A DNA stretch of 64,000 nucleotides, taken from positions 166,283 to 230,282 of the forward strand of contig NZ_CP013128.1 in the NCBI RefSeq assembly GCF_001484045.1. Direction: 5' to 3'. Positions within the stretch are counted from its first letter, which is position 1. Every line of letters starts with the position of its first letter. The notes under the pieces were generated by a model. That model saw only the letters and a list, made by a program, of their open reading frames with translations, ran no database searches and was not told where the DNA came from. Origin of the DNA: Mycoplasma sp. (ex Biomphalaria glabrata). Its GTDB lineage: Bacteria; Bacillota_I; Bacilli_A; Mycoplasmatales; GCF-1484045. Position numbers and translations under genes: made by a program. Positions 1 through 64,000 of the stretch are shown here, piece after piece.

Positions 1-763
1 TAATTAATATTCGTTTAATTTTGATAACTTGGTTTGTTTTATTATCAACACACAATATAATGCAACCCATGATACCCTCACCTATTGCATTCTTAAAACG
101 AATTGGAATGTTAGTTCTTTGTAGACTAATAACTTCATCAGGATTTACACCAATAATTGAATTATATGGTCCTGTCATTCCGATATCAGTAATAAAGGCT
201 GTCCCATTTGGTAAAAGTCTCTCATCCGCTGTTTGAACATGCGTATGAGTCCCATACAATGCTGTTATTTTACCGTCTAAAAATCACGCTAGTGAAATTT
301 TTTCACTTGTGGCTTCTGCATGGAAGTCGATAATATGTAAATCTGAATTATCATTTTTTATTACTTCTTCTATGTAATGATATGGATTATCTGATTTATC
401 AATAAAAGTTTTCCCCAGCAAATTAGAAACACGAATCGATTTATCTTTTCATTTAAAAACTTCTGTTCCTTTACCTAGATAATGAGGACCCATATTTAAA
501 GGGCGAAGGATATTATTTTTTGTGCTTAATAATTCATTGACTTCACGATTCGCTAATATATGATTTCCTGATGTCAAAACATCAAATTTCTTTTCACAAC
601 ATCATTGGTAATCTTTTTTATCAATACTTTTACCATTCGTCAAATTTTCAATGTTTGCTATTGTAAAATCTATATTATTGTCTTTGCGAATTATGTCTAA
701 GTATTTTTCAATTGTTTCTTTTCCGACATTTCCAAAGATATCGCCAATAATTAATATATTCAT
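1..763 (-). CDS. ymdB: YmdB family metallophosphoesterase (partial, C-terminus cut by window edge)
   Basis: Calcineurin-like phosphoesterase of the YmdB/TIGR00282 family, which in Bacillus acts on 2',3'-cyclic nucleotides. The N-terminus MNILIIGDIFGNVGKE holds the first metal-binding Asp. Further family motifs are GNHILANREV (Asn-His metal ligands), IIDFHAEATSEK and ALYGTHTHVQTADE (paired His ligands). From the ATG 254 codons are visible. The family is about 260-270 residues, so only a few C-terminal residues lie before base 1. Several Trp residues are read from TGA. It sits downstream of recA, from which it is separated by a strong terminator, so it probably has its own promoter in the 764-811 gap. 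In Bacillus rny lies between recA and ymdB; it is absent here. Confidence 0.93.
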
Positions 764-811
764 AGTGAGTTCATTTCTATTTTATTCTTAATGTAATTAT
801 ATACACTAGGT

Positions 812-839
812 AATAAAAAAAATGCGATTAATCGCATTT
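812..839 (-). terminator. Rho-independent terminator of recA
   Basis: A perfect inverted repeat, AAATGCGAT/ATCGCATTT, spans 820-839. On the minus strand it is followed by an uninterrupted T run at 812-819. The recA stop codon (828-830) lies inside the stem. Confidence 0.85.
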
Positions 840-1832
840 AATTTCTTGATTTATTTTATTTTTAAATTCCTGGTCATTATTTAAATATTCTTTCAAGCGA
901 TCAATACCTTGAGCAATATTCTTATCCATATAAGAAAATCAAGAGCCTTTTTTAACAAGAATTTTCTTAGTAACCGCTTCATTAATAATATCTTCTAAAA
1001 TATCTACTCCTTCGCCATAATTCACACGCAATGTTGTTGACAAAAACGGAATCCCTACTTTATTTTTTACAATTTTAGCTTTAATATAGTTTCCTGTTAC
1101 TAATTCAACATCCTTAATCGATTTATCTTTTCTCACATCAATTCGTAGCGAAGAATAATATTTTAAAGCCTTACCTCCAGAAGTAACTTCTGGATTTCCA
1201 AACATAATTCCAATCTTATCGCGAAGTTGATTTATAAATATCACAATTGTTTTTGAATTAGCAAGAGCAGCATTAATTTTTCTCAAACCACGAGACATTA
1301 AACGCGCTTGAGCTCCCATTTGTTGGTCTTCCATGTTTGATTCTAATTCAACGACCGGTACAAGTGCAGCTACTGAATCAATAATTACTAGATCAACTTG
1401 ATTATTTTTAACCAAATGTTCAACGATATCTAGAGCTTGTTCTCCACTATTTGGTTGAGCAATAATCATATTTTGTAAATCGACACCAATTGCTTGAGCA
1501 TATTTTGGGTCTAGGGCATTTTCAAGATCAATGTATGCAACAACTTTATCTTCTTTTTGCGCTTGCGTTACAGCATGTAAAGCGATAGTTGTTTTGCCAG
1601 ATGATTCTGGACCGTAAATTTCCACAATTCTTCCTTTAGGATAACCTTTTACTCCAATAATATTATCTAGACTTGGAATCCCTGTTGAAACACTTTCAAC
1701 ACTATTATTAGATTTAGCGCCAAGAAAGACAGCCGATCCTTTGCCGTATTTTTTTTCCATCTCTAAAATTACATTATTTAAACTATCCTGATTATTTGTC
1801 ATATTTGTATTTATCATTTTATCACCAATCAA
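828..1832 (-). CDS. recA: RecA recombinase
   Basis: Complete RecA of 334 residues. It binds single-stranded DNA, hydrolyses ATP and catalyses strand exchange in recombinational repair. Walker A is GPESSGKTT, Walker B is LVIIDSVAAL, and the MAW-like and L1/L2 regions (QQMGAQARLMSRGLRK, FINQLRDKIG, TSGGKALKYY) are all present. The C-terminal tail is reached only if the TGA at 939-941 is read as Trp; the frame then ends in TAA inside a terminator hairpin. The ATG at 1832 was taken; a second ATG five codons in is possible. recA follows cinA and pgsA on the same strand, as in Bacillus. Confidence 0.97.
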
Positions 1833-1849
1833 AATTAGCGAAAAATTGA

Positions 1850-2314
1850 TTAAATTACTTTTTCAAGTCAAATCAAAAAATCATTTAAAATGTTTTCAAT
1901 AGCATCATTAATTATTGATTCGCGATTGTTCTTATAACTTTTTCGTTCGAAAGAGTTCATTTGGTTCTTATTGCGATCATAAAAAGCGTAGTAATATTTG
2001 CCAATCTCGTTGTTTTTTTCACTAATTGGCCCAGCATTTCCGGTCGTTGAAATGTAAAAACGACAATTTACTTGGTTCGCTATTTCTTTAATTATTGTTT
2101 GCGCATACTCTTGTGAATAAACATTAATTGATTGATTGTTTAATGTTGTGTTTTTAAAATTCTTTTGATAGATGCACATCGACCCATAAAAAGTTTTTGA
2201 TGAACCAGGAACTATTCCAATACAATAACCTAGTTTACCGAGTGTAAATGATTCGCATGTAAATACATTTTCATTATGAGTATTTAAAATGTCAAAAATT
2301 TTTTGATTAATCAT
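1850..2314 (-). CDS. Stand-alone CinA C-terminal domain (PncC-like nicotinamide-nucleotide amidase)
   Basis: A 154-residue protein matching only the C-terminal CinA/PncC domain, which deamidates NMN in characterised members. Visible landmarks are FTCESFTLGKLG near residues 18-30, PGSSKTFYGSMCIYQ and TTGNAGPIS. The usual ESCTGG motif reads ESFTLG here, so the enzyme may be altered or inactive. The N-terminal MoCF-like domain of full CinA is absent. The ATG at 2314 avoids overlap with pgsA; an upstream TTG at 2341 would add nine residues. A Trp TGA at 1868-1870 lies seven codons before the TAA stop. It is linked to recA and pgsA as in Bacillus. Activity is inference. Confidence 0.8.
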
Positions 2315-2321
2315 ATTAGAA

Positions 2322-3023
2322 TTATTTTTTATTTTTTGCAACTTGTTTTTTAGGTTTTTTCTTTACATTGGTCAAAATATATTTAAAAACTTCTTGCCCG
2401 TAATGAAATCCACTAATGATACTAAATAATGCTGAAATGAATAGTGGAATTTGAGTAATATAAATCGCTAATTCAGCATCTTTTCTTGCACCGTCAGGTT
2501 TAATTGGTAGTACTTCAACAATGAAAGGTGTCACAAAAAATAAGATTAAAATAGCTATCATTTGTCACACTGTTTTTAATTTCCCAGAGAAATGAGCTGG
2601 TAAAATGATTCCTTTTGACGCTAGAAACATTCTTGACGCATCAACAATAGTGTCACGCATGATAAAAATAACAACAATGTAAATCGGCACCATTCTTGGA
2701 AAATAATATGCCATCACAATTAATGTTAAATTAATTAATAATTTATCAGCAATTGGATCAAAAAATTTACCAAACGTAGAAACAACATTTCACTTGCGTG
2801 CTAAATATCCATCAAGAAAATCGGTAACAGCTGAGAAAGTAAATATTGCGCCTGCCACTATTCAAAAAGTAAATCCATTATCGCCGCTTTTAATGTAATG
2901 AAATTCTTCCAATCTTGCAATATCGCTAGCCGCAATAGCTAGGAAAATAATTACTAACAAGAAAGAAATCATTCTTAGAACTGTTAATGCATTCGGAAAT
3001 ACTTGTTTAAAATTGTTCATCAT
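2322..3023 (-). CDS. pgsA: CDP-diacylglycerol-glycerol-3-phosphate 3-phosphatidyltransferase
   Basis: Integral membrane enzyme that makes phosphatidylglycerol phosphate from CDP-diacylglycerol and glycerol-3-phosphate. The 233 residues begin MMNNFKQVFPNALTVLRM, the usual PgsA start. They carry the CDP-alcohol phosphotransferase signature DFLDGYLARKW, then GKFFDPIADK, which supplies the D-x2-DG-x2-AR-x8-G-x3-D-x3-D residues. About five or six hydrophobic segments follow, and the tail is lysine-rich (KKKPKKQ). TGA-Trp codons occur in the catalytic motif and before VWQMIAILILF. A second ATG directly follows the first. It lies 8 nt upstream of the cinA-like ATG on the same strand. The anionic lipid product fits gpsA and plsX elsewhere in the window. 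Confidence 0.93.
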
Positions 3024-3029
3024 TTAACA

Positions 3030-3629
3030 CTATTCAATAAAATTATCTAAATCGATTTTACCCACTCCAAATAACATTGATCTACCAACTTCATGAGCAA
3101 CATCTTTGCTTGTCAATAATTCAAGAATCGCTAATCCAAAAACAGTTGCTGAAGCCGGCCCTTTTGCTGTTATGATTTTCTTTTGTTCATTAATAGCTAA
3201 ATGGTCCTTTGTTATTTTAGCGTTTTTTATGCTGCTAGTAATTGATTCACTAGGATAACATGAAATAGTTATTTCATCAATAATACCGGCACGTGATAAA
3301 GCAATTGGTCCTGCGCATATAGCAGCAGTTCATTTACCTAACTCATTATGTTTTTTAATTAAGTTCGTTGCGGCTGGTGACTTAGCAACTATATTAGCTG
3401 ATTTTCCCCCAGGAACAATAACAATGTCATATATCGAATCAACATTCGCTGTTAGTGTTTCCGTCACAATCGTTACTTTTGAAGCACTAGTAGTCGTTAC
3501 TTCATCATTAACATTAATTATTGAACATTTAACTCCCCCACGAGTTAATATATCTAATGTCATTATGCACTCGATATCTTCAAAACCATCCCCTACCAAG
3601 AATAAAGCATTTAAATTATTTTTAACCAT
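3030..3629 (-). CDS. DJ-1/PfpI family protein
   Basis: A 199-residue single-domain protein of the DJ-1/ThiJ/PfpI superfamily. It shows LFLVGDGFEDIE near the start (conserved Glu), VIVPGGKSA in the middle, and the nucleophile elbow TAAICAGPIAL with the conserved Cys. These residues occur in DJ-1-type chaperones and glyoxalases. The substrate cannot be read from sequence. A TGA-Trp at 3330-3332 precedes the elbow; reading it as stop would lose the active site. The stop is only 6 nt upstream of the pgsA start, so the two are probably co-transcribed. A protective role against oxidative or carbonyl stress is inference. Confidence 0.88.
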
Positions 3630-3704
3630 AGATCAACCTTCCATTGAAATTAATACCTATTATTAGTTTAAATGATGAAAGTTTAAAATTTACAAAAAGA
3701 AAAA

Positions 3705-4025
3705 TTAATTTTTAAATTTGTTTTTATAGTTTTTATCAATATAGTGTGTGACTTGTGTTTCTGTTTTATTGATAGCATCTAATATAGCCGTACTTAGAAC
3801 TTGATGATGCCCTACTGAATTAAAATTGTGGTGATTTGCTCTTGTTAGTCATAAACTCATTTTTACTTCGAAATTGTTCTCTTTTAATAATTCGATTTCT
3901 ACATTTACTTTGTCATCTTCACAAGTAATTTCGTGTTCATCTAATACTTTTTTAACTTTTTCTTTGATGAAATTTGTAGTATCGTTTTGTAAGTTATAGT
4001 TTTTTGAATGAATATTAAAAATCAT
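3705..4025 (-). CDS. Short ribosome hibernation promoting factor-like protein (HPF/RaiA)
   Basis: A 106-residue protein with the size and pattern of the N-terminal S30AE/HPF domain. It starts MIFNIHSKNYNLQND, has an amphipathic helix (NFIKEKVKKVLDEHE), alternating beta-like stretches (VNVEIELLKENNFEVKMSLWL), and a second helix (STAILDAINKTETQV). The basic end is YKNKFKN. HPF family members dock in the 30S decoding centre and silence ribosomes. The long-form dimerisation domain is absent. The start is supported by an AAAGGGG Shine-Dalgarno variant 6 nt upstream. It is probably transcribed alone. The assignment rests on fold pattern, not on a diagnostic motif. Confidence 0.55.
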
Positions 4026-4111
4026 ATATACCCCTTTTAATAATCTAATTATACTTAAAAAGGTTTTTGATAAATAAATATTAAATTTTTAACCTAAATA
4101 ATCACTGATTA

Positions 4112-4606
4112 TTACTGTGATTTTAAAGAAAGTTTCTCGCTCAATCCGCGGTGATAAACCTGCTCGAAAACATGATCAGTTAATCAAAGAATAATTAGTA
4201 AACTAATTTCGGTAAAATATAAAGCAATTAGTGTTACATTTAATTCTCAACTAAAATCGTGTTTAATAAGTTTATTATGGAAATCATGGTTTTCAATAAC
4301 AATGAAAGCTGTTGAAGCGCATGCAATGATAACAAGTATTAGTATGACAAGATAATAAATATTTGACGATAGTTTAGCGCAACGATGTAAACGCATTATC
4401 ATCACAATAATTCAAAATGTGCCAATGATGGTAAAAATACCACCAGAGATTACATATGATAAAAATCAATGAAAATCTTGAGTGTGAATTTCTTTAAAAA
4501 AATTAAACTGCGTAATTGCTTGAATGGTATAAATAATAATGTTTGTAATAAATAATCCAAGTAAAATGATTAAGAATACTTGGTAAATTTTTTTACTATG
4601 ACCCAT
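4112..4606 (-). CDS. Hypothetical four-helix membrane protein
   Basis: A 164-residue protein with no recognised family. It starts MGHSKKIYQVF and shows about four hydrophobic segments, including VFLILLGLFITNIII-like, ISGGIFTIIGTFWIIV, LVILILVIIACAST and LIALYFTEISLLIIL. It ends in a polar tail rich in Ser, Lys and Glu. Several Trp residues come from TGA, so standard-code reading breaks it up. It follows the 289-residue membrane protein by 13 nt and is probably in the same transcript. A weak inverted repeat (AATCAC/GTGATT) overlaps its 3' end but lacks a T tract. Confidence 0.6.
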
Positions 4607-4619
4607 GCTTATATTTTAA

Positions 4620-5489
4620 CTAAAAAGTAAAGTTGATTTCATTTTCATTATTAATATCAACTTCTTTCCCAATCAATTCTGTTAAATAAGTTGGAACATT
4701 TAACTTAGTTACGTTTAAAATAAATTTATTTAAATCACCATTTGTTAAATTAATTTGAAAATGTTCATTAATTTCAGCAATGTTATTTTGATCAATAATA
4801 ATCGCTTTTTCTTCTTTAAAAGAATAAATTTTTTGAATAGTTTTGTTGTTTAAAACGATTAAATACTGACAACTTGATAATTTATCAATTGGTACAACTT
4901 TAGCAATAATGGCAGCTAGATAAATTTGACTATATTTACTTGGATATAAATTTTTAATTTCGATGAATAAAATGCGTTCAGTAAAATTGTGAACTTGTAT
5001 TTTTGATTTCTTCGCTAAACGAACGGACGTTGTTTTTTTCATTTCATTTTTAATTGCCATTTTCATAATTTTATGACCGTGCTTTAATAAAAAAATGAAA
5101 GTAGCGGTTGCCAATAAAAACAAACCTGTTACAGAAATGGCAGCGATTGCAGCAATTTTATAAATAATATGACCACCCATGTCACTTATTTGAAATAGTG
5201 TTGATGCACTAATGTAAGTTGAATATATTGAAAAGAAAACATCTATTGCTAAAAAAATGAAGTTAAATCTCATCATAAAATTATTTTGATTTAAATTCAT
5301 ATATGAAAAACATCACATTACATAAAAAATTATTAAGATAATAAATTGTATTTGTGAAAATTGTACACCAACAGCTTGTGAGCCAATGTAAGTTAAGATT
5401 AAACAAACTAGTCCAACAATTGATCAAATAACTCCTGCTCATTTTAATATCATGTAGCCGTTCAATAATTTGTGGATATTTAATTTCAT
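4620..5489 (-). CDS. Hypothetical membrane protein with cytoplasmic C-terminal domain
   Basis: A 289-residue protein I do not recognise. The ATG at 5489 has a clear GGAG Shine-Dalgarno 7 nt upstream. Four or five hydrophobic helices fill roughly the first 150 residues (WAGVIWSIVGLVCLIL, IQFIILIIFYVMW, FNFIFLAIDVFFSIY, IAAIAAISVTGLFLLA). A mixed Lys/Ile/Asn-rich soluble region of about 140 residues follows. The first part is visible only with TGA read as Trp. It lies between rnpB and another small membrane protein on the same strand. No catalytic motif was seen. Confidence 0.6.
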
Positions 5490-5530
5490 CTTTCACTCCA
5501 AAATGTTTTTTAATTATATCACTTGCATAA

Positions 5531-5563
5531 AAAATAAAAAAACACCCGAATGGGTGTTTTTTT
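5531..5563 (-). terminator. Rho-independent terminator of rnpB
   Basis: The inverted repeat AACACCC-GAAT-GGGTGTT (5541-5558) is flanked by A and T runs. On the minus strand the stem is followed by a T-rich tract, directly after the 3' end of RNase P RNA. Confidence 0.9.
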
Positions 5564-5564
5564 T

Positions 5565-5902
5565 GCAAACGTAAGCCAGATTCTGTTTTGTTCATCATTT
5601 ATCTTGTATTGCTACCAACAAACATCGTTAAATTCCTAGTTTGCCTGCCCCTACCATTAATTTGGGTTGCTCGCTTATGGGGTTTACAACGTTCCACCTT
5701 AATCATTTCTAATTAAGCTCGTCTCTTTTGCACTTTTATAGACTACTAATGCATAGATATAAATCCTTAGCATATTCGTCAGCCGTCTAAATTACTTTAG
5801 CCTAGGTTTATTCTTTAACCTAGCATAAAAACTACTACCATCTCAGGTTGTGCGAGTCTGGACTTTCCTCTGCCTAGTTAAAAGACAGCGATGAACCTTT
5901 GC
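5565..5902 (-). ncRNA. rnpB: RNase P RNA
   Basis: The catalytic RNA of RNase P, which matures tRNA 5' ends. On the minus strand the 5' part has the near-universal AGAGGAAAGTCC followed by GACTCGCACAACCTGAGATGG. The 3' part has ACAGAATCTGGCTTAC. Together these form the P4 core. The ends GCAAA and TTTGC can pair as helix P1, which sets the boundaries used here. It lies just downstream of gpsB on the same strand, as in Bacillus. It has its own promoter and terminator. Confidence 0.93.
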
Positions 5903-5908
5903 TATACT

Positions 5909-5937
5909 ATTATACTATTTTTGAGTTTTTAGACCAA
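5909..5937 (-). promoter_or_regulatory. Promoter of rnpB
   Basis: A consensus -10 TATAAT at 5914-5909 lies 17 nt from a partial -35 TTGGTC at 5937-5932 (minus strand). Transcription would start near 5902, which matches the P1 end of the RNA. It fits in the few bases after the gpsB stop. Confidence 0.7.
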
Positions 5938-5939
5938 AC

Positions 5940-6308
5940 CTACTTCTTTGGAATAGGTTTAGTATGAGAAAAAACTATCTCTTCTAATTTTGATAAACGT
6001 TTAATTAAATCTAGATTTCCATAATTTCCACTTTGGATGTTTTGTGTGTGATCCATGATAGTATTATTCTCATGAGTCAATTGATTTAAACGTTCACGTA
6101 ATTCACGGTTATATTTTTCTGCTGTTGCTAATTGCATTTTTAATGAATGATTCAATTCATTCATAATGTGATAATCGTTAATAACGATATCCAAAAAGGC
6201 ATTAACTTCGCGAACATTATACCCTTTTAGTTCAATAGAAAATTCTTTATTCGTTATATCATCAATTGATAAGTTAGAAACTTGGTCATCTTTAATTGGC
6301 ACTGACAT
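5940..6308 (-). CDS. gpsB: GpsB/DivIVA-like cell division coiled-coil protein
   Basis: A 122-residue protein. Residues 15-50 match the DivIVA/GpsB membrane-binding domain: LSIDDITNKEFSIELKGYNV, then REVNAFLDIVINDY. A parallel coiled coil follows (LNHSLKMQLATAEKYNREL, LRERLNQLTHENNT), and a short C-terminal helix ends in a basic tail. The protein localises to curved membrane and division sites in Firmicutes. Here it would be a cytoplasmic scaffold in a wall-less cell. The AGAAAG-rich leader gives a plausible ribosome site. It is divergent from recU across a 46-nt gap and adjacent to rnpB, the Bacillus arrangement. Confidence 0.85.
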   Translation of the reverse strand: MSVPIKDDQVSNLSIDDITNKEFSIELKGYNVREVNAFLDIVINDYHIMNELNHSLKMQLATAEKYNRELRERLNQLTHENNTIMDHTQNIQSGNYGNLDLIKRLSKLEEIVFSHTKPIPKK

Positions 6309-6354
6309 AATAATCTTCTTTCTATATATTAATAATAATCAACTAATAATAATT

Positions 6355-6882
6355 ATGTTACAAAATGGTAAAAAAATTGAAAAAATGTTTATTAAATTTA
6401 AAAATAATGGATTTAAAACTTTAGCTTTATTTAGAGTTAGAGATTACTATGAATCAAATAAAAACCATGAAAATTTCTCAAATGAAATATCTTGTGATTT
6501 TATAGGTGTAATGAATGGTATTTTTATTGCTATAGAATTAAAAAGCACTAGTAACCCGATTGGTTTTAATAAATATAAAATTTCTAAAAATCAGCACTCC
6601 TTTTTACGGAAAACAGTTGAGTCAAATGGATTAAGTTGTGTATTTATATATTTCGAAAATAAAGATGTATTGTTTTACACAAATTATAATTTTTTTAAAG
6701 ATTTTAAGGTTCCCCAAAAACTAAACTTTGAGTATTGTTCTAATAACTTTAAACAAATTAATAATGTATCAACTAATCCAACCACTACTTGAGAGTTGGA
6801 AAGAGTTATTAAAAAGGAAGTTGTTAAATTAATTTGAAATTTTTTGAATGTTATTTTCGTCAATTGTTTTCATACCATTTAA
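6355..6882 (+). CDS. recU: Holliday junction resolvase RecU
   Basis: A RecU-type endonuclease of 175 residues. It resolves Holliday junctions during recombination, working downstream of recA. The core matches the family: CDFIGVMNGIFIAIELKST carries the Asp and Glu-x-Lys metal-binding residues, followed by FNKYKISKNQHSFLRK (the Gln-His step) and LSCVFIYFEN. Two TGA-Trp codons lie near the end. The frame runs to TAA at 6880. The last 54 bases therefore overlap the 3' end of the convergent coaX. It is divergent from gpsB. The first ATG after the gap was used; an internal Met ten residues later is less likely. Confidence 0.85.
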
Positions 6883-7575
6883 TGTAGCTTGCTCTACATA
6901 AATATATTGAGGTAATAATTTTCTAACATAAAAAGCATTTCCACCTGATAAATATACTGGAACATCACTAGCAATATTATCAACTAACGCTTTTATCATC
7001 AAAGCGTGTCCATTAATAACACCAATTGAAACAGATTCAATAGTATTCTTTCCAATAAATTTTTCACACGTAGATATATCAATTTTTTTAAGTTGTGAAG
7101 CATTCTTAGTTAACGCTTCTAACGACATCATCAATCCAGGAGCAATCACTGTCCCATAAAATTCCTTATCCTTAATAAATGAAATAGTTGTAGTTGTCCC
7201 CATATTTACAATTATGCCGCTATTTACTTGATGGGCCACAAAAAATCCTAAAACAAGTAAATCAGTTCCAACTTGATGAGGATTATCTGTGCAAATTCTT
7301 ATATTAATATTTTCCCTATTTAAATTAACAATTTCTAAAATATTGGAAATTTTTTTAGTTTCTAAAATAATTTTGCTATAAATCTCTGGAACAACTGAAC
7401 AAATTACTAATCTAATTTCTTGATCATTAGTTAGTCAACTAGGTAAATTATTTCAAAAACCGTTTTTGAAATACTTTTTGTCTTTTGTAGGGATAATGTG
7501 ATAACTAATTTTCTTATCATTACATGCCATAAATTTAATATTAGTATTTCCAATATCACAATATATTGTTTTCAT
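6829..7575 (-). CDS. coaX: Type III pantothenate kinase
   Basis: A 248-residue CoaX that phosphorylates pantothenate in the first step of CoA synthesis. It has an ASKHA fold with the phosphate-1 motif DIGNTNIKF at the N-terminus. The central motif DNPHQVGTDLLV corresponds to the family PxxxGxDR region, with a Leu where Arg is usual. GIIVNMGTTTTIS provides the phosphate-2 loop, and VYLSGGNA the adenosine site. Catalytic Asp132 of typical CoaX (VDxGTAxT) appears as VNMGTTT, so a key Asp is replaced by Asn; activity is uncertain. The start overlaps the stop of the upstream coaC-like remnant by one base. Together with coaD at 41 kb this is part of a CoA pathway. Confidence 0.85.
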
Positions 7576-7862
7576 TAATTTAATTCCTTACAAATCAATT
7601 TAGCTAATTCTAATTTCTTTGCTATGGCTGGAACGACTAGTATTAAATCTGCTCATTTAGCATTTTCAATATGTGATTGTGGGTATGATTCTAGATTTGA
7701 AATTTCTTTAATTGAGTTTAAGGAAGAATAATTTTTGTAGTTATTTTTAACGCAATCTGTTGTTATTACTCTAATTTCATACCTTGTTTTAAGTAGTTGA
7801 ATAAGAGTAGGTGTTTTTACTAGAGCAACACTCCCGCTAGCAATAATTAATATTTTTTTCAT
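7575..7862 (-). CDS. Truncated CoaC-like flavoprotein (phosphopantothenoylcysteine decarboxylase remnant)
   Basis: A 95-residue protein resembling only the first half of the CoaC/Dfp flavoprotein domain, which is normally about 180 residues. MKKILIIASGSVALVK is the FMN-binding start. SHIENAKWADLILVVPA matches the HIxLAxWADxxxVAPAT block. The sequence stops soon after, so the catalytic and C-terminal parts are missing. The stop shares a base with the coaX ATG, which leaves no room for the rest. No alternative frame downstream restores it. It is either a decayed gene or a minimal domain that still binds something. The context with coaX supports a CoA-pathway origin. Confidence 0.65.
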
Positions 7863-7898
7863 ACTTTATAAAACAACAAAATGCCCTTTGGCCATAAA

Positions 7899-8621
7899 TT
7901 ATCTACGTGCCAAGGCTGTAAATCTTATTATATAAGCAGCGATTGTTAATATAGTAGAAATAAAAGCGATTACATAAGTCATAGCTGCTCTGTTTAAAAC
8001 AATTTTTGCCCCTTGAAATTCTTCTTGAGTTAAAAAATTGTTTTGTTTTAAATATTCTTTAGCTCTCTTAGATGCATCAAATTCAATCGGTAAGGTAACT
8101 AATTGAAAAATAGCTATACAACCTAACGCAATAACGATTCCCATAATAATAGTTATCATTCCGCTAAAACTAACAAAATTTAAAAAAATTCCTAAAAATA
8201 ATAAAATAAATAAAAATCATAATACTTTTGAGGCAAAATTAGCTATTGGTAAAATAAGATTTCTGATTGATATTGCTTCATAACCTTTGTGTCATTGAAC
8301 TGCATGACCAACTTCATGACAAGCAACAGCTTGAGCCATAATACTGTTACCATGATAAACATCAGGTGATAAAGTAATTGTTTTATTTTTTGGGTTATAA
8401 CAATCTGATAAAAAATTTGTTCCTTGAATTATTTGAACATCATAAATTCCATGTTTTTGCAGCATCTCTATTGCCATTGAATAACCTGTTCTTCCGTTTC
8501 TTGCAGTCATTTTTGAATATTTATTAACTGCATTTTTAAACCAAAAGTGAACAAAAATTTGTAGGACAAATGTTGTTAATAATAAAAGCATCGATAACAT
8601 TTGAGATGATTGTAAATCCAT
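7899..8621 (-). CDS. Membrane zinc metallopeptidase, YugP family
   Basis: A 240-residue membrane protein of the YugP/Zn_peptidase_2 family. An N-terminal helix (MLLLLTTFVLQIFVHFWF) is followed by a soluble region with NPKNKTITLSPDVYHG and the zinc motif VACHEVGHAVQWH (HExxH). Two hydrophobic segments then flank a second conserved part, LPIEFDASKRAKEYL, in which the Glu-Asp region is the likely third ligand. A final helix ends TALARR. The Trp after AVQ is a TGA codon, so under the standard code the protein would split in two. The substrate is unknown. The gene is in the same direction as the coaC remnant, 36 nt apart. Confidence 0.88.
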
Positions 8622-8670
8622 ATCGCTTCTCCTTGAATTAAATTAGTAATATTTTACAACATACCGCTAT

Positions 8671-8700
8671 AAAAAAGAAAAATACCGTTTCCGGTATTTT
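8671..8700 (-). terminator. Rho-independent terminator of hup
   Basis: AATACCG-TTTC-CGGTATT at 8681-8698 forms a 7-bp stem. On the minus strand it starts right after the hup stop and is followed by a T-rich tract. Confidence 0.85.
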
Positions 8701-8982
8701 CTAGTTTAATTTTGTTTTAATTGTTTTTGAGAAACTAAACCCTGGAACAATTTTTGACGGAATTGATATCTTTGTTTGTGTTAAAGGATTAATTCCTTCT
8801 CTAGCAGCACTTCTTCTTGTTTTAAAGTAACCTAAACCGCCAAAAACAACTTTTGATCCTTCTGTTAAGTGTTTTGATACACTATTTTCTAATGCATCCA
8901 AAACTTCTTTAACATCTTTTTTTGTTAAACCAGTAGCTTCTGCTACTTCAGCAATAATTTGATTTGTTTGTATTTTTTTCAT
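8701..8982 (-). CDS. hup: DNA-binding protein HU
   Basis: A 93-residue HU/IHF-family nucleoid protein. It starts MKKIQTNQIIAEVAEATG. It has the helix-turn-helix base (LTKKDVKEVLDALENSV) and the beta-arm region with FGGLGYFKTRRSAAREG and NPLTQTKISIP. KIVPGFSFSK matches the family C-terminal box. An AAAGGG ribosome site precedes the ATG, and a strong terminator follows the stop. The gpsA frame as written runs 74 bases into this gene, which is suspicious (see gpsA). The order der-gpsA-hup resembles Bacillus. Confidence 0.96.
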   Translation of the reverse strand: MKKIQTNQIIAEVAEATGLTKKDVKEVLDALENSVSKHLTEGSKVVFGGLGYFKTRRSAAREGINPLTQTKISIPSKIVPGFSFSKTIKTKLN

Positions 8983-10060
8983 TATTTATAACCCTTTTCA
9001 CTCTTTTTTGATTATAAAATAAAAAAATAGGATTTTTAAATAATGAATGCATTATTTCATGAGGATTTTGATTGTTATATAGGACTTCGTAAATCGCCTC
9101 TAAGATTGGAAATTTCTTTAAATGTTTTTTCCCTATCTTTTCTACAATAATTTTACATGCAGTGTAACCTTCAACCGTATTTTGAGTAGCTCATTCGTGG
9201 ATACTAGTTGAATCGTTTAGTTTACCAAGTTCATATCCTGAACTAAAATTCCGAGATTTTTTGTTAGTTGCTGTTACTAACATATCACCCAACCCAACTA
9301 ATCCATGTGTTAGTTTTGTCATTAACCCAAAATGTTTTAAAATTGATTTCATTTCGTTTAATGAAAATGTAATAAAAATGGCATTGGTATTATACTCATA
9401 ATTTAAGCCTCACAAAGTTCCGGAAAATATTGCATAAATGTTTTTTAAAGCGCTTAGCATTAAACAAGCATCAATATCTTTTTCAACAGTCACGTGAAAG
9501 TATTTATTATTTGTAAAGGTATTAGCGGTCATTACGGCAAGTTTTGGTGATTCAGACGCAGCACTAATACATGTTAGTTTCTCATCTAGAACTTCTTGTG
9601 CTAATGATGGACCAACTAGTGAGACTAAGTTTGCTGTTACATTTTTTGGAGAAACCTCTTTAATATAATGAGAAATCAACGTTCCTGTAGGACTAAAACC
9701 TTTAGAAATTATTATAAATGTTAGTTTTTTATCCAACTTATAATTCATTGATCCAATAGCTTCACTTAGTTTTTCTATAACTTCCTTAATAACTTTTGTA
9801 GGAACAGCGATAATGATAACATTAGAAAATTTTAAAACATCTACTAATGATGTTGTTGCTGATATATTTTTTGGCAATTTGATGTTTTTTGCAAATTTTT
9901 CATTAGTGTTTTGATTGTTAATTTCATTTTTTTGAACTTCATCTAATGTTCACAATAAACATTCGCTTCCATTTTCAGCCGCTACTTTTGCTAATGCTGT
10001 TGCTCAAATTCCGGCTCCCAAAAAACTTATTTTGGAAAATTTATTTACGCGTTGACCCAT
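8909..10060 (-). CDS. gpsA: NAD(P)H-dependent glycerol-3-phosphate dehydrogenase (3' end doubtful)
   Basis: GpsA reduces dihydroxyacetone phosphate to sn-glycerol-3-phosphate for phospholipids. It begins near ISFLGAGIWATALAKVAAENG (Rossmann GxGxxA). FIIISKGFSPTGT, SLVGPSLAQEVL and ALKNIYAIFSG (catalytic Lys region) follow, then LVGLGDMLVTATNKKSRN. All are typical. The frame as written is 383 residues, about 35-50 longer than the family, and overlaps hup by 74 bases. The extra tail begins at a run of seven A on the plus strand (9021-9027). One more base there would end the protein at about 349 residues, before hup. The true end is therefore probably near 9013. Confidence 0.9.
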
Positions 10061-10064
10061 TTAA

Positions 10065-11389
10065 TTACCTTTTATAATTTTTTAACTTCATGTATATCGG
10101 AATATACTTAATATCAAAACCTACTCTTATCTTATTTAAAACGAATCGTTCATATGATTCTGGCATTAGTGTCGTATCGTTAACGTAAAGCAAAAATATA
10201 GGTGGCATTAATTCTTTTTTAATTACCTTAATTTGATGAATTTTAACAGTTCTTCCCTTAACTTTTGGTGGAGCTTGTAAAAATCCCAAATTCAAAACTA
10301 AATGTGATAACTCTAATTCCGAAATTGGTATATTCAAGTTTTGTTTAATGTTATATAACCCTTCAAATATTTTATGAAGATTTTTTTATTGATGGCAGAA
10401 GTAAAAAAAACTTGCGCTCAATCGACATAATTTAATTTTACCTTCAATTCTTTTTTAATTTTTTCGATTTCAGCTTCATTCAACATATCAGATTTGTTAA
10501 CGATAATTAAAAAAGGTTTTTCAGATTCATTAAGTGTTGCTGCTATATCTAGATCCATTTTTGACAATGATTGAGAACCATCAATTACAAAAACTGCAAA
10601 ATTAGATCTTTCAATTGCTAACTTAGTCTTTAGTATACTGATTTCCTCAATTGAATCTAGTGCTCGGTTCATTCTTTTAATCCCGGCTGTATCAACAAGG
10701 GTAAAATGTTTTTTGTCATACACTAAGTCAATATATACACTATCTCTTGTTGTTCCAGCAATTTCCGATACTATTGAACGTTGCTCTTTTACTAATGCAT
10801 TAGCAATACTACTTTTTCCAACATTTGGTTTTCCAATCAAACAAAAACTAAATTCTGATGTTGGATTCGGTTTTGCTTCATGCTCTTCTAAATAACTTGT
10901 AATAGCGTTTAATAGATCTCCAACATTAATTCCGTGAGATGAACTTACAAAAAAAGGTTTGCCAAATCCTAGTTTTTCTCATAAGTATTCTTGTTCTGGA
11001 TTTTGATCATTTCCATCAAATTTATTAGCAACAATAAAAACTTTTTTATTTGGATATTTTTTTAATAATTTAGCAACGTATTCATCATCGTATACAATTT
11101 GATCTTCATATGATGTTAAAAAAATAATAATATCAGCTTCATCAATGGCAAATTGTGCTTGAATATTAATTTCTTTTTGAAAATTCAAATGTTCTTTTAA
11201 TTGAATACCACCAGTATCGATTAAAATAAAATCTTTATTTTTCCAATTAACTTCACCATAGATTCTATCTCTAGTGACTCCAGGTTCGTCATGGGTAATA
11301 CTATCTCTTGTTTGAGTTAGTCTATTAAATAATGTACTTTTCCCAACATTTGGTCTTCCTACAATCGCTACTATATTATTAATCATCAT
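10065..11389 (-). CDS. der: Ribosome-assembly GTPase Der (EngA), apparent frameshift near 10381
   Basis: A double-GTPase needed for 50S maturation. G domain 1 has GRPNVGKSTLFNRL, DEPGVTRDR, DTGGI and NKFD. G domain 2 has GKPNVGKSSIANALV, AGTTRDS, DTAGI and NKSD. The C-terminal KH-like domain is clear (APPKVKGRTVKI, FVLNKIR) but lies in another frame. The first frame runs through FFTSAINKK and then breaks at seven T on the plus strand (10381-10387). One extra base would join it to KNLHKIFEGLYNIKQ and the KH domain ending at 10065. As Der is essential in bacteria tested, this is probably an assembly error or a slippage site rather than a dead gene. It lies 4 nt upstream of gpsA. Confidence 0.92.
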
Positions 11390-11392
11390 TGA

Positions 11393-12189
11393 TTATCTAA
11401 TCATAGAAATAGCTACAGTTGCAACAACTAAAATTATTCCTAGTGTTGATCATAGATATATTCTGCCGGTATGGTCTAATTTTTTTGGTTTATTTTATCA
11501 CTCAAAATATTATTTATATCCGCTTTTATATTCATAAATTCTCTAGCAAGTTCATTTGATACATTTTTACTTGTCTGAATTTTACGTTCAGTGCTTCGAA
11601 CAAGTATACGAACTTTGTCTTCAGTTTCTTTTATTGCTTCTAAAGAAAATTGTTTTGTGCTATCCATTTTGTGAGATGTTAATTCTTGATATAACTTTTT
11701 AAGTTCATCTATAGATTTTTGAATTAATAACTCTTCTGAAATAACTTGTGTTTTATTTATATTATCAATTAAAACATCCATTTCGTGATTGCTATCATGT
11801 ATATTATCTGCAATTCTAATATCACTATCTTCTAGATTTTCTTTTTCTGCTGCAAAATCATAATTTGAATCATCTAGAATTGTTTCATATTTAGAGACAA
11901 CATTTACTTTATTTGCCTCATCACTTTTACAATCCGTTAAGAATTCTTTTAAATTTGGTAATGCATTATTCAGGTGACCCAATGATTTGTGACATTTCAA
12001 GGTGTTAAGTGGTACACTTGTTCCTAAGGCAGCTTTCCCGGTTGGACTAGTGCATTCGTATATTACACCATCATTTTTCGTTAATTCTTCCTCTAATTTA
12101 TCGTCTAAAGAAACAAAATTATTGTTTTCGCCGTCAAGCGATGCTGCTAACTTAGAAAATTTCTCGCTTCTTGAAACTTTTATCGCCAT
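11393..12189 (-). CDS. Coiled-coil protein with possible C-terminal membrane anchor, apparent frameshift at 11480
   Basis: I do not recognise this protein. It starts MAIKVSRSEKFSKLAASLDG, has an acidic central part, and is predicted helical and coiled in the second half (ELLIQKSIDELKKLYQELT, LEAIKETEDKVRILVRSTE, NELAREFMNIKADINN). As written it stops at 11476 after 237 residues. The stop follows a run of seven T on the plus strand (11480-11486). One extra base would continue it as KKLDHTGRIYLW, then STLGIILVVATVAISMI and R, ending at 11393. That is a single transmembrane segment typical of a tail anchor. der starts 4 nt after the extended end. The soluble and anchored forms could both exist if slippage occurs. 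Confidence 0.6.
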
Positions 12190-12253
12190 ATTATCTCCTT
12201 ATATTTCTATACTTTAATATTAAAAAATATTATTTTTTTTATGGAAAATAAAA

Positions 12254-13102
12254 TTATTTAATTGGGGATTCTAAAGAAAAACGAATTTTTTTACCATCCT
12301 GTAAAACATTAAAAACATGATTATACAGTCGATCATAATTAATTTCTTGACCTTTTAAATAAAAACCAAATTTTTGTGCAGCAATATTCAATCATTTTAA
12401 ATAATCATCAAGATCACTAGTCTCACATTTAAAAGTTGCGGCAAATTCTTTTGGGTATTTTTCCTTAAAGAAATTAAATATTTGCTCAACAACTTCTTCA
12501 AGCGGTAAAACTTGACGTTTAATAGAATTAATAATGGATAAATTTAGACTAATTTTATCGTTTTCAAATTTCGGTCATAATAAACCAGGTGTGTCACAAA
12601 TTTCAAAATTGTCATCAATTTTAATATTTTGAAAAGCTTGCGTTAAACCAGGTCTATTTTGAACTCTAGCTGATTTTTTATTAGATAAATTATTTATCAA
12701 ACTACTTTTCCCAACATTCGGTACCCCGACAACCATAATTTTGTGGTAAGAAAAACGATGTTCTAATTTAATTTTTTTAAGAATTAAAGAACGAACATCA
12801 GGTCATATTTTGCGATTCTTTAAGTTAGCAAATAAGTATTGATTAGGGTAATTTTTGTCAAAATATTCTCGTCATAATTTAGTTATTTTCGGATCTGCTA
12901 AGTCATCTTTAACAATAACGTAAATTACATGCTTATTTTTTAAAATTTTCTTTAAATCAGGATGAATACTTGATAAAGGGCATCTAGCATCTAAAACAAA
13001 TAAAAAAACATTAAAAGAGTTAACATTTCTTTTTGTTAGGTCAAAGTGTTTTTTCATGTGACCTGGATATCAATTAATTAAGGTTTTTTTAATATCTTCC
13101 AA
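12254..13102 (-). CDS. rbgA: Ribosome biogenesis GTPase RbgA (YlqF)
   Basis: A circularly permuted GTPase of 282 residues that acts in late 50S assembly. NWYPGHMKKHF at the N-terminus is diagnostic of the family. The G motifs come in permuted order: a G4-like motif (IVKDDLAD here in place of NKxD), then GVPNVGKSSLINNL (G1), RPGLTQ (G2) and DTPGLLWPK (G3). A C-terminal helical domain follows. The start is a TTG at 13102 with AAGGAC eight bases upstream, because an in-frame TAA lies just before it and no ATG precedes NWYPGHM. It is directly downstream (2 nt) of the FAD enzyme. G4 is degenerate compared with NKxD. Confidence 0.92.
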
Positions 13103-13104
13103 AA

Positions 13105-14994
13105 TTAGTCCTTAGTTGTTTTTTTTGTTTTTTTAGAGTTTAAAAAGGCTTTACCAAAACATTCTCTCAATACTTTAGAAAAATAAACGGCTCCACCTTT
13201 TACACGTATTTTATTACTAGCAACTTGTACTTTCATTGTACTTCTTCCTGTCAATAAATCTTTTAAAACGGCAGAAAACGCTCAAACAAAATATGTTGAT
13301 TGCAAAATGCTATCAAATGGCATTTCGCGCACAACAGCCGCATTTCTAGTCAATTTAATCTGATAATGATATCTTTCATCTAAAGTAAAACCTATTGTTT
13401 TATTTAAATGTTTTTCAACAAATTGATAATTTTTGGCAATGTAGTCAACTAATTGTTTTGGACTATAGTGATCAATCGCTGTATAGCTATCACGCTTACG
13501 TAAAGTTACATTAATAGCTGAACATGAAAATGCTGAAGTCAAGATGGCAGAGTTTCCTCTCCCACCAGGAAATCCATCTATATTTGAAGCAATTAAATTT
13601 TGCATTGGTGTTGCGAATGGACGTTTATTTCAACCAAATTCATGAGTATGATTTTTCCCGAAAGTTGTATCATTATCGTCGCCAATACGCGATTTAATGT
13701 CATTTTGAGATAAAACTTCAATAAATTCGATATTACCTTTTATCAATGGGAAGTAACGAATTAATTGTTTTTCAATTCAAAGACTAATTTCTTCTTTATT
13801 AAAGAATTGATTATTCATTTTACAAATTTTAATAAACAATGCTCCTGTTTTTTTATTAGCATCATGAGGATAAATCTCATTTTGATTAAAAATTAAAATC
13901 GGACTCTCTTGGTAACCACGTTCCTCTAAAAAATTCCAATTAGACTTTGAACCCAAAGAAAGCATAATGTTATAAACTGGACTAAAAATTTTAAATACTT
14001 TAGGATGGTTTTTTAAACCAACTAAGATATAATTTTCGACTAATGCTTTCTCATCATTATTAGCAAAATTACGGTAATTATTTACCCTAGTTGTTTTATT
14101 TGTCGATAATAAACTATTTGCAATATTTTTCATACTTGTTCCAGCAACAAAACGACTAGCGTTTATTTTCTTTGGTGAATTATTCATCAATACCAGAAGA
14201 CTTTTAACTTCATCACCTTTTGTGTTTAATTGCAATGCTTTGGAAGATTTTTTAACGTTGCTGCCTAAAGAAATCATTTGTTCTTCTAAAACACCAATAA
14301 ATTTTCTAGAATAACCTTCAACAAAATGAAAACCCCCAATTAAATAATGGGTCATATTGTATATGAATATTTTGGCATCTAGTTCGCTATATGGTAAGTA
14401 AAAGAAAATTCAAAATGATTCAAAGAAATAACAAATATTATTATCGCGAATAAAATATTTATCAATTACATCTTTTGCTGTTTTAAATTGCTGTGAGTAT
14501 TCTTGAAAATAATCATATGATTCGTGACATTTTTTTAATTCTTGAAAAAATTCTTCAATCTCTCTTGATGATAATGAATACAGTTGCTTTAATTGAGCAA
14601 CATTATTTTTTCAATTATTTTGAAAAATAATAGGCGTTTTAGAAGGTAATATTAATTCAAATTTTACTTTAGGTAAGATTGTTTTAATTTTTGTTCCAAC
14701 TTCTAAATTGTTAAGAAGTTGTTTTGTTTCGGATGACTCACTTAAATCAAGAGGTCAAAAACAATCAAAATTGTACTCATTTTTTTGATGAATCCTTGTA
14801 TAAGTTTGATAATAGCCACCAAGTGAATCATTTTTGTCAACAATCAACGTTTTTGTTCCCCTTGTAGCGATAATCAAAGCAGTAATTAAACCAGTTAATC
14901 CACCACCGATAACAATTGTGTTAAATTTAGTAGTTTCTCTAACTTTTTTAACTTTCTTTTGAACTTGTGATTCATTTTTTAATTCATAAATCAT
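13105..14994 (-). CDS. FAD-dependent oxidoreductase of the phytoene-desaturase (CrtI) type
   Basis: A 629-residue flavoprotein. The dinucleotide-binding motif is TIVIGGGLTGLITALIIA (residues about 26-43), followed by LIVDKNDSLGGYY, the CrtI-type Glu/Asp plus GG box. Near the C-terminus NIDGFPGGRGNS resembles the substrate and FAD contact region of desaturases. No carotenoid genes are seen, so the substrate is unknown; related enzymes reduce or isomerise polyprenyl, lipid or retinoid-like compounds. Many TGA-Trp codons break the gene under the standard code. It overlaps the mtaB stop by one base and ends 2 nt before rbgA, so all three are probably one operon. Confidence 0.72.
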
Positions 14995-16316
14995 TAATTA
15001 ATCCTTTCTCCAATTAAATATGGATAGTGTACTCTATTAATTTTCACATTAATAAATTCTCGTTGTTTATTATTTTCACTTCTCGGAATTAAAATCTTTA
15101 AGTATTGCGATGAATGACCGAATTGATAATGTTGACCTTCAATAATGATATCTTTATTTTCTAAAATAATCTCAACTGTTTTACCAACAAATTTAACGAA
15201 AAAACTATTTTTAAGTTCATCATTTAGTTTATGCAATTCTTTAACACGATTTAATTTAAATTTCTCAGCAATATCATGAAGTTTAGCTGCTGGAGTAAAA
15301 CGACGTTTAGAAAATGGAAAAATATGCATTTCAAAAAAACCTATTTCTTTTATTTTTTCGATCGATTGCACATGTTGTTGTTCTGTTTCAGTTGGAAAAC
15401 CAGTTATATAATCCGTTGTAATCGCCACGTCTGGTATGTAATTTCTTATTTTTTTAATTAATTTAATAAATTCTTCAATTGTATAGTGACGGTTCATCGG
15501 TTTTAAGACCTCGTTTGAACAAGATTGAACTGGAATGTGGAAATGCTTTGCAATAATCTTACTATTCTTTATAAATTCTAAAACTTCCTCTGTAATTTGA
15601 GTTGGTTCAATTGAAGATATTCGTAATCTCTTTAAACCAATAACTTGATTTTCAATATCTGTTAAAAGATTAGCAAAATTGTACGTTTTTAAATCTTCCC
15701 CGTAGCCCCCTGTATTTATCCCGGTTAAAACAATTTCGTAAAATCCCTTATTAACTAAATTTTGACATTCACGAATAATTGCTTGAGCATTTTTTGATCG
15801 CATGCCACCTCTTGAATAAGGGATGATGCAATATGAACAAAAATTGTTACAACCGTCTTGAATTTTTACAAAAGCTCTTGTGTGATCAGTATAATAATCA
15901 ACTAGCATTGGTTCAAAGTGTTTTTCGAATAAAATGTTTTTTACTTTGTTTAACTGCATTTCATTCTTAGCATATTTTTCCAAGTACTCTTGAAGAATTA
16001 GATAAAAATCACCTTTTAAATGGTTTCCTAAAATAATATCTACTCCATCAATTGCTGCTACTTCTTCATTAGCAACTTGAGTGTAGCAACCTACAGCGCA
16101 AATTATTGCTTGTGGATTTTTTTTAATTGCTTGACGAATATATTTACGACTTTTAACATCGCTTTCATTTGTAACTGTGCATGTATTGATAATGTATAAG
16201 TCAGCAACATCATTAAAATTAACCTCTTTTAGGTTATTTTTTAATAGATCATTACGGATTAATTCACTTTCGTAAGTATTAACCTTACAACCAAGTGTGT
16301 GAATAGCAAATTTCAT
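14994..16316 (-). CDS. mtaB: tRNA threonylcarbamoyladenosine methylthiotransferase MtaB
   Basis: A radical-SAM enzyme of 440 residues. It converts t6A37 to ms2t6A37 in tRNAs reading ANN codons. The UPF0004 domain begins KFAIHTLGCKVNTYESE and has NTCTVTNESDVKSR and CAVGCYTQ, giving three Cys for the auxiliary cluster. The radical-SAM motif is KIQDGCNNFCSYCIIPYSRG (CxxxCxxC). A TRAM domain closes the protein. The ending of the family name (MtaB rather than MiaB) is based on the TLGCKVNTYE start. It is uninterrupted even without TGA as Trp. It precedes the FAD enzyme with a one-base overlap. It needs Fe-S clusters, as made by the Suf genes at 61-64 kb. Confidence 0.95.
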   Translation of the reverse strand: MKFAIHTLGCKVNTYESELIRNDLLKNNLKEVNFNDVADLYIINTCTVTNESDVKSRKYIRQAIKKNPQAIICAVGCYTQVANEEVAAIDGVDIILGNHLKGDFYLILQEYLEKYAKNEMQLNKVKNILFEKHFEPMLVDYYTDHTRAFVKIQDGCNNFCSYCIIPYSRGGMRSKNAQAIIRECQNLVNKGFYEIVLTGINTGGYGEDLKTYNFANLLTDIENQVIGLKRLRISSIEPTQITEEVLEFIKNSKIIAKHFHIPVQSCSNEVLKPMNRHYTIEEFIKLIKKIRNYIPDVAITTDYITGFPTETEQQHVQSIEKIKEIGFFEMHIFPFSKRRFTPAAKLHDIAEKFKLNRVKELHKLNDELKNSFFVKFVGKTVEIILENKDIIIEGQHYQFGHSSQYLKILIPRSENNKQREFINVKINRVHYPYLIGERIN

Positions 16317-16349
16317 ATTATTGAAATTTTACCAAAATAATGTTTTAGT

Positions 16350-17738
16350 CTAAAACCAATTTGGTATTTTAATTTTATTCCCTACAAATCAAAATAATAC
16401 AAATAGTAAAATTGTTGAAGATAATAGGATATTAGCAACGACTGGTTGTAACGGTAGAACAATCAAAGATATTTCTAAAAAAATTAAAAATAATCAATTA
16501 ATAATTTTATATTTTGAGTGCACATACTCATTTTCTGCCAATCCAAATAGACTTAAAAATAATAGCGAAGTAATTAGGGAAATTATGATAAATGGTAAAT
16601 ATCTCGCATTATAATCAGCAACAATAAAATACCCAATTCATAACATCAGAGCAAGATCTAAAAACAAATATAAAATTAAACGAGTATCTCTAGCAATAAA
16701 TTCCTTTTTATAACCAGACGCATGGATAACATCTTTCGCTAATTTATTTTTGGAATTTATAATAGGCTTTAACAAGAAAATAGCAAACTTGTGTAAAACA
16801 ATTAAATAATTTTTACTCAAAATGAAATTAGAAATTCTTTGTTTAAATTTAATTCATTTTTCGGAAAATCCAAAAATATTGTATCAATTTAAAATTCCTA
16901 ATAATGCAACTCAAATAGAAAAAATCCACGTTATTACTTCATTAATATTAATTGGCAAAGTTCCAGCAAAATCCCTTCAAACTATTGTAAATTTTAGAAC
17001 TTCTAATGTGTTTGTAAATAAATAAATTATATATTGTTCCGGGATAGCAATAATGTATAGCACTTCACTTACCATTCCCAAAGTTGTATTAAAAGTATCG
17101 CTTCCGATTCTTAAAAACGAATTTTCTTCTGGTAAATAATTTCCATTTCCATCCATAAATGGTTTAAAACTATGATCAAGTCAGTTAATTTCATAATAAA
17201 AAGGAACTAATAATATTAAAATAAGTCCTAAAATTATTAATTTTCATTTGCGATTAATTTTTAAAATTTTTTCATGTGAAAATGATAAATTATAATTTCG
17301 TTTTCAATATCAAAAAGCAACAACAACTGTGGTTGTTGTTAAAATTGCGTATTGCGTATCTCCCATAAAACCAGTGGCATAACTCGTCGGAATGAAGGAT
17401 AAACATGCAAAGAAGTATCAAAAAAATGATGATATTTTTCCTTTCATCGCTAAAAACATTCCAAAAACGCTTGTAATAGAGGAAATTGCACTTATTGCGT
17501 AATACAAATTCAACGACATACTAAATGGCGTGGTTTGTGAAGTTACTTCTTGTAAATTAATAACTAATCCTCAAATAGCTACGCATAAGTATGTTCCTAA
17601 AAACAAAAGCATTGCTTTTGATAGCGATAAAATATCTTTAATAAGATAATTAATTCCTAAAAATCAAATATCACCTAAGAAAATATTTTTTAAAATATTA
17701 CAAGTTATTTTTGGATTAACATATCCAATACACAGCAT
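16350..17738 (-). CDS. PnuC-like nicotinamide riboside/mononucleotide transporter
   Basis: A 462-residue polytopic membrane protein, full length only with TGA as Trp. The first half resembles PnuC: ISAISSITSVFGMFLAMKGK, then FFWYFFACLSFIPTSYATGF, GDTQYAILTTTTVVVAFWYW, and later IPEQYIIYLFTNTLEVLKF, the PnuC C-terminal helix pair. An additional hydrophobic region of about 150 residues follows (RDTRLILYLFLDLALML, YLPFIIISLITSLLFL), which ordinary PnuC proteins of about 240 residues lack. PnuC family members import vitamin B3 ribosides for NAD synthesis, which would suit nadK here. The start ATG touches the stop of the upstream gene. Substrate is inferred from similarity only. Confidence 0.6.
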
Positions 17739-18149
17739 TTATTTTTTTCCTTTTTTTTTGGATGCTTCTAGAACACTTAGTGTAAAAAAAATCTCAAAAA
17801 CTACTAAAAAAATAACATAAACAGCACAAAAAATGCATAAGTATCGAACACTTAAATAATCAAATCCAGCATACATACAAAGTCCTGTCATCACTAACAT
17901 AATTATATGTCCCAGTCATCAATATTTTACTCCAATAGTCATTCATACTAATCATAAAATAACGATTGATAAATAAAATCATCAAAATGAAAAAATGTTT
18001 CCTCCATCATAATTTTTTTGCCCTTTTTCTAAAGCAATTAAGATAAAAACCGCAAGAATTATAAACGGAGAAATATATTTAAGCATTCTTAATGTATGTC
18101 ATATTTTGTTAAATGATGAAACTTTAAACATTTTTGTTAATAATTTCAT
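17739..18149 (-). CDS. Hypothetical four-helix membrane protein
   Basis: A 136-residue protein of unknown family. It starts MKLLTKMFKVSSFNKIWH and has about four hydrophobic segments (ISPFIILAVFILIALE, FYLSIVILWLVWMTIGV, WLGHIIMLVMTGLCMYA, YLCIFCAVYVIFLVVFEIFF). It ends in a lysine-rich tail encoded by a run of nine A. Its TAA is immediately followed by the ATG of the PnuC-like gene, so the two are almost certainly translated from one message. A partner or accessory role for the transporter is a guess from that linkage. Confidence 0.6.
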
Positions 18150-18189
18150 TCTCTTTAATTTTACATTTTATAAAAAAACAAATTAATTA

Positions 18190-18648
18190 TTATGCTTTTA
18201 CTTTACACATTCTAAATTTACAAACTAATTCAAAAAACGAAATTCTTCTAAAAACTAAAAAAACAATTTCAATTATTACAAAGACTACTCCAATAATATT
18301 GAAAATCAAGGCAGAAATAATAAATTGTAATACTCAATAGGATAATATTTCTGTACGATGGGCTAATCTTCGTTCATCTTGTTTTACCATTTTGATGCCA
18401 AATTGTGTCATTCAAAAAGTATTACGGATTAATGATAAGAATACTAAATCAAGAATGATCAAGAAAAATCCAGCAGTAATTAAACATATACAGGCAAAAG
18501 GTTTAATTAATATTACATGAGACGTGATGTATCAAAGTGGATTATAATGTAGCAGTTCCAAAAGCCCAATAAGGAAACAACACATTCCAATTTGTGTGAA
18601 TAAAAAACATGAAAATTTCTTAAAATTTGAAGCATTTGACATTTGCAT
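18190..18648 (-). CDS. Hypothetical membrane protein
   Basis: A 152-residue protein with no recognised family. It starts MQMSNASNFKKFSCFLFTQ; another ATG six codons upstream (18666) is possible and neither has a clear ribosome site. Hydrophobic stretches are MCCFLIGLLELLHY, FACICLITAGFFLIILDLVFL and WVLQFIISALIFNIIGVVFVIIEIVFLVF. A polar loop with VKQDERRLAHRTE separates the second and third. It lies upstream of the PnuC-like pair on the same strand and downstream of the nox-like gene's terminator, so it likely heads this small membrane-protein operon. Confidence 0.55.
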
Positions 18649-18710
18649 AACTTTATTAATATACATAAAAACAGAATTAAATGGCGGTAAAAGAACAAAA
18701 TTTTATTTAA

Positions 18711-18740
18711 AAATAAAAAAATAAGCAAAATTTGCTTATT
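18711..18740 (-). terminator. Rho-independent terminator of the NADH:rubredoxin-reductase-like gene
   Basis: AATAAGCAAA/TTTGCTTATT at 18720-18740 is a near-perfect inverted repeat followed on the minus strand by a T-rich tract. The stop codon lies within the stem. Confidence 0.85.
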
Positions 18741-19908
18741 TTTTGTAATCATTAATATTAACTTTTTTAGTTATTAATGCTTGGGATAATTTTTGATTAT
18801 TACATGCTAATCCATATATTACGTTATCATTCTCATCGAAAATTAAGTGATAACCATTATTAATGGTTGGTAAAATAAATTCTTTTGATTTATCATTTTT
18901 ATTTTGATATCTACCTACAATTGTTATATTGCTCCCGAATATATATGTCATAATCGGCAAAGTTAATGAAATGTATGATTCATCTTTTCCACAAATATGT
19001 GATCCTGCAATTTTCCCATGAAGTCTAGCTTCAGCCCACAATTTGCGTAAAGGTTTATTTTCGATATTAGCAACATCGCCAATTGCGTAAATATCTGGTA
19101 AATTAGTTTGCATTTTTTCGTTAACAATAATTCCGTTCGACCCGATCTTCAAATCAGTATTTTTAAATAAATCAACATTTGGAACTGTTCTTGAAGAGAT
19201 TAACATACAATCCGCTTCTAATTTTCTTCCGTCTTGTAGAATCAATTTTTTAAATTCTCCGCGGTTATTTTTAACAACTTCTTTTATGCGGACTTCTGTT
19301 ACGAATTCAACATTTTTCTTTTTTAAATCTTCAATAATGACTGGTAAAAATTGTTCTGAAAAATTATTAACAAGTGGTCGTGACATATACTCTAAAAGCG
19401 TTATTTTTATTCCGTGCTCACCAAGCGAACTTGCTACTTCAATACCAGTTTCTCCAGCTCCATGAATTAATGCTGTTTTAAAATTTTTTTTATAAATTTC
19501 TTGAATAACATTAGCATCCTCGAAATTTCTAGTCATGTAAATATGTTTTGCATCTTCACCTGGATAGTTTTCTTTAGCAACCAATACACCTGTTGCAATA
19601 ATTAACTTATCATAATTAAATGTTTCTGATGATGTTAGAACTTTTTTTGCATTTGGGTCAATTGATGTAACCGTTAATCCTAAATGAACATTGACTTTTT
19701 TTTCATCATATCATGCCTGATTATGTAAATAAAAAACGTCACTTTCTGCAACTTTTAGATCACCTATCACATCACTTATCATTATTCGGTTATATGGTAA
19801 AACGTTTTCTTTTGAAATTAATGTTATTTGAGCATCTTGATTTAAATTACGGATCGTTTCAATAGCAACAACTGAAGCAACCCCCCCGCCAATAATTAAT
19901 ATATTCAT
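18736..19908 (-). CDS. FAD/NAD(P)-dependent oxidoreductase, NADH:rubredoxin-reductase-like
   Basis: A 390-residue pyridine-nucleotide-disulfide oxidoreductase-fold protein. The FAD site is MNILIIGGGVASVVAIETI, with LPYNRIMISDVI and YDKLIIATG. The NADH site is ALIHGAGETGIEVASSLGE. The second FAD box is LPDIYAIGDVANIEN. The redox-active Cys of Nox/CoA-disulfide reductases is absent, and the LPYNR stretch resembles NADH:rubredoxin reductases and NirB-type reductases. It starts 10 nt after the flavodiiron gene and likely feeds electrons to it. No rubredoxin gene is seen nearby. The ATG at 19908 was preferred over an upstream TTG. A run of seven G in the first glycine motif is in frame. Confidence 0.8.
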
Positions 19909-19918
19909 ATAATTTAAG

Positions 19919-21238
19919 TTAATCAAGTTCTTGCATTAAACATGCTTTATGAGAAATAGGTTTGAAAACATCATCTGATTCTAGTAAATCATTAATAATT
20001 GCATTACCAATTTTTTCACCATACTTGTGACATTGTTTCAATTGTACCTGACTTGGTTTAAAATTAATTGCCAAACCTTTCATAGTAGCAAATCCTATTT
20101 GAGCAAGACGAGCAGTTAAATTAGGAACACCCTCTCCACTTCATCCATACGAACCAAAAGCAGCACCTATTTTGCATTTTTGATTACATGCGGATAAACT
20201 TGATAAAATATCGTGTGCTAATGGCAAGGCATCATTATTAATAGTACATGAACCTATAACAACAGCTGATGCTATGGCAATATTTGTTAATATTTCTGGT
20301 TTTTTTGCTGCATAATTAGCAACATCAATTGGGTAAGGATAAATTCTTATAGATTTATCTACACTTTTAATTCCTTTTTCAATCTCGGCAGCCATCATTG
20401 CTGTGTATCCATATGCTGTGCAATAAGGAATTACAACAATTTTTTTAGTAATTTTCTCTTCTGTTGATCATTCTTTATATTTATTAACAACAAAGTCAAT
20501 TTTTTCATCTAAAACTGGTCCGTGTCCACAACAAATTAGGTTATAATCCAAACGTTTTATTTTATCAATTGCAAATAGAACATGTTTTTTAAACGGACTA
20601 AAAATCGCTGTGTAATAATATTGAAAAGCTTTAAAATAATCGTCTCACTTGTTTTGTGGTAATTTCGACATCAAAATGTCATCAAAAGCATAATGAGAAC
20701 CGAACGAATCGCAAGTTACTAAAATTTTTTCTTCTTTAATATATGTATAAATTGAATCTGGTCAATGTAACATTGGTACATTTAAAAATTGAAATGTTGA
20801 ATTTCCAATTTTTAAATCTTTGCCTTCCACTGCTTCAACTGTATTTAAATCATCGATGTTCGTTACTTCTTTTAAGTATTTAATTGTGTTTTTTGAACCA
20901 ATAATTTTTATATTCGGAATTAATTTTGCTAAATTTTCTACACTGCCTGAATGATCTGGTTCAGTATGGTTAACAAGAATGTATTTAATTTGAGATAAAT
21001 CATTCCCCACAACTTCCTTAATTTTTTTGATGTACTCATCATAAAATAGTACTTTAACTGTTTCAAATAAAACGTATCCTTCGGAAGTTTTGTAAATGTA
21101 TGAATTGTAAGATGTACCAAAATCAGTAACCATAATGATATCAAATATTTTAATATCGTGGTCTTGAGATCCTACATATCATAGATTTTCACGAAGTTGC
21201 AATGAATGCAAACCATCATGTTTTGTTAATTTTTCCAT
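19919..21238 (-). CDS. fprA: Flavodiiron protein (FprA-type, oxygen/NO reductase)
   Basis: A 439-residue A-type flavoprotein: an N-terminal metallo-beta-lactamase-like diiron domain, then a flavodoxin domain. HTEPDHSGS supplies the H-x-E-x-D-H iron ligands; [20 protein letters not shown] (bridging Asp) and CCGHGPVL supply the rest. The flavodoxin part starts [20 protein letters not shown] and has [12 protein letters not shown] and [13 protein letters not shown] (FMN loops). Such enzymes reduce O2 to water or NO to N2O. An AAGGGG ribosome site precedes the ATG. It forms a two-gene unit with the reductase just downstream. Two or more TGA-Trp codons lie in conserved positions, which confirms the code. 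Confidence 0.93.
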
Positions 21239-21301
21239 ATATTCCCCTTAATATAATTAACTCTATTATTTATTTTAATACTTATTAAATTTTTTATCTT
21301 T

Positions 21302-21331
21302 AAAAATAAAAAAATAATCTTGCGATTATTT
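21302..21331 (-). terminator. Rho-independent terminator after rplS
   Basis: AAATAATC-TTGC-GATTATTT at 21312-21331, overlapping the rplS stop, followed on the minus strand by a T-rich tract. Confidence 0.8.
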
Positions 21332-21682
21332 TTTTTGTAAACGAGCTTTTTTACCAGTTAAATTTCTTAGGAAGTACAACTTAGAACGTCTTACTTTATT
21401 AGAATTTTTAACTTCAATTTTAGCAATTAATGGCGAATTCAATAAGAATGTTCTTTCCACTCCCACACCGTATGATACCTTGCGAACATTAATTGTTCGA
21501 TTAACACCTTCGCCGTGTAATTTGATAACAACTCCTTCAAATTTTTGAATACGTTGTTTAGCTTTATCACCTTGTCCTTCCATAATAATTGTTGAAACGA
21601 TTACATCGTCTCCAACATTTACATCAGTTAGATTAGGATTTTTATATTGTTGTTCAACAATTGACATGATTTTATTTTTCAT
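21326..21682 (-). CDS. rplS: 50S ribosomal protein L19
   Basis: L19 of 118 residues, located at the 30S-50S interface. The family features NVGDDVIVSTIIMEG, RIQKFEGVVIKLHGEGVN, TINVRKVSYGVGVERTF and VRRSKLYFLRNLTGKKAR are all intact. The start at 21682 overlaps the 3' end of trmD by 11 bases, implying translational coupling. A second Met four codons later is possible. The unit rpsP-trmD-rplS matches the Bacillus order, lacking rimM. A terminator follows. Confidence 0.97.
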   Translation of the reverse strand: MKNKIMSIVEQQYKNPNLTDVNVGDDVIVSTIIMEGQGDKAKQRIQKFEGVVIKLHGEGVNRTINVRKVSYGVGVERTFLLNSPLIAKIEVKNSNKVRRSKLYFLRNLTGKKARLQKK

Positions 21683-22430
21683 TACTGTCTCCTTTATGTT
21701 TTTTAATTATTTGTTGATATTTTGGTTTGTCTTTAATTTTTTCTCAAAGATCTTTTCTTTTGTTAAAAGTATTTAAAACTGATTGTTCATTTCTTCATTC
21801 ATCTATTTGAGCATGATTACCACTCAACAACACTGGTGGCACCTCATGTCCCTGAAATATTCTAGGTTTTGTGTAATGTGGATAATCTAATAAATTATCC
21901 TCACTAAAGGAATCATTTTCCACAGATTCTGTAGCAATCACGTTCGGAACTAGTCGAATTATCGCATCCATTAATACTAAACTCGCAACTTCTCCACCAG
22001 TTAGAACATAATCACCGATTGAAATTTCCTCGTCAAATCACTCTAATGCTCGCTCGTCAATACCTTCATAATGACCACATAAAATCAAAATTTTTTTATA
22101 TTTAGATATCGATAATGCTTTTTTCTGATTCAAAACATTGCCTTGTGGTGATAGATAAACACGATGATATGCGTGTTGTGGATCTATTTTACTTAATGCA
22201 TTAAAAATTGGTTCACACATTATAACCATTCCTTTTTTTCCACCAAAAGAATAATCATCAACCTGGTTATTTTTTAAAGAAGTATAGTCACGCAAATTTT
22301 CAATTTTAACCGAAACAATATTTTCTTTTATTGCGCGACCTACAATTGAACTTTCAACAAAATTTTCAAAGAACTTAGGAAATAAAGTTAAAACTGTTAT
22401 TTCCAAACTATTTACTTGTCTTTGTGTCAT
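21672..22430 (-). CDS. trmD: tRNA (guanine-N1-)-methyltransferase TrmD
   Basis: A SPOUT methyltransferase of 252 residues making m1G37 in tRNA, which prevents frameshifting. [49 protein letters not shown] and the knot motif [17 protein letters not shown] are present, with the C-terminal part [18 protein letters not shown]. The W after RALE is a TGA codon. It overlaps rpsP by 23 bases at its start and rplS by 11 at its end. The start ATG follows the family pattern after a short seven-residue leader before [10 protein letters not shown]; the second in-frame start is absent. Confidence 0.96.
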
Positions 22431-22671
22431 TAAATTTTTTCATAATTCCGTTTTGAGATAAGATTTTACGAACTGTGTCTGAGGGTTCAGCACCGTTTTT
22501 TAATCATTTTAATGTTACTTCTTCACTAATTTTTACATCTTCGTTTAACGGATTGAATGTTCCTAATTGTTCAATATATTCCCCACTTAATTTAGCACGA
22601 GAATCGATTGCTACAATACGGTAAACAGGTTTCTTTTTAGCACCCATTCTTCATAGTCTTAATTTAACCAT
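22408..22671 (-). CDS. rpsP: 30S ribosomal protein S16
   Basis: S16 of 87 residues. [20 protein letters not shown] and [19 protein letters not shown] are diagnostic, as is [24 protein letters not shown]. Trp codons include TGA. The gene overlaps the beginning of trmD by 23 bases. It starts the rpsP-trmD-rplS unit. A C-terminal extension of a few polar residues is common in mollicutes. Confidence 0.95.
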
Positions 22672-22713
22672 CGATATTCCTTTCTTGTTTAAAAACAAGG
22701 ACATTTTACTTAA

Positions 22714-22748
22714 TAAAAAAAAATAAGTCAAGTAATTTTACTTGACTT
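22714..22748 (-). terminator. Rho-independent terminator after the 248-residue membrane protein
   Basis: AAGTCAAGTAA-TT-TTACTTGACTT at 22725-22748 is an 11-bp perfect stem. On the minus strand it is followed by the T tract at 22714-22723. It separates the membrane-protein gene from rpsP. Confidence 0.85.
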
Positions 22749-22784
22749 ACTTAATATAAATTAGTTTATAACAATTATTCTTGA

Positions 22785-23531
22785 TTAAATATTTAAACCT
22801 AAGAATAATGTAATTAAAACAAATGATGCTAATAACAGTGTTGAAAAAATGTTTAGCACAATTGCTATGTAAAAAGCATATTTTTCTGATGGCAATAAAT
22901 TTGTTGATTTTCTAAATTTCACGAAATTTTCAAAAATTGTGTAAGCATGAAGAGCGAAAGAAACTAAAGCTAATGCAGCTAAAGTTAACAATAATCCTTT
23001 TTTAAGTTCAACTGCGTTGATTGTTCCTTCATAAACGCCCAAAACGTCTAACAATCAGAATAACGATAATACACTTATCAATAATCCAACAAAAATAGAT
23101 AAAATCGATTCTATTAAATATATTGAAGATTTCGCAATTTTGTATTCATTATAAAAATTTCTTGCAGTAATGAAGTACCCTGGAACATTAGCTATAGCTG
23201 CAATTAATGCGATTAATGTAGCAGCTGTCGCTGTTGTTGGTAACGGTTTAACATTAGAACTAATAACAACAGTTCCATGTATAAATGATACGATTGCTAA
23301 AGCTGCAAAAAACAACGTTAATCATCATACATTTTTCTTTGCAAATCTAATTGCAACAATATCGTGACCTGCTTTTCATTTTTCAACTTCAGTTTTAGAT
23401 AAAATAACTGAATATAATTTAAAAAAAATTACAACAAGTATTGAAAAAATTCCTTGTAAAAATCATCCCCAATTAGATAAATCAGTGAATGTTTGATTAC
23501 TTTGTGCCTCAAAAAAATGAGTAATATTCAT
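22785..23531 (-). CDS. Polytopic membrane protein of unknown family (paralog A)
   Basis: A 248-residue protein with about six hydrophobic segments, including FLQGIFSILVVIFFKLYSVI, WLTLFFAALAIVSFIHGTVV, ATLIALIAAIANVPGYFI, IYLIESILSIFVGLLISVLS and LLTLAALALVSFALHAYT. A strong AAAGGAAA site precedes the ATG. Under the standard code it breaks at several TGA-Trp codons. Its topology and the FF-x-(A/V)-LL-(A/G)-x-(V/I)-S-(F/I)-x-(H/Q)-G stretch resemble the next gene upstream, so the two are probably divergent duplicates. It is inserted between rpsP and ffh, where Bacillus has none. Confidence 0.65.
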
Positions 23532-23580
23532 TTTTAATTTCCTTTCTTTATGGTTATAAATACCTTGTTAATTTTATACA

Positions 23581-23610
23581 AAAAATGCCATCAAAACAAT
23601 GGCATTTTTT
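23581..23610 (-). terminator. Rho-independent terminator after the 279-residue membrane protein
   Basis: AAAAATGCCA at 23581-23590 pairs with TGGCATTTTT at 23600-23609 around a 9-nt loop. A T-rich tract follows on the minus strand, 14 nt past the gene's stop codon. Confidence 0.85.
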
Positions 23611-23623
23611 ATTGAAATTAAAT

Positions 23624-24463
23624 TTATGCAAATATATTATGCGACGTCATCGGGAATTCCCATTCAGCCAATAAAATTAACATAAAAACGATAATTGTTG
23701 CTGTTAAAACAAGAGCATGAGCAAATTTTGCAATGTGTGTTCATCTATTAACTTTATCAGTTGTTTTTAATGCTTTCATTAGTAACATTAAACTTACAAT
23801 AACAAATCCAAATGCAGTTAGAATAGCAATTATCGAAACAATAAAAGCAACTAATGTCACATTTGAAACAAAGTTTGGATCTGGTACTGCTAATTTAAAT
23901 TTATTTAAATCAATAGGAGGTAATAAGCTTGCATCATCAAACTGCAAACTCATTTCAAATCCATAATATCCTCATATAATAGAAATTAATATTAGAAAAA
24001 CACCTAGTACTAACTCTAATCAAGCTTCGAAAGAAGATAAAAATTTAATTTTTCCTTGTGATGCTCTATTTAAGTAAATAATTGTTCCTGATAAATATAA
24101 GCAATTTAAACCAATAAATGCCATAAATACTGCTCCCACAACAAATAGCGTTTTTGCAACTGATAAGTTTGCTGGAATTAAATGAGCAACGGTTTTTCCA
24201 ATGATAATATCTCCTCTTAATAATTCGATATTAAAACCTTGCATAATACTAATGAATCCTAATAATACAAAAAAGAAGCTTAATCATCTTGCATTATGGA
24301 TTGATAATTGTGAATATTTCACATCATCTAAATAAACTGTTTTATCTACATCTTTGTTATTACGTAGTTTTATAACTACTTGAAATATATAAGAAATCGC
24401 TGTTGTAAACGCACAAAAAATAAGCGCAACTCAACACGATTGTTCAAAATTTTGTCAATTCAT
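23624..24463 (-). CDS. Polytopic membrane protein of unknown family (paralog B)
   Basis: A 279-residue protein with about six hydrophobic segments. It begins MNWQNFEQSCWVALIFC, continues with ISYIFQVVIKLRNN, WLSFFFVLLGFISIMQG and LFVVGAVFMAFIGLNCLYL, then LELVLGVFLILISIIWGYY. FIVSIIAILTAFGFVIVSLM and VLTATIIVFMLILLAEW end it. The ATG has an AAAGGGG site 7 nt upstream. Helix spacing and several aligned residues match paralog A just downstream. Each has its own terminator, so they are separate transcripts. Function unknown. Confidence 0.65.
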
Positions 24464-24537
24464 GTTTCCCCTTTATATGTTTACACATATTGTTTTAATT
24501 ATAATTAAAAAAGAAATTAAAAAACAACTTTTTTTAA

Positions 24538-25863
24538 TTATTTAAGTTGATTTAATGGATTATTCGGCATGTTTTTAAATTGCTTCATTAAAGTTTTAGC
24601 TTGTTCAAACTGATTCATCAATTTATTAAAATCTTGAGCTGTTTTTCCAGAACCTTTAATAACTCTTTGTTTTCTTGAAGGTTCTTTTAAAAGTTTTGGA
24701 TTTTTACGTTCTTCTTTTGTCATTGAACTAATTAAGGTTTCAAATAATTTCAATTTTTTTTCAGCTTCATCAAAATCAACATTACCTAATTGCCCCATAT
24801 TCGGCATATATTTCATAATATTTTTTAACTTACCTAATTTTTTCATTTGTTTTAATTGATCTAGTAAATCTTCAAAATCAAATTTACCATCAATAAATTT
24901 CTTAGCATCTTTTTTTTGTTTATCTAAATCAATCGCTTCTTCAATTTTTTCAGTTAATGTTTCAATATCTCCAAGACCCAAAATACGATTAACTATTCTA
25001 TGAGGATTAAATACTTCTATATCTCCTACTTTTTCTCCCGTACCTGCTAATTTAATTGGTAACTTCATTAAATAGCTAATACTAATTGCGGCTCCACCTT
25101 TGGCATTTCCATCTAGTTTAGTAATAAAAAATGATGATAATTCGATAGCATCATGAAATGTTTGAGCTACATTAATGATATCTTGCCCAGATAGTGCATC
25201 AATAGTCATAATTGTTTCTGCTGGTTTTACAATCTTCTTAATTTGATGCAATTCATCCATTAATTCTTTATTGGTGTGCAATCTTCCGGCCGTATCGTAA
25301 ATCACAATATCATAACCTTCATAATGAGATTTATGATAGGCTTCCTTCGCTAAATCAACAGGATTTACTTTCGTTCCTTTTTCAAGAACTTCTATATTTA
25401 AGGATTCACCTAATGTTTTTAATTGATCGATTGCGGCTGGACGATAAATATCACACGCCACTAATAAAATTTTTTTAGTTGGATATTTTGATTTTAGATA
25501 ATTAGCCAATTTTGCTACCGATGTTGTTTTTCCAGTTCCTTGCAAACCAACAAACATAATATTAAGTGGAAAGTTAGAAAGATTTAAATCGTGTCTTTTT
25601 TGGTTTAAAATATTGAACAGTTCCTCATGAATTAATTTTTTAATCTGATATTGAGCCCCTGAATTTTTATATAAATCTTTTGACAAAATATCTGAACGTA
25701 ATTTATCAATAAATTCACGGACAACTTTAATATTTACATCAGCTTCCAATAAACCCGTTCTTATATCTTTTAATAATTGATTTACATCGTCTGGTTTTAG
25801 TGTCTTATGTTTCCCTAGTTTTTCTAAAGACTTATTAAATTTTTCGGAAATAAAATCAAACAT
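24538..25863 (-). CDS. ffh: Signal recognition particle protein Ffh
   Basis: SRP54 homologue of 441 residues that binds 4.5S RNA and signal sequences and targets proteins to the membrane with FtsY. The N domain is followed by the G domain: GLQGTGKTTSVAKLANYL (G1), DIYRPAAIDQL, DTAGRLHTN (G3), TKLDGNAKGGAA (G4) and GTGEKVGDIEVF. The C-terminal M domain is methionine-rich (LDQLKQMKKLGKLKNIMKYM) with the RNA-binding SRKQRVIKGSG. It lacks Trp, so it is intact under any code. ylxM and ftsY follow upstream on the strand, as in Bacillus. Confidence 0.98.
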   Translation of the reverse strand: MFDFISEKFNKSLEKLGKHKTLKPDDVNQLLKDIRTGLLEADVNIKVVREFIDKLRSDILSKDLYKNSGAQYQIKKLIHEELFNILNQKRHDLNLSNFPLNIMFVGLQGTGKTTSVAKLANYLKSKYPTKKILLVACDIYRPAAIDQLKTLGESLNIEVLEKGTKVNPVDLAKEAYHKSHYEGYDIVIYDTAGRLHTNKELMDELHQIKKIVKPAETIMTIDALSGQDIINVAQTFHDAIELSSFFITKLDGNAKGGAAISISYLMKLPIKLAGTGEKVGDIEVFNPHRIVNRILGLGDIETLTEKIEEAIDLDKQKKDAKKFIDGKFDFEDLLDQLKQMKKLGKLKNIMKYMPNMGQLGNVDFDEAEKKLKLFETLISSMTKEERKNPKLLKEPSRKQRVIKGSGKTAQDFNKLMNQFEQAKTLMKQFKNMPNNPLNQLK

Positions 25864-25908
25864 AATACCTACCCTATTTTCACTAAAAATAATTTTAGCA
25901 AATAATTA

Positions 25909-26235
25909 TTAATAAAAATTTTCTAATTTTTTAAGGAACTCATCCTTTGACATTCTATTATCTTTAAATTTATCGACTAAAGCCACAACTGATTCTTGTT
26001 TAGACAATATTTTTAAATTATTTTCATAGTCTATTAATATTTTTGTTGTTTTAATAATAGAATCGCTTACTGCATTTTTCGAAATGCCACAAGCATCCGC
26101 AATTTCTTGCAGTGTAACGTCATAAAAGTAATATTGTTCAAAATACAAGCGTTGCTTATCCGTTAGAAGTGAATTATATACATCATATATGTTAGTTATA
26201 TAAACACTTTTTGGTTGCAATAAATTTTTACTCAT
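25909..26235 (-). CDS. ylxM: YlxM/UPF0122 helix-turn-helix protein
   Basis: A 108-residue protein of the YlxM family, found between ftsY and ffh in Firmicutes and thought to modulate the SRP. It has the sigma-70 region-4-like helix-turn-helix VTLQEIADACGISKNAVSDSI preceded by LLTDKQRLYFEQYYFYD. The ATG at 26235 overlaps the ftsY stop by eight bases; the four upstream codons that keep the frame open begin with TTG. No Trp. Position and sequence agree. Confidence 0.92.
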   Translation of the reverse strand: MSKNLLQPKSVYITNIYDVYNSLLTDKQRLYFEQYYFYDVTLQEIADACGISKNAVSDSIIKTTKILIDYENNLKILSKQESVVALVDKFKDNRMSKDEFLKKLENFY

Positions 26236-27214
26236 TTGTCGAACCAAGTCCTGATATTAAATTATAAATATATTCTTTTGCGTTAAATTCAATCAAATCA
26301 TCAATTGCTTCCCCAACACCTAAATATTTAATCGGTATTTGAAAAGACTGAGCAATTGATAAAACGATTCCTCCCTTTGACGAACCATCCATTTTTGTCA
26401 AAATTATCCCGGTTAAACCACACGCTTCATTAAAAACTAAAGCTTGTGAAATTCCATTTTGCCCAGTTGTAGCATCTAATATCAAGAGAGATTCCATTGG
26501 TTGATTCGGAAATTTACGTTGAATTATTTTATGAATTTTTTGGATTTCAGCCATTAAATTTTGTTTATTTTCTAATCTCCCAGCAGTATCGCAAATTAAA
26601 ACTTCTCACTTTTCAAGTTGAGCTTTATCAATCCCGTCAAAAATAACACTAGCTGGATCTTGTTTTGGACTTTTCGGACCCACAAAATTCACACCTAAAC
26701 GTTCTGATCAAATTTTTAGTTGTTCAACTGCCCCAGCTCGAAATGTGTCAGCTGCAACGATACCGATTTTAGAATATTTTGATTTTAAATTATGTGCGAG
26801 TTTAGCGATGGTTGTTGTTTTACCTACGCCATTGACTCCAACAACTAAAATAATGTTAAATTCATTATTTAAACTTAATGATACTTTGTCATTTACCTCT
26901 GAAAAACTATTAAATAGTTCTTCAACAATAATCCCTTTTATTTCTTCAATATCTGTAATTTTTTTACGGCGTATTTCGTATCGAATTTTCTCAGTAACTT
27001 GATCAACAATATTGACATTAACATCGCTTGTAATTAATATTTCTTCGAGTTCATCTAAAAATTTTTCGTCAACTTCCTTAAAGTTTATAAATAGACTATT
27101 AATTTTTTGACTAAAACTAAATCGAGATTTGGTTAAGGCTTTATAAACCTTTTCTTCTCTCTCGTGATTTTCATTTTTTGGTTTAAATTTATTAAAAAGT
27201 TTTTTTAGCAACAT
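26228..27214 (-). CDS. ftsY: Signal recognition particle receptor FtsY
   Basis: FtsY of 328 residues: a short charged A region, the N domain, then an SRP-type GTPase. Motifs are VGVNGVGKTTTIAKLAHNL (G1), ADTFRAGAVEQL, DTAGRLENKQNL (G3), TKMDGSSKGGIV (G4) and YLGVGEAIDDLIEF. The A domain is about 30 residues, shorter than in E. coli, as is usual in mollicutes. A TGA-Trp follows EQLKI. It docks SRP-ribosome complexes at the membrane. It overlaps ylxM by eight bases and is 41 nt downstream of smc. Confidence 0.97.
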
Positions 27215-27255
27215 AATTTAATTGTAAATTAGAAACATTTTAGTTAGAAGGATTT

Positions 27256-30096
27256 TTATAGAGATGTAACATTAGTTTTATCAATCATTTCTTTAGCCGA
27301 TTCTAATGAAATACCAACAACTTTACTAATACCTTTTTCTTCCATTGTAATGCCGCATAAACTTTCGCATTTTTCCATTGTTCCAGAACGATGGGTTACA
27401 ACAATAAACTGTGTGTTTTTAACTTCACGCAAATAATTAGCGAAACGAGTGACATTAGAAATATCAAGTGCCGCTTCAGCTTCATCTAAAATAACAAAAG
27501 GTAAAGGTTTAACACATAAAATTGCAAATAATGTTGCCAATGCTACTAACGATTTTTCTCCGCCACTTAATAAATTTAAATTATTAATTTTTTTACCTGG
27601 TAAATTAATTTGTAGATCTATTCCCGTTTCTAAAATATTGTTTGGATCAAGAAAATAAATTTTTGCCTCACCATGACCAGCTAATTTTGATAAAGTGGTT
27701 GGTAAGTATTTGTTTGTTTCAATAATTATCTGACCAAATTTTTCAACAATTATTTTATCCAAATCACTTAGCGTGTTTAAAATTTCTGACTTAGCCTGAT
27801 TAATTTCAGTGTATTGTTTTGATAAAAAATCAAAACGAGTTTTTTCTTGATTATACAATTCAATCGAATCAATATTTACTGGTAATAATTCGTTCATTTC
27901 ATTTTTTAAACTGTGAATTTGATGTGTTAATTCAGATGTAATTTCAATCCCTGATTTTTTAAATCTTTCTAATGCTAATTCGTAAGTAATTTGGTATTCT
28001 TCTACTAAACGATTTAAATACGAAGCAATATCTTTATCAAATCCTAGAATTTGCATATTTCCCTCGTGAATATTATGGTTAACTTCTTTTTCTTCGTTTA
28101 ATAATAATTTATATTGACTCTCTTTCGCAATTAAATTATTAACTAAATAAAGTCTTTCATCATGTAATGAATTTAATGATTGCTTTAAATTCTCTTTTTC
28201 ACTCAATAATCCATTTATATCGCTATCTAAATTTTTTCCAAGCGATGATTCAAATTTACTTAATTTGAAACTGATTTCTTCTAATTCTTTTTCTAGTAAT
28301 TTAACGTTTATTAAAAAATTCTGGTTATTTTTTTCATTGTTTTGAATAGTTCCTCTAGCCTCAACTATTTTTACCTGAATTTCTTTTATTAAATTAAGTG
28401 TGTCATTAAATTCTTCTTCTAATTTTTTTAAATTTACACTATTGTAGATGCTATCTAATTTTAAATTTCCACCGGTTACCATTCCACTTGGATTAAAAAC
28501 ACTTCCGTCTAAGGAAACAACAAAATATTTTTTATTTAACGTTAAAAAAATATTAGAAGCATTATCAAAAGTATCGACAACAATTGATCTGCCTAATAAA
28601 TTTTTCGCAAGAACATCGTATTTCTTGTCAAATTGAATTAGGGATGTTGTTACCCCTATATAACCTTGTTGTTTTGATAAAACAAACATTGATTGCTCAT
28701 CAATTTCTCTTGAAATAATATTATCTAACGGAATAAATGTAACACGTCCTAATTTATTATTTTTTAAAATTTCAATGCATTTTTGTGCAGTTGCTTTTGT
28801 GTTAACAACTAAATTTCTTCTTGTTGAACTTAATAAACTACTTACTGCAATATTATACTTTTCCTCTTTTGGTAAAAGTAGATTTTCAACAATATCGATA
28901 ATACCATTAACAACCATTGAATTTTTTAATAAAAAATCTATCCCGTGTGAATACTGATTTTTGCTATTTAAATTACTAATTTGGAATTGAAGATTAAATT
29001 TTTTTTCTTGATTTAAAAGAAGTTTTTGTTCCAATAAAACAATTTCGCGATCTAATATTTCTAATTGATGACGATTAGAATCAATAAAATCTACTAATTC
29101 TTTTAATTTTTCCTCTTTTACGGTTCTTTCGTTTTCCAATATTTTTAAATTTCAATCCTCAGAGGAAGATTTATCATGATCGTTTGTTGTTTTAATTTTC
29201 TCTAACTTATCAATATTCTTTGTTAATTGTTCTTGTTTTGTAGAAATATTCAAATCAATAATGTCTAATTTGTTTTTTGCTGAATTAATCTGGGCTTCTT
29301 GTTTTGTTAATTCGGTAGTCAAATATTCTTGTTTAATTTTCAATTCATTTAAAATTTCTAAAACATTATTTTTTTTCTCATTCAAATTTTTAAGATTATA
29401 AGCTAATCAAGATATTTCAATTTGTTGCAAATTATTTTTAATTTCTAAGTATTTTTCTGCTTTTTTTGCTTGTTTTTCTAAATAACCTAGGTGGCGAGAA
29501 ATTTCGTCAATTATATTTTGTACTTGTGCTAAGTTTTCTTCAGTACGTTCTAATTTTCTAACTGATTCTATTTTTCGTTGGCGGTATTTTGCAATTCCAG
29601 CAGCTTCTTCAAAAATAGCGCGTTTTTTTTCTGGCGATGAAGTAATAAATTCTGTCAAATTTCCTTGAGAAATTAGGGCTAAACTATTTTTCGATATTCC
29701 TAAATCTCACAATAAATTTTGAATGTCTTTTAAACGAACTTGAATGCGATTAATGTAATATTCATTTTCTTGGTCATCACGATATGCTCGTTTGCAAATT
29801 TCCACTTCTTTAGTTTCATAAGGTAGTAACAAATCTTCATTGTCAAAGATTAATTTTACTTCTGCAAAATTTAAAGGTTCTTCTGTTCCATTGCCTTTAA
29901 AAATAATATCTTCAGAATCACTAGTACGAAGTGCTTCCTTACTATTTGAACCAAAAACTCATTTAACAGCATCGCTAATATTTGATTTTCCCGAACCATT
30001 CGGTCCAACAATTCCGTTAATTCCGTTGTGAAAATTTATTTTTACTGGGCGACCAAACGATTTAAAACCAAATATTTCCATTCTCTTTAAATACAT
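27256..30096 (-). CDS. smc: Chromosome condensation ATPase SMC
   Basis: A 946-residue SMC protein. The head has MYLKRMEIFGFKSFG and VGPNGSGKSNISDAVKWV (Walker A). Arm coiled coils surround a hinge with GIIDIVENLLLP-like and GYIGVTTSLIQFD stretches and FNPSGMVTGGNLKL. The C-terminal head has NLLSGGEKSLVALATLF (signature) and VILDEAEAALD (Walker B). Reading TGA as Trp joins four open segments. It is shorter than Bacillus SMC (about 1,190) through shorter coils, mostly in the arms. No scpA/scpB in the window. The start at 30096 gives the usual residues before GFKSF. Order rnc-smc-ftsY follows Bacillus except for an inserted ATPase gene. Confidence 0.97.
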
Positions 30097-30161
30097 ATTA
30101 TTAAATCCCCACCTTTTGTAGTTTCATTATATATTTAAATTTTTCACAAAATTAAAAATAA

Positions 30162-32153
30162 TTAGGTAATTTTCTTATACTTAAAGAAAAGAACGATTGC
30201 AAATAATATCAAATCGCTAATAATCATACTTAATCCAGCTAAAGCCGTTGGAATAATTCCTAATAAACCTAATATGATAGCAATAATGTTGTAAATAAAC
30301 GACCAAATAATTGCAATTTTAATATATCGATTTGTTGCAGCTAATAATTTTATTAAATAATGTACATTCTCGATTCTATCATTTAATAAAATTACATCAC
30401 CACTTACTAGCGAAAAGTCATTACCTGAATAAATCGGTAAGAATATTTTCGCTTTATGAGCTGCAAAGGCATCATTAAAACCATCTCCCACATACATAAC
30501 ATTATAAAAATGCTCCTGTTGCAGCATATCTATAATTTCGCCTTTTTCTTTTGGTGATAAATTTGTAAAAATGTTTGATTTTTCTAAAGTGTTCGAAATA
30601 GAGCTAGAAACGCTTTTAGAATTGTCACCCGTCAAAATATATACATCATAGTTATCTTTTTGTAAATTAATAATTGTAGAAATAGCGTTCTCTTTTAAAT
30701 TATCATCAACATCAAAACCAACAACTACTTCATTATCGATACATAGAACATTTTTTTGATTAAAACTATTAAAATTTACGTTCGGATATTTTGAAAGAAT
30801 ATGTTTTCTATCACCAACAACAATTTTTTGTTTATTATATTTAGCCTCTATTCCTGAACCAACTATCTCGCGAACATCTTCAAATTTATACAGATTAGTA
30901 TAAGAAACGATGTGACAAATAGATTTTGCAATTGGATGATTAGAATACAATTCAATTGAATACAACATATCTAAATATTCTTGATTATCATTTAATGATT
31001 CTAAATTAATAATTTTAACACCTGATTTTGTTAGAGTGCCTGTCTTGTCGAAAGCAATACAATTAATTTTGCTAATTTCATCAAGAATAGTAAAATTTTT
31101 GATGGCAATATTTTGACGATATCCTTTTCAAACAGCTATTGTTAATAGCAATGGTGCCGTTAAAGAGAAAGCACAAGGACAAACAATAATTACCATAGTC
31201 ATTCCTTTTAAAAATCCTTGAGCAAAACTGAATCAAATATTCTCATTGTAATATCAATACAAAAACAACATTCAAAATAATAATGATGCAATAAATAGAA
31301 TTACTTGAATAATAAAAACATATTTTGATGCTTTTTCGGTAAAATTGGTAATTCGATCGCTAGAATTTTTTGATTTAGACAGAACTGTAAATAATTGGGC
31401 GATTGAAGAAGCGTTAAATGGGCGAATAACTTTTAATTCTATAGCATTCTCTACATTAACAGAACCGGAAATAATTTCATTTCCTTTTTGATAAATTTGT
31501 TCATCTGTATTTCCGGTTCAAATTTTATTATTCATTTTTGCTTTTTCAGAAATTAGCTCACAATCAAAAGGAACCAATCCGCCTTTAGCAACTCGAATAA
31601 TTTCACCAACTTTAATATCCTCAATCGCCTTAATTTTTGTATCTTTACCATTTATAACTACAATTTTTTTAGGAATAACATTTTCTAGCGCTTCTAAATT
31701 TTTATTAGAACTTGCGACAATTTTTGATTCCAAGTAATGACCTAAATTAGCAAAAAATAACAACATTGTTGTTGTATAAAAATATGAATAATTAGGTACA
31801 TCTCCATTCGTTCTAGAAGATAAATTTTGACCAGTCTGCATCATAATTAAAAAAGTTAATGATGCGATAAAAGAAACAACAGCTGAAAAAGAAATCAAAA
31901 AATCTAAACCGATAAATTTTCATGTTTTTCAAACGTTTCATGCACTTTTGCATCAAGCTGGAACTATTAAAAAAAATGTAATACTGCCGGCGAATAATTG
32001 TACTCATGGATTCAACAAAGAATCTCGTATTAAACTAACATCATTTACTTTCCCGCCAGATATTTCATCTGCCAAAGCAAATAAAGCAAAAATGCTAGAA
32101 AAAATTACTAAACTTCAAAATATTTTAATCCAATGATATTTAACTCAAGACAA
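30162..32153 (-). CDS. Heavy-metal-transporting P1B-type ATPase
   Basis: A membrane cation pump of 663 residues. The CPx motif VCPCAFSLTAP in a membrane helix marks the P1B class (Cu/Ag or Zn/Cd). FDKTGTLT is the phosphorylated Asp site; YSNHPIAKS holds the P1B His-Pro; TGDN and GDGFNDA are hinge motifs. There is no N-terminal HMA domain, so the metal is unresolved. The most plausible start is a TTG at 32153 with a GAGGAG site 7 nt upstream, inside the 3' end of rnc. An ATG at 32171 would add six residues. Many TGA-Trp codons occur in the N-terminal helices. It splits the usual rnc-smc pair. Confidence 0.88.
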
Positions 32154-32883
32154 TTTTCATCTCCTCGTCATTAGACAACTTATTTAAAGCATCCAATGCA
32201 GCTTTTTGTTCAGCTTTTTTTCGAGAAGTATCTTGTCCTCTACCTAGTTCATTACCATCATAATAAACACCAACCGTAAACACTACGCTATTACTTTTTT
32301 TATTATTTTTACGATTAATTATATTGTATTGTAAAATCTTAGCTGATTTTGTTTGAAGAATTTCTTGCAATTTAGTCTTGTAGTCTTCGACATCAATTTC
32401 TTCAATAATTGCTAAAACTTGCGGAAAAAAATTTTTAAGCAAAAATTTTTCTACTTCCTCATAACCTTGATCAATAAAAAATGCTCCTAAAAATGACTCA
32501 AGAGTATCTCCTAAAATTTTAGTGTTAATTTCGGATTTTGGCATATTTTCGTGAATGATAATAACATCTTCCAATTTTAATTGTCTTGAAAAACTAGCTA
32601 ATGTCGGTTTGCAAACCATTTTTGCACGAAGTTTTGTCATTTCTCCTTCAGAAATTTCATAATTATAATATAGAAATTTAGATGTAACAGTTGCTAAGAC
32701 GGAATCTCCTAAAAATTCTAATCTTTGATAATTAATTCCCATCTTTTTCCCCATAAAAAAAGAACCATGGGTAAACGCTTCGATATATAAATCAAAATTT
32801 TTAAATTTAATGTTTTGACTTTCTAAAAATTTAGTTATTTCATTCAATTTCTCTTGTTTATATATTTGAACATTATTTTTCAT
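32140..32883 (-). CDS. rnc: Ribonuclease III
   Basis: RNase III of 247 residues, which cuts double-stranded RNA in rRNA maturation. The catalytic signature is RLEFLGDSVLATV (Glu and Asp), with a second Asp/Glu pair in LGDTLESFLGAFFIDQG. The double-stranded RNA-binding domain follows: DYKTKLQEILQTK through GRGQDTSRKKAEQKAA. No Trp. The ATG directly follows the plsX stop. The last bases contain the start region of the P-type ATPase. Order plsX-rnc-smc is that of Bacillus with fatty-acid genes removed. Confidence 0.97.
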   Translation of the reverse strand: MKNNVQIYKQEKLNEITKFLESQNIKFKNFDLYIEAFTHGSFFMGKKMGINYQRLEFLGDSVLATVTSKFLYYNYEISEGEMTKLRAKMVCKPTLASFSRQLKLEDVIIIHENMPKSEINTKILGDTLESFLGAFFIDQGYEEVEKFLLKNFFPQVLAIIEEIDVEDYKTKLQEILQTKSAKILQYNIINRKNNKKSNSVVFTVGVYYDGNELGRGQDTSRKKAEQKAALDALNKLSNDEEMKIVLS

Positions 32884-33873
32884 TTATAAAATGTCTTTCT
32901 TTAATTTTTTTAAAATTTCCTTATCTAGGATATTTTTTGCTTGTTCAAACACCGCCTCAAAGGAAATTTCATCACTTGAACCATGCGCTTTTATTATAAG
33001 AGAATCAAAACCTATTATCAATGCTCCTCCCGCTTTTCGATGATCGAATTTATTAGCAACATTGGTTAATGTTTTTTTAACTAGTAATCCACCAATTTTT
33101 GTTTTTAAATTATTTTCTTTAATAGATAACTTAATGGATTGACCTAAGTATTTCAGAGCACCTTCCATACTTTTTAATGCTATATTGCTAGTTCATCCAT
33201 CTCCCACTAAAATATCAACCGGTAAATTTACAAGGTCTTTTGATTCTACATTACCGTAAAAATGAATTTTTTTATCCTTTTCTAATAATTCGTGTGCTAA
33301 TTGAATGTGTTCTAGTCCTTTTCATTTCTCTGTTCCATTACTTAATAATCCGACAGTCGGTCTACTAACCCCATAATAATGTTGATAAAATGATGTTGCC
33401 ATTCTAGCAAATCCAACCAAACCTTCCGGTTTTACGGTCAAATTAGCACCAACGTCCAAAACTAATTTTGGATTATCGTTTTTTTCGAAAGGTGGGAAAA
33501 ATGCCATAAAACCGGGGATATATTCAGTGTTTAAACGTTTTAGTTTTAAAAATGTATTAGCTAAAAGTACTCCACTATTGCCAGCTGAAATAGCGATATT
33601 TGCTTTTTTAGTTTCTAATAATTCAATAATTTTACTAATAGGGTTGTCTTGTTTTTTACGAAAAGCTAATGGCGTATCAGCGTGACTAATACGAAAAGCA
33701 ACCAATTCGATGCTCATATTCTTAAGTGGTTCATAATTTTCGAAATCTTCTTTATTACCAACTAAAATGAAATGAAAATTACTATTTTTTTGAGCAAATT
33801 TTTTGACAACTTTTAATATTTCCGCTGGTCCATTGTCAGCACCTGTAATATCAACAGCAATGATTTTATGCAT
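32884..33873 (-). CDS. plsX: Phosphate acyltransferase PlsX
   Basis: A 329-residue enzyme making acyl-phosphate from acyl carriers for PlsY. It begins IIAVDITGADNGPAEILK, where the family has AxDxMGGDxxP, so the GGD is altered. SISAGNSG-like AISAGNSGVLLA, KLVLDVGANLTVKPEGL, VGLLSNGTEKWKG and VGDGWTSNIALKS are typical. The ATG at 33873 overlaps the fakA stop by eight bases. A TGA-Trp lies in TEKWKG. With fakA upstream it suggests use of imported fatty acids: FakA makes acyl-phosphate directly, and PlsX interchanges it with acyl-ACP. Confidence 0.95.
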
Positions 33874-35514
33874 TATCAACCTCAAAACCAATTATTGTGA
33901 AGTAAACTGGTTGATTTGTTTGAAGGATTTCATGTTCAATATGCAATTTCTTAGCCATTTTTTCAATCGAATCTACTTGTTCTAAATCTAGTTCTTGCCC
34001 CATTAAGAAACTCACCATCCCAACATTTTTTGGAATTACTTTATTGGAAATAATTTCTAATGCTTTATCAAATGATTTGCATGAAGCGATAATTTTTTTA
34101 GGTTTAACCATAACCAAATAATCATCTTTACGAACTTTCACGTTATCCAAAACAATATTCTTAGCTGCCGTTGTAATAATGCAATATTGTATTTTTTCTA
34201 ATATTTGCTCACATTCTCTAACAATATCTTCAAATGGCGCTTCTTTATCAATATATTGTGAAATAATAAATGATTCAACCATATTCGTGGTTTTAACAAT
34301 TTTAATATTCGAGTTTGCTGAATGTTTTTGTGCTTGTAAAGCTACTAAATAGATATTGCTATCATTTGGAAAAATGATGACATTTTCAGCATTTATTGTA
34401 TCTATAGCTACAATAAAATCCTGTAAGGATGGATTATTTGTTGCTCCACCAGAAATTAAATAATCGATTCCTAACTCTTTAGCAATAGAATATACTCCTT
34501 CACCCGAACCTACAGCAATTGTTGCAAATTTTGCTCGCTCTTTTTTAGTGGGTTCTTTTGAATTTTGATTTAAATCAATAATTTGATGCTCCTCAACTTG
34601 GTATTGCATATTTTCTATTTTCAATTTATGAAATTCTCCCATGTTTTGAAAATAGGTAATCAGTTCCCCCGGTTTAAAAGTATGAGCATGAAATTTTAAT
34701 AAATTATCCATCGCAACGATAACAATTGAATCGCATCCTTTTTTTTCTAAATCGATTTCAATTTGTTTTTTATCAAAAATGAAAGTATCTTTCATTTCCA
34801 AAATACCTTCTGAACAATAACCAAATTGTTGATTATCTACGTTATGATTTTTAGCATTTTCACTTTGATTAGTAACATTTCCACTTGCTAGTTCAACGGT
34901 TTCTCCAGCAAAGTATTTTTGAAATCCGACAAAAACTTGATGTAAACCCATTCCCCCCGAATCAACAACATCCGCTTTTTTTAATAATGGTAATAAATTA
35001 GGTGTATTTTCAAGCGATTTGCGACTTTCTTTTACAAGTAATTCCAATAAATCATTTATTTTTTTGGTTTTTCCTTGTTTGCTGCTGCTGATGTCTCGCG
35101 AATAACCGTCAAAATTGTCCCCTCAATAGGTTTTAAAACAGAGCTATAAGCTTCTTCTACTCCACGAGCTAATCCTTCGCATAAATCAGAAACTGTTAAT
35201 TCTTCTAACAAATTTAAGTCTTGCAAATTTAGTGATATTCCATTAAAAATTTGGCTAAAAATAACTCCAGAATTCCCTCTCGCTCCTAGCAATAAACCTT
35301 TAGCAAAATCATGAGTTAAATCTTGAATCGTTTTAAAATTTTTATTTTCGATTAATTTAATTCCATTAGTAAATGTTAAAAACATATTTGTCCCTGTGTC
35401 GCAATCTGGTACAGGGAAAACGTTTAAATTATTAATTTGTGCCACATGATGTGAAAAATGCTTATAAGCAAAAATTAACATATCATAAAATTGATTAATA
35501 GAAATTTTATTCAT
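33866..35514 (-). CDS. fakA: Fatty acid kinase FakA (DAK2/DegV-associated), apparent frameshift at 35059
   Basis: FakA phosphorylates fatty acids held by FakB/DegV proteins. The N-terminal DAK2/DhaL domain has NNLNVFPVPDCDTGTNM (family PDGDTGTNM, here Gly to Cys), LLGARGNSGVIFSQIFNG and later ADVVDSGGMGLHQVF. The C-terminal DegV-like half follows. The first frame stops at 35056, after seven T on the plus strand (35059-35065). One extra base joins EKPKK to INDLLELLVKESRKSLENT and the rest. Without it the kinase is cut inside the DAK2 domain. The ATG at 35514 has GGTG upstream and lies 1 nt after the asp23 stop. Assembly error or slippage is more likely than loss. Confidence 0.9.
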
Positions 35515-35515
35515 A

Positions 35516-35896
35516 TTATGCACCAAAATCCTCAATATAAATGTGAATCTTCACAATTTCTAAATTTAAATGTTCTTTTAACTCATAAAGAACTCGTTCA
35601 GTGATGCTTGACATAATCGAATGCACATTCACATTTAATTTCAAAATCACATGAATATCTAAATTGTAAATTTTAGTATTTTGATCTCACTTAACATCGA
35701 TACTTTTCTTTTTTCATGCTTTTTTTAGGGTTGTACTAATACTTTTAGTTTGATCAAAATCCGATTTATTTAAAAATAATTTAAAATCAGCCAACCCTTT
35801 CACACCAGGAATCTCAATAATACATGAATTAATTAATTCGAAAATTAACTTTTCGTTTATTTGTAAAGTCCCTAATTTTAAATTAGTTTTTAACAT
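35516..35896 (-). CDS. Asp23/YloU family protein
   Basis: A 126-residue protein of the Asp23/YloU family, which in Gram-positives lies before the fakA (yloV) gene. It starts MLKTNLKLGTLQINEKLIF; the family motif ...GVKGLADFK follows IIEIPGVKG; DIHVILKLNVNVHSIMSSI resembles the alternating hydrophobic strand region. A TGA-Trp is in the middle. The ATG has an AAAGGGG site. It is divergent from rpmB across 167 nt, which must hold promoters for both. Its role, perhaps membrane-associated stress or fatty-acid-kinase-linked, is not known. Confidence 0.85.
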
Positions 35897-36063
35897 AGAT
35901 CCCCTTTATCTATTTCAAATAGCTAAGAATATTTACAAAAACATTCTTTCCTATTAATTATAAATTAATTTTTAATTTTTTATTTCCTATAAAATATAAA
36001 GTATGTTAATATTTATTAATGGAAAGTCAACTTACACTAGTTGCTTTAAAAAAGGAATAGAAG

Positions 36064-36255
36064 ATGTCGAGAAAATGTGATCTAACTGGTAAATCATTTA
36101 TGTCTGGAAACAATAGAAGTCATGCTATGAACGCAACAAGACGTAAATGACAAGCAAACTTACAAACTAAAAAACTAGTTATTGATGGACAAACTGTAAA
36201 AATTAAAGTTTCAGCAAGAGCTTTAAAAACATTAAATAAATCAAAAACTAATTAA
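36064..36255 (+). CDS. rpmB: 50S ribosomal protein L28
   Basis: L28 of 63 residues: SRKCDLTGKSFMSGNNRSHA, then MNATRRKWQANLQTKKLVID and KVSARALKTL. These match the family; Cys5 remains, but other zinc-ribbon cysteines are absent. The Trp is TGA. GGAATAGAAG precedes the ATG. The stop overlaps the convergent thiamine pyrophosphokinase gene by four bases. rpmB stands on the opposite strand from asp23, as in Bacillus. Confidence 0.96.
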
Positions 36256-36878
36256 TCGATTGTTTCAATAACAAGTATTGATCCACTCTTAGAATGAATG
36301 CTAAATGCATTCATTTTTTTATTTTCTAATTGATTTGAGATTGATGCATCACTATTGGTAACTTTTTTATCAACTCAATTTCAATATAATCCGTCCGTTG
36401 TAATTAAGTCATCACTGAATGGAAATAAAGAAATATAGTGAAAAGTGGGATAAATTTGATTTTTACCCTTTTTTATTACATAGACACGATTATTTGCACT
36501 ATAAAGAGTAATATTTAATTCTTTGTTTTTTTTTAAAAAATTTAAATTGTTAATGCAATGATCTCATCGATTACCATTTTTTGTAATAATGTGAAATTTA
36601 TTAAATCCTTCATTCAATGCATATTCAAAGCATTCCTCTAAATCAGTTTTATCTTTGTCCCAATTCAGTTTTTTAACATTAGATAAGCTGGAATTAACAA
36701 AATTTCATTCCAAAGTAGTCAATGAATCGAAATCACCAATTGAATACACTAAATTTAAATTATTTTGAATTGCGTATAAAACTCCACGTTCAGTAGCAAT
36801 AATTGGTGCACCACAATGAATTATTTTCTTCAAATAATCATTAATTTCAGAAGTCGCTAAAATGACACATTCTTTCAT
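36252..36878 (-). CDS. Thiamine pyrophosphokinase
   Basis: A 208-residue enzyme transferring pyrophosphate from ATP to thiamine. Landmarks are IATERGVLYAIQNN (substrate loop), SIGDFDSLTTLEW (the GDFDS motif), LNWDKDKTDLEECFEYAL (DKDxTD) and KNGNRWDHCINNLNFL (GxRxDH-like). The C-terminal half has beta strands including LYWNWVDKKVTNSDASISN. Trp codons include TGA. It overlaps rpmB by four bases tail to tail and shares one base with rpe. Order rpe-thiN-rpmB is as in Bacillus. Thiamine itself must be imported. Confidence 0.92.
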
Positions 36879-37531
36879 TAATTATCGAACTCCATCAATG
36901 CATCTTTGTAATTTGAAGCCTTTCAAATATAAGAACCTACAACAAAAGTGTTAGCTCCTAATTTTTTAAGTTCTTTAGCGTTAGTTGGATTAATTCCGCC
37001 ATCAACAATTATCTCAAATTCTAAACTTTTAGCTTCACGATATTTAGCAATTTTTTCTACACGTGCATATGTTGATTCTTGAAAAGGTTGACCACCATAA
37101 CCAGGTTCTACACTCATAACCATAATTGAGGAAATTTTTGGTAAATATTCATATATTTGTTCAATATTGGTTTTAGGATTAATAACTATTCCTGGTTTAA
37201 TTCCTTTAGCCTTAATATCTGTAATAAACGGTTTTATTTCACGGTAATACAGAGATTCGAAATGAAACATGAAGGTAGTGATTCCTGTTTTTTCGTAAAA
37301 CGGGAAATCTCTTATTGGGTCTCGTACCATTAAATGGCAACCTAAATCAAATTTTTCTTTGTACATTTCACATATGTCTTTGACATATTTTGGACCATAC
37401 GACACTTGTGGAACAAAATTACCATCCATAACATCTAGGTGCAAACTTCTAAAACCCGCTTCATATAGGTTATCAATTGTTTCTTTTATTTTTAGATAAT
37501 TTATATCTAATGTCGACACGCTAATATTCAT
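36878..37531 (-). CDS. rpe: Ribulose-phosphate 3-epimerase
   Basis: A (beta/alpha)8-barrel enzyme of 217 residues converting ribulose-5-phosphate and xylulose-5-phosphate. ISVSTLDINYLKIKE, LHLDVMDGNFVPQVSYGP (metal-binding His-Asp), CHLMVRDP, FHFES, GIVINPKT, MSVEPGYGGQPF and VDGGINPTNAKEL are all in place. A TGA-Trp follows VVGSYI in place of the usual Ser/Ala. It lies 4 nt after rsgA and overlaps the thiamine kinase start by one base. It links to the pentose phosphate pathway. Confidence 0.97.
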
Positions 37532-37535
37532 AATA

Positions 37536-38438
37536 TTATTTTAATTTATTTCGGGGTGAAAACTTAGTTTGATTTTGCTTTTCATCCATAATTAATAAAT
37601 AACTTTGATAAAAAAATTCCGGAATTTTATTGCCAACTTGTTTTTTAATTTCACATCCAGGTTCATTTGTATGGGTACAATTAGCAAATTTGCATTTATC
37701 TATGTGTTCGCGAAATACAAAATATCCTTTCGCTAATTCTTCTTTTGAATATTCATTCAAGTCAATCAACGAAAAACCAGGTGTGTCTATTATTCAAACA
37801 TTCTTTTCGATTTTAATTAATGAGGAGTGGCGAGTTGTGTGTTTACCTTGTTTTAATTTTTCAGAAATAGCACCTATTTGAAGATTCAATTTCGGATAAA
37901 CATTATTAATTAAAGTTGTTTTTCCAACTCCAGATTTACCTGTAAACAATAACTTACCATTTCCAAAATATTTTTTTAATTTAGATCAAGATTGATTTTT
38001 TAAATTTGAAATTGAATGAACTTTATAACCCATTTTTCGATACATTTTCATTCATATGTCGATTATTAATTCATGCTCTAAATCATTTTTTGAAGCAATG
38101 ATTACTGGTTTCAAATTATTAATTTCAAATTGAAGCAACAATTTATTAACAAAATTCGGATCAAAATGAGGTTCTAAAAAACTCATGATAATAAAGATGT
38201 TATCAATATTTGCAACGTTTGGACGTTCAAAATTATTTTTCCTTTCTTCAACATCGCTAATAATTGCCTTGTTATTATCAATAATTGTTGCCTCGACAAA
38301 ATCACCAACTTTTGGAGTAATATTTAATCGCATTTTGCCTCTTAAAGTAGCCAAATATGTTTTTTCATTCATTATGTTTTCAATTACATAAAAATTATTA
38401 AGAAACTGTATTACTAAAAAGTCAAAATTTTTGTTCAT
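37536..38438 (-). CDS. rsgA: Ribosome small subunit GTPase RsgA
   Basis: A circularly permuted GTPase of 300 residues maturing the 30S subunit. An OB-fold N-terminus ([20 protein letters not shown]) is followed by the permuted G domain: ASKNDLE (G4), [18 protein letters not shown] (G1), GKHTTRHSS (G2) and WIIDTPGFS (G3). The C-terminal zinc knuckle is [18 protein letters not shown] (Cys, Cys, His, Cys). TGA-Trp codons join the two halves. The ATG is 3 nt after prkC; a second start 22 codons in is possible. Order prpC-prkC-rsgA-rpe is as in Bacillus. Confidence 0.95.
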
Positions 38439-38441
38439 AAA

Positions 38442-39470
38442 TTATTTCTTTCCCAAAATTAATACAATAATAATTCCGGCAAAAAGTGCAACTAATAAAA
38501 TCATCATTAAAGAAATAACTCTTTTTGTTCCTAAAAACGGCATAGCTGCTTCAGATTTACGAGAAAGTTTTCTCCTTCACTTTAGTGGAATGTTATTTAC
38601 TTCGTGTTTATCTTTTACTTCTGCTATTAAATTATTTTCCTTTTTATCGAGAATTATTTCTAAATCATTAATTACATCATCAATATTTTTATATCGATTA
38701 TTCAAATTTTTTGCAGTACATTTTTGGATAAAAAAATCAATCTTATTAGGAATATTTGGGAATCGTGTGTTAACTGACGGAATTTTTCTTTTAATTTGGT
38801 CACGTAAGATATCATACATATTAGCTCTAACGAACGGATTTGAACCTGTAATCATCTCATATAGAATCACACCTAATGCATATATGTCAGTAGCTTTAGA
38901 AATACTATCTTTGTCAGTGATTGCCTCAGGAGCCATATATTGTACGCTACCTATAATAACATTCGCTTTAGTTAAAGAATGATTTGCCCCTTCTAAAATC
39001 GAAATACCAAAATCTGCAATTTTAATTGTTCCATCTGATTTAATTAAAATATTTTCTGGTTTTAAATCGCGATGTACAATATTGCAATTATGAATAGCCT
39101 TTAGACCTTTCGCTATTTCATATAGAATTTGGCAAGCCTCATAATAATGAAAGTGCGATCTTTCCCTAAGAACTTGTTTTAAATTTTCTCCATCAACAAA
39201 TTCCATAACAATATATTCATATAATCCCTCGGAAAAATAATCATATATATGAACCAAATTATTCGAACTTGATGAAACTGCACTAATAATTTGCGCTTCA
39301 TTTTTAAAACGAATTAAATTTGTTTCAATTGTTTTAATGTCCTCGATTTTCAAACGTTTTAAGGCAACATGACGCCCATAAATAACGTCTTTTGCTAATA
39401 AAATAGTGGCCATCCCGCCTTCACCAATGGTATCTACTATTTCATATCTTCCTTTGATTAGATTTGTCAC
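38442..39470 (-). CDS. prkC: Serine/threonine protein kinase, membrane-anchored, no PASTA domain
   Basis: A Hanks-type kinase of 342 residues. GEGGMATILLA (Gly loop), VALKRLK (Lys), IVHRDLKPENI (catalytic loop), IADFGIS, and YMAPEAI are intact. A single transmembrane segment (VISLMMILLVALFAGIIIVLI) lies at the extreme C-terminus followed by only four residues. The extracellular PASTA repeats that sense peptidoglycan in PrkC are absent, which fits a wall-less cell. A TGA-Trp precedes RRKLSRKSEA. It shares a base with prpC, its expected phosphatase partner, and is followed by rsgA, a known phosphorylation target in Firmicutes. Confidence 0.95.
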
Positions 39471-40201
39471 TATTTATCCTCTTTTAGAGCGATCATCAAA
39501 ATTGTTGCATTATCATTAGTGCGATTTTGCACATAAGTAATCAATTCATTCGTTTTTTCTTTGGTTGTAGTTGGTCTCATCGCCGTTGCAATAAGTGATG
39601 TTTCAGAAATAAAATTATAAAAACCATCGCTACATAACAAAAAATAACCAGGTTGATTTGTAATTCTATATAAATCTACAACATACTCTTTTTTTGGACC
39701 TAACGCACTAACTAATGCTTGAGAATTCACATCTAAAATTAGATCTAATTCTATTTTTTTAGTTTTTGCATAATTTTCTAAATTTTGATCTTCTGTTAGT
39801 TGTTTAACAAAAACATCATTTATAAAATATGCTCGGCTATCACCTATGTTAAAAATATAGGTCATCTCGCTAAAAATTAAACATCCTACAAGTGTTGTTC
39901 CCATGTCTTGAGTCTCGGGGTGAGTTTGACCATAGTTTTCTAATCTTTTATGAACTTTATTAATTGCGATATTAATTCAACGTTCAATATTTTTAAAATC
40001 ATTTTTACGTGCTTTTAAGAATTCTTCTTTTAGATATTCGAGAGATAATTGACTTGCTATTTCACCATTACAATGACCACCCATACCATCACACAAAGCA
40101 GCAAAAATGATTCCATCTTGATTAGCGGCAAATGTTGCAGCATCCTCATTGTGACTTCTACTGTTACTTTTTTCTGTGGCAATACTATATTCTATTTGCA
40201 T
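39470..40201 (-). CDS. prpC: PP2C-type protein phosphatase PrpC
   Basis: A metal-dependent phosphatase of 243 residues that reverses PrkC phosphorylation. ATEKSNSRSHNEDAA, ALCDGMGGHCNGEIAS (metal-binding Asp-Gly), GTTLVGCLI, FNIGDSRAYFI, LTEDQNLENY, FLLCSDGFYNFI and TNDNATILMI cover the PP2C motifs. A TGA-Trp follows FKNIER. The stop overlaps the prkC ATG by one base, so both are made together in a kinase/phosphatase pair. Confidence 0.95.
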
Positions 40202-40272
40202 GATAACCCCAATAATATATATTAAGTTTAAACCATTTTAAGAGGTAAAATACTTAATTACATTTTAATTTG

Positions 40273-40491
40273 TTAAATATTATTTTTTCACTGAACTCAA
40301 TAAAAAATAAATAAAATAACCGCTACACTAAACAATAAAATTGCTCCAATTAATAACAATAAACCTCATATTTTCGACCCTATTTTAAATTTGTGACGAG
40401 TAAATCGAATATATATATAAAATAAATATGTAAAAGTAAAAATTATTAAAAAAATAATAGCAGATAAAAGAAAAATTTGTTTAATATTCAC
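40273..40491 (-). CDS. Small two-helix membrane protein
   Basis: A 72-residue protein between gmk and prpC. It starts from GTG (VNIKQIFLLSAIIFLIIFT), has a basic middle (YIRFTRHKFKIGSKIW), and a second hydrophobic segment (GLLLLIGAILLFSVAVILFIF), ending WVQWKNNI. Two Trp are TGA. The GTG lies 5 nt after the gmk stop. No family recognised. Support comes from the open frame filling the gap and its clean two-helix pattern. Confidence 0.5.
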
Positions 40492-40495
40492 GGAA

Positions 40496-41068
40496 TTAAA
40501 TACCTAATTCTCTACTAATAATCTCGTATACTTGTTTTGCAGCAACATTCAAATCTGAGTTAATAACAACATAGTCATACCTATCTTGTTCATTCATTTC
40601 GCTACGCGCTTTATCAAGACGTCTTTTAATATCATCCGGTGTATTGGTTTTTCTTGCAACTATTCTATTTTCTAATTCTTCAAATGAGGGAGGAGCTAAA
40701 AAAATTGATACTTTATTTTTAATTTTTCTATTAAGTAAAACTTGTGTTGCTCCTTGAACTTCAATTTCTAGAAAAACATCTATCCCGCTATTAAGTTTCT
40801 CTTCTACTATGCTCAACGGAGTTCCATAATAATTTCCTGAAAATTGCGCATATTCTAAGAAATCATGATGTTCTATACGTTTTTCAAATTCTTCTTTAGT
40901 TACAAAGAAATAGTCTATTCCTTCTTGTTCTCCAGGTCTAGGTCCGCGAGTTGTCATTGATACAGAGTATCAAAAATTAATATCGTAATTTTGCAATATT
41001 TTATGACGAATCGTCCCTTTTCCGACGCCACTTGGTCCACTTAAAATTATTAATTTACCTTTTTTCAC
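40496..41068 (-). CDS. gmk: Guanylate kinase
   Basis: A 190-residue nucleoside monophosphate kinase converting GMP to GDP. Walker A is LIILSGPSGVGKGTI; the GMP-binding part SMTTRGPRPGEQEGIDYFF and LEYAQFSGNYYGTPLS follow; DVFLEIEVQGA, IFLAPPSFEELENRI and RRLDKARSEM (lid) are typical. The start is GTG at 41068, with AAGGAA upstream, because no ATG precedes the P-loop. It overlaps the coaD 3' end by 14 bases. TGA-Trp falls in NFWYSVS. Order gmk-(gap)-prpC follows the Bacillus trend. Confidence 0.96.
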
Positions 41069-41564
41069 TAGACAATTCCTTAATTTTCCTTAGCATGGCT
41101 TGCTCTACCATTTTAGGAACTAAGTGTGATATTGGCTCTTTGTAATGAGCAATTTCTCAGCAATATGAACTTGAAATATGAGCATTTTTTGATGAACATA
41201 AAATCAAAATTGTTTCAATAGTAGAATCAAATGCTATGTTATTATGTGATAACAACATTTCTCTTTCGATATCATATGAAGTTCTAACTGAGCGAACTAA
41301 AAATTTAACACCTAATTTTTTTGCATGTTTAATTGTTAAAACATTATCAAGTTTTATGACTTCAACGTTTGGTAAATTTAATGATTCCACAACATCTTTA
41401 GTTAATTCAAATCTTTCTTCAATTGAAAATTTTGTTTTCTTTTGAATATTATTAGTTACACATACATATAATTTATCAAACATCTTTGATGATCTTTGTA
41501 TCAAATCGATATGACCGTTGGTGATTGGGTCAAAACTCCCAGCAAATAAACCTATTCTATTCAT
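41055..41564 (-). CDS. coaD: Phosphopantetheine adenylyltransferase
   Basis: A nucleotidyltransferase of 169 residues adding AMP to 4'-phosphopantetheine. GLFAGSFDPITNGHIDLIQRS has the T/HxGH-like catalytic motif (TNGH). The Lys-Arg region FLVRSVRTSYDIEREM corresponds to the RGxRxxxD box. ILILCSSKNAHISSSYC corresponds to the SSSxxR region with the final Arg replaced by Cys or Trp. It depends on a TGA-Trp at 41157. Together with coaX it places two CoA steps in the window. Confidence 0.93.
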
Positions 41565-41601
41565 ATATACTTCATTTTATTATCTAGTTTTTATTATATG
41601 T

Positions 41602-42159
41602 TTAATTTTTAATTATCAAAACTATTATTTTCACATTACCGTAATTACGTTCAGTTGCAATTTTATATTTTGTTTCATCAATTACAATTTTATTGTCACG
41701 AAATGTTTCGATACAAATTATGCCATTTTGATTTAATAGCTGATATTCATAAATTTTTTCTAAAATTTCTTCAAAACATTTTAGAATGTATGGTGGGTCT
41801 AAAAAAATAATATCAAATTTAATTTTTTGACGATTAAATAATTCTAATGCTCGTTCATATGACATTAATAAATATTCAATAGTTTTTTCGTCAAATTTAC
41901 AATTTTGAACATTGCCTTTGATAACATCCATTGCCTCTAAATTTTTTTCAACAAAGTAGCCCTTTTTAGCACCTCTACTTAAACATTCAATGACTAAAGC
42001 ACCACTTCCAGCAAATAAATCTGCCACTTGTCTATCTTCAATATTAAATTGTATAATGTTAAAGAGATTTTCTTTTACTCGGTCTATTGTTGGTCTAGTC
42101 GAAGTGCCTTTTATGGATACTAACTTCTTACCCCGAGCTATACCTGATATTACTCGCAT
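41602..42159 (-). CDS. rsmD: 16S rRNA (guanine966-N2)-methyltransferase RsmD
   Basis: A 185-residue SAM methyltransferase. MRVISGIARGKKLVSIKGTS, TRPTIDRVKENLFNII, ADLFAGSGALVIECLSRGA (SAM motif I), FVEKN and DIIFLDPPY (catalytic DPPY) are diagnostic. No Trp. The gene is next to coaD as in many Firmicutes, and divergent from def over 47 nt. Confidence 0.96.
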   Translation of the reverse strand: MRVISGIARGKKLVSIKGTSTRPTIDRVKENLFNIIQFNIEDRQVADLFAGSGALVIECLSRGAKKGYFVEKNLEAMDVIKGNVQNCKFDEKTIEYLLMSYERALELFNRQKIKFDIIFLDPPYILKCFEEILEKIYEYQLLNQNGIICIETFRDNKIVIDETKYKIATERNYGNVKIIVLIIKN

Positions 42160-42206
42160 ATATCCACCTCACTACATCTATAATAAATTATTGCAAAGGA
42201 AAAAAT

Positions 42207-42749
42207 ATGAATTTACCTAAAAAAATCATTAAAGAACATGAGTTTTTAATTAGACAAAAATCAGTCGATGTTGAATTCCCATTAAAAGCAGAAATGCTAG
42301 ATGTAATTGAAAAAATGATTAATTATGTTGATTTGTCGCAATCAATCGAATTAGCTCGTAAATATAATTTGAAACCCGCAATTGGTATAAGTGCAATTCA
42401 AATCGGTTTCCCAAAGAAAATGTTTTATATTAATAATGCGAACTTTACACTTTTTTTAATAAATCCGACAATCATTGAACATAGTTACAATAAATGTTAT
42501 TTAATAAATGGCGAAGGATGCTTAAGTGTCGATAAAATTGTTAGCGATAATAAAGTTTACAGATATAATAAAGTTAAAGTTAAAGGTTTTAATTACATTG
42601 AAAATAAAAATATAACAATGGAGTTTGAAGGTTTTGATGCCATCGTTGTTCAACATGAAATTGATCATTTAAAGGGAATCTTATTTACAGATTACATCAA
42701 CAACGAATTTAAAAATAATCCAGGCAACAATCCTATCCCAATAGAATAG
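42207..42749 (+). CDS. def: Peptide deformylase
   Basis: A metal-dependent deformylase of 180 residues. Motif II is EGCLSVDK (Cys ligand) and motif III is VQHEIDHLKG (two His plus Glu). Motif I, usually GxGxAAxQ, reads AIGISAIQIG, so two small residues differ. An AAAGGAAAA site precedes the ATG. It lies directly upstream of RNase J, 8 nt apart, on the plus strand. Confidence 0.95.
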   Translation: MNLPKKIIKEHEFLIRQKSVDVEFPLKAEMLDVIEKMINYVDLSQSIELARKYNLKPAIGISAIQIGFPKKMFYINNANFTLFLINPTIIEHSYNKCYLINGEGCLSVDKIVSDNKVYRYNKVKVKGFNYIENKNITMEFEGFDAIVVQHEIDHLKGILFTDYINNEFKNNPGNNPIPIE

Positions 42750-42757
42750 AAGGAAAT

Positions 42758-44566
42758 ATGAGAATAGAAAACGAAAAAATAATTGAAAATGAAAATGATT
42801 TTGAAACCAATCTTAATCTAGAAAAAGAAAACAAAGAAACTCACTCAAAAAAACAATACAAACAAAACAATAATAAAATATCAACAATTTGAACATCATT
42901 AGGTGGTTTACAAGAAGTTGGTAAAAATATGTATTGTATTGAACATGAGGATGAATTATTCATTGTAGATGCAGGAATGAAATTACCAAGTAAAAACGAA
43001 TTAGGAATTGATTGCATTATTCCTGATTTTTCTTACTTAAGAAGAAATCAACATCGTATTAAAGCTCTAATTATTACGCATGGTCACGAAGATCATATAG
43101 GTTGTATCTATTGATTATTAACTAATGTAAATATTAACTATATTTATGCTCCAAAAATCGCTATTCATTTGATTTTTGCTAAATTACATGACTACGAAAT
43201 GAAAGTAAAAATGCCAAAAATTCGTGAAATTTCCACAAAATTAAAAATTAACACAAAACACTTCCACATTTCTTTTTTCCGCCAAAATCACTCAATCCCT
43301 GATGCTTATGGTGTTGCCTTAAAAACAGTTAACGGAACAATCGTCTCGACTGGTGATTTTAAATTTGACTTTACCCCTCTTGAGGAAAAAGCGAGTTATT
43401 ATGAAATGACACGTTTAGGTCATGAAGGTGTCGATATTTTAATGAGTGATTCAACTAATTCAATGGTTGATGGTGTTACTATTAGTGAGCAAAAAGTTAT
43501 TAATGCTATTAGAAATATTTTTGTGAATGCAAGCAGTCGATTAATTATGAGTACTTTTGCAAGTAATATTTGAAGAGTCCAACAAATTATTAAAGTGGCA
43601 TCTGAATTTGATCGTAAAATTTTAGTCTTTGGTCGTAGCATGGAAAAAATAGTTAAAATTAGTAATAAAATTAATTATATCGGTGATGATATCGACACAA
43701 ATAATTTAATTATTAATTCACGTGCAGCAAAAAGTTTATCGCCTGATAAAATTTTAATTTTGTGTACTGGTAGTCAAGGTGAATCAAATGCTGCATTGAA
43801 CCGCATTGCTAACGGAACTCATAAAGAAATTAAACTAATTCCTGGTGATACTATTGTGTTTAGTAGTAACCCGATTCCAGGTAACACATATAATGTAGAG
43901 ATATTAAGTAATAAATTAACAAGAATGGGTGCAAAGATTATTCGCAATTCTGCTGCTAATTCATTACACACAAGTGGTCACGCTTCAAAAGAAGAACAAA
44001 AATTAATGTTAAATTTAATTCAACCTAAGCATTTTTGTCCAGTACATGGAGAATATAGTATGTTGGTTGCTCATGCTAAAACAGCTATTGAATGTGGTGT
44101 TCCAACCGAAAAAACATTCATTCTATCTAATGGTGACCAATTACACTTATTAAATAAAAAAGTTTTTGTAGGTAAAAGAATTGAAGCTGGCGATATTTAT
44201 GTTGATGGTAAAGATTTAAATAATGAAAAAACATCAATTATTGGCGATAGAACTGTCATGCTAAATAATGGAGTTATAGCAGTAATTGTTTTACTAAATC
44301 AAATAAACAATACATTAGAAAAAGATCCAATTTTTATCAAAAATGGTATTAAATTTAATAATGAATTTGATGAGCAAGAAGTTATTGAAACGTTAAAAGA
44401 AAATCTATATGAAGTACTAACCGATATTCGCCCTACCTTCCAAAAAATTAAAAATGTGATTAAAGAAAGTATTGCTAACGAAATTTTCAAAAAAACTAGT
44501 CATAATCCTCTGATCATACCAGTTGTAGTAAGTCGAAAAAACACAAATAAAATTGAAAGTAACTAG
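42758..44566 (+). CDS. rnj: Ribonuclease J
   Basis: A beta-CASP metallo-beta-lactamase ribonuclease of 602 residues (J1/J2 type). LGGLQEVGKNMY starts the fold, ITHGHEDHIGCI gives the zinc ligands, then SIPDAYGVAL, STGDFKFDF, DSTNSMVDGVTISE, STFASNIWR (beta-CASP), TGSQGESNAALNRIA, HTSGHA and PVHGEYSML. The C-terminal domain ends in SRKNTNKIESN. The first 45 or so residues are a low-complexity Asn/Glu/Lys-rich extension. AGAAGGAAAT precedes the ATG. Trp occurs as TGA. The final four bases overlap the convergent gene at 44563. As rny is not seen beside recA, J may carry much of mRNA turnover. Confidence 0.96.
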
Positions 44567-44934
44567 ATTTTTTCTAATTCTTTTGCATAAGAAAATGCAT
44601 CTTTTCTAAAAAGAACGATAACTGTTTTATTGAAATTATGGATTTCTTTAACATCGATATTTCTTTTGACTAATTTTTCAAAATGAGTGGTACGAACCGG
44701 TTTCTTTAAAAAGAAAATTATTTCATATTTTGTAAATGATCAATCAGAAACATTACTTTTTCCGTGACATATTTTAAGCAAATCGTCAATTAGTTCGCGA
44801 TTTTCCGGAACTGTGACTTCAAATAAATATTCTAAACTATGAATTTTATACTTAATTGAACCAACTAGAAATAAAACTACAAGAATAGCGAGCAATTCTA
44901 AAATGACAACTAGCATTAATACATTAGCTAACAT
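44563..44934 (-). CDS. Hypothetical single-pass membrane protein
   Basis: A 123-residue protein of unknown family. Residues 3-27 form one strong hydrophobic helix (LANVLMLVVILELLAILVVL), then a soluble region of about 95 residues (KYKIHSLEYLFEVTVPENRE, VRTTHFEKLVKRNIDVKEI). The ATG overlaps the nadK stop by one base, so they are coupled. It converges on RNase J with four bases shared. A TGA-Trp follows SNVSD. It could be a DNA-translocase-like or accessory anchor, but nothing is diagnostic. Confidence 0.6.
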
Positions 44935-45719
44935 TACAAAAATGCTCCTTTTATTTTATCTAAATGTGTTTTATTAAAATTTTTGTTTTGCAACATTTTG
45001 ACACATTTTTCACCTGTAACTATTTTAATTTTTTTAACGTTGCTTTTTTTAATTTGTAATCCGTCACATGTAAATAGTAAATCTGTAAAGTTACCTTCTA
45101 ATAAAATTTCCGCTTTATTACCTAAAATTAAATGCGAATCTAAAACTTTTAAAGCTTTATTATTAACTGGAACGATATCTTTATAAACATAATTATTGGT
45201 TAAAAGAATTGGCCCATAATATGATTTATTGAAACCCGTACTACCATATCGTGAAGAAAAATAAAAACCACTACTACGAATATTTTTATATAAATTCTCG
45301 CTATCAATATCAATTTTATATGTAACGGTGTTAATGCTGGTCATACCTTTAATTTCATTAACGGCATAATATGGATTTTTTTCATCATCAAAATAAATAG
45401 ATATTAACGGAATTTCTTTGACTTGTGATTTTTCGCATGAAGAAACTATTTCCTTAAATGTTTCATGAAAATTTTCATTTTCGTGAAATTCGACAAAAAA
45501 ACCTAATGTGGCTTCGCAAGCAATGGGGATAAAGATCGCGTTATCTACATTTTTTCTCTCACTAAAAACTGCATGCAAAAATGTTCCATCGCCACCTAAA
45601 CAAAAAATAAAATCCTCTGATAAGGATTTTATTATGTTTGAATTATTTTCAATAATTTTTGAAATGTTTTTTTTGCTAGTTTCAGTGGCATTTTTGGAAA
45701 AATATAATTTCCCAATCAT
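44934..45719 (-). CDS. nadK: NAD kinase
   Basis: A 261-residue kinase phosphorylating NAD to NADP. FIFCLGGDGTFLHAVF is the GGDG motif; AVNEIKGMTS matches the NE motif; YGSTGFNKSYYGPIL corresponds to the TG-S-T-GYxxSAGG loop. The C-terminal beta sandwich includes TDLLFTCDGLQ. No Trp. It follows spx by 2 nt. A PnuC-like importer at 16 kb may feed the NAD pool. Confidence 0.95.
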   Translation of the reverse strand: MIGKLYFSKNATETSKKNISKIIENNSNIIKSLSEDFIFCLGGDGTFLHAVFSERKNVDNAIFIPIACEATLGFFVEFHENENFHETFKEIVSSCEKSQVKEIPLISIYFDDEKNPYYAVNEIKGMTSINTVTYKIDIDSENLYKNIRSSGFYFSSRYGSTGFNKSYYGPILLTNNYVYKDIVPVNNKALKVLDSHLILGNKAEILLEGNFTDLLFTCDGLQIKKSNVKKIKIVTGEKCVKMLQNKNFNKTHLDKIKGAFL

Positions 45720-45721
45720 GA

Positions 45722-46096
45722 TTAATCTTCTTTTGCAAATATTTCAATTTGTTCTGCTTTAAAACCTACTAAAACACGATTTTTGTCTTCTTGTAAAATA
45801 ATAGGTCTTTTTAAAATACCTGGGTTTTCATGAATTAAGTCGATCATTTGTGATGAAGTCATTTGTTCTAAATTAACATTTAATTTTTTCAATGAACTGC
45901 TTCTTTCAGAAAGAATATCTGAAAAACCATTATCAGAGCAATTGACAATTTTTTTAATGTCTTCTTTTTTAATTCCTCTCATAATTATGTTTTTTTCAAC
46001 AAAAGGCACTTGTTCTTTTTTAAATCATTTTTTTACTTTACGACAACTAGTACAACTAGGTGACATATAAATTACGATGTCTTTCATGTTCGACAT
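45722..46096 (-). CDS. spx: Spx/ArsC-family redox regulator
   Basis: A thioredoxin-like Spx/MgsR/ArsC-family protein of 124 residues. IYMSPSCTSCRKVKKWFKKE has the CxxC redox switch. DILSERSSSLKKL and ENPGILKRPIIL (RPI motif) follow, then VLVGFKAEQIEIF. Spx binds the RNA polymerase alpha subunit under disulfide stress. It has an AAGGGG ribosome site and heads a unit with nadK. A -10-like TATAAT and a palindrome (GCATTAATGC, 46132-46141) lie in the 153-nt divergent gap to trpS. Trp in KKWFKK is TGA. Confidence 0.88.
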
Positions 46097-46249
46097 ATTT
46101 TTCCCCTTAATGTAATGGTTGATGTTAAATTGCATTAATGCTAAACCACTCACATAGTTATATTATATACAAATTTTTCTTTTTCTCGTATCGAAGCAAA
46201 TTTTTTTTCTAAATAAAAAAATGAAAATAATTTATCATTAAATAAGAAT

Positions 46250-47266
46250 ATGGAAAACACAAAAAAAGTTGTTGTAAGTGGTATTACTGCGACAGGAAAA
46301 TTAACCATCGGTAATTACATTGGAGCTATCAAAAGTTTTATTGAATTACAAGAAAATAACGAATTGTATATTTTTGTTGCTAATATGCATGCAATTGTGA
46401 ATCCAATTGATAGTGCGGAATTAAAAAGAAATACATTAGACATTGCTGCACTATACTTAGCATGCGGACTTGATAATAATAAAGCTAGTATATTTATTCA
46501 AAGTGATGTTCATGAACATGCTGAATTAGGTCATATGATGTTATGTTTATCAACCATGGGTGAATTAAATAGAATGACACAGTTTAAAGATAAATCTCAA
46601 AAATCAATAACAAAAAACGGAACTGAAAGCATTCCAACTGGCTTATTTACCTATCCAACTCTTATGGCTGGTGACATTCTACTCTACCAACCAGATCTTG
46701 TCCCGGTTGGTAGAGATCAAAAACAGCATATTGAGTTAACTCAAGAATTAGCAAAACGTTTTAATAACAGATTTGGTAAAACGTTTAAAGAATTTAATCA
46801 TTTTATTCCAAAGAATGGAGCTAAAATAATGAGTTTGGTCGATCCAAGTAAAAAAATGTCAAAAAGTGACGAAAATCAAATGAGTAGTATTTATTTATTA
46901 GATGATTTACAAAAAGCTCATAAAAAAATTATGTCAGCTATAACAGATAACGAAAATAAAGTTTTATACGATATCGAAAATAAACCAGGTGTTAGTAATT
47001 TAATTACAATATATGCTAATTTGACAAACAAATCAATTAATGAAATTATCGAACTTTATAGCAATAAAGGTTACAAGGAATTTAAAACTGATTTAGCAGA
47101 TATAGTTGTTAAGTTTTTAGAAAAACTACAAAATAAATTTAATGAATTTCGCAAAGAAGAAACTATTAATAAAATTTTAAACGACGGAGCAATACACGCA
47201 AGCGAAAGAGCGTCAAAAACATTGCAACTTGCAAAAGAAAGAATGGGATTAAACCGACATGGATAA
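46250..47266 (+). CDS. trpS: Tryptophanyl-tRNA synthetase
   Basis: A class I synthetase of 338 residues. SGITATGKLTIGNYIGAIKS holds the TIGN (HIGH-like) motif; GDILLYQPDLVPVGRDQKQH binds Trp and ATP; DPSKKMSKSDENQ is the KMSKS loop. In this organism it must charge tRNAs that read both TGG and TGA. The gene is divergent from spx. Its stop overlaps the following Cof-type gene by eight bases. It contains no Trp residue itself. Confidence 0.97.
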   Translation: MENTKKVVVSGITATGKLTIGNYIGAIKSFIELQENNELYIFVANMHAIVNPIDSAELKRNTLDIAALYLACGLDNNKASIFIQSDVHEHAELGHMMLCLSTMGELNRMTQFKDKSQKSITKNGTESIPTGLFTYPTLMAGDILLYQPDLVPVGRDQKQHIELTQELAKRFNNRFGKTFKEFNHFIPKNGAKIMSLVDPSKKMSKSDENQMSSIYLLDDLQKAHKKIMSAITDNENKVLYDIENKPGVSNLITIYANLTNKSINEIIELYSNKGYKEFKTDLADIVVKFLEKLQNKFNEFRKEETINKILNDGAIHASERASKTLQLAKERMGLNRHG

Positions 47267-48110
47267 AAGTAAACCTTGATTAATATGCATTGATTTAGAT
47301 GGTACAACAATTAAAAGCGATGGTTTTAGTATTAGTCACGCCAATAAATTGGCTATCAAAAAAGCTAAGGAACTTGGACACATTATTTGCATAGTGTCAG
47401 GTCGCCCGCCACGTAGTGTTATCGATATTTACAACTCTCTTGAGTTAAATACATTAATTTCATCATATAATGGAGCATTTATTTATGATCCCAAAAACAA
47501 TGATAATGTCATTGCATCAATTGGAATAGATGCCAAAGTTGTTTATGAAATTATCAATAACCCATTAATTAAAGAAAAATCAAAAGCAATACTATTAGAA
47601 AAAGATAATGTTCCTTATCTTAATACAATTTCTCACGAATTGTTTGAACAATGTCAACTTTATAATTCACTTTTGATTGTTGATGACTTAAACAATGCTT
47701 TAAAAGATTGTAAAAATATTAATGCGTGTTTAATTGAAACATTTAATAATGTTGAATTCGAAAAATATTCACAAGTACTAGATAAATATAAAAATGAAAT
47801 TATTTATAGAGAGTGGCCAAAACCAGGTTTAAAATCGGTAGTTATAGATATTACAGCTCCAAAAGCTCATAAGGGTAATGCAGCTGAAATTTTAGCATCA
47901 TTCTATGATATACCTCGCGAAAGAACAATTGCATTTGGGGACGGTTCAAACGATTATGAAATAATAAGTTGAGTAAAACATGGCGTTAAAATGAAGAATG
48001 GCAATAAAACTCTTGATGTTGTATGCAATGATGTAACAGACTATACAAACAATGACGGGGGCGTTGGAAAATATTTAAATAAATTTTTCGATTTAAAAAT
48101 TGAATTTTAA
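47259..48110 (+). CDS. Cof-type HAD hydrolase
   Basis: A 283-residue phosphatase of the Cof/IIB subfamily of HAD enzymes. ICIDLDGTTIKSDG is motif I with the nucleophile Asp; IVSGRPPRSV is motif II; the cap is in the middle; KGNAAEILASFYDI then AFGDGSNDYEII is motif IV. The substrate, usually sugar phosphates or pyridoxal phosphate, cannot be read. Two TGA-Trp codons sit near each end. It overlaps trpS by eight bases and ends in a bidirectional terminator. Confidence 0.92.
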
Positions 48111-48138
48111 AAAAAGACTACGAGATGTAGTCTTTTTT
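48109..48138. terminator. Bidirectional terminator between the Cof gene and the YitT gene
   Basis: AAAAGACTAC (48112-48121) pairs with GTAGTCTTTT (48127-48136) around GAGAT. A and T tracts flank both sides, so it can end transcription from either convergent gene. Confidence 0.9.
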
Positions 48139-49201
48139 AATCTAGTGTGTATGGCGTGAAATGTCCATAAACATTTTCCATCTTAGAGATTGTAATAAAA
48201 CAATCTGGCAAGTGTTCTTGAATATTTGGAACTAAAATCGAAGATTCGTATAGAGTCATTACCATAATTAAAATAGATTGTTTTTCACGTGAGTGACCAC
48301 CAATTGCTTCCAATTTTGTGTAAGTAAAACGAGTATTAGATTCTTGAATAACTCGTTCCACTACATCGATTTTATTAGTAAAAATTTGAACATATATTTT
48401 CTTTTGTTTCGGAAAATAACGGTCAACAACGCCATATGTAACTAATTGGTACAATATTGTTAAAATTAATTTATCCACTATGTTTAGAAAATTAGGATTT
48501 TGAATAGCTGTCACAATCAACCCACCAACAATAACAAATGAATTACAAGTAATGTTCATTCTACCAATAGGTTTTCCTCTATTTAGCGAAAGATAATAAG
48601 AAATAATATCAAAACCAGCTGAACTAGCACCAACATTGTAAACAATAACTTGTCCTATCCCAAAAATAATTCCAGAAATAATTGCATAACCCATATAAAA
48701 CAATAAATTTAGCGAATCAGAATTGCTTGAAGAAATTTCAAAAATTTGCGCTTTATCAAAAATATCGTTAAATGAAGGATTTAAAGAGAATATGATTTGA
48801 ATAATCAATTGAATTACTAGGTAAATTGATGTGTAAAATGTAAACCTTTTACCTAACTTAATTCAAGCAAAGATCAAAAAAGGGATATTAATAATCATAG
48901 CAGAAGCATACACTACTAAAGCATTGGTATTTGGATCTCTAAAAAATTGCCCAATAACAAAAGATATACCAGTAACACCCCCGGCAATCGGGTTTCTTGG
49001 AAAGATAATATTTTGTAAAAAAAATCGGTAAGAAATAAAAAATAAAATTGAAGCTACCAACATTCCAATAACTCTATAAACATTAAAGTAACCATTTAAT
49101 CTTGGTCGGTTTAAATAAAATAAAAATGGATTATTACGAACATTAAATTTTCTTTTTTTACTTGATTTATTAACTGCACTAACTTCATTACGTTTATTCA
49201 T
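48137..49201 (-). CDS. YitT family membrane protein (DUF161/DUF2179)
   Basis: A 354-residue YitT-type protein. It has a basic N-terminal tail, then membrane helices with RNPIAGGVTGISFVIGQFF, NALVVYASAMIINIPFLIFA, MGYAIISGIIFGIGQVIVY and NVGASSAGFDIISYYLSLN, which are family marks. The C-terminal DUF2179 domain (KIYVQIFTNKIDVVERVIQE and SREKQSILIMVMTLYE) follows. A TGA-Trp joins its two parts. Function in other bacteria is unknown. It has its own terminator and stands 37 nt after RmuC. Confidence 0.9.
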
Positions 49202-49238
49202 ATTTTATATAGTCATTACTCGCTTTATATATTTAATT

Positions 49239-50213
49239 TTATTCCTCAAAATTGGCTAAATTTCGAACACTCTTTTGTATTTTATCATATGTAATTTGTA
49301 ATTGTCCTTGCAGGTCCACAGTTTTATTAATATTATCTTTCAATTTATCAAATCTTTCATCAAAAGTTTTATGGTGTTGATTTAGCTCTTCCAAATGTTG
49401 TTGAAATTTTTTGATATTCTTTTTGACATTATATGCTTCAGTTGTTCGACGAATTAAGTCTAATATTGCGAATAATGTTGTTGGAGATGACAATACAACA
49501 AATTGTTTTCTTGCATAATCCAACAATTCCTGACTAGAACATATTCTTACATAATATGATTCAGAAGGAATAAACATAATAGAAATAATAGCGCTTTCCT
49601 TACCTTCATTTAAATATTTGGCAGTTTCAAGTATGCGAGCTTTAACTGCTTTTTTAAATTCATCATCTGTAACGTCACGTTGATCTCAGTCAGTTACATT
49701 GGAAATAAATTTACTATCAATAGCAACAGGTCCAAGACCGTTTCCTATCTCGATAACCGCATCCGCAATTTTTGTTCCAATTTTACCTTGAAATTTAAAA
49801 GGTGTTGAAGTTGTATTTTGACTTTGTTCAAATATTGTTTCTAAAATATTTTCCAACAATAATTCGCCAAAACGCCCTCGCCTTTGTTTATCGTGAAAAA
49901 TACGGTCTAATTTACTTAAAGTTGCGGCATTTTCACTAGTTTTTTCTAAGATGTTTTTTGTTTGTGCATCTGATTGATTTATACTTTTTTGCAATTCCTT
50001 ATTTAAGTTATCGATGACCCTATTTATATTATTAGATGTATTACTCAAAACCCCTAAAGATTTATGGATTTCATTTAATTCATTTTGATTATTAGGAATA
50101 ATAGCTGAAGGGGTAAATGTATTTTTATTATTTCCAAGTTTGATAATTAAAAAACTAATTAATAAAATAAATAATATTAAAACAACTACAATAATTATTT
50201 CGAATGTTGACAT
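49239..50213 (-). CDS. rmuC: RmuC family DNA recombination protein
   Basis: A 324-residue RmuC-type protein. N-terminal transmembrane helix (IIIVVVLILFILLISFLII), coiled region, then the nuclease-fold domain: RRGRFGELLLENILE, KIADAVIEIGNGLGPVAIDSKF, then ISIMFIPSESYY. A second coiled region (FQQHLEELNQHHKTFDERFD) ends it. RmuC limits recombination at inverted repeats in E. coli; its role here is inferred. A TGA-Trp precedes DQRDVTDDE. It lies between YitT and the CNNM-type gene. Confidence 0.92.
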
Positions 50214-50242
50214 GATTAAATTATAGCAACAATTAAAAAATA

Positions 50243-51505
50243 TTATATTGATTTTTTGAAGTATTCATCTTGTAAAAACTCAGCATTAAAATAATTCTTT
50301 TTTTCATCATTTATATATGTAAAACGAATATTTTCATATATAAATGATTGATTTGATTTAGGTTTTTTACCATGATTATATTCGGTTATTCAAGAAAATA
50401 ATGTTTTCATGTTTGTTTTAGGAATTTTATTATCTTTAAAATGTTCATTAAATAAATGAATTAATTTAGTATTTGAAGCAATTTTAAATTCTTCATCACC
50501 ATACTCAACAATATTAGGACGATCCTTCTCATCGTATATTTTTCCAAAAAGCATCTCTACAGCATCTTCGAATGTAATAATGCCAATAGCTTTTTTGCGA
50601 TAATCTTGAACAATTAACATATGTTGGTGATTTTCTCTCATAATTTCAAATGCTTCTTTTAAAGAAAGATCAATATTTATTCTAATCGGCTTTGTAGCAA
50701 TATTACTTAATGAGACATGTGAATCATTTTCATAGTAGTTTTCATAAAAATCTCTAGCTAAAATAATTCCAATCGGTTCTCCGTCTTTCAAGGAAATTAA
50801 AGGGTAGCGTGAATATTGAGATTCTCTTAAAGTTTTAATTATCTGTGGGAACTTCATTTTGTTATTCAATGTCACTGCATCTTTTATAGGAATAACAAAA
50901 TCATGAATTTTCTTATCATCTCATGCTAACGCATTTCTAGCTAATAACCCTTCAGAAGCCTCAATAGAACCTTCTTTTTCTGAAAGAGTAATTCATTCAA
51001 CAAGATGTTTTTCGGTAACTTTTTTATGTGTTTTAATTTTTCCCTTTACACTTCAATCCACAAGTGAAGCCGGTAAAAATAAAATAATTCTATTAAAAGC
51101 AATAAATGCTCAAAAATTAAATAAAAATTTTTCCGGAATTTCACGAACAAAAATTTTTGGAATGATTTCTTGAACTAGAAGTAATATCGTTGTTCCCCCA
51201 ATTAATAAAGATGATGCTAATGGTCGATCGGGGAAATGCGCTATTGAAAAAGATGTCATTATTGCAGTTGCTAAAATTCCTGCTAAATTATTTCCAAGTA
51301 TTGAGCATGTAATGTAAAAGTTGTAATTAGCAATAATTAATGTGACTTTGCGCAACTTCTTTTTATATTTAGGATTTTTCTTAGCTAATACACGAGCATT
51401 AGCTAAATTGAAAGAAGAAATGGCATTTTCAGCTGCACAAGAAAAAGCACCATATAATACTAAAATCGAGAAAGCCACTAATGAAATAATGGATAGTGAA
51501 TTCAT
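50243..51505 (-). CDS. CNNM/CorC (HlyC) family membrane protein with CBS domains
   Basis: A 420-residue protein: an N-terminal DUF21/CNNM membrane domain (SCAAENAISSFNLANARVLA, ILGNNLAGILATAIMTSFSI, LLVQEIIPKIFVREIPEKFL), then two CBS domains (SQYSRYPLISLKDGEPIGII and IVQDYRKKAIGIITFEDAVE), and a short C-terminal segment. Such proteins are linked to magnesium or sodium-magnesium transport. Four or more Trp are TGA. It follows the ITPase by 38 nt. Confidence 0.92.
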
Positions 51506-51543
51506 ACTAAAATTGTATACTTTTTTGTGTTATAAAATATTAA

Positions 51544-52239
51544 TTATTTTTCTGATTCTTCTGACTCAGCTAAGATTGTGTCTTTTTCTAATTTTTTTTG
51601 ATAGTTTTTACTATATCATTCAATAAATTCAATAAAAGTTTTAGATCTATGAGAATGTAAAGATTTTTGCGCAGTAGTTAACTCTGCAAAAGTTGCCTCT
51701 AATTGTGGAAAATAAAATATTGGATCAAAACCAAAACCATTTCTGCCATTAGACGGTTTTTGCGCAATAAAACCAGTTACTTCTCCACGAAATTGTTTAA
51801 TAAAATCTCTTGCTGGATCGTAAAAAGTTAAAACGCAAATGTACTTTGCTTGTCGATCGGTAATACTTTTCATATTAACCATTTCCACTATTTCTTTATT
51901 TCTCTGTGTTTGAGTTTTGTGTTTATTTCATGTTGCTGTATGCACGCCTGGGATATTCCCTAAAATTTCAACCTCTAATCCACTATCTTCTGAAATTACA
52001 GGTACATTTAGTAGTGTTCCATAATGAACCGCTTTAATACGAGAATTTTCTTCGTACGTGTCACCAACTTCATCTGGAATATCTAACTTTTCTGCTTGTT
52101 CCTTATCTAAAACCACTCCTAGTGACGCATCCAAAAAATCCAATTTTACTGGTGATGCCAACAAATTAATGTGTTGATTTCAAATATGTTCCACTTCTTT
52201 AATTTTATTTTTATTACTTGTCGCGAATAAAATATTCAT
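51544..52239 (-). CDS. rdgB: XTP/dITP pyrophosphatase (RdgB/Ham1)
   Basis: A house-cleaning pyrophosphatase of 231 residues removing ITP, dITP and XTP. It begins ILFATSNKNKIKEVEHIW (the SxNxxK motif). VGDTYEENSRIKA, VISEDSGLEVEILGNIPGVH, NGRNGFGFDPIFYFPQ and LTTAQKSLHSHRSKT are all in place. TGA codons interrupt it twice under the standard code. It is longer than usual (about 200) because of an insertion (ASPVKLDFLDASLGVVLDKE) after the first strand and an acidic Glu-rich tail. It is divergent from the lipoprotein gene. Confidence 0.95.
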
Positions 52240-52276
52240 TAATGATTCTCCTACTATTTTTTAAGTTTTCTTATTA

Positions 52277-52282
52277 TATAAT
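52277..52282 (+). promoter_or_regulatory. Candidate -10 element for the CPYC lipoprotein
   Basis: TATAAT lies 51 nt before the ATG in the divergent gap with rdgB. No good -35 hexamer is seen 17 nt upstream, so this is tentative. Confidence 0.35.
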
Positions 52283-52332
52283 TAGTATAACTATTTATAG
52301 GGTTTAATTAGTTAATTAAGCGGGGGGTTTGT

Positions 52333-53337
52333 ATGAAAAAAAGAAATTATTCAAGAATCAAAAAAAGTGCGAAATTAATACCAATTTTACTAGGAACTTT
52401 TAGTGCAAGTGCACTTTTTTTAGCAGGATGCTCAAGTGAACAAAAAAAGGCACTTGGTTATAACTGAACTAACGTGACTTCATGATCTGATTTTACAAAC
52501 ATTTTTAATAGACAACCCAAAGACGGGGACCAAAGTAAAGCGATAAACGGTTTCTTATTGTACATCGGAACTTCCTCATGTCCTTATTGTCGTGCAGACC
52601 GTGATGTTAGTGAAGACGATATGGATAATTTTTTAACTGAATCAGATAAAAATAGCACAGATTGAACACAAAAATACTTAGATTCTTACCCTCAAGGTAA
52701 TGGAACTTTAAATGACTTGGCAAAACAATATCAAACATATTCTATTTTTATTGATGGTTTTAATATCGAAGATTCAAATGGTTTTGAAGGTGGTATTGAT
52801 ACTCCAACAAGTCCATGATATTGATTATATAACTTAAAACAAAATAGCTTAGATTGAACATTCGATAAAACTAATCATAAATATTCATGAAGTGCTATAA
52901 CTCCACCATCTACCCCACCAACAGATAATGAAAAAAGAGGTTGAATGACGCACAAGGATGGAGATAATCAAACGGGAAGTTATGTAACAATGAATGACTT
53001 ATATTGATCAGCTTCTAGCCCTGATTCATCAGTTAAATGACCAACAACGTGAAATAAAACTGCTCCAAGTGATGGAAAATATTACCAACATTGACCAATG
53101 CTATTATTTATTAATCGTGCAAACCCTGATGAACCTTTTAATGTAAAGGCAATTACAACAGGTTATTATAAAGAAAATCAAATTACGGCTCTAAAAACTC
53201 AACAAAATATATATCTCGATAAGCCAATTAGTCCTTATTCAAGCAATTTAGAGAAGAAAACAACCATTAATGCTGTTGAAAATAGTTACAACATTGAACA
53301 AAACCTAAATTGTATAGATAAAAATAAAAGACCTTAA
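52333..53337 (+). CDS. Lipoprotein with thioredoxin-like CPYC motif
   Basis: A 334-residue exported lipoprotein. A basic N-region and hydrophobic core end in the lipobox ALFLAGC with the lipidated Cys at 33. At residues 71-88 INGFLLYIGTSSCPYCRAD looks like a thioredoxin-fold active site: hydrophobic strand then CPYC (83-86). The following part is unusually rich in Trp (mostly TGA), Asp, Ser and Pro. A run of six G (52322-52327) replaces a normal ribosome site six nt upstream. It ends tail to tail with the Cys-rich gene, sharing four bases. A surface thiol-disulfide or thioredoxin-like role is inferred; no partner such as DsbD is seen. Confidence 0.78.
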
Positions 53338-53348
53338 TGGTCTTTTTT
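53326..53348. terminator. Bidirectional terminator between the lipoprotein and Cys-rich genes
   Basis: AAAAGACC (53326-53333) pairs with GGTCTTTT (53339-53346) around TTAAT, followed by T on the plus side and A on the other. It overlaps both stop codons. Confidence 0.85.
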
Positions 53349-53807
53349 ATTTTTCATTTTAAGAGCGGTCAAAGGAATAACATTTTCCACTAACTTCTTT
53401 TGAATAAAGTCTCGCTTACTAATACGATGTGGGATTGAACAATTACTACAATCTTTAATATTTTCATCTATAATTCGAAAATTTCCACCACAATCCTTCC
53501 CTAGCATGTAAAGTGGGCAATAGCAAAATAAACAATTAAAATCGTCTAAATCTATTTCTTCATGGCAAGGAAAAAACGGACATTCGAAATTTTGGACATA
53601 CTTGTAATGATCATTATCACCAACTTTTTGGCTAATAATTACATCAATTTTTTCTTTAGACTTTGCTCCGCCCTTACAACAATCTAGTTTTGAACAAGCA
53701 ACAGAATCTTGGTTTTGACAACCGCAACTTGAATCACAATTGCAAGAATTTTCTTGTTTGGAACAATTTTTTGTAATGCACGAAGCACAACCATTTTTAT
53801 TTTTCAT
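53334..53807 (-). CDS. Cysteine-rich protein with PF04071-like domain
   Basis: A 157-residue protein with two Cys-rich parts. Residues 7-44 hold ten Cys in CxC, CxxC and CC patterns, like a metallothionein. The second, from about residue 69, matches the cysteine-rich small domain: HYKYVQNFECPFFPCHEE, NCLFCYCPLYMLGKDCGG, and CSNCSIPHR. That domain occurs mostly in anaerobic archaea and clostridia, with unknown role, and probably binds metal or Fe-S. It is rare in mollicutes to my knowledge. It has no Trp. Strong candidate for horizontal acquisition. It is convergent with the CPYC lipoprotein. Confidence 0.8.
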   Translation of the reverse strand: MKNKNGCASCITKNCSKQENSCNCDSSCGCQNQDSVACSKLDCCKGGAKSKEKIDVIISQKVGDNDHYKYVQNFECPFFPCHEEIDLDDFNCLFCYCPLYMLGKDCGGNFRIIDENIKDCSNCSIPHRISKRDFIQKKLVENVIPLTALKMKNKKDH

Positions 53808-53855
53808 GTTTTGCCCAACTCTCTATTGTCTAATTTTTAATATTATAATATTTTT

Positions 53856-54639
53856 ATGAGCAAAGAAATAATTTCACTTACAAACGACATACATGTTCTG
53901 GATGAAATAATACATAAAAAACTAAAAAAATCTATTATCAATTATTAATGTGGAACGTTCTAATAAAATTCAAAATCATTTGATTAAAAAATCCTATCCA
54001 TTATTAATTTCTTCAAAAATTGAAAATGGATACTTAATAACTGAAGGAAAATACCTTCATAATGCAAATCACATTCTATGTATGGATGAAGAAATTTTAA
54101 TTAAAACTTATAAGAAAATAGATGAACTTCATCAAATTGAAACTGAAAATTTGAATATTTTGCCATTCCATTTTTATAATGAGTGATTTGAAATGGCTGA
54201 TGGTATAAAAAATATGTGAATCCCTTTTAATCAGTACTTAGATTGAATTAGAAATTTTCATAACCGATATTTTAAAACATCTAATTTAGTTATTTGTCAT
54301 AATGACTTGCATCCAGGTAATATATTGATTGATCAAGACATACAAGAAAACATTTATCTTATTGATTGAGATTTCGCTATATATAGTGATTTATATATGG
54401 ATTATGCCAGCGTGATTGTTGAAAATTTATTAGCTTGCCCGATTGGTATGGAAACTTTTCTAAAATACAATAAGAAATTACACTTAAACGAATATAAAAT
54501 GAATTGCTTCATTCGTTATCAAGTTCTATACTGATTAGCGTGAGCCAATCTTTGCTACGAAAAAACATTAGAGATAAAATATAAGGAAATTTTTCAACTA
54601 TTTCAAAGATTTTTTAGCCTTTTCAGTTATGACGATTAG
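53856..54639 (+). CDS. Choline/ethanolamine kinase-like phosphotransferase, apparent frameshift near 53924
   Basis: A LicA/APH-type kinase. The N-terminal piece from ATG 53856 (MSKEIISLTNDIHVLDEII) ends at a stop after 30 codons. The main part, from about 53926 in another frame, carries INVERSNKIQNHLIKKSY, then YLITEGKYL, the catalytic loop VICHNDLHPGNILID and the metal motif LIDWDFAIY. Removing one base in the run of seven A at 53924-53930 joins SLTN (usual N-terminal glycine-rich/SLTN motif) to the rest. The catalytic half is intact. If the break is real, the N lobe is lost and translation might begin at GTG 53950. Several Trp are TGA. Substrate not resolved. Confidence 0.72.
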
Positions 54640-55012
54640 CAATGTACATTACACAATAATTTACAACAATAATAGATACAATGATCGAAACAAAACAAAT
54701 TACCGTATATCACACAAATGATAAGTTCAAATAAGTAACATTGAATAATACTACAACAGTTATAGTAATCGGAATTGAAAAACTAAATTGGTCATAGTTA
54801 GATAATCCTAGGCGAAAACTTAAAAATGTGGTAATTAAAGCTCAAAGAACTAGCGATACTGATGTAATAATGCGATATTCCACTGTTAATTGCATAATTG
54901 CATGTGTTTGAGCACCAAATAGCACTCAAACAATAATTCCTGGAATTAGCGATTGAAATAACGTTAAGATTACAGATGTTTTAATTGGTGTATTTAATCT
55001 ATTTTTTATCAT
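54614..55012 (-). CDS. Hypothetical four-helix membrane protein linked to ABC exporters
   Basis: A 132-residue protein with four hydrophobic segments (TLFQSLIPGIIVWVLFG, RIITSVSLVLWALITTFLSF, FSISIPITIT-like VVVLF, and WYTVICFVSIIVSIIVVNY). Its ATG overlaps the ABC-2 permease stop by seven bases, so it belongs to that operon as its last gene. Its 3' end overlaps the convergent kinase gene by 26 bases. No family recognised; size and position suggest an accessory subunit. Confidence 0.55.
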
Positions 55013-55917
55013 TTTCACAATTTATATGTTAATCCCATGAATAATGCAGCTATTCCTACATTTATCGGAATTAATGCTCATGCTGGCATATTATCTGGAT
55101 AAATTGAACCAGCTGTAACGAATGGATTTGATGATGGAACATATGTAATGTCGTTTATATGAGCATTAGTAAATATACCGTCACCTCCATATAATATGGA
55201 AATATTTAAAATTTCTAGAAAATAACGAGTTGGCATAAAATAACTAACAACATTTAAAATTGGAGATTTAGTAATTAATGGCATCGGTAAACCAGCTCCG
55301 CTCAATAATATTGAAGGAAAGTAAATCATCATACAAATCCCTATTCCGGATTGTTGGGTTTTAGTAAAACTAGCGCAAAATAAACCAATCGACATTCCAA
55401 CAATGATAACTAATAAAAATCCTGTTAACATTGAAAATATTGCGCCCGCTCCGTAAGTTACTGGAATAGCAGTTGTTCCTTTAAAATGTTCTAAATGTTT
55501 AAATGATTCAATAATTTGATAATTAAAAAAAGCTAAAGATAACGCTATTATTCATATTGCTGAAGCAACAGTTATCAAAAACCCTAAAATAACCGGGGCA
55601 AGAATAAAATCTATTTTACGAATCGGAGTAATAGCAATTCGTTTAATAATGATTGATTCCTTAAAACCTAAAAGGTTCATCGGCATAGATGTAATGGTTA
55701 CACTTGCAGCAGATAATCCAACAATTCCCATTATCGTTGTTAAAAAAGTTTCATATTGATTTGGCGTTGGAGTTGGTCCTCATTGAACTCTTTGAATTTC
55801 TCCCATTATTAATAAAATCATTAAAGGAAAACCGAAGGCAAAAAAAGGCCCTTGAAAATTTCTTCTTCAACTTTCAAAAAATAGCTTTGTAATTAATCAA
55901 CTTTTATGCAAAGACAT
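55006..55917 (-). CDS. ABC-2 type transporter permease (second pair)
   Basis: A 303-residue permease with six or so helices: FQGPFFAFGFPLMILLIMG, TIMGIVGLSAASVTITSMP, LAPVILGFLITVASAIWIIA, MLTGFLLVIIVGMSIGLFC, then IGICMMIYFPSILLSGAGLP and PTRYFLEILNI, the ABC-2 pattern. TGA-Trp occurs throughout. It follows its ATPase by 11 nt. It resembles the permease at 56728 in layout (MP...IKES/ VEFRKSS loop, then LSGQ/LSGAGLP), so the two pairs probably came from a duplication. Substrate unknown. Confidence 0.82.
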
Positions 55918-55928
55918 AACTTCTCTCC

Positions 55929-56726
55929 TTAATATTCAAAATGTGTGCTAATAAATTTATCTAGCGATTTATACTTCTTAACAATATTTTCAATCGAGTC
56001 ATCTTCAACAACATTACCAATACCTTGTTGATTTCTCCCAAGTAGAATGATGCGGTCACATAAATAACTCAATTCTTCCACGTTGTGAGTGATTAAACAC
56101 ATTGTTCAATTATATTTTTCTGATAAATCTTTAATTAGTTTTTTAATTTCGGTTCTAGCTCCAAGATCTAATCCTGTTGAAACTTCATCTAAAATTAAAA
56201 ATTTTGGGTTATGCAAAATTGACAACAAAATATTAACTCTTTGTTTTTGTCCACCGGAAATTCTTTTAATTCTTTTTTTCAAAAGTTCATCAATTTTTAA
56301 TGTTTTAATTAGTTCTTGAATATCTATATCTTGATTATTGTAAATTGCAGCATAGAAATCTATTAACGATTTAACAGATAAATCTGCTGGATATGTACAT
56401 TCTTGAAATTGAACGCCCAAATTTTGCATGAAATCAACATGATTTTTAAAATTACGCATCACTTGACCATCTGTTTGCTGTTGAACGCCACAAATAATGT
56501 CAACAATTGTTGATTTACCGACACCATTAATTCCAATTAGAGCTACTTTTTCACCCTCATGGATTTTAAAATTAACATCTTCAAAAATAGTTGTAGATCC
56601 ATAAACTTTTTTTAGATTAGTAACTTCTATTAAAACTTTGCGGCTATTTTTTTCTACTTTGGTAGTTTGAGGAACTTTTTTTTCTTTTTTAGGAAAAAAA
56701 ATTTTATTTTTCATTTTTTTAAGCAT
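55929..56726 (-). CDS. ABC transporter ATP-binding protein (second pair)
   Basis: A 265-residue ATPase with a charged N-terminal extension. Walker A is ALIGINGVGKSTI, Q-loop region FMQNLGVQFQECTYP, signature RISGGQKQR, Walker B FLILDEVSTGLDL, and switch His in LITHNVEEL. A TGA-Trp follows SEKYN. It lies between the two permeases, 1 nt after the first permease stop. It is paired with the permease at 55006. Confidence 0.92.
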
Positions 56727-56727
56727 T

Positions 56728-57579
56728 TTATCTATCCCAATTAAACGATTTTACAGCTATTAATATAATAACAATTGTTGAAGCTGGAGGGATAATGTAA
56801 CCTCATCATTCTAAATTTATTTTCATATCAACTAGTGTTTGATGTGGAATATTAGCTGGTAAAAATGATAATGTTAGCATTCTTTGTAAATATGTTGTTG
56901 GAAGTATTTGACTAATTGTTGTCATAGTTGAACCTAGCGATTCTGCTGGTATAAATTGCCCTGACAAGAAAGCAGGTAACATATAAAACAAGAATCCTAA
57001 CAAGTTTGCCATAGATTGATTTTTTGAAAGAGCTGATATTAGTGCTCCTAAAGAAACCATAAATAGAATATATAAAAGAATTGCTCCAATAAAATATCCA
57101 ATATTAAAATATCCCGAAGAGGCGTTAAAAATATTGCTACCAAATCAATCATGTGAATAAATAGCGAATGACATACCCATAACTCAAAATACCTGAGTAA
57201 TATTAATAACTACATTAAAAATAATAATAGACATAATTAAATCAAGTTTTGAAAGCGGACTTAGAGATATTCTTGCTAATAAGGAAGATTTACGAAATTC
57301 AACTATACGTTGAGGCATGTAATTTAAAGAACCACTGGTCATAGTAATCCCCATTACAGCAGAAGTTGCCATAATTGGCCCCAATCCTTTTTCATTTGGA
57401 TAAAAAGAACCTAATAAAAACAAGAATAATAGTGGCATTCCATAAATAAACAAGAAACTAGATTTTTGATTAAACATGGCAATTAATAGCAAGCGAACAC
57501 TTGCTACGTAACATTTATATTTAGTGTGAAAACGTGAACTGCGTTGGTTTGGTTGTTTTCCTAGTGATACATTTTCCAT
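56728..57579 (-). CDS. ABC-2 type transporter permease (first pair)
   Basis: A 283-residue permease with six helices: SFLFIYGMPLLFLFLLGSFY, PIMATSAVMGITMTSGSLN, IMSIIIFNVVINITQVFW, GYFIGAILLYILFMVSLGA, LLGFLFYMLPAFLSGQFIP and IIPPASTIVIILIAVKSF. The loop IVEFRKSSLLARISLSPLSK is a usual ABC-2 feature. It lies 1 nt after its ATPase gene and 1 nt before the second ATPase. Trp codons are mostly TGA. Confidence 0.85.
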
Positions 57580-57580
57580 A

Positions 57581-58447
57581 TTACTCTGCTCCTATCTCAA
57601 TTTCGTTCCCGTATTTATCAAAATATTTGTCAACATACACCTGTAACGAACCATGTTCTTTTATTATTTTTGATAAAGGTTCATCATAAAGAATTTTACC
57701 CTTGTGAATCGTAATAACGCGATCGCATAACTGTTCGATTTCCGGCATATTGTGTGATATAGCTATTAATGTCAAATTAAACTGTTCCAATGTTCTGGAA
57801 ATAAAAGTTGTAATTTCATGTCTTGCAAAGATATCAAGTCCGGTCGATATTTCATCTAAAATAATTAATTCAGGATGGTGCATAATCGATGTTAAAGCAT
57901 TCAATCTTTGTTTTTGACCGCCTGATAAATTATTTGCGTATTTGTTTAATAGTGTTGTTAATTGGAAAACCTTAGCATATTCACCATAAATCTTATTACG
58001 ATCTAATTCAAAAACATTTATAAAATAATCCAAGATATTTCTAACTTTTATTCCCTCGGGGTATAAATTATTTTGAAATTGTAAACCTATACATTCTTTT
58101 GACGATTTTCCTTCTCTCATTCCTAAGAAATTATATTGAATTTCCCCTGAAGTTACAGTTCTTAATCCAGCTATCATTTCAACTAATGTTGTTTTACCAG
58201 CACCATTAGCTCCGATAATTCCTACTCTTTCGCCACGCTTAATGACTAACGAAACATTATCATTGGCATAAAATTTTTCTGTTCCATGCAAAGTTTTTTT
58301 ACTATATACTTTGCTAACATTTTCTACATTGATTAAAATAGAATCGTTCATAATTTTCTTTGTGGTGTTAATTAAAGAAGATCTTTCTTCTTCAATAGAA
58401 GGAAGATTACTCGTTTCTTTATTTTCATTATTTTTCATTAAATTCAT
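57581..58447 (-). CDS. ABC transporter ATP-binding protein (first pair)
   Basis: A 288-residue ATPase and first gene of a five-gene exporter operon. Walker A is GIIGANGAGKTTL, Q-loop CIGLQFQNNLYPEG, signature NLSGGQKQR, Walker B LIILDEISTGLDI, and switch His in AISHNMPEI. Residues 1-35 are a polar extension. No Trp. Similar but not identical to the ATPase at 55929; both share the STGLD and QNxxP context, which suggests a duplicated exporter or a heteromeric one. Confidence 0.92.
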   Translation of the reverse strand: MNLMKNNENKETSNLPSIEEERSSLINTTKKIMNDSILINVENVSKVYSKKTLHGTEKFYANDNVSLVIKRGERVGIIGANGAGKTTLVEMIAGLRTVTSGEIQYNFLGMREGKSSKECIGLQFQNNLYPEGIKVRNILDYFINVFELDRNKIYGEYAKVFQLTTLLNKYANNLSGGQKQRLNALTSIMHHPELIILDEISTGLDIFARHEITTFISRTLEQFNLTLIAISHNMPEIEQLCDRVITIHKGKILYDEPLSKIIKEHGSLQVYVDKYFDKYGNEIEIGAE

Positions 58448-58500
58448 ACTATTTTAGTATACAAAATATATTTCAACTATTGATTTAAATTTTTAAAATT

Positions 58501-58546
58501 TAAAAAAATCCATTTTTTTAGCTAAGATTTTTCTTAGACAAAAAAA
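58501..58546 (-). terminator. Terminator of the tRNA array
   Basis: CTAAG (58522-58526) pairs with CTTAG (58533-58537), inside a larger A/T stem, followed on the minus strand by a T tract at 58502-58508 region. It sits directly after the tRNA-Gly CCA end. Confidence 0.7.
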
Positions 58547-58620
58547 TGGAGCAGGTGAAGGGAATCGAACCCTCACAGTCAGCTTGGAAGGCTGAAGTTC
58601 TACCATTAAACTACACCTGC
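58547..58620 (-). tRNA. tRNA-Gly (anticodon TCC)
   Basis: 74 nt on the minus strand, with encoded CCA, TTCGATTC T loop and anticodon loop CTTCCAA. Acceptor GCAGGTG pairs with the 3' arm CACCTGC. Confidence 0.95.
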
Positions 58621-58623
58621 AAA

Positions 58624-58712
58624 TGGTGCCCAAAGCCGGACTCGAACCGGCACGAGAGGTAAGTCTCGAGGGATTTTAAGTCCCTTGCGTCTACCTATTC
58701 CGCCACTTGGGC
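58624..58712 (-). tRNA. tRNA-Leu (anticodon TAA)
   Basis: 89 nt with a long variable arm, GTTCGAGTC T loop, encoded CCA and anticodon loop CTTAAAA. Confidence 0.95.
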
Positions 58713-58715
58713 AAT

Positions 58716-58790
58716 TGGTGTCCCCGAAAGGACTCGAACCTTCGGCCCATTGATTAAAAGTCAATTGCTCTACCACTGAGCTACGAGGAC
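58716..58790 (-). tRNA. tRNA-Lys (anticodon TTT)
   Basis: 75 nt, acceptor GTCCTCG, anticodon loop CTTTTAA, encoded CCA. Confidence 0.95.
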
Positions 58791-58796
58791 AAAATA

Positions 58797-58871
58797 TGGC
58801 TGGGGAGATTGGATTTGAACCAATGCATGAAGGAGTCAAAGTCCTTTGCCTTACCGCTTGGCTACACCCCA
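58797..58871 (-). tRNA. tRNA-Gln (anticodon TTG)
   Basis: 75 nt, acceptor TGGGGTG, anticodon loop CTTTGAC, GTTCAAATC T loop, encoded CCA. Confidence 0.94.
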
Positions 58872-58873
58872 AT

Positions 58874-58957
58874 TGGTGGAGGGAGAGGGATTCGAACCCC
58901 CGAACCGAAAGGAATTGAGTTACAGTCAACCGCGTTTGGCCACTTCGCTATCCCTCC
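58874..58957 (-). tRNA. tRNA-Tyr (anticodon GTA)
   Basis: 84 nt, class II with a variable arm, anticodon loop CTGTAAC, encoded CCA, acceptor GGAGGGA. Confidence 0.95.
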
Positions 58958-58965
58958 AAAAAAAA

Positions 58966-59042
58966 TGGTGCTGACTAAAAGAATCGAACTTTCAACCTAC
59001 TGATTACAAGTCAGTTGCTCTGCCTGGTTGAGCTAAGCCAGC
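58966..59042 (-). tRNA. tRNA-Thr (anticodon TGT)
   Basis: 77 nt, anticodon loop CTTGTAA, acceptor GCTGGCT pairing AGTCAGC with a G-T pair, encoded CCA. Confidence 0.94.
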
Positions 59043-59045
59043 TAA

Positions 59046-59121
59046 TGGTGGATTGTATAGGGCTCGAACCTACGACCTGATGCTTGTAAGGCACCTGCTC
59101 TCCCAACTGAGCTAACAATCC
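59046..59121 (-). tRNA. tRNA-Val (anticodon TAC)
   Basis: 76 nt, anticodon loop CTTACAA, acceptor GGATTGT, encoded CCA. First tRNA of the array; the 72 nt upstream to pgi hold AT-rich -10-like sequences but no clear promoter. Confidence 0.95.
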
Positions 59122-59193
59122 ATATATAGGCATTTTTACACAAATGCTTTTATATTGTAATATATTTGCTTTTAAAAATCAAATTCGTTAGTA

Positions 59194-60489
59194 TTATTTT
59201 TTTCCTAATAATTTAAACATATTTTTTTTGTAAACTTCAACCCCGTTTTGATCAAACGGATTCACTCCGTGAATCAAACATGAAATTGCACATGCATTAA
59301 AGAAGAATTGTGATAAATATCCAAAGTTATAAGCATCCATACATTCTATTTCAATTTCAATAATTGATTTTTGCCCATCATTAGAATGAGCATCCAATGT
59401 TCCTGTATAAGCTGCGTAGTTAATACTATGTAAATTTTTCCCATCCAAATAGTTTAATCCATCTAGATTATCTTTTGTTTTTTCAATAACTACATTGCTG
59501 CAAGCTCTCTTAATCTTAATAAAAGTTTCAAATAAAAAGTCTGGTCCTTCTTGCATAGGTTGCCCTAATGAATGTAAATCGGTTGAATATATGCATGAAG
59601 TTGGTCAAATACCTAAACGGTCTTTTCCTTCGCTTTCGCCAAATAACTGTTTCAAAAATTCATTATAAAAATTCATTTGCATTTCGAAACTAACAAATGT
59701 CTCTACTCTTTTACCTTGTTTAGCTAAAATATTTCTTGTGTAAGCATATAAGTAGGCAGGATTATTGATTGATGGTTTTTTTAAATCGATCATCGCTTGT
59801 TGTGCTCCTTTAAAAATTGCATCTACATCAATCCCAGCAACTAGCATCGGAAAGACACCGACCGGTGTAAGAACACTATATCTTCCACCTATATTATCCG
59901 GAATGACAAATGTTGGAACATCTAGTTTTTTAGATATATCAACCAACACCCCTTTTTTTGCATCAGTTGTTGAAACTATTCTTGTTGCTGCTTCTTTTTC
60001 GCCATACTTCTTAATTAATAAATCTAATACTAAGTGAAAACCGATTGATGGTTCTAGAGTTGTTCCAGATTTAGAAATTACATTTACATAAAAATTTGCA
60101 TCTTCTAATTTTTTTAAACATTGAAAAACGTAATCAGATGACATAGTATTCCCTAAAAACATAAATTCACAATTTCTATTTGGATATAATCCTTGAATAA
60201 AATCAAGAGCTGCTTTTGAACCTAAGTAACTTCCACCTATACCAACAACTACTAAATAGTTAGTTTTTTTTGAATGAGTCATTTCCTTATTTCATTGTTT
60301 AGCTATTTTCTTCATTGCGACAAATTCTTTTTTGTCGTAATTTTTCGGTCAACTTCTTCATCCAACAAAATTGTTTGGCATTTTTTCTTGAAAAGATAGT
60401 TCTTTTTCGATAGTTAAAAATAAGCTTTCAATTAATCTTTCATTGCTCAAGTTCAGGTACTTTACGTTATTTAAATTTAGTTTTATCAT
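59194..60489 (-). CDS. pgi: Glucose-6-phosphate isomerase
   Basis: A glycolytic isomerase of 431 residues. VVVGIGGSYLGSKAALDF, NVISKSGTTLEPSIGFHL, NIGGRYSVLTPVGVFP and LKQLFGESEGKDRLGIWP are diagnostic, with the C-terminal NPFDQNGVEVYKKN. The ATG at 60489 has a perfect AAGGAG ribosome site. Two TGA-Trp codons are in conserved places. It follows the S1 gene by two bases and precedes the tRNA array. Confidence 0.97.
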
Positions 60490-60491
60490 CT

Positions 60492-60809
60492 TTACTCCTT
60501 AATAAAATTTTCAATCAAATTGTGTAAAGGTTCAAACCCAGATTGTGATTCAATGATTTTTCTAAAGCTTGTTGTATTTCGTAATGAAAGATTTAATTCT
60601 TTATAACTTAAATTATATTTATTTGTTAATGGGTTAAATTGTTTAACAATGAAACTATATTCAACGTTTTCTTTAAAATATTTATTTAAGTCGTCTATAT
60701 AAAAGTCACTAAAGTCAGAAATATGTAATAAACCTTTTTTGTTATCTTCTGTTTTTACAAATACGCCGAAGGTAGTGATTTTAGTTACTTTACCTTTGAT
60801 TATTTTCAT
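60492..60809 (-). CDS. S1-domain RNA-binding protein (YugI/CvfD-like)
   Basis: A 105-residue protein with one S1 domain: IKGKVTKITTFGVFVKTEDN, KKGLLHISDFSDFYIDDL and SFIVKQFNPLTNKYNLSYKE. The rest is polar and helical. Similar small S1 proteins (YugI, GSP13, CvfD) bind the ribosome or RNA and lie near pgi in Bacillus. No Trp. Two nt before pgi on the same strand. Confidence 0.88.
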   Translation of the reverse strand: MKIIKGKVTKITTFGVFVKTEDNKKGLLHISDFSDFYIDDLNKYFKENVEYSFIVKQFNPLTNKYNLSYKELNLSLRNTTSFRKIIESQSGFEPLHNLIENFIKE

Positions 60810-60870
60810 ATCAATAATTATTGTATATTAAAAGTAAAAAAAATGAGAAAAATTTTGAGTGATAAGAAAA

Positions 60871-61095
60871 ATGAAAATTGAAGATAAAATAACAAAAACT
60901 TTAGATAAAATTCGTCCATTCCTTGCACAGGATGGCGGAGGTGTTGAATTTATTAAATTTGAAGATGGAATCGTCTATGTTAAATTACTTGGGGCTTGTT
61001 CTAATTGTCAATTTAAAGATACAACTATTAGAGATAGTATTGAGGACTTGTTAATTGAAGAAGTATTAGGAGTTATTGGAGTTCAAGAAATTTAA
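60871..61095 (+). CDS. NifU-like C-terminal domain scaffold (Nfu)
   Basis: A 74-residue Nfu-type protein. IRPFLAQDGGGVEFIKFEDG and LGACSNCQFKDTTIRDSIE carry the CxxC that holds or transfers a [4Fe-4S] cluster. It ends GVIGVQEI. It fits the Suf genes 1-3 kb away. The ATG at 60871 was used. Its last 23 bases overlap fthC, which converges on it. Confidence 0.93.
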   Translation: MKIEDKITKTLDKIRPFLAQDGGGVEFIKFEDGIVYVKLLGACSNCQFKDTTIRDSIEDLLIEEVLGVIGVQEI

Positions 61096-61636
61096 TTATT
61101 TCTTTCTCGGTCACGATGTAATCTAATTTAACATCATGAGGTTCGGACGGAATATCAATAGTTTCTTGGAATGAATAAGCTAAACCGATTTTAATGCAGT
61201 TTTTTTCATATCTATTTAAATATCTATCGTAGTAACCTTTCCCAAAACCAATCCGATTCATTTTTCTATCAAATGCTACCAATGGAATAATGAAATATTC
61301 AATTCCATCAACCATTCCGCTTAATGGATCTGTATATTTCAAATCAAGAGAAGAAATCGGTTTAAATACTTTTTCAAAAATCATGTCGCCATGATCTAAA
61401 ACGCGTGGCGTATATAAAACAGATTTATTTTCTTCTTTTAATCAATGTGCTAAATGTTGAACATTTACCTCGTTTGTTATTGGTTTATAAATACCGATGC
61501 GTGAATTTGGCGTAATTATTTCAGAAATAATTAAACGCTCACAAATTTGATAACTCAATTTTTCAACCGCAGTTGCATACATCCTTTTTCGTAAATCTAA
61601 TTTTTCTTTTCTAATTTCATCTTTTGAAATACTCAT
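61073..61636 (-). CDS. 5-formyltetrahydrofolate cyclo-ligase family
   Basis: A 187-residue enzyme making 5,10-methenyl-THF from 5-formyl-THF. RKEKLDLRKRM (N-terminal basic helix), YKPITNEVNV, PLVAFDRKMNRIGFGKGYYDRYL (the GxGxGYYDR signature) and YSFQETIDIPSEPHDVKLDYI are typical. TGA-Trp occurs in HWLKEEN. The ATG overlaps nothing but starts 2 nt after sufB. Its 3' end overlaps nfu. Folate use fits formyl-Met initiation. Confidence 0.93.
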
Positions 61637-61637
61637 A

Positions 61638-63038
61638 TTAACCAATACTTCCTTCCATATCTAATTTAATTAGTTGATTCAATTCAACACTATATTCCAT
61701 TGGTAATTCCTTAGAAAAAGTTTCTAAAAAACCAAGTGTAATCATTTTAATAGCCTCTTGTTTCGAAATTCCTCTACTAGTCAAATAATATATTTCTTCT
61801 TCATTTAATTCATAAACTTTTGCTTCATGATCAATTTTTGAATCGCTAGAATTGCATACATTAACCGGGATTGTACTAGATCTAGAAATATTATCCAATA
61901 AGAGAGTGTCACAACTTGATTTTGCATCAGCATTCTTAACATTTTTACTAATAAATATTTTTCCGCGATAATTTACTTCACCCCCGTTGTAAGAAATGGA
62001 TTTTGATATTATGTTGCTCTTAGTATTATTTGCTAAATGAATCATTCTAGCGCCTGTGTCTTGAATTATTGTATTTTTTTTAGCGATTGCGATAGATAAT
62101 GTGTAACCTTTTGCATATTCGCCAGCTAAAATACATGAGGGATATTTCATATTTATGTGAGCACCGATGTTTCCATCTATTCACTCCATCAATCCATTTT
62201 CGTAAACAAATGCACGCTTTGTCACTAAATTGATAACATTGTCACTTCAATTTTGAATTGTTGTATAACGAACTTTTGCATTTTTATGAACAATAATTTC
62301 AACAACAGCTGCGTGCAACAAATCATTTTGATACGTTGGCGCTGTGCAACCTTCAATATAGTGAAGTTCTGAATTTTCATCAGCAATTATTAATGTCCTT
62401 TCGAATTGACCCATGTTTTTGGCATTAATACGGAAATATGATTGCAATGGTTTCGATAATTTTACATTTTTTGGAATATAAATAAACGATCCTCCACTTC
62501 AAAATGCAGTATTTAGTGCAGAATACTTATTATCGCCACTTGGAACAATTGATGCAAAATGTTGTTTAAATAAATCGGGGTAATTTTTTAAAGCCGAATC
62601 TGTGTCTGTAAATATTACTCCTAATTCTTCAAGTTCCTTTTCTAATTTATGATAAACTACTTCACTTTCATATTGTGTAGACACTCCGGCTAAAAATTCT
62701 TTTTCCGCATCTATTATTCCAACTCTATTAAAAGTTTCCTTAATTACTTTTGGAATTTTTTTTCAATCATTTTCTGGTTTTTGTGTCGACTTAATGTAAT
62801 AAGTATAATTATCAAAATTAATATACTTTTTTAAATTTGGTCCCCATTTTGGATTATCGATTTTTTTAAATTCATCAAATGATTTTAATCTCAAAGTAGT
62901 CATTCAACTTGGTTCATTTTTTAAAAGAGATATTTCTTTTACTAAATCTCTAGAAATGCCTTTTTTAACTTCTATAAAAGATTTAACATTATCAGAAAAA
63001 CCATATTTATATTCATTATTAATTGCTTTTTTACTCAT
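61638..63038 (-). CDS. sufB: Fe-S cluster assembly scaffold protein SufB
   Basis: A 466-residue Suf[63 protein letters not shown] (cluster Cys region), [28 protein letters not shown]-like and [21 protein letters not shown] cover the family. The CTAP Cys is a known key residue. Several TGA-Trp codons. It overlaps sufU by eight bases. No sufC or sufD lies within the window; they would be expected upstream of sufS beyond base 64000. Confidence 0.95.
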
Positions 63039-63447
63039 TAATCATTTCCTTAATTAAATTAATTCCTAAAGTTGCACAATTAACACGGCTAGGTTGACGA
63101 TTAACATTTTTAAAAGCTATTAATTCGTTTAGTTCATCTTCATTAAATTCTTTACCTTTAATCATATTTAAATAATTTTCAATAATTTTATTCGCTTCAA
63201 GAACTGTTTTGCCTTTAATTTCTTGAATCATTATGTCTGTTGAAGATGTACATATCGCACATGCAATTCCAATAAAACCAATTTTCTTTATAGTATTATT
63301 TTCTAAAACTAACCCTATCGTAATGTCGTCTATACATGTTGGTGAATTATATCTTTTAATTTTTCAAGATGAATCAATACTTTTAAATTGTGGGTTATTA
63401 TAATGATCCATTATTATTTGACGTAGCATTGTTTCATTTAAATTCAT
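63031..63447 (-). CDS. sufU: SufU sulfur-transfer scaffold
   Basis: A 138-residue SufU. DHYNNPQFK, NSPTCIDDITIGL (Cys with Asp), GIACAICTSSTDIM (Cys) and VNCATLGINLIKEM (Cys) give the Cys-Asp-Cys-Cys zinc site of the SufU type; SufU takes sulfur from SufS. The 8-nt overlap with sufB and 15-nt spacing from sufS suggest one operon. A TGA-Trp is near SSWKIKRY. Confidence 0.94.
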
Positions 63448-63462
63448 GTTAAATTCCTTTTC

Positions 63463-64000
63463 TTAAAAAAATGCATCTAGGCAATCTCCTAAATTTTTTA
63501 ATGCATTAATAAATGTATCTATTTCTTTTTTAGTGTTATAAATGCTTAATGATAAACGAATTGTTGATTTGGGAATTAGTTTATCTCCTAACAATTTTAC
63601 ACAATGTTGCCCTGCTCGAACGCAAATATTTTTTGTTCCTAATTGCATTGCCACATCTTCTGCAAATAATTTTTCAACCTCAAAAATAATAATTGGAAGA
63701 TCTGCTTTTGGATTATAAACCATAACGTTAGGCATATTTTGCAGTTTCCTTAAACAATAATGATGTAGTTCCATTTCGTATGCATTAATAGATTTTAAAT
63801 TTAGAGATTCAAAAAATTGTACACATGCATGAAATCCAAATATACCACTTAAGTTAATGGTTCCAATTTCAAATTTTGAAGGAGATTCATCTTTCAATGT
63901 GTAATAACCACTCTCTTCAATAATATGATTATTACCTCCCCCCAACAATAAAGGTTCGGTATTAATTTGAATATTTCTAGTCATGTATAGAGCACCTATA
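63463..64000 (-). CDS. sufS: Cysteine desulfurase SufS (partial, N-terminus beyond window)
   Basis: C-terminal 178 residues of a class II cysteine desulfurase, open to the window edge. INTEPLLLGGGNNHIIEESG, PSKFEIGTINLSGIFGF (family FExGTxN), and VRAGQHCVKLLGDKL with the active Cys (RAGxHC) are seen. It ends with NLGDCLDAFF. It provides persulfide sulfur for SufU/SufB. The PLP lysine lies outside. Confidence 0.94.
   Translation of the reverse strand, partial: IGALYMTRNIQINTEPLLLGGGNNHIIEESGYYTLKDESPSKFEIGTINLSGIFGFHACVQFFESLNLKSINAYEMELHHYCLRKLQNMPNVMVYNPKADLPIIIFEVEKLFAEDVAMQLGTKNICVRAGQHCVKLLGDKLIPKSTIRLSLSIYNTKKEIDTFINALKNLGDCLDAFF

Follow-up and report, generated by a model that had tools for sequence, protein, structure and literature searches.

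A PF04071-domain protein with a cysteine-rich tail in a mollicute, and its possible role in corrinoid use

A small gene of the mollicute Mycoplasma sp. (ex Biomphalaria glabrata) encodes a protein in which an orphan, cysteine-rich N-terminal tail is fused to a conserved PF04071 domain. The reading that we favour, with a probability of roughly 0.4, is that this protein is an acquired accessory factor for corrinoid use that bears a metal or cluster, with the class II ribonucleotide reductase NrdJ as its client and the Cys-rich tail as a metal or thiol arm. To our knowledge, PF04071, a small cysteine-rich domain that Pfam names zf-like, has no assigned function. In the literature searched, which leaves out most subscription journals, there was neither a paper naming PF04071 by accession nor a statement on the family or its link to B12.

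The gene lies within the window (the whole stretch of DNA that was analysed, 64,000 nucleotides) and is present in a single copy in the genome, which consists of one contig of 647,830 bases read with genetic code 4. The coordinates of its features are collected in Table 1.

Table 1. Features of the PF04071 gene and its 3ˊ end, in positions of the window
Feature	Coordinates	Strand	Basis
Full CDS of 157 aa with TAA stop, joining the Cys-rich N-terminus to the PF04071 domain	53334..53807	-	ORF and profile match
Orphan N-terminal extension, residues 1-66	53610..53807	-	No match in Pfam, PDB, own genome, relatives or viral contigs
Ten-Cys stretch, residues 7-44; CxxC, two CxC, one CC	53676..53789	-	Cys count
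PF04071 zf-like domain, residues 67-143; 8 Cys and 2 conserved His	53379..53609	-	E 2.1e-23
Terminator-like hairpin, bidirectional	53326..53346	no strand	z = -3.2

The protein contains 18 Cys among its 157 residues. Ten of these are found in the tail (positions 7, 10, 15, 22, 24, 28, 30, 38, 43 and 44), exactly where an earlier note on this DNA had placed them, and the remaining eight are in the C-terminal part (positions 76, 81, 92, 95, 97, 106, 120 and 123). The Cys-rich feature is real and non-random: given the Cys frequency of the long ORFs in the window (1.2%), at least ten Cys in 38 residues have P ~2e-11 per position, and the remaining long ORFs of the window reach at most four in a stretch of this length. 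The third-position G+C of the N-terminal part is 0.17, as is typical of coding sequence, and the remaining two minus-strand frames across it are interrupted by stops. No ATG, GTG or TTG start was found between codon 1 and the PF04071 domain.

A lipoprotein gene with a CPYC motif (52333-53337, plus strand) is convergent with the PF04071 gene, as the earlier note had also described. The two overlap by 4 bases and share the terminator-like hairpin. Against PedC/BrcD disulfide isomerases, the lipoprotein scores only weakly and below threshold (E 0.003); it possibly adopts a thioredoxin fold. The other neighbour is a kinase-like gene, and no cobalamin gene is linked to the PF04071 gene in this genome. 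On the kinase side, a 30-residue ORF (53856-53948, plus strand) stops one base ahead of a choline/thiamine-kinase-like ORF (53950-54639, plus strand) that is in a different frame and apparently lacks most of its N-lobe, and a frameshift or a decayed kinase is possible across 53856-54639. Further along, the window contains an array of seven tRNA genes (58547-59121, minus strand) and a region (60859-63984) carrying Fe-S assembly genes for NifU-like and SufB proteins, as well as a minus-strand gene that is likely SufS and a plus-strand ORF that is likely of the Nfu type.

The assignment of a PF04071-type domain fused to the Cys-rich N-terminus, proposed from the sequence by the earlier note, is borne out by a profile score of 82.5 bits versus a cut-off of 27. 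The domain, which includes the motifs ECPFFPCHEE and CLFCYCPL, retains every family-invariant Cys and His in the pattern C-x4-CH, CxxCxC, C, CxxC, H, yielding C76, C81, H82, C92, C95, C97, C106, C120, C123 and H127 as candidate ligands. In an alignment of 111 members, the invariant positions (in the numbering of this protein) are C76, P80, C81, H82, C92, C95, C97, P98, C106, K118, C120, C123 and H127. Of these, the eight Cys and two His probably form bound metal or cluster sites. Domain identity to most PF04071 members is approximately 40-55%, and AlphaFold models the domain with a pLDDT of ~90. A search of NCBIfam with the whole protein gave no match, and neither sequence nor fold searches returned a convincing solved relative of the domain. 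A weak PDB match of the protein to factor IX EGF modules was rejected as a chance similarity driven by Cys.

Free-standing PF04071 members in Clostridia, Fusobacteriota and Bacilli consist of the same whole domain with all of the invariant ligands. However, they typically span 80-115 amino acids and lack any N-terminal extension, whereas the protein from this mollicute carries a Cys-rich tail of 66 residues. The tail gave no match in Pfam at E 5, in the PDB, in the rest of its own genome, in 146 genomes of the order set or in viral contigs, and AlphaFold assigns it no confident fold (pLDDT ~44-58). One tail match in a sampled genome (G134) was dismissed because the aligned region contains stops and the E value is 0.13. 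Apparent N-terminal matches at five other loci (L019, L064 and L099-L101) were traced to upstream frames devoid of Cys clusters, to a fusion with corrin methylase and to the tail of the overlapping reductase. No close relative in the sample carries the tail, and it is therefore lineage-specific on this sampling. The description of the N-terminus as metallothionein-like holds for its composition, since the tail has the high Cys content, the CxC, CxxC and CC motifs, the small size and the lack of a confident predicted fold seen in metallothioneins. It does not hold for family membership, and the likeness is one of resemblance only. Unlike metallothioneins, the tail is without a family match and is joined to a conserved domain.

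Single-sequence scans of genome and viral contigs with the protein gave no match, and so an alignment was used as the query instead; whole-genome statements rest on family searches. At least 564 candidate stretches of the genome collection encode PF04071 relatives. The best 80 are mainly from Clostridia, with others from Fusobacteriota, Bacteroidota, Spirochaetota and further groups, and no Cys-rich extension is present in those of the 80 that were inspected. Any relative sharing the tail would be expected to rank first in such a search. The claim that the family occurs mainly in strict anaerobes fits its presence in Clostridia, Fusobacteriota and some Bacteroidota, but PF04071 is also found in Cereibacter. 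Among mollicutes, no other genome has the domain in a sample of 148 from the order Mycoplasmatales. The single weak match (G038) was dismissed, as it runs antisense to rplA, which encodes ribosomal protein L1. In the sample of the class (395 genomes), ten other genomes encode PF04071 proteins, which are all short and free of the tail. In the domain tree, the branch of the mollicute domain is long (1.17), and no donor is singled out. For a domain with a long branch and no counterpart elsewhere in the sampled order, horizontal acquisition is the simplest reading.

The strongest clue to what PF04071 may do is provided by its fusions in other organisms. Seven loci (L020, L023, L024, L036, L043, L063 and L064) document recurrent fusion of the domain to cobalamin enzymes in anaerobes. 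The observed architectures are zf-CbiG, CbiC-zf-CobT, zf-CobT-CobU, ABC ATPase-zf-CobT, histidine phosphatase-zf and corrin methylase-zf, in which the domain is the same as the one described here, whereas in the mollicute it is fused to an orphan tail rather than to an enzyme. Free-standing PF04071 genes also reside within annotated cob/cbi operons of Sulfurospirillum and Lachnospira, such that the family as a whole is found both fused to and in operons with cobalamin genes. In one Bacilli genome, CobS and a CobU-like gene are found nearby, and at several other Bacilli loci neither a cobalamin gene nor a reductase is evident next to the domain. With the proteins of one operon as bait, a cob/cbi-like gene was detected within 8 kb at 14 of 80 genome loci, two of which rest on a single weak bait. 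At a locus from Ilyobacter (L014, 4741-5943), a gene for a glutaredoxin-thioredoxin reductase fusion is followed by the PF04071 gene, and such a fusion gene is likewise found near the PF04071 gene of a Fusobacteriaceae relative (L051).

The viral neighbourhoods are a second, independent link between PF04071 and B12. A ribonucleotide reductase lies within 6 kb or two genes of PF04071 at 35 of 64 viral loci, corresponding to 20 of 41 sequence clusters. At the 20 viral loci recovered by the reductase search, both genes are always on the same strand, and most overlap or are separated by no more than 120 bp. Every viral reductase beside PF04071 that was typed (12 of 12) belongs to the B12-dependent class II, and these enzymes cover two subclasses, the diphosphate reductase NrdJ and the triphosphate reductase RTPR. 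That two different subclasses are accompanied by the same small neighbour argues for B12 as their common factor, and not for some property of a single enzyme. In the opposite direction the link is weaker, with PF04071 adjoining only three to four of 27 viral NrdJ-type loci in one reverse scan.

The mollicute genome, too, relies on a reductase of this class. A search with PF02867 detected one ribonucleotide reductase, a class II NrdJ (NF005991, 1280 bits) that bears a CPLC...GGCxxCxxC tail, and thus a B12-dependent enzyme is present in the same genome as the PF04071 protein. Its gene is located outside the window, at ~384.3-386.9 kb (L163, 901-3426). It is therefore separated by ~165 kb from the PF04071 gene at ~220 kb, whereas the viral counterparts adjoin. 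Searches of the genome for a PF02310 domain, a cobalamin riboswitch and adenosyltransferases of the PduO and CobA types found none, which suggests that the organism probably imports adenosylcobalamin. Within the class, NrdJ is enriched among genomes with PF04071 (7 of 11 versus 94 of 384; p = 0.008, not corrected for phylogeny). In the same sample, NrdJ is present in a minority of the genomes of the order, and most of them show only a sub-threshold reductase match or no match. Many genomes of the order carry NrdJ and no PF04071 (for example G025, G051, G060 and G066), and consequently the PF04071 protein is not required for the enzyme and would be an optional helper at most.

These observations suggest a mechanism in which the PF04071 domain, through its fixed putative metal ligands, would act on a corrinoid by holding it, reducing it or passing it on. 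As the only reductase detected in the genome, NrdJ is the most likely client. The flexible arm with its ten Cys may bind a metal or supply thiols, and in this way could load the domain core or the corrinoid client, or keep it reduced. Extended to the family, and here we are more tentative, PF04071 might be an unrecognised corrinoid-handling accessory domain that assists synthesis in organisms that make B12 and the class II reductase in viruses and in this mollicute, where the protein itself would include a Cys-rich arm for metal or thiols.

The function put forward in the earlier note was metal or Fe-S sequestration. On a reading of this kind, the protein would be a metallothionein-like buffer for metal, sulfide or Fe-S, with thiolate-bound metal in both halves. 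The abundance of Cys and its CxC, CxxC and CC spacing are consistent with this role, as are the disorder of the tail in the structural model, which is also expected of an unloaded metallothionein, and the SUF genes elsewhere in the window. However, searches with the tail returned no metallothionein family or structure, and the other half, the domain, is strictly conserved and associates with B12 enzymes, not with metal-resistance genes. Because the partners of PF04071 are cobalamin genes and class II reductases, which the earlier note did not take into account, the evidence points away from plain sequestration, and we retain it as an unlikely rival. Rather unlikely, in our view, is a role for PF04071 as an electron donor or thiol reductant that regenerates the C-terminal Cys pair of the class II reductase with electrons from a thioredoxin-reductase-like system. 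This would account for the direct adjacency to both reductase subclasses in viruses, and for the glutaredoxin-thioredoxin reductase fusions at the Ilyobacter and Fusobacteriaceae loci, but would leave the fusions to CbiG, CbiC, CobT and corrin methylase unexplained. Moreover, the domain has no thioredoxin-like fold or PDB match.

Two further explanations deny a function to part or all of the protein. The tail could be outside the working protein, either because translation starts internally or because the tail was added recently, and without a function, to an otherwise normal PF04071 protein. Its uniqueness to this genome and its lack of structure would fit, as would the fact that the usual family members begin right before the domain. 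The missing internal start codon, the coding-type third positions and the improbable clustering of ten Cys argue against it, and make this explanation improbable. It is more improbable still that the gene was acquired and retained without any function. The gene is alone in its order within the sample and its domain is on a long branch, but all of the family-invariant ligands are intact, and in a genome of 648 kb a useless gene would be prone to decay.

The role in corrinoid use that we prefer draws on the viral class II reductase neighbourhood and the cobalamin-enzyme fusions, which together provide a direct and testable hypothesis for PF04071. This link to B12 and class II reductases is a more useful result than the metallothionein label. 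If the hypothesis is true, some viruses would bring their own helper for B12-dependent synthesis of DNA precursors, and such a helper would also have been acquired by a bacterium that lacks a wall and has a tiny genome.
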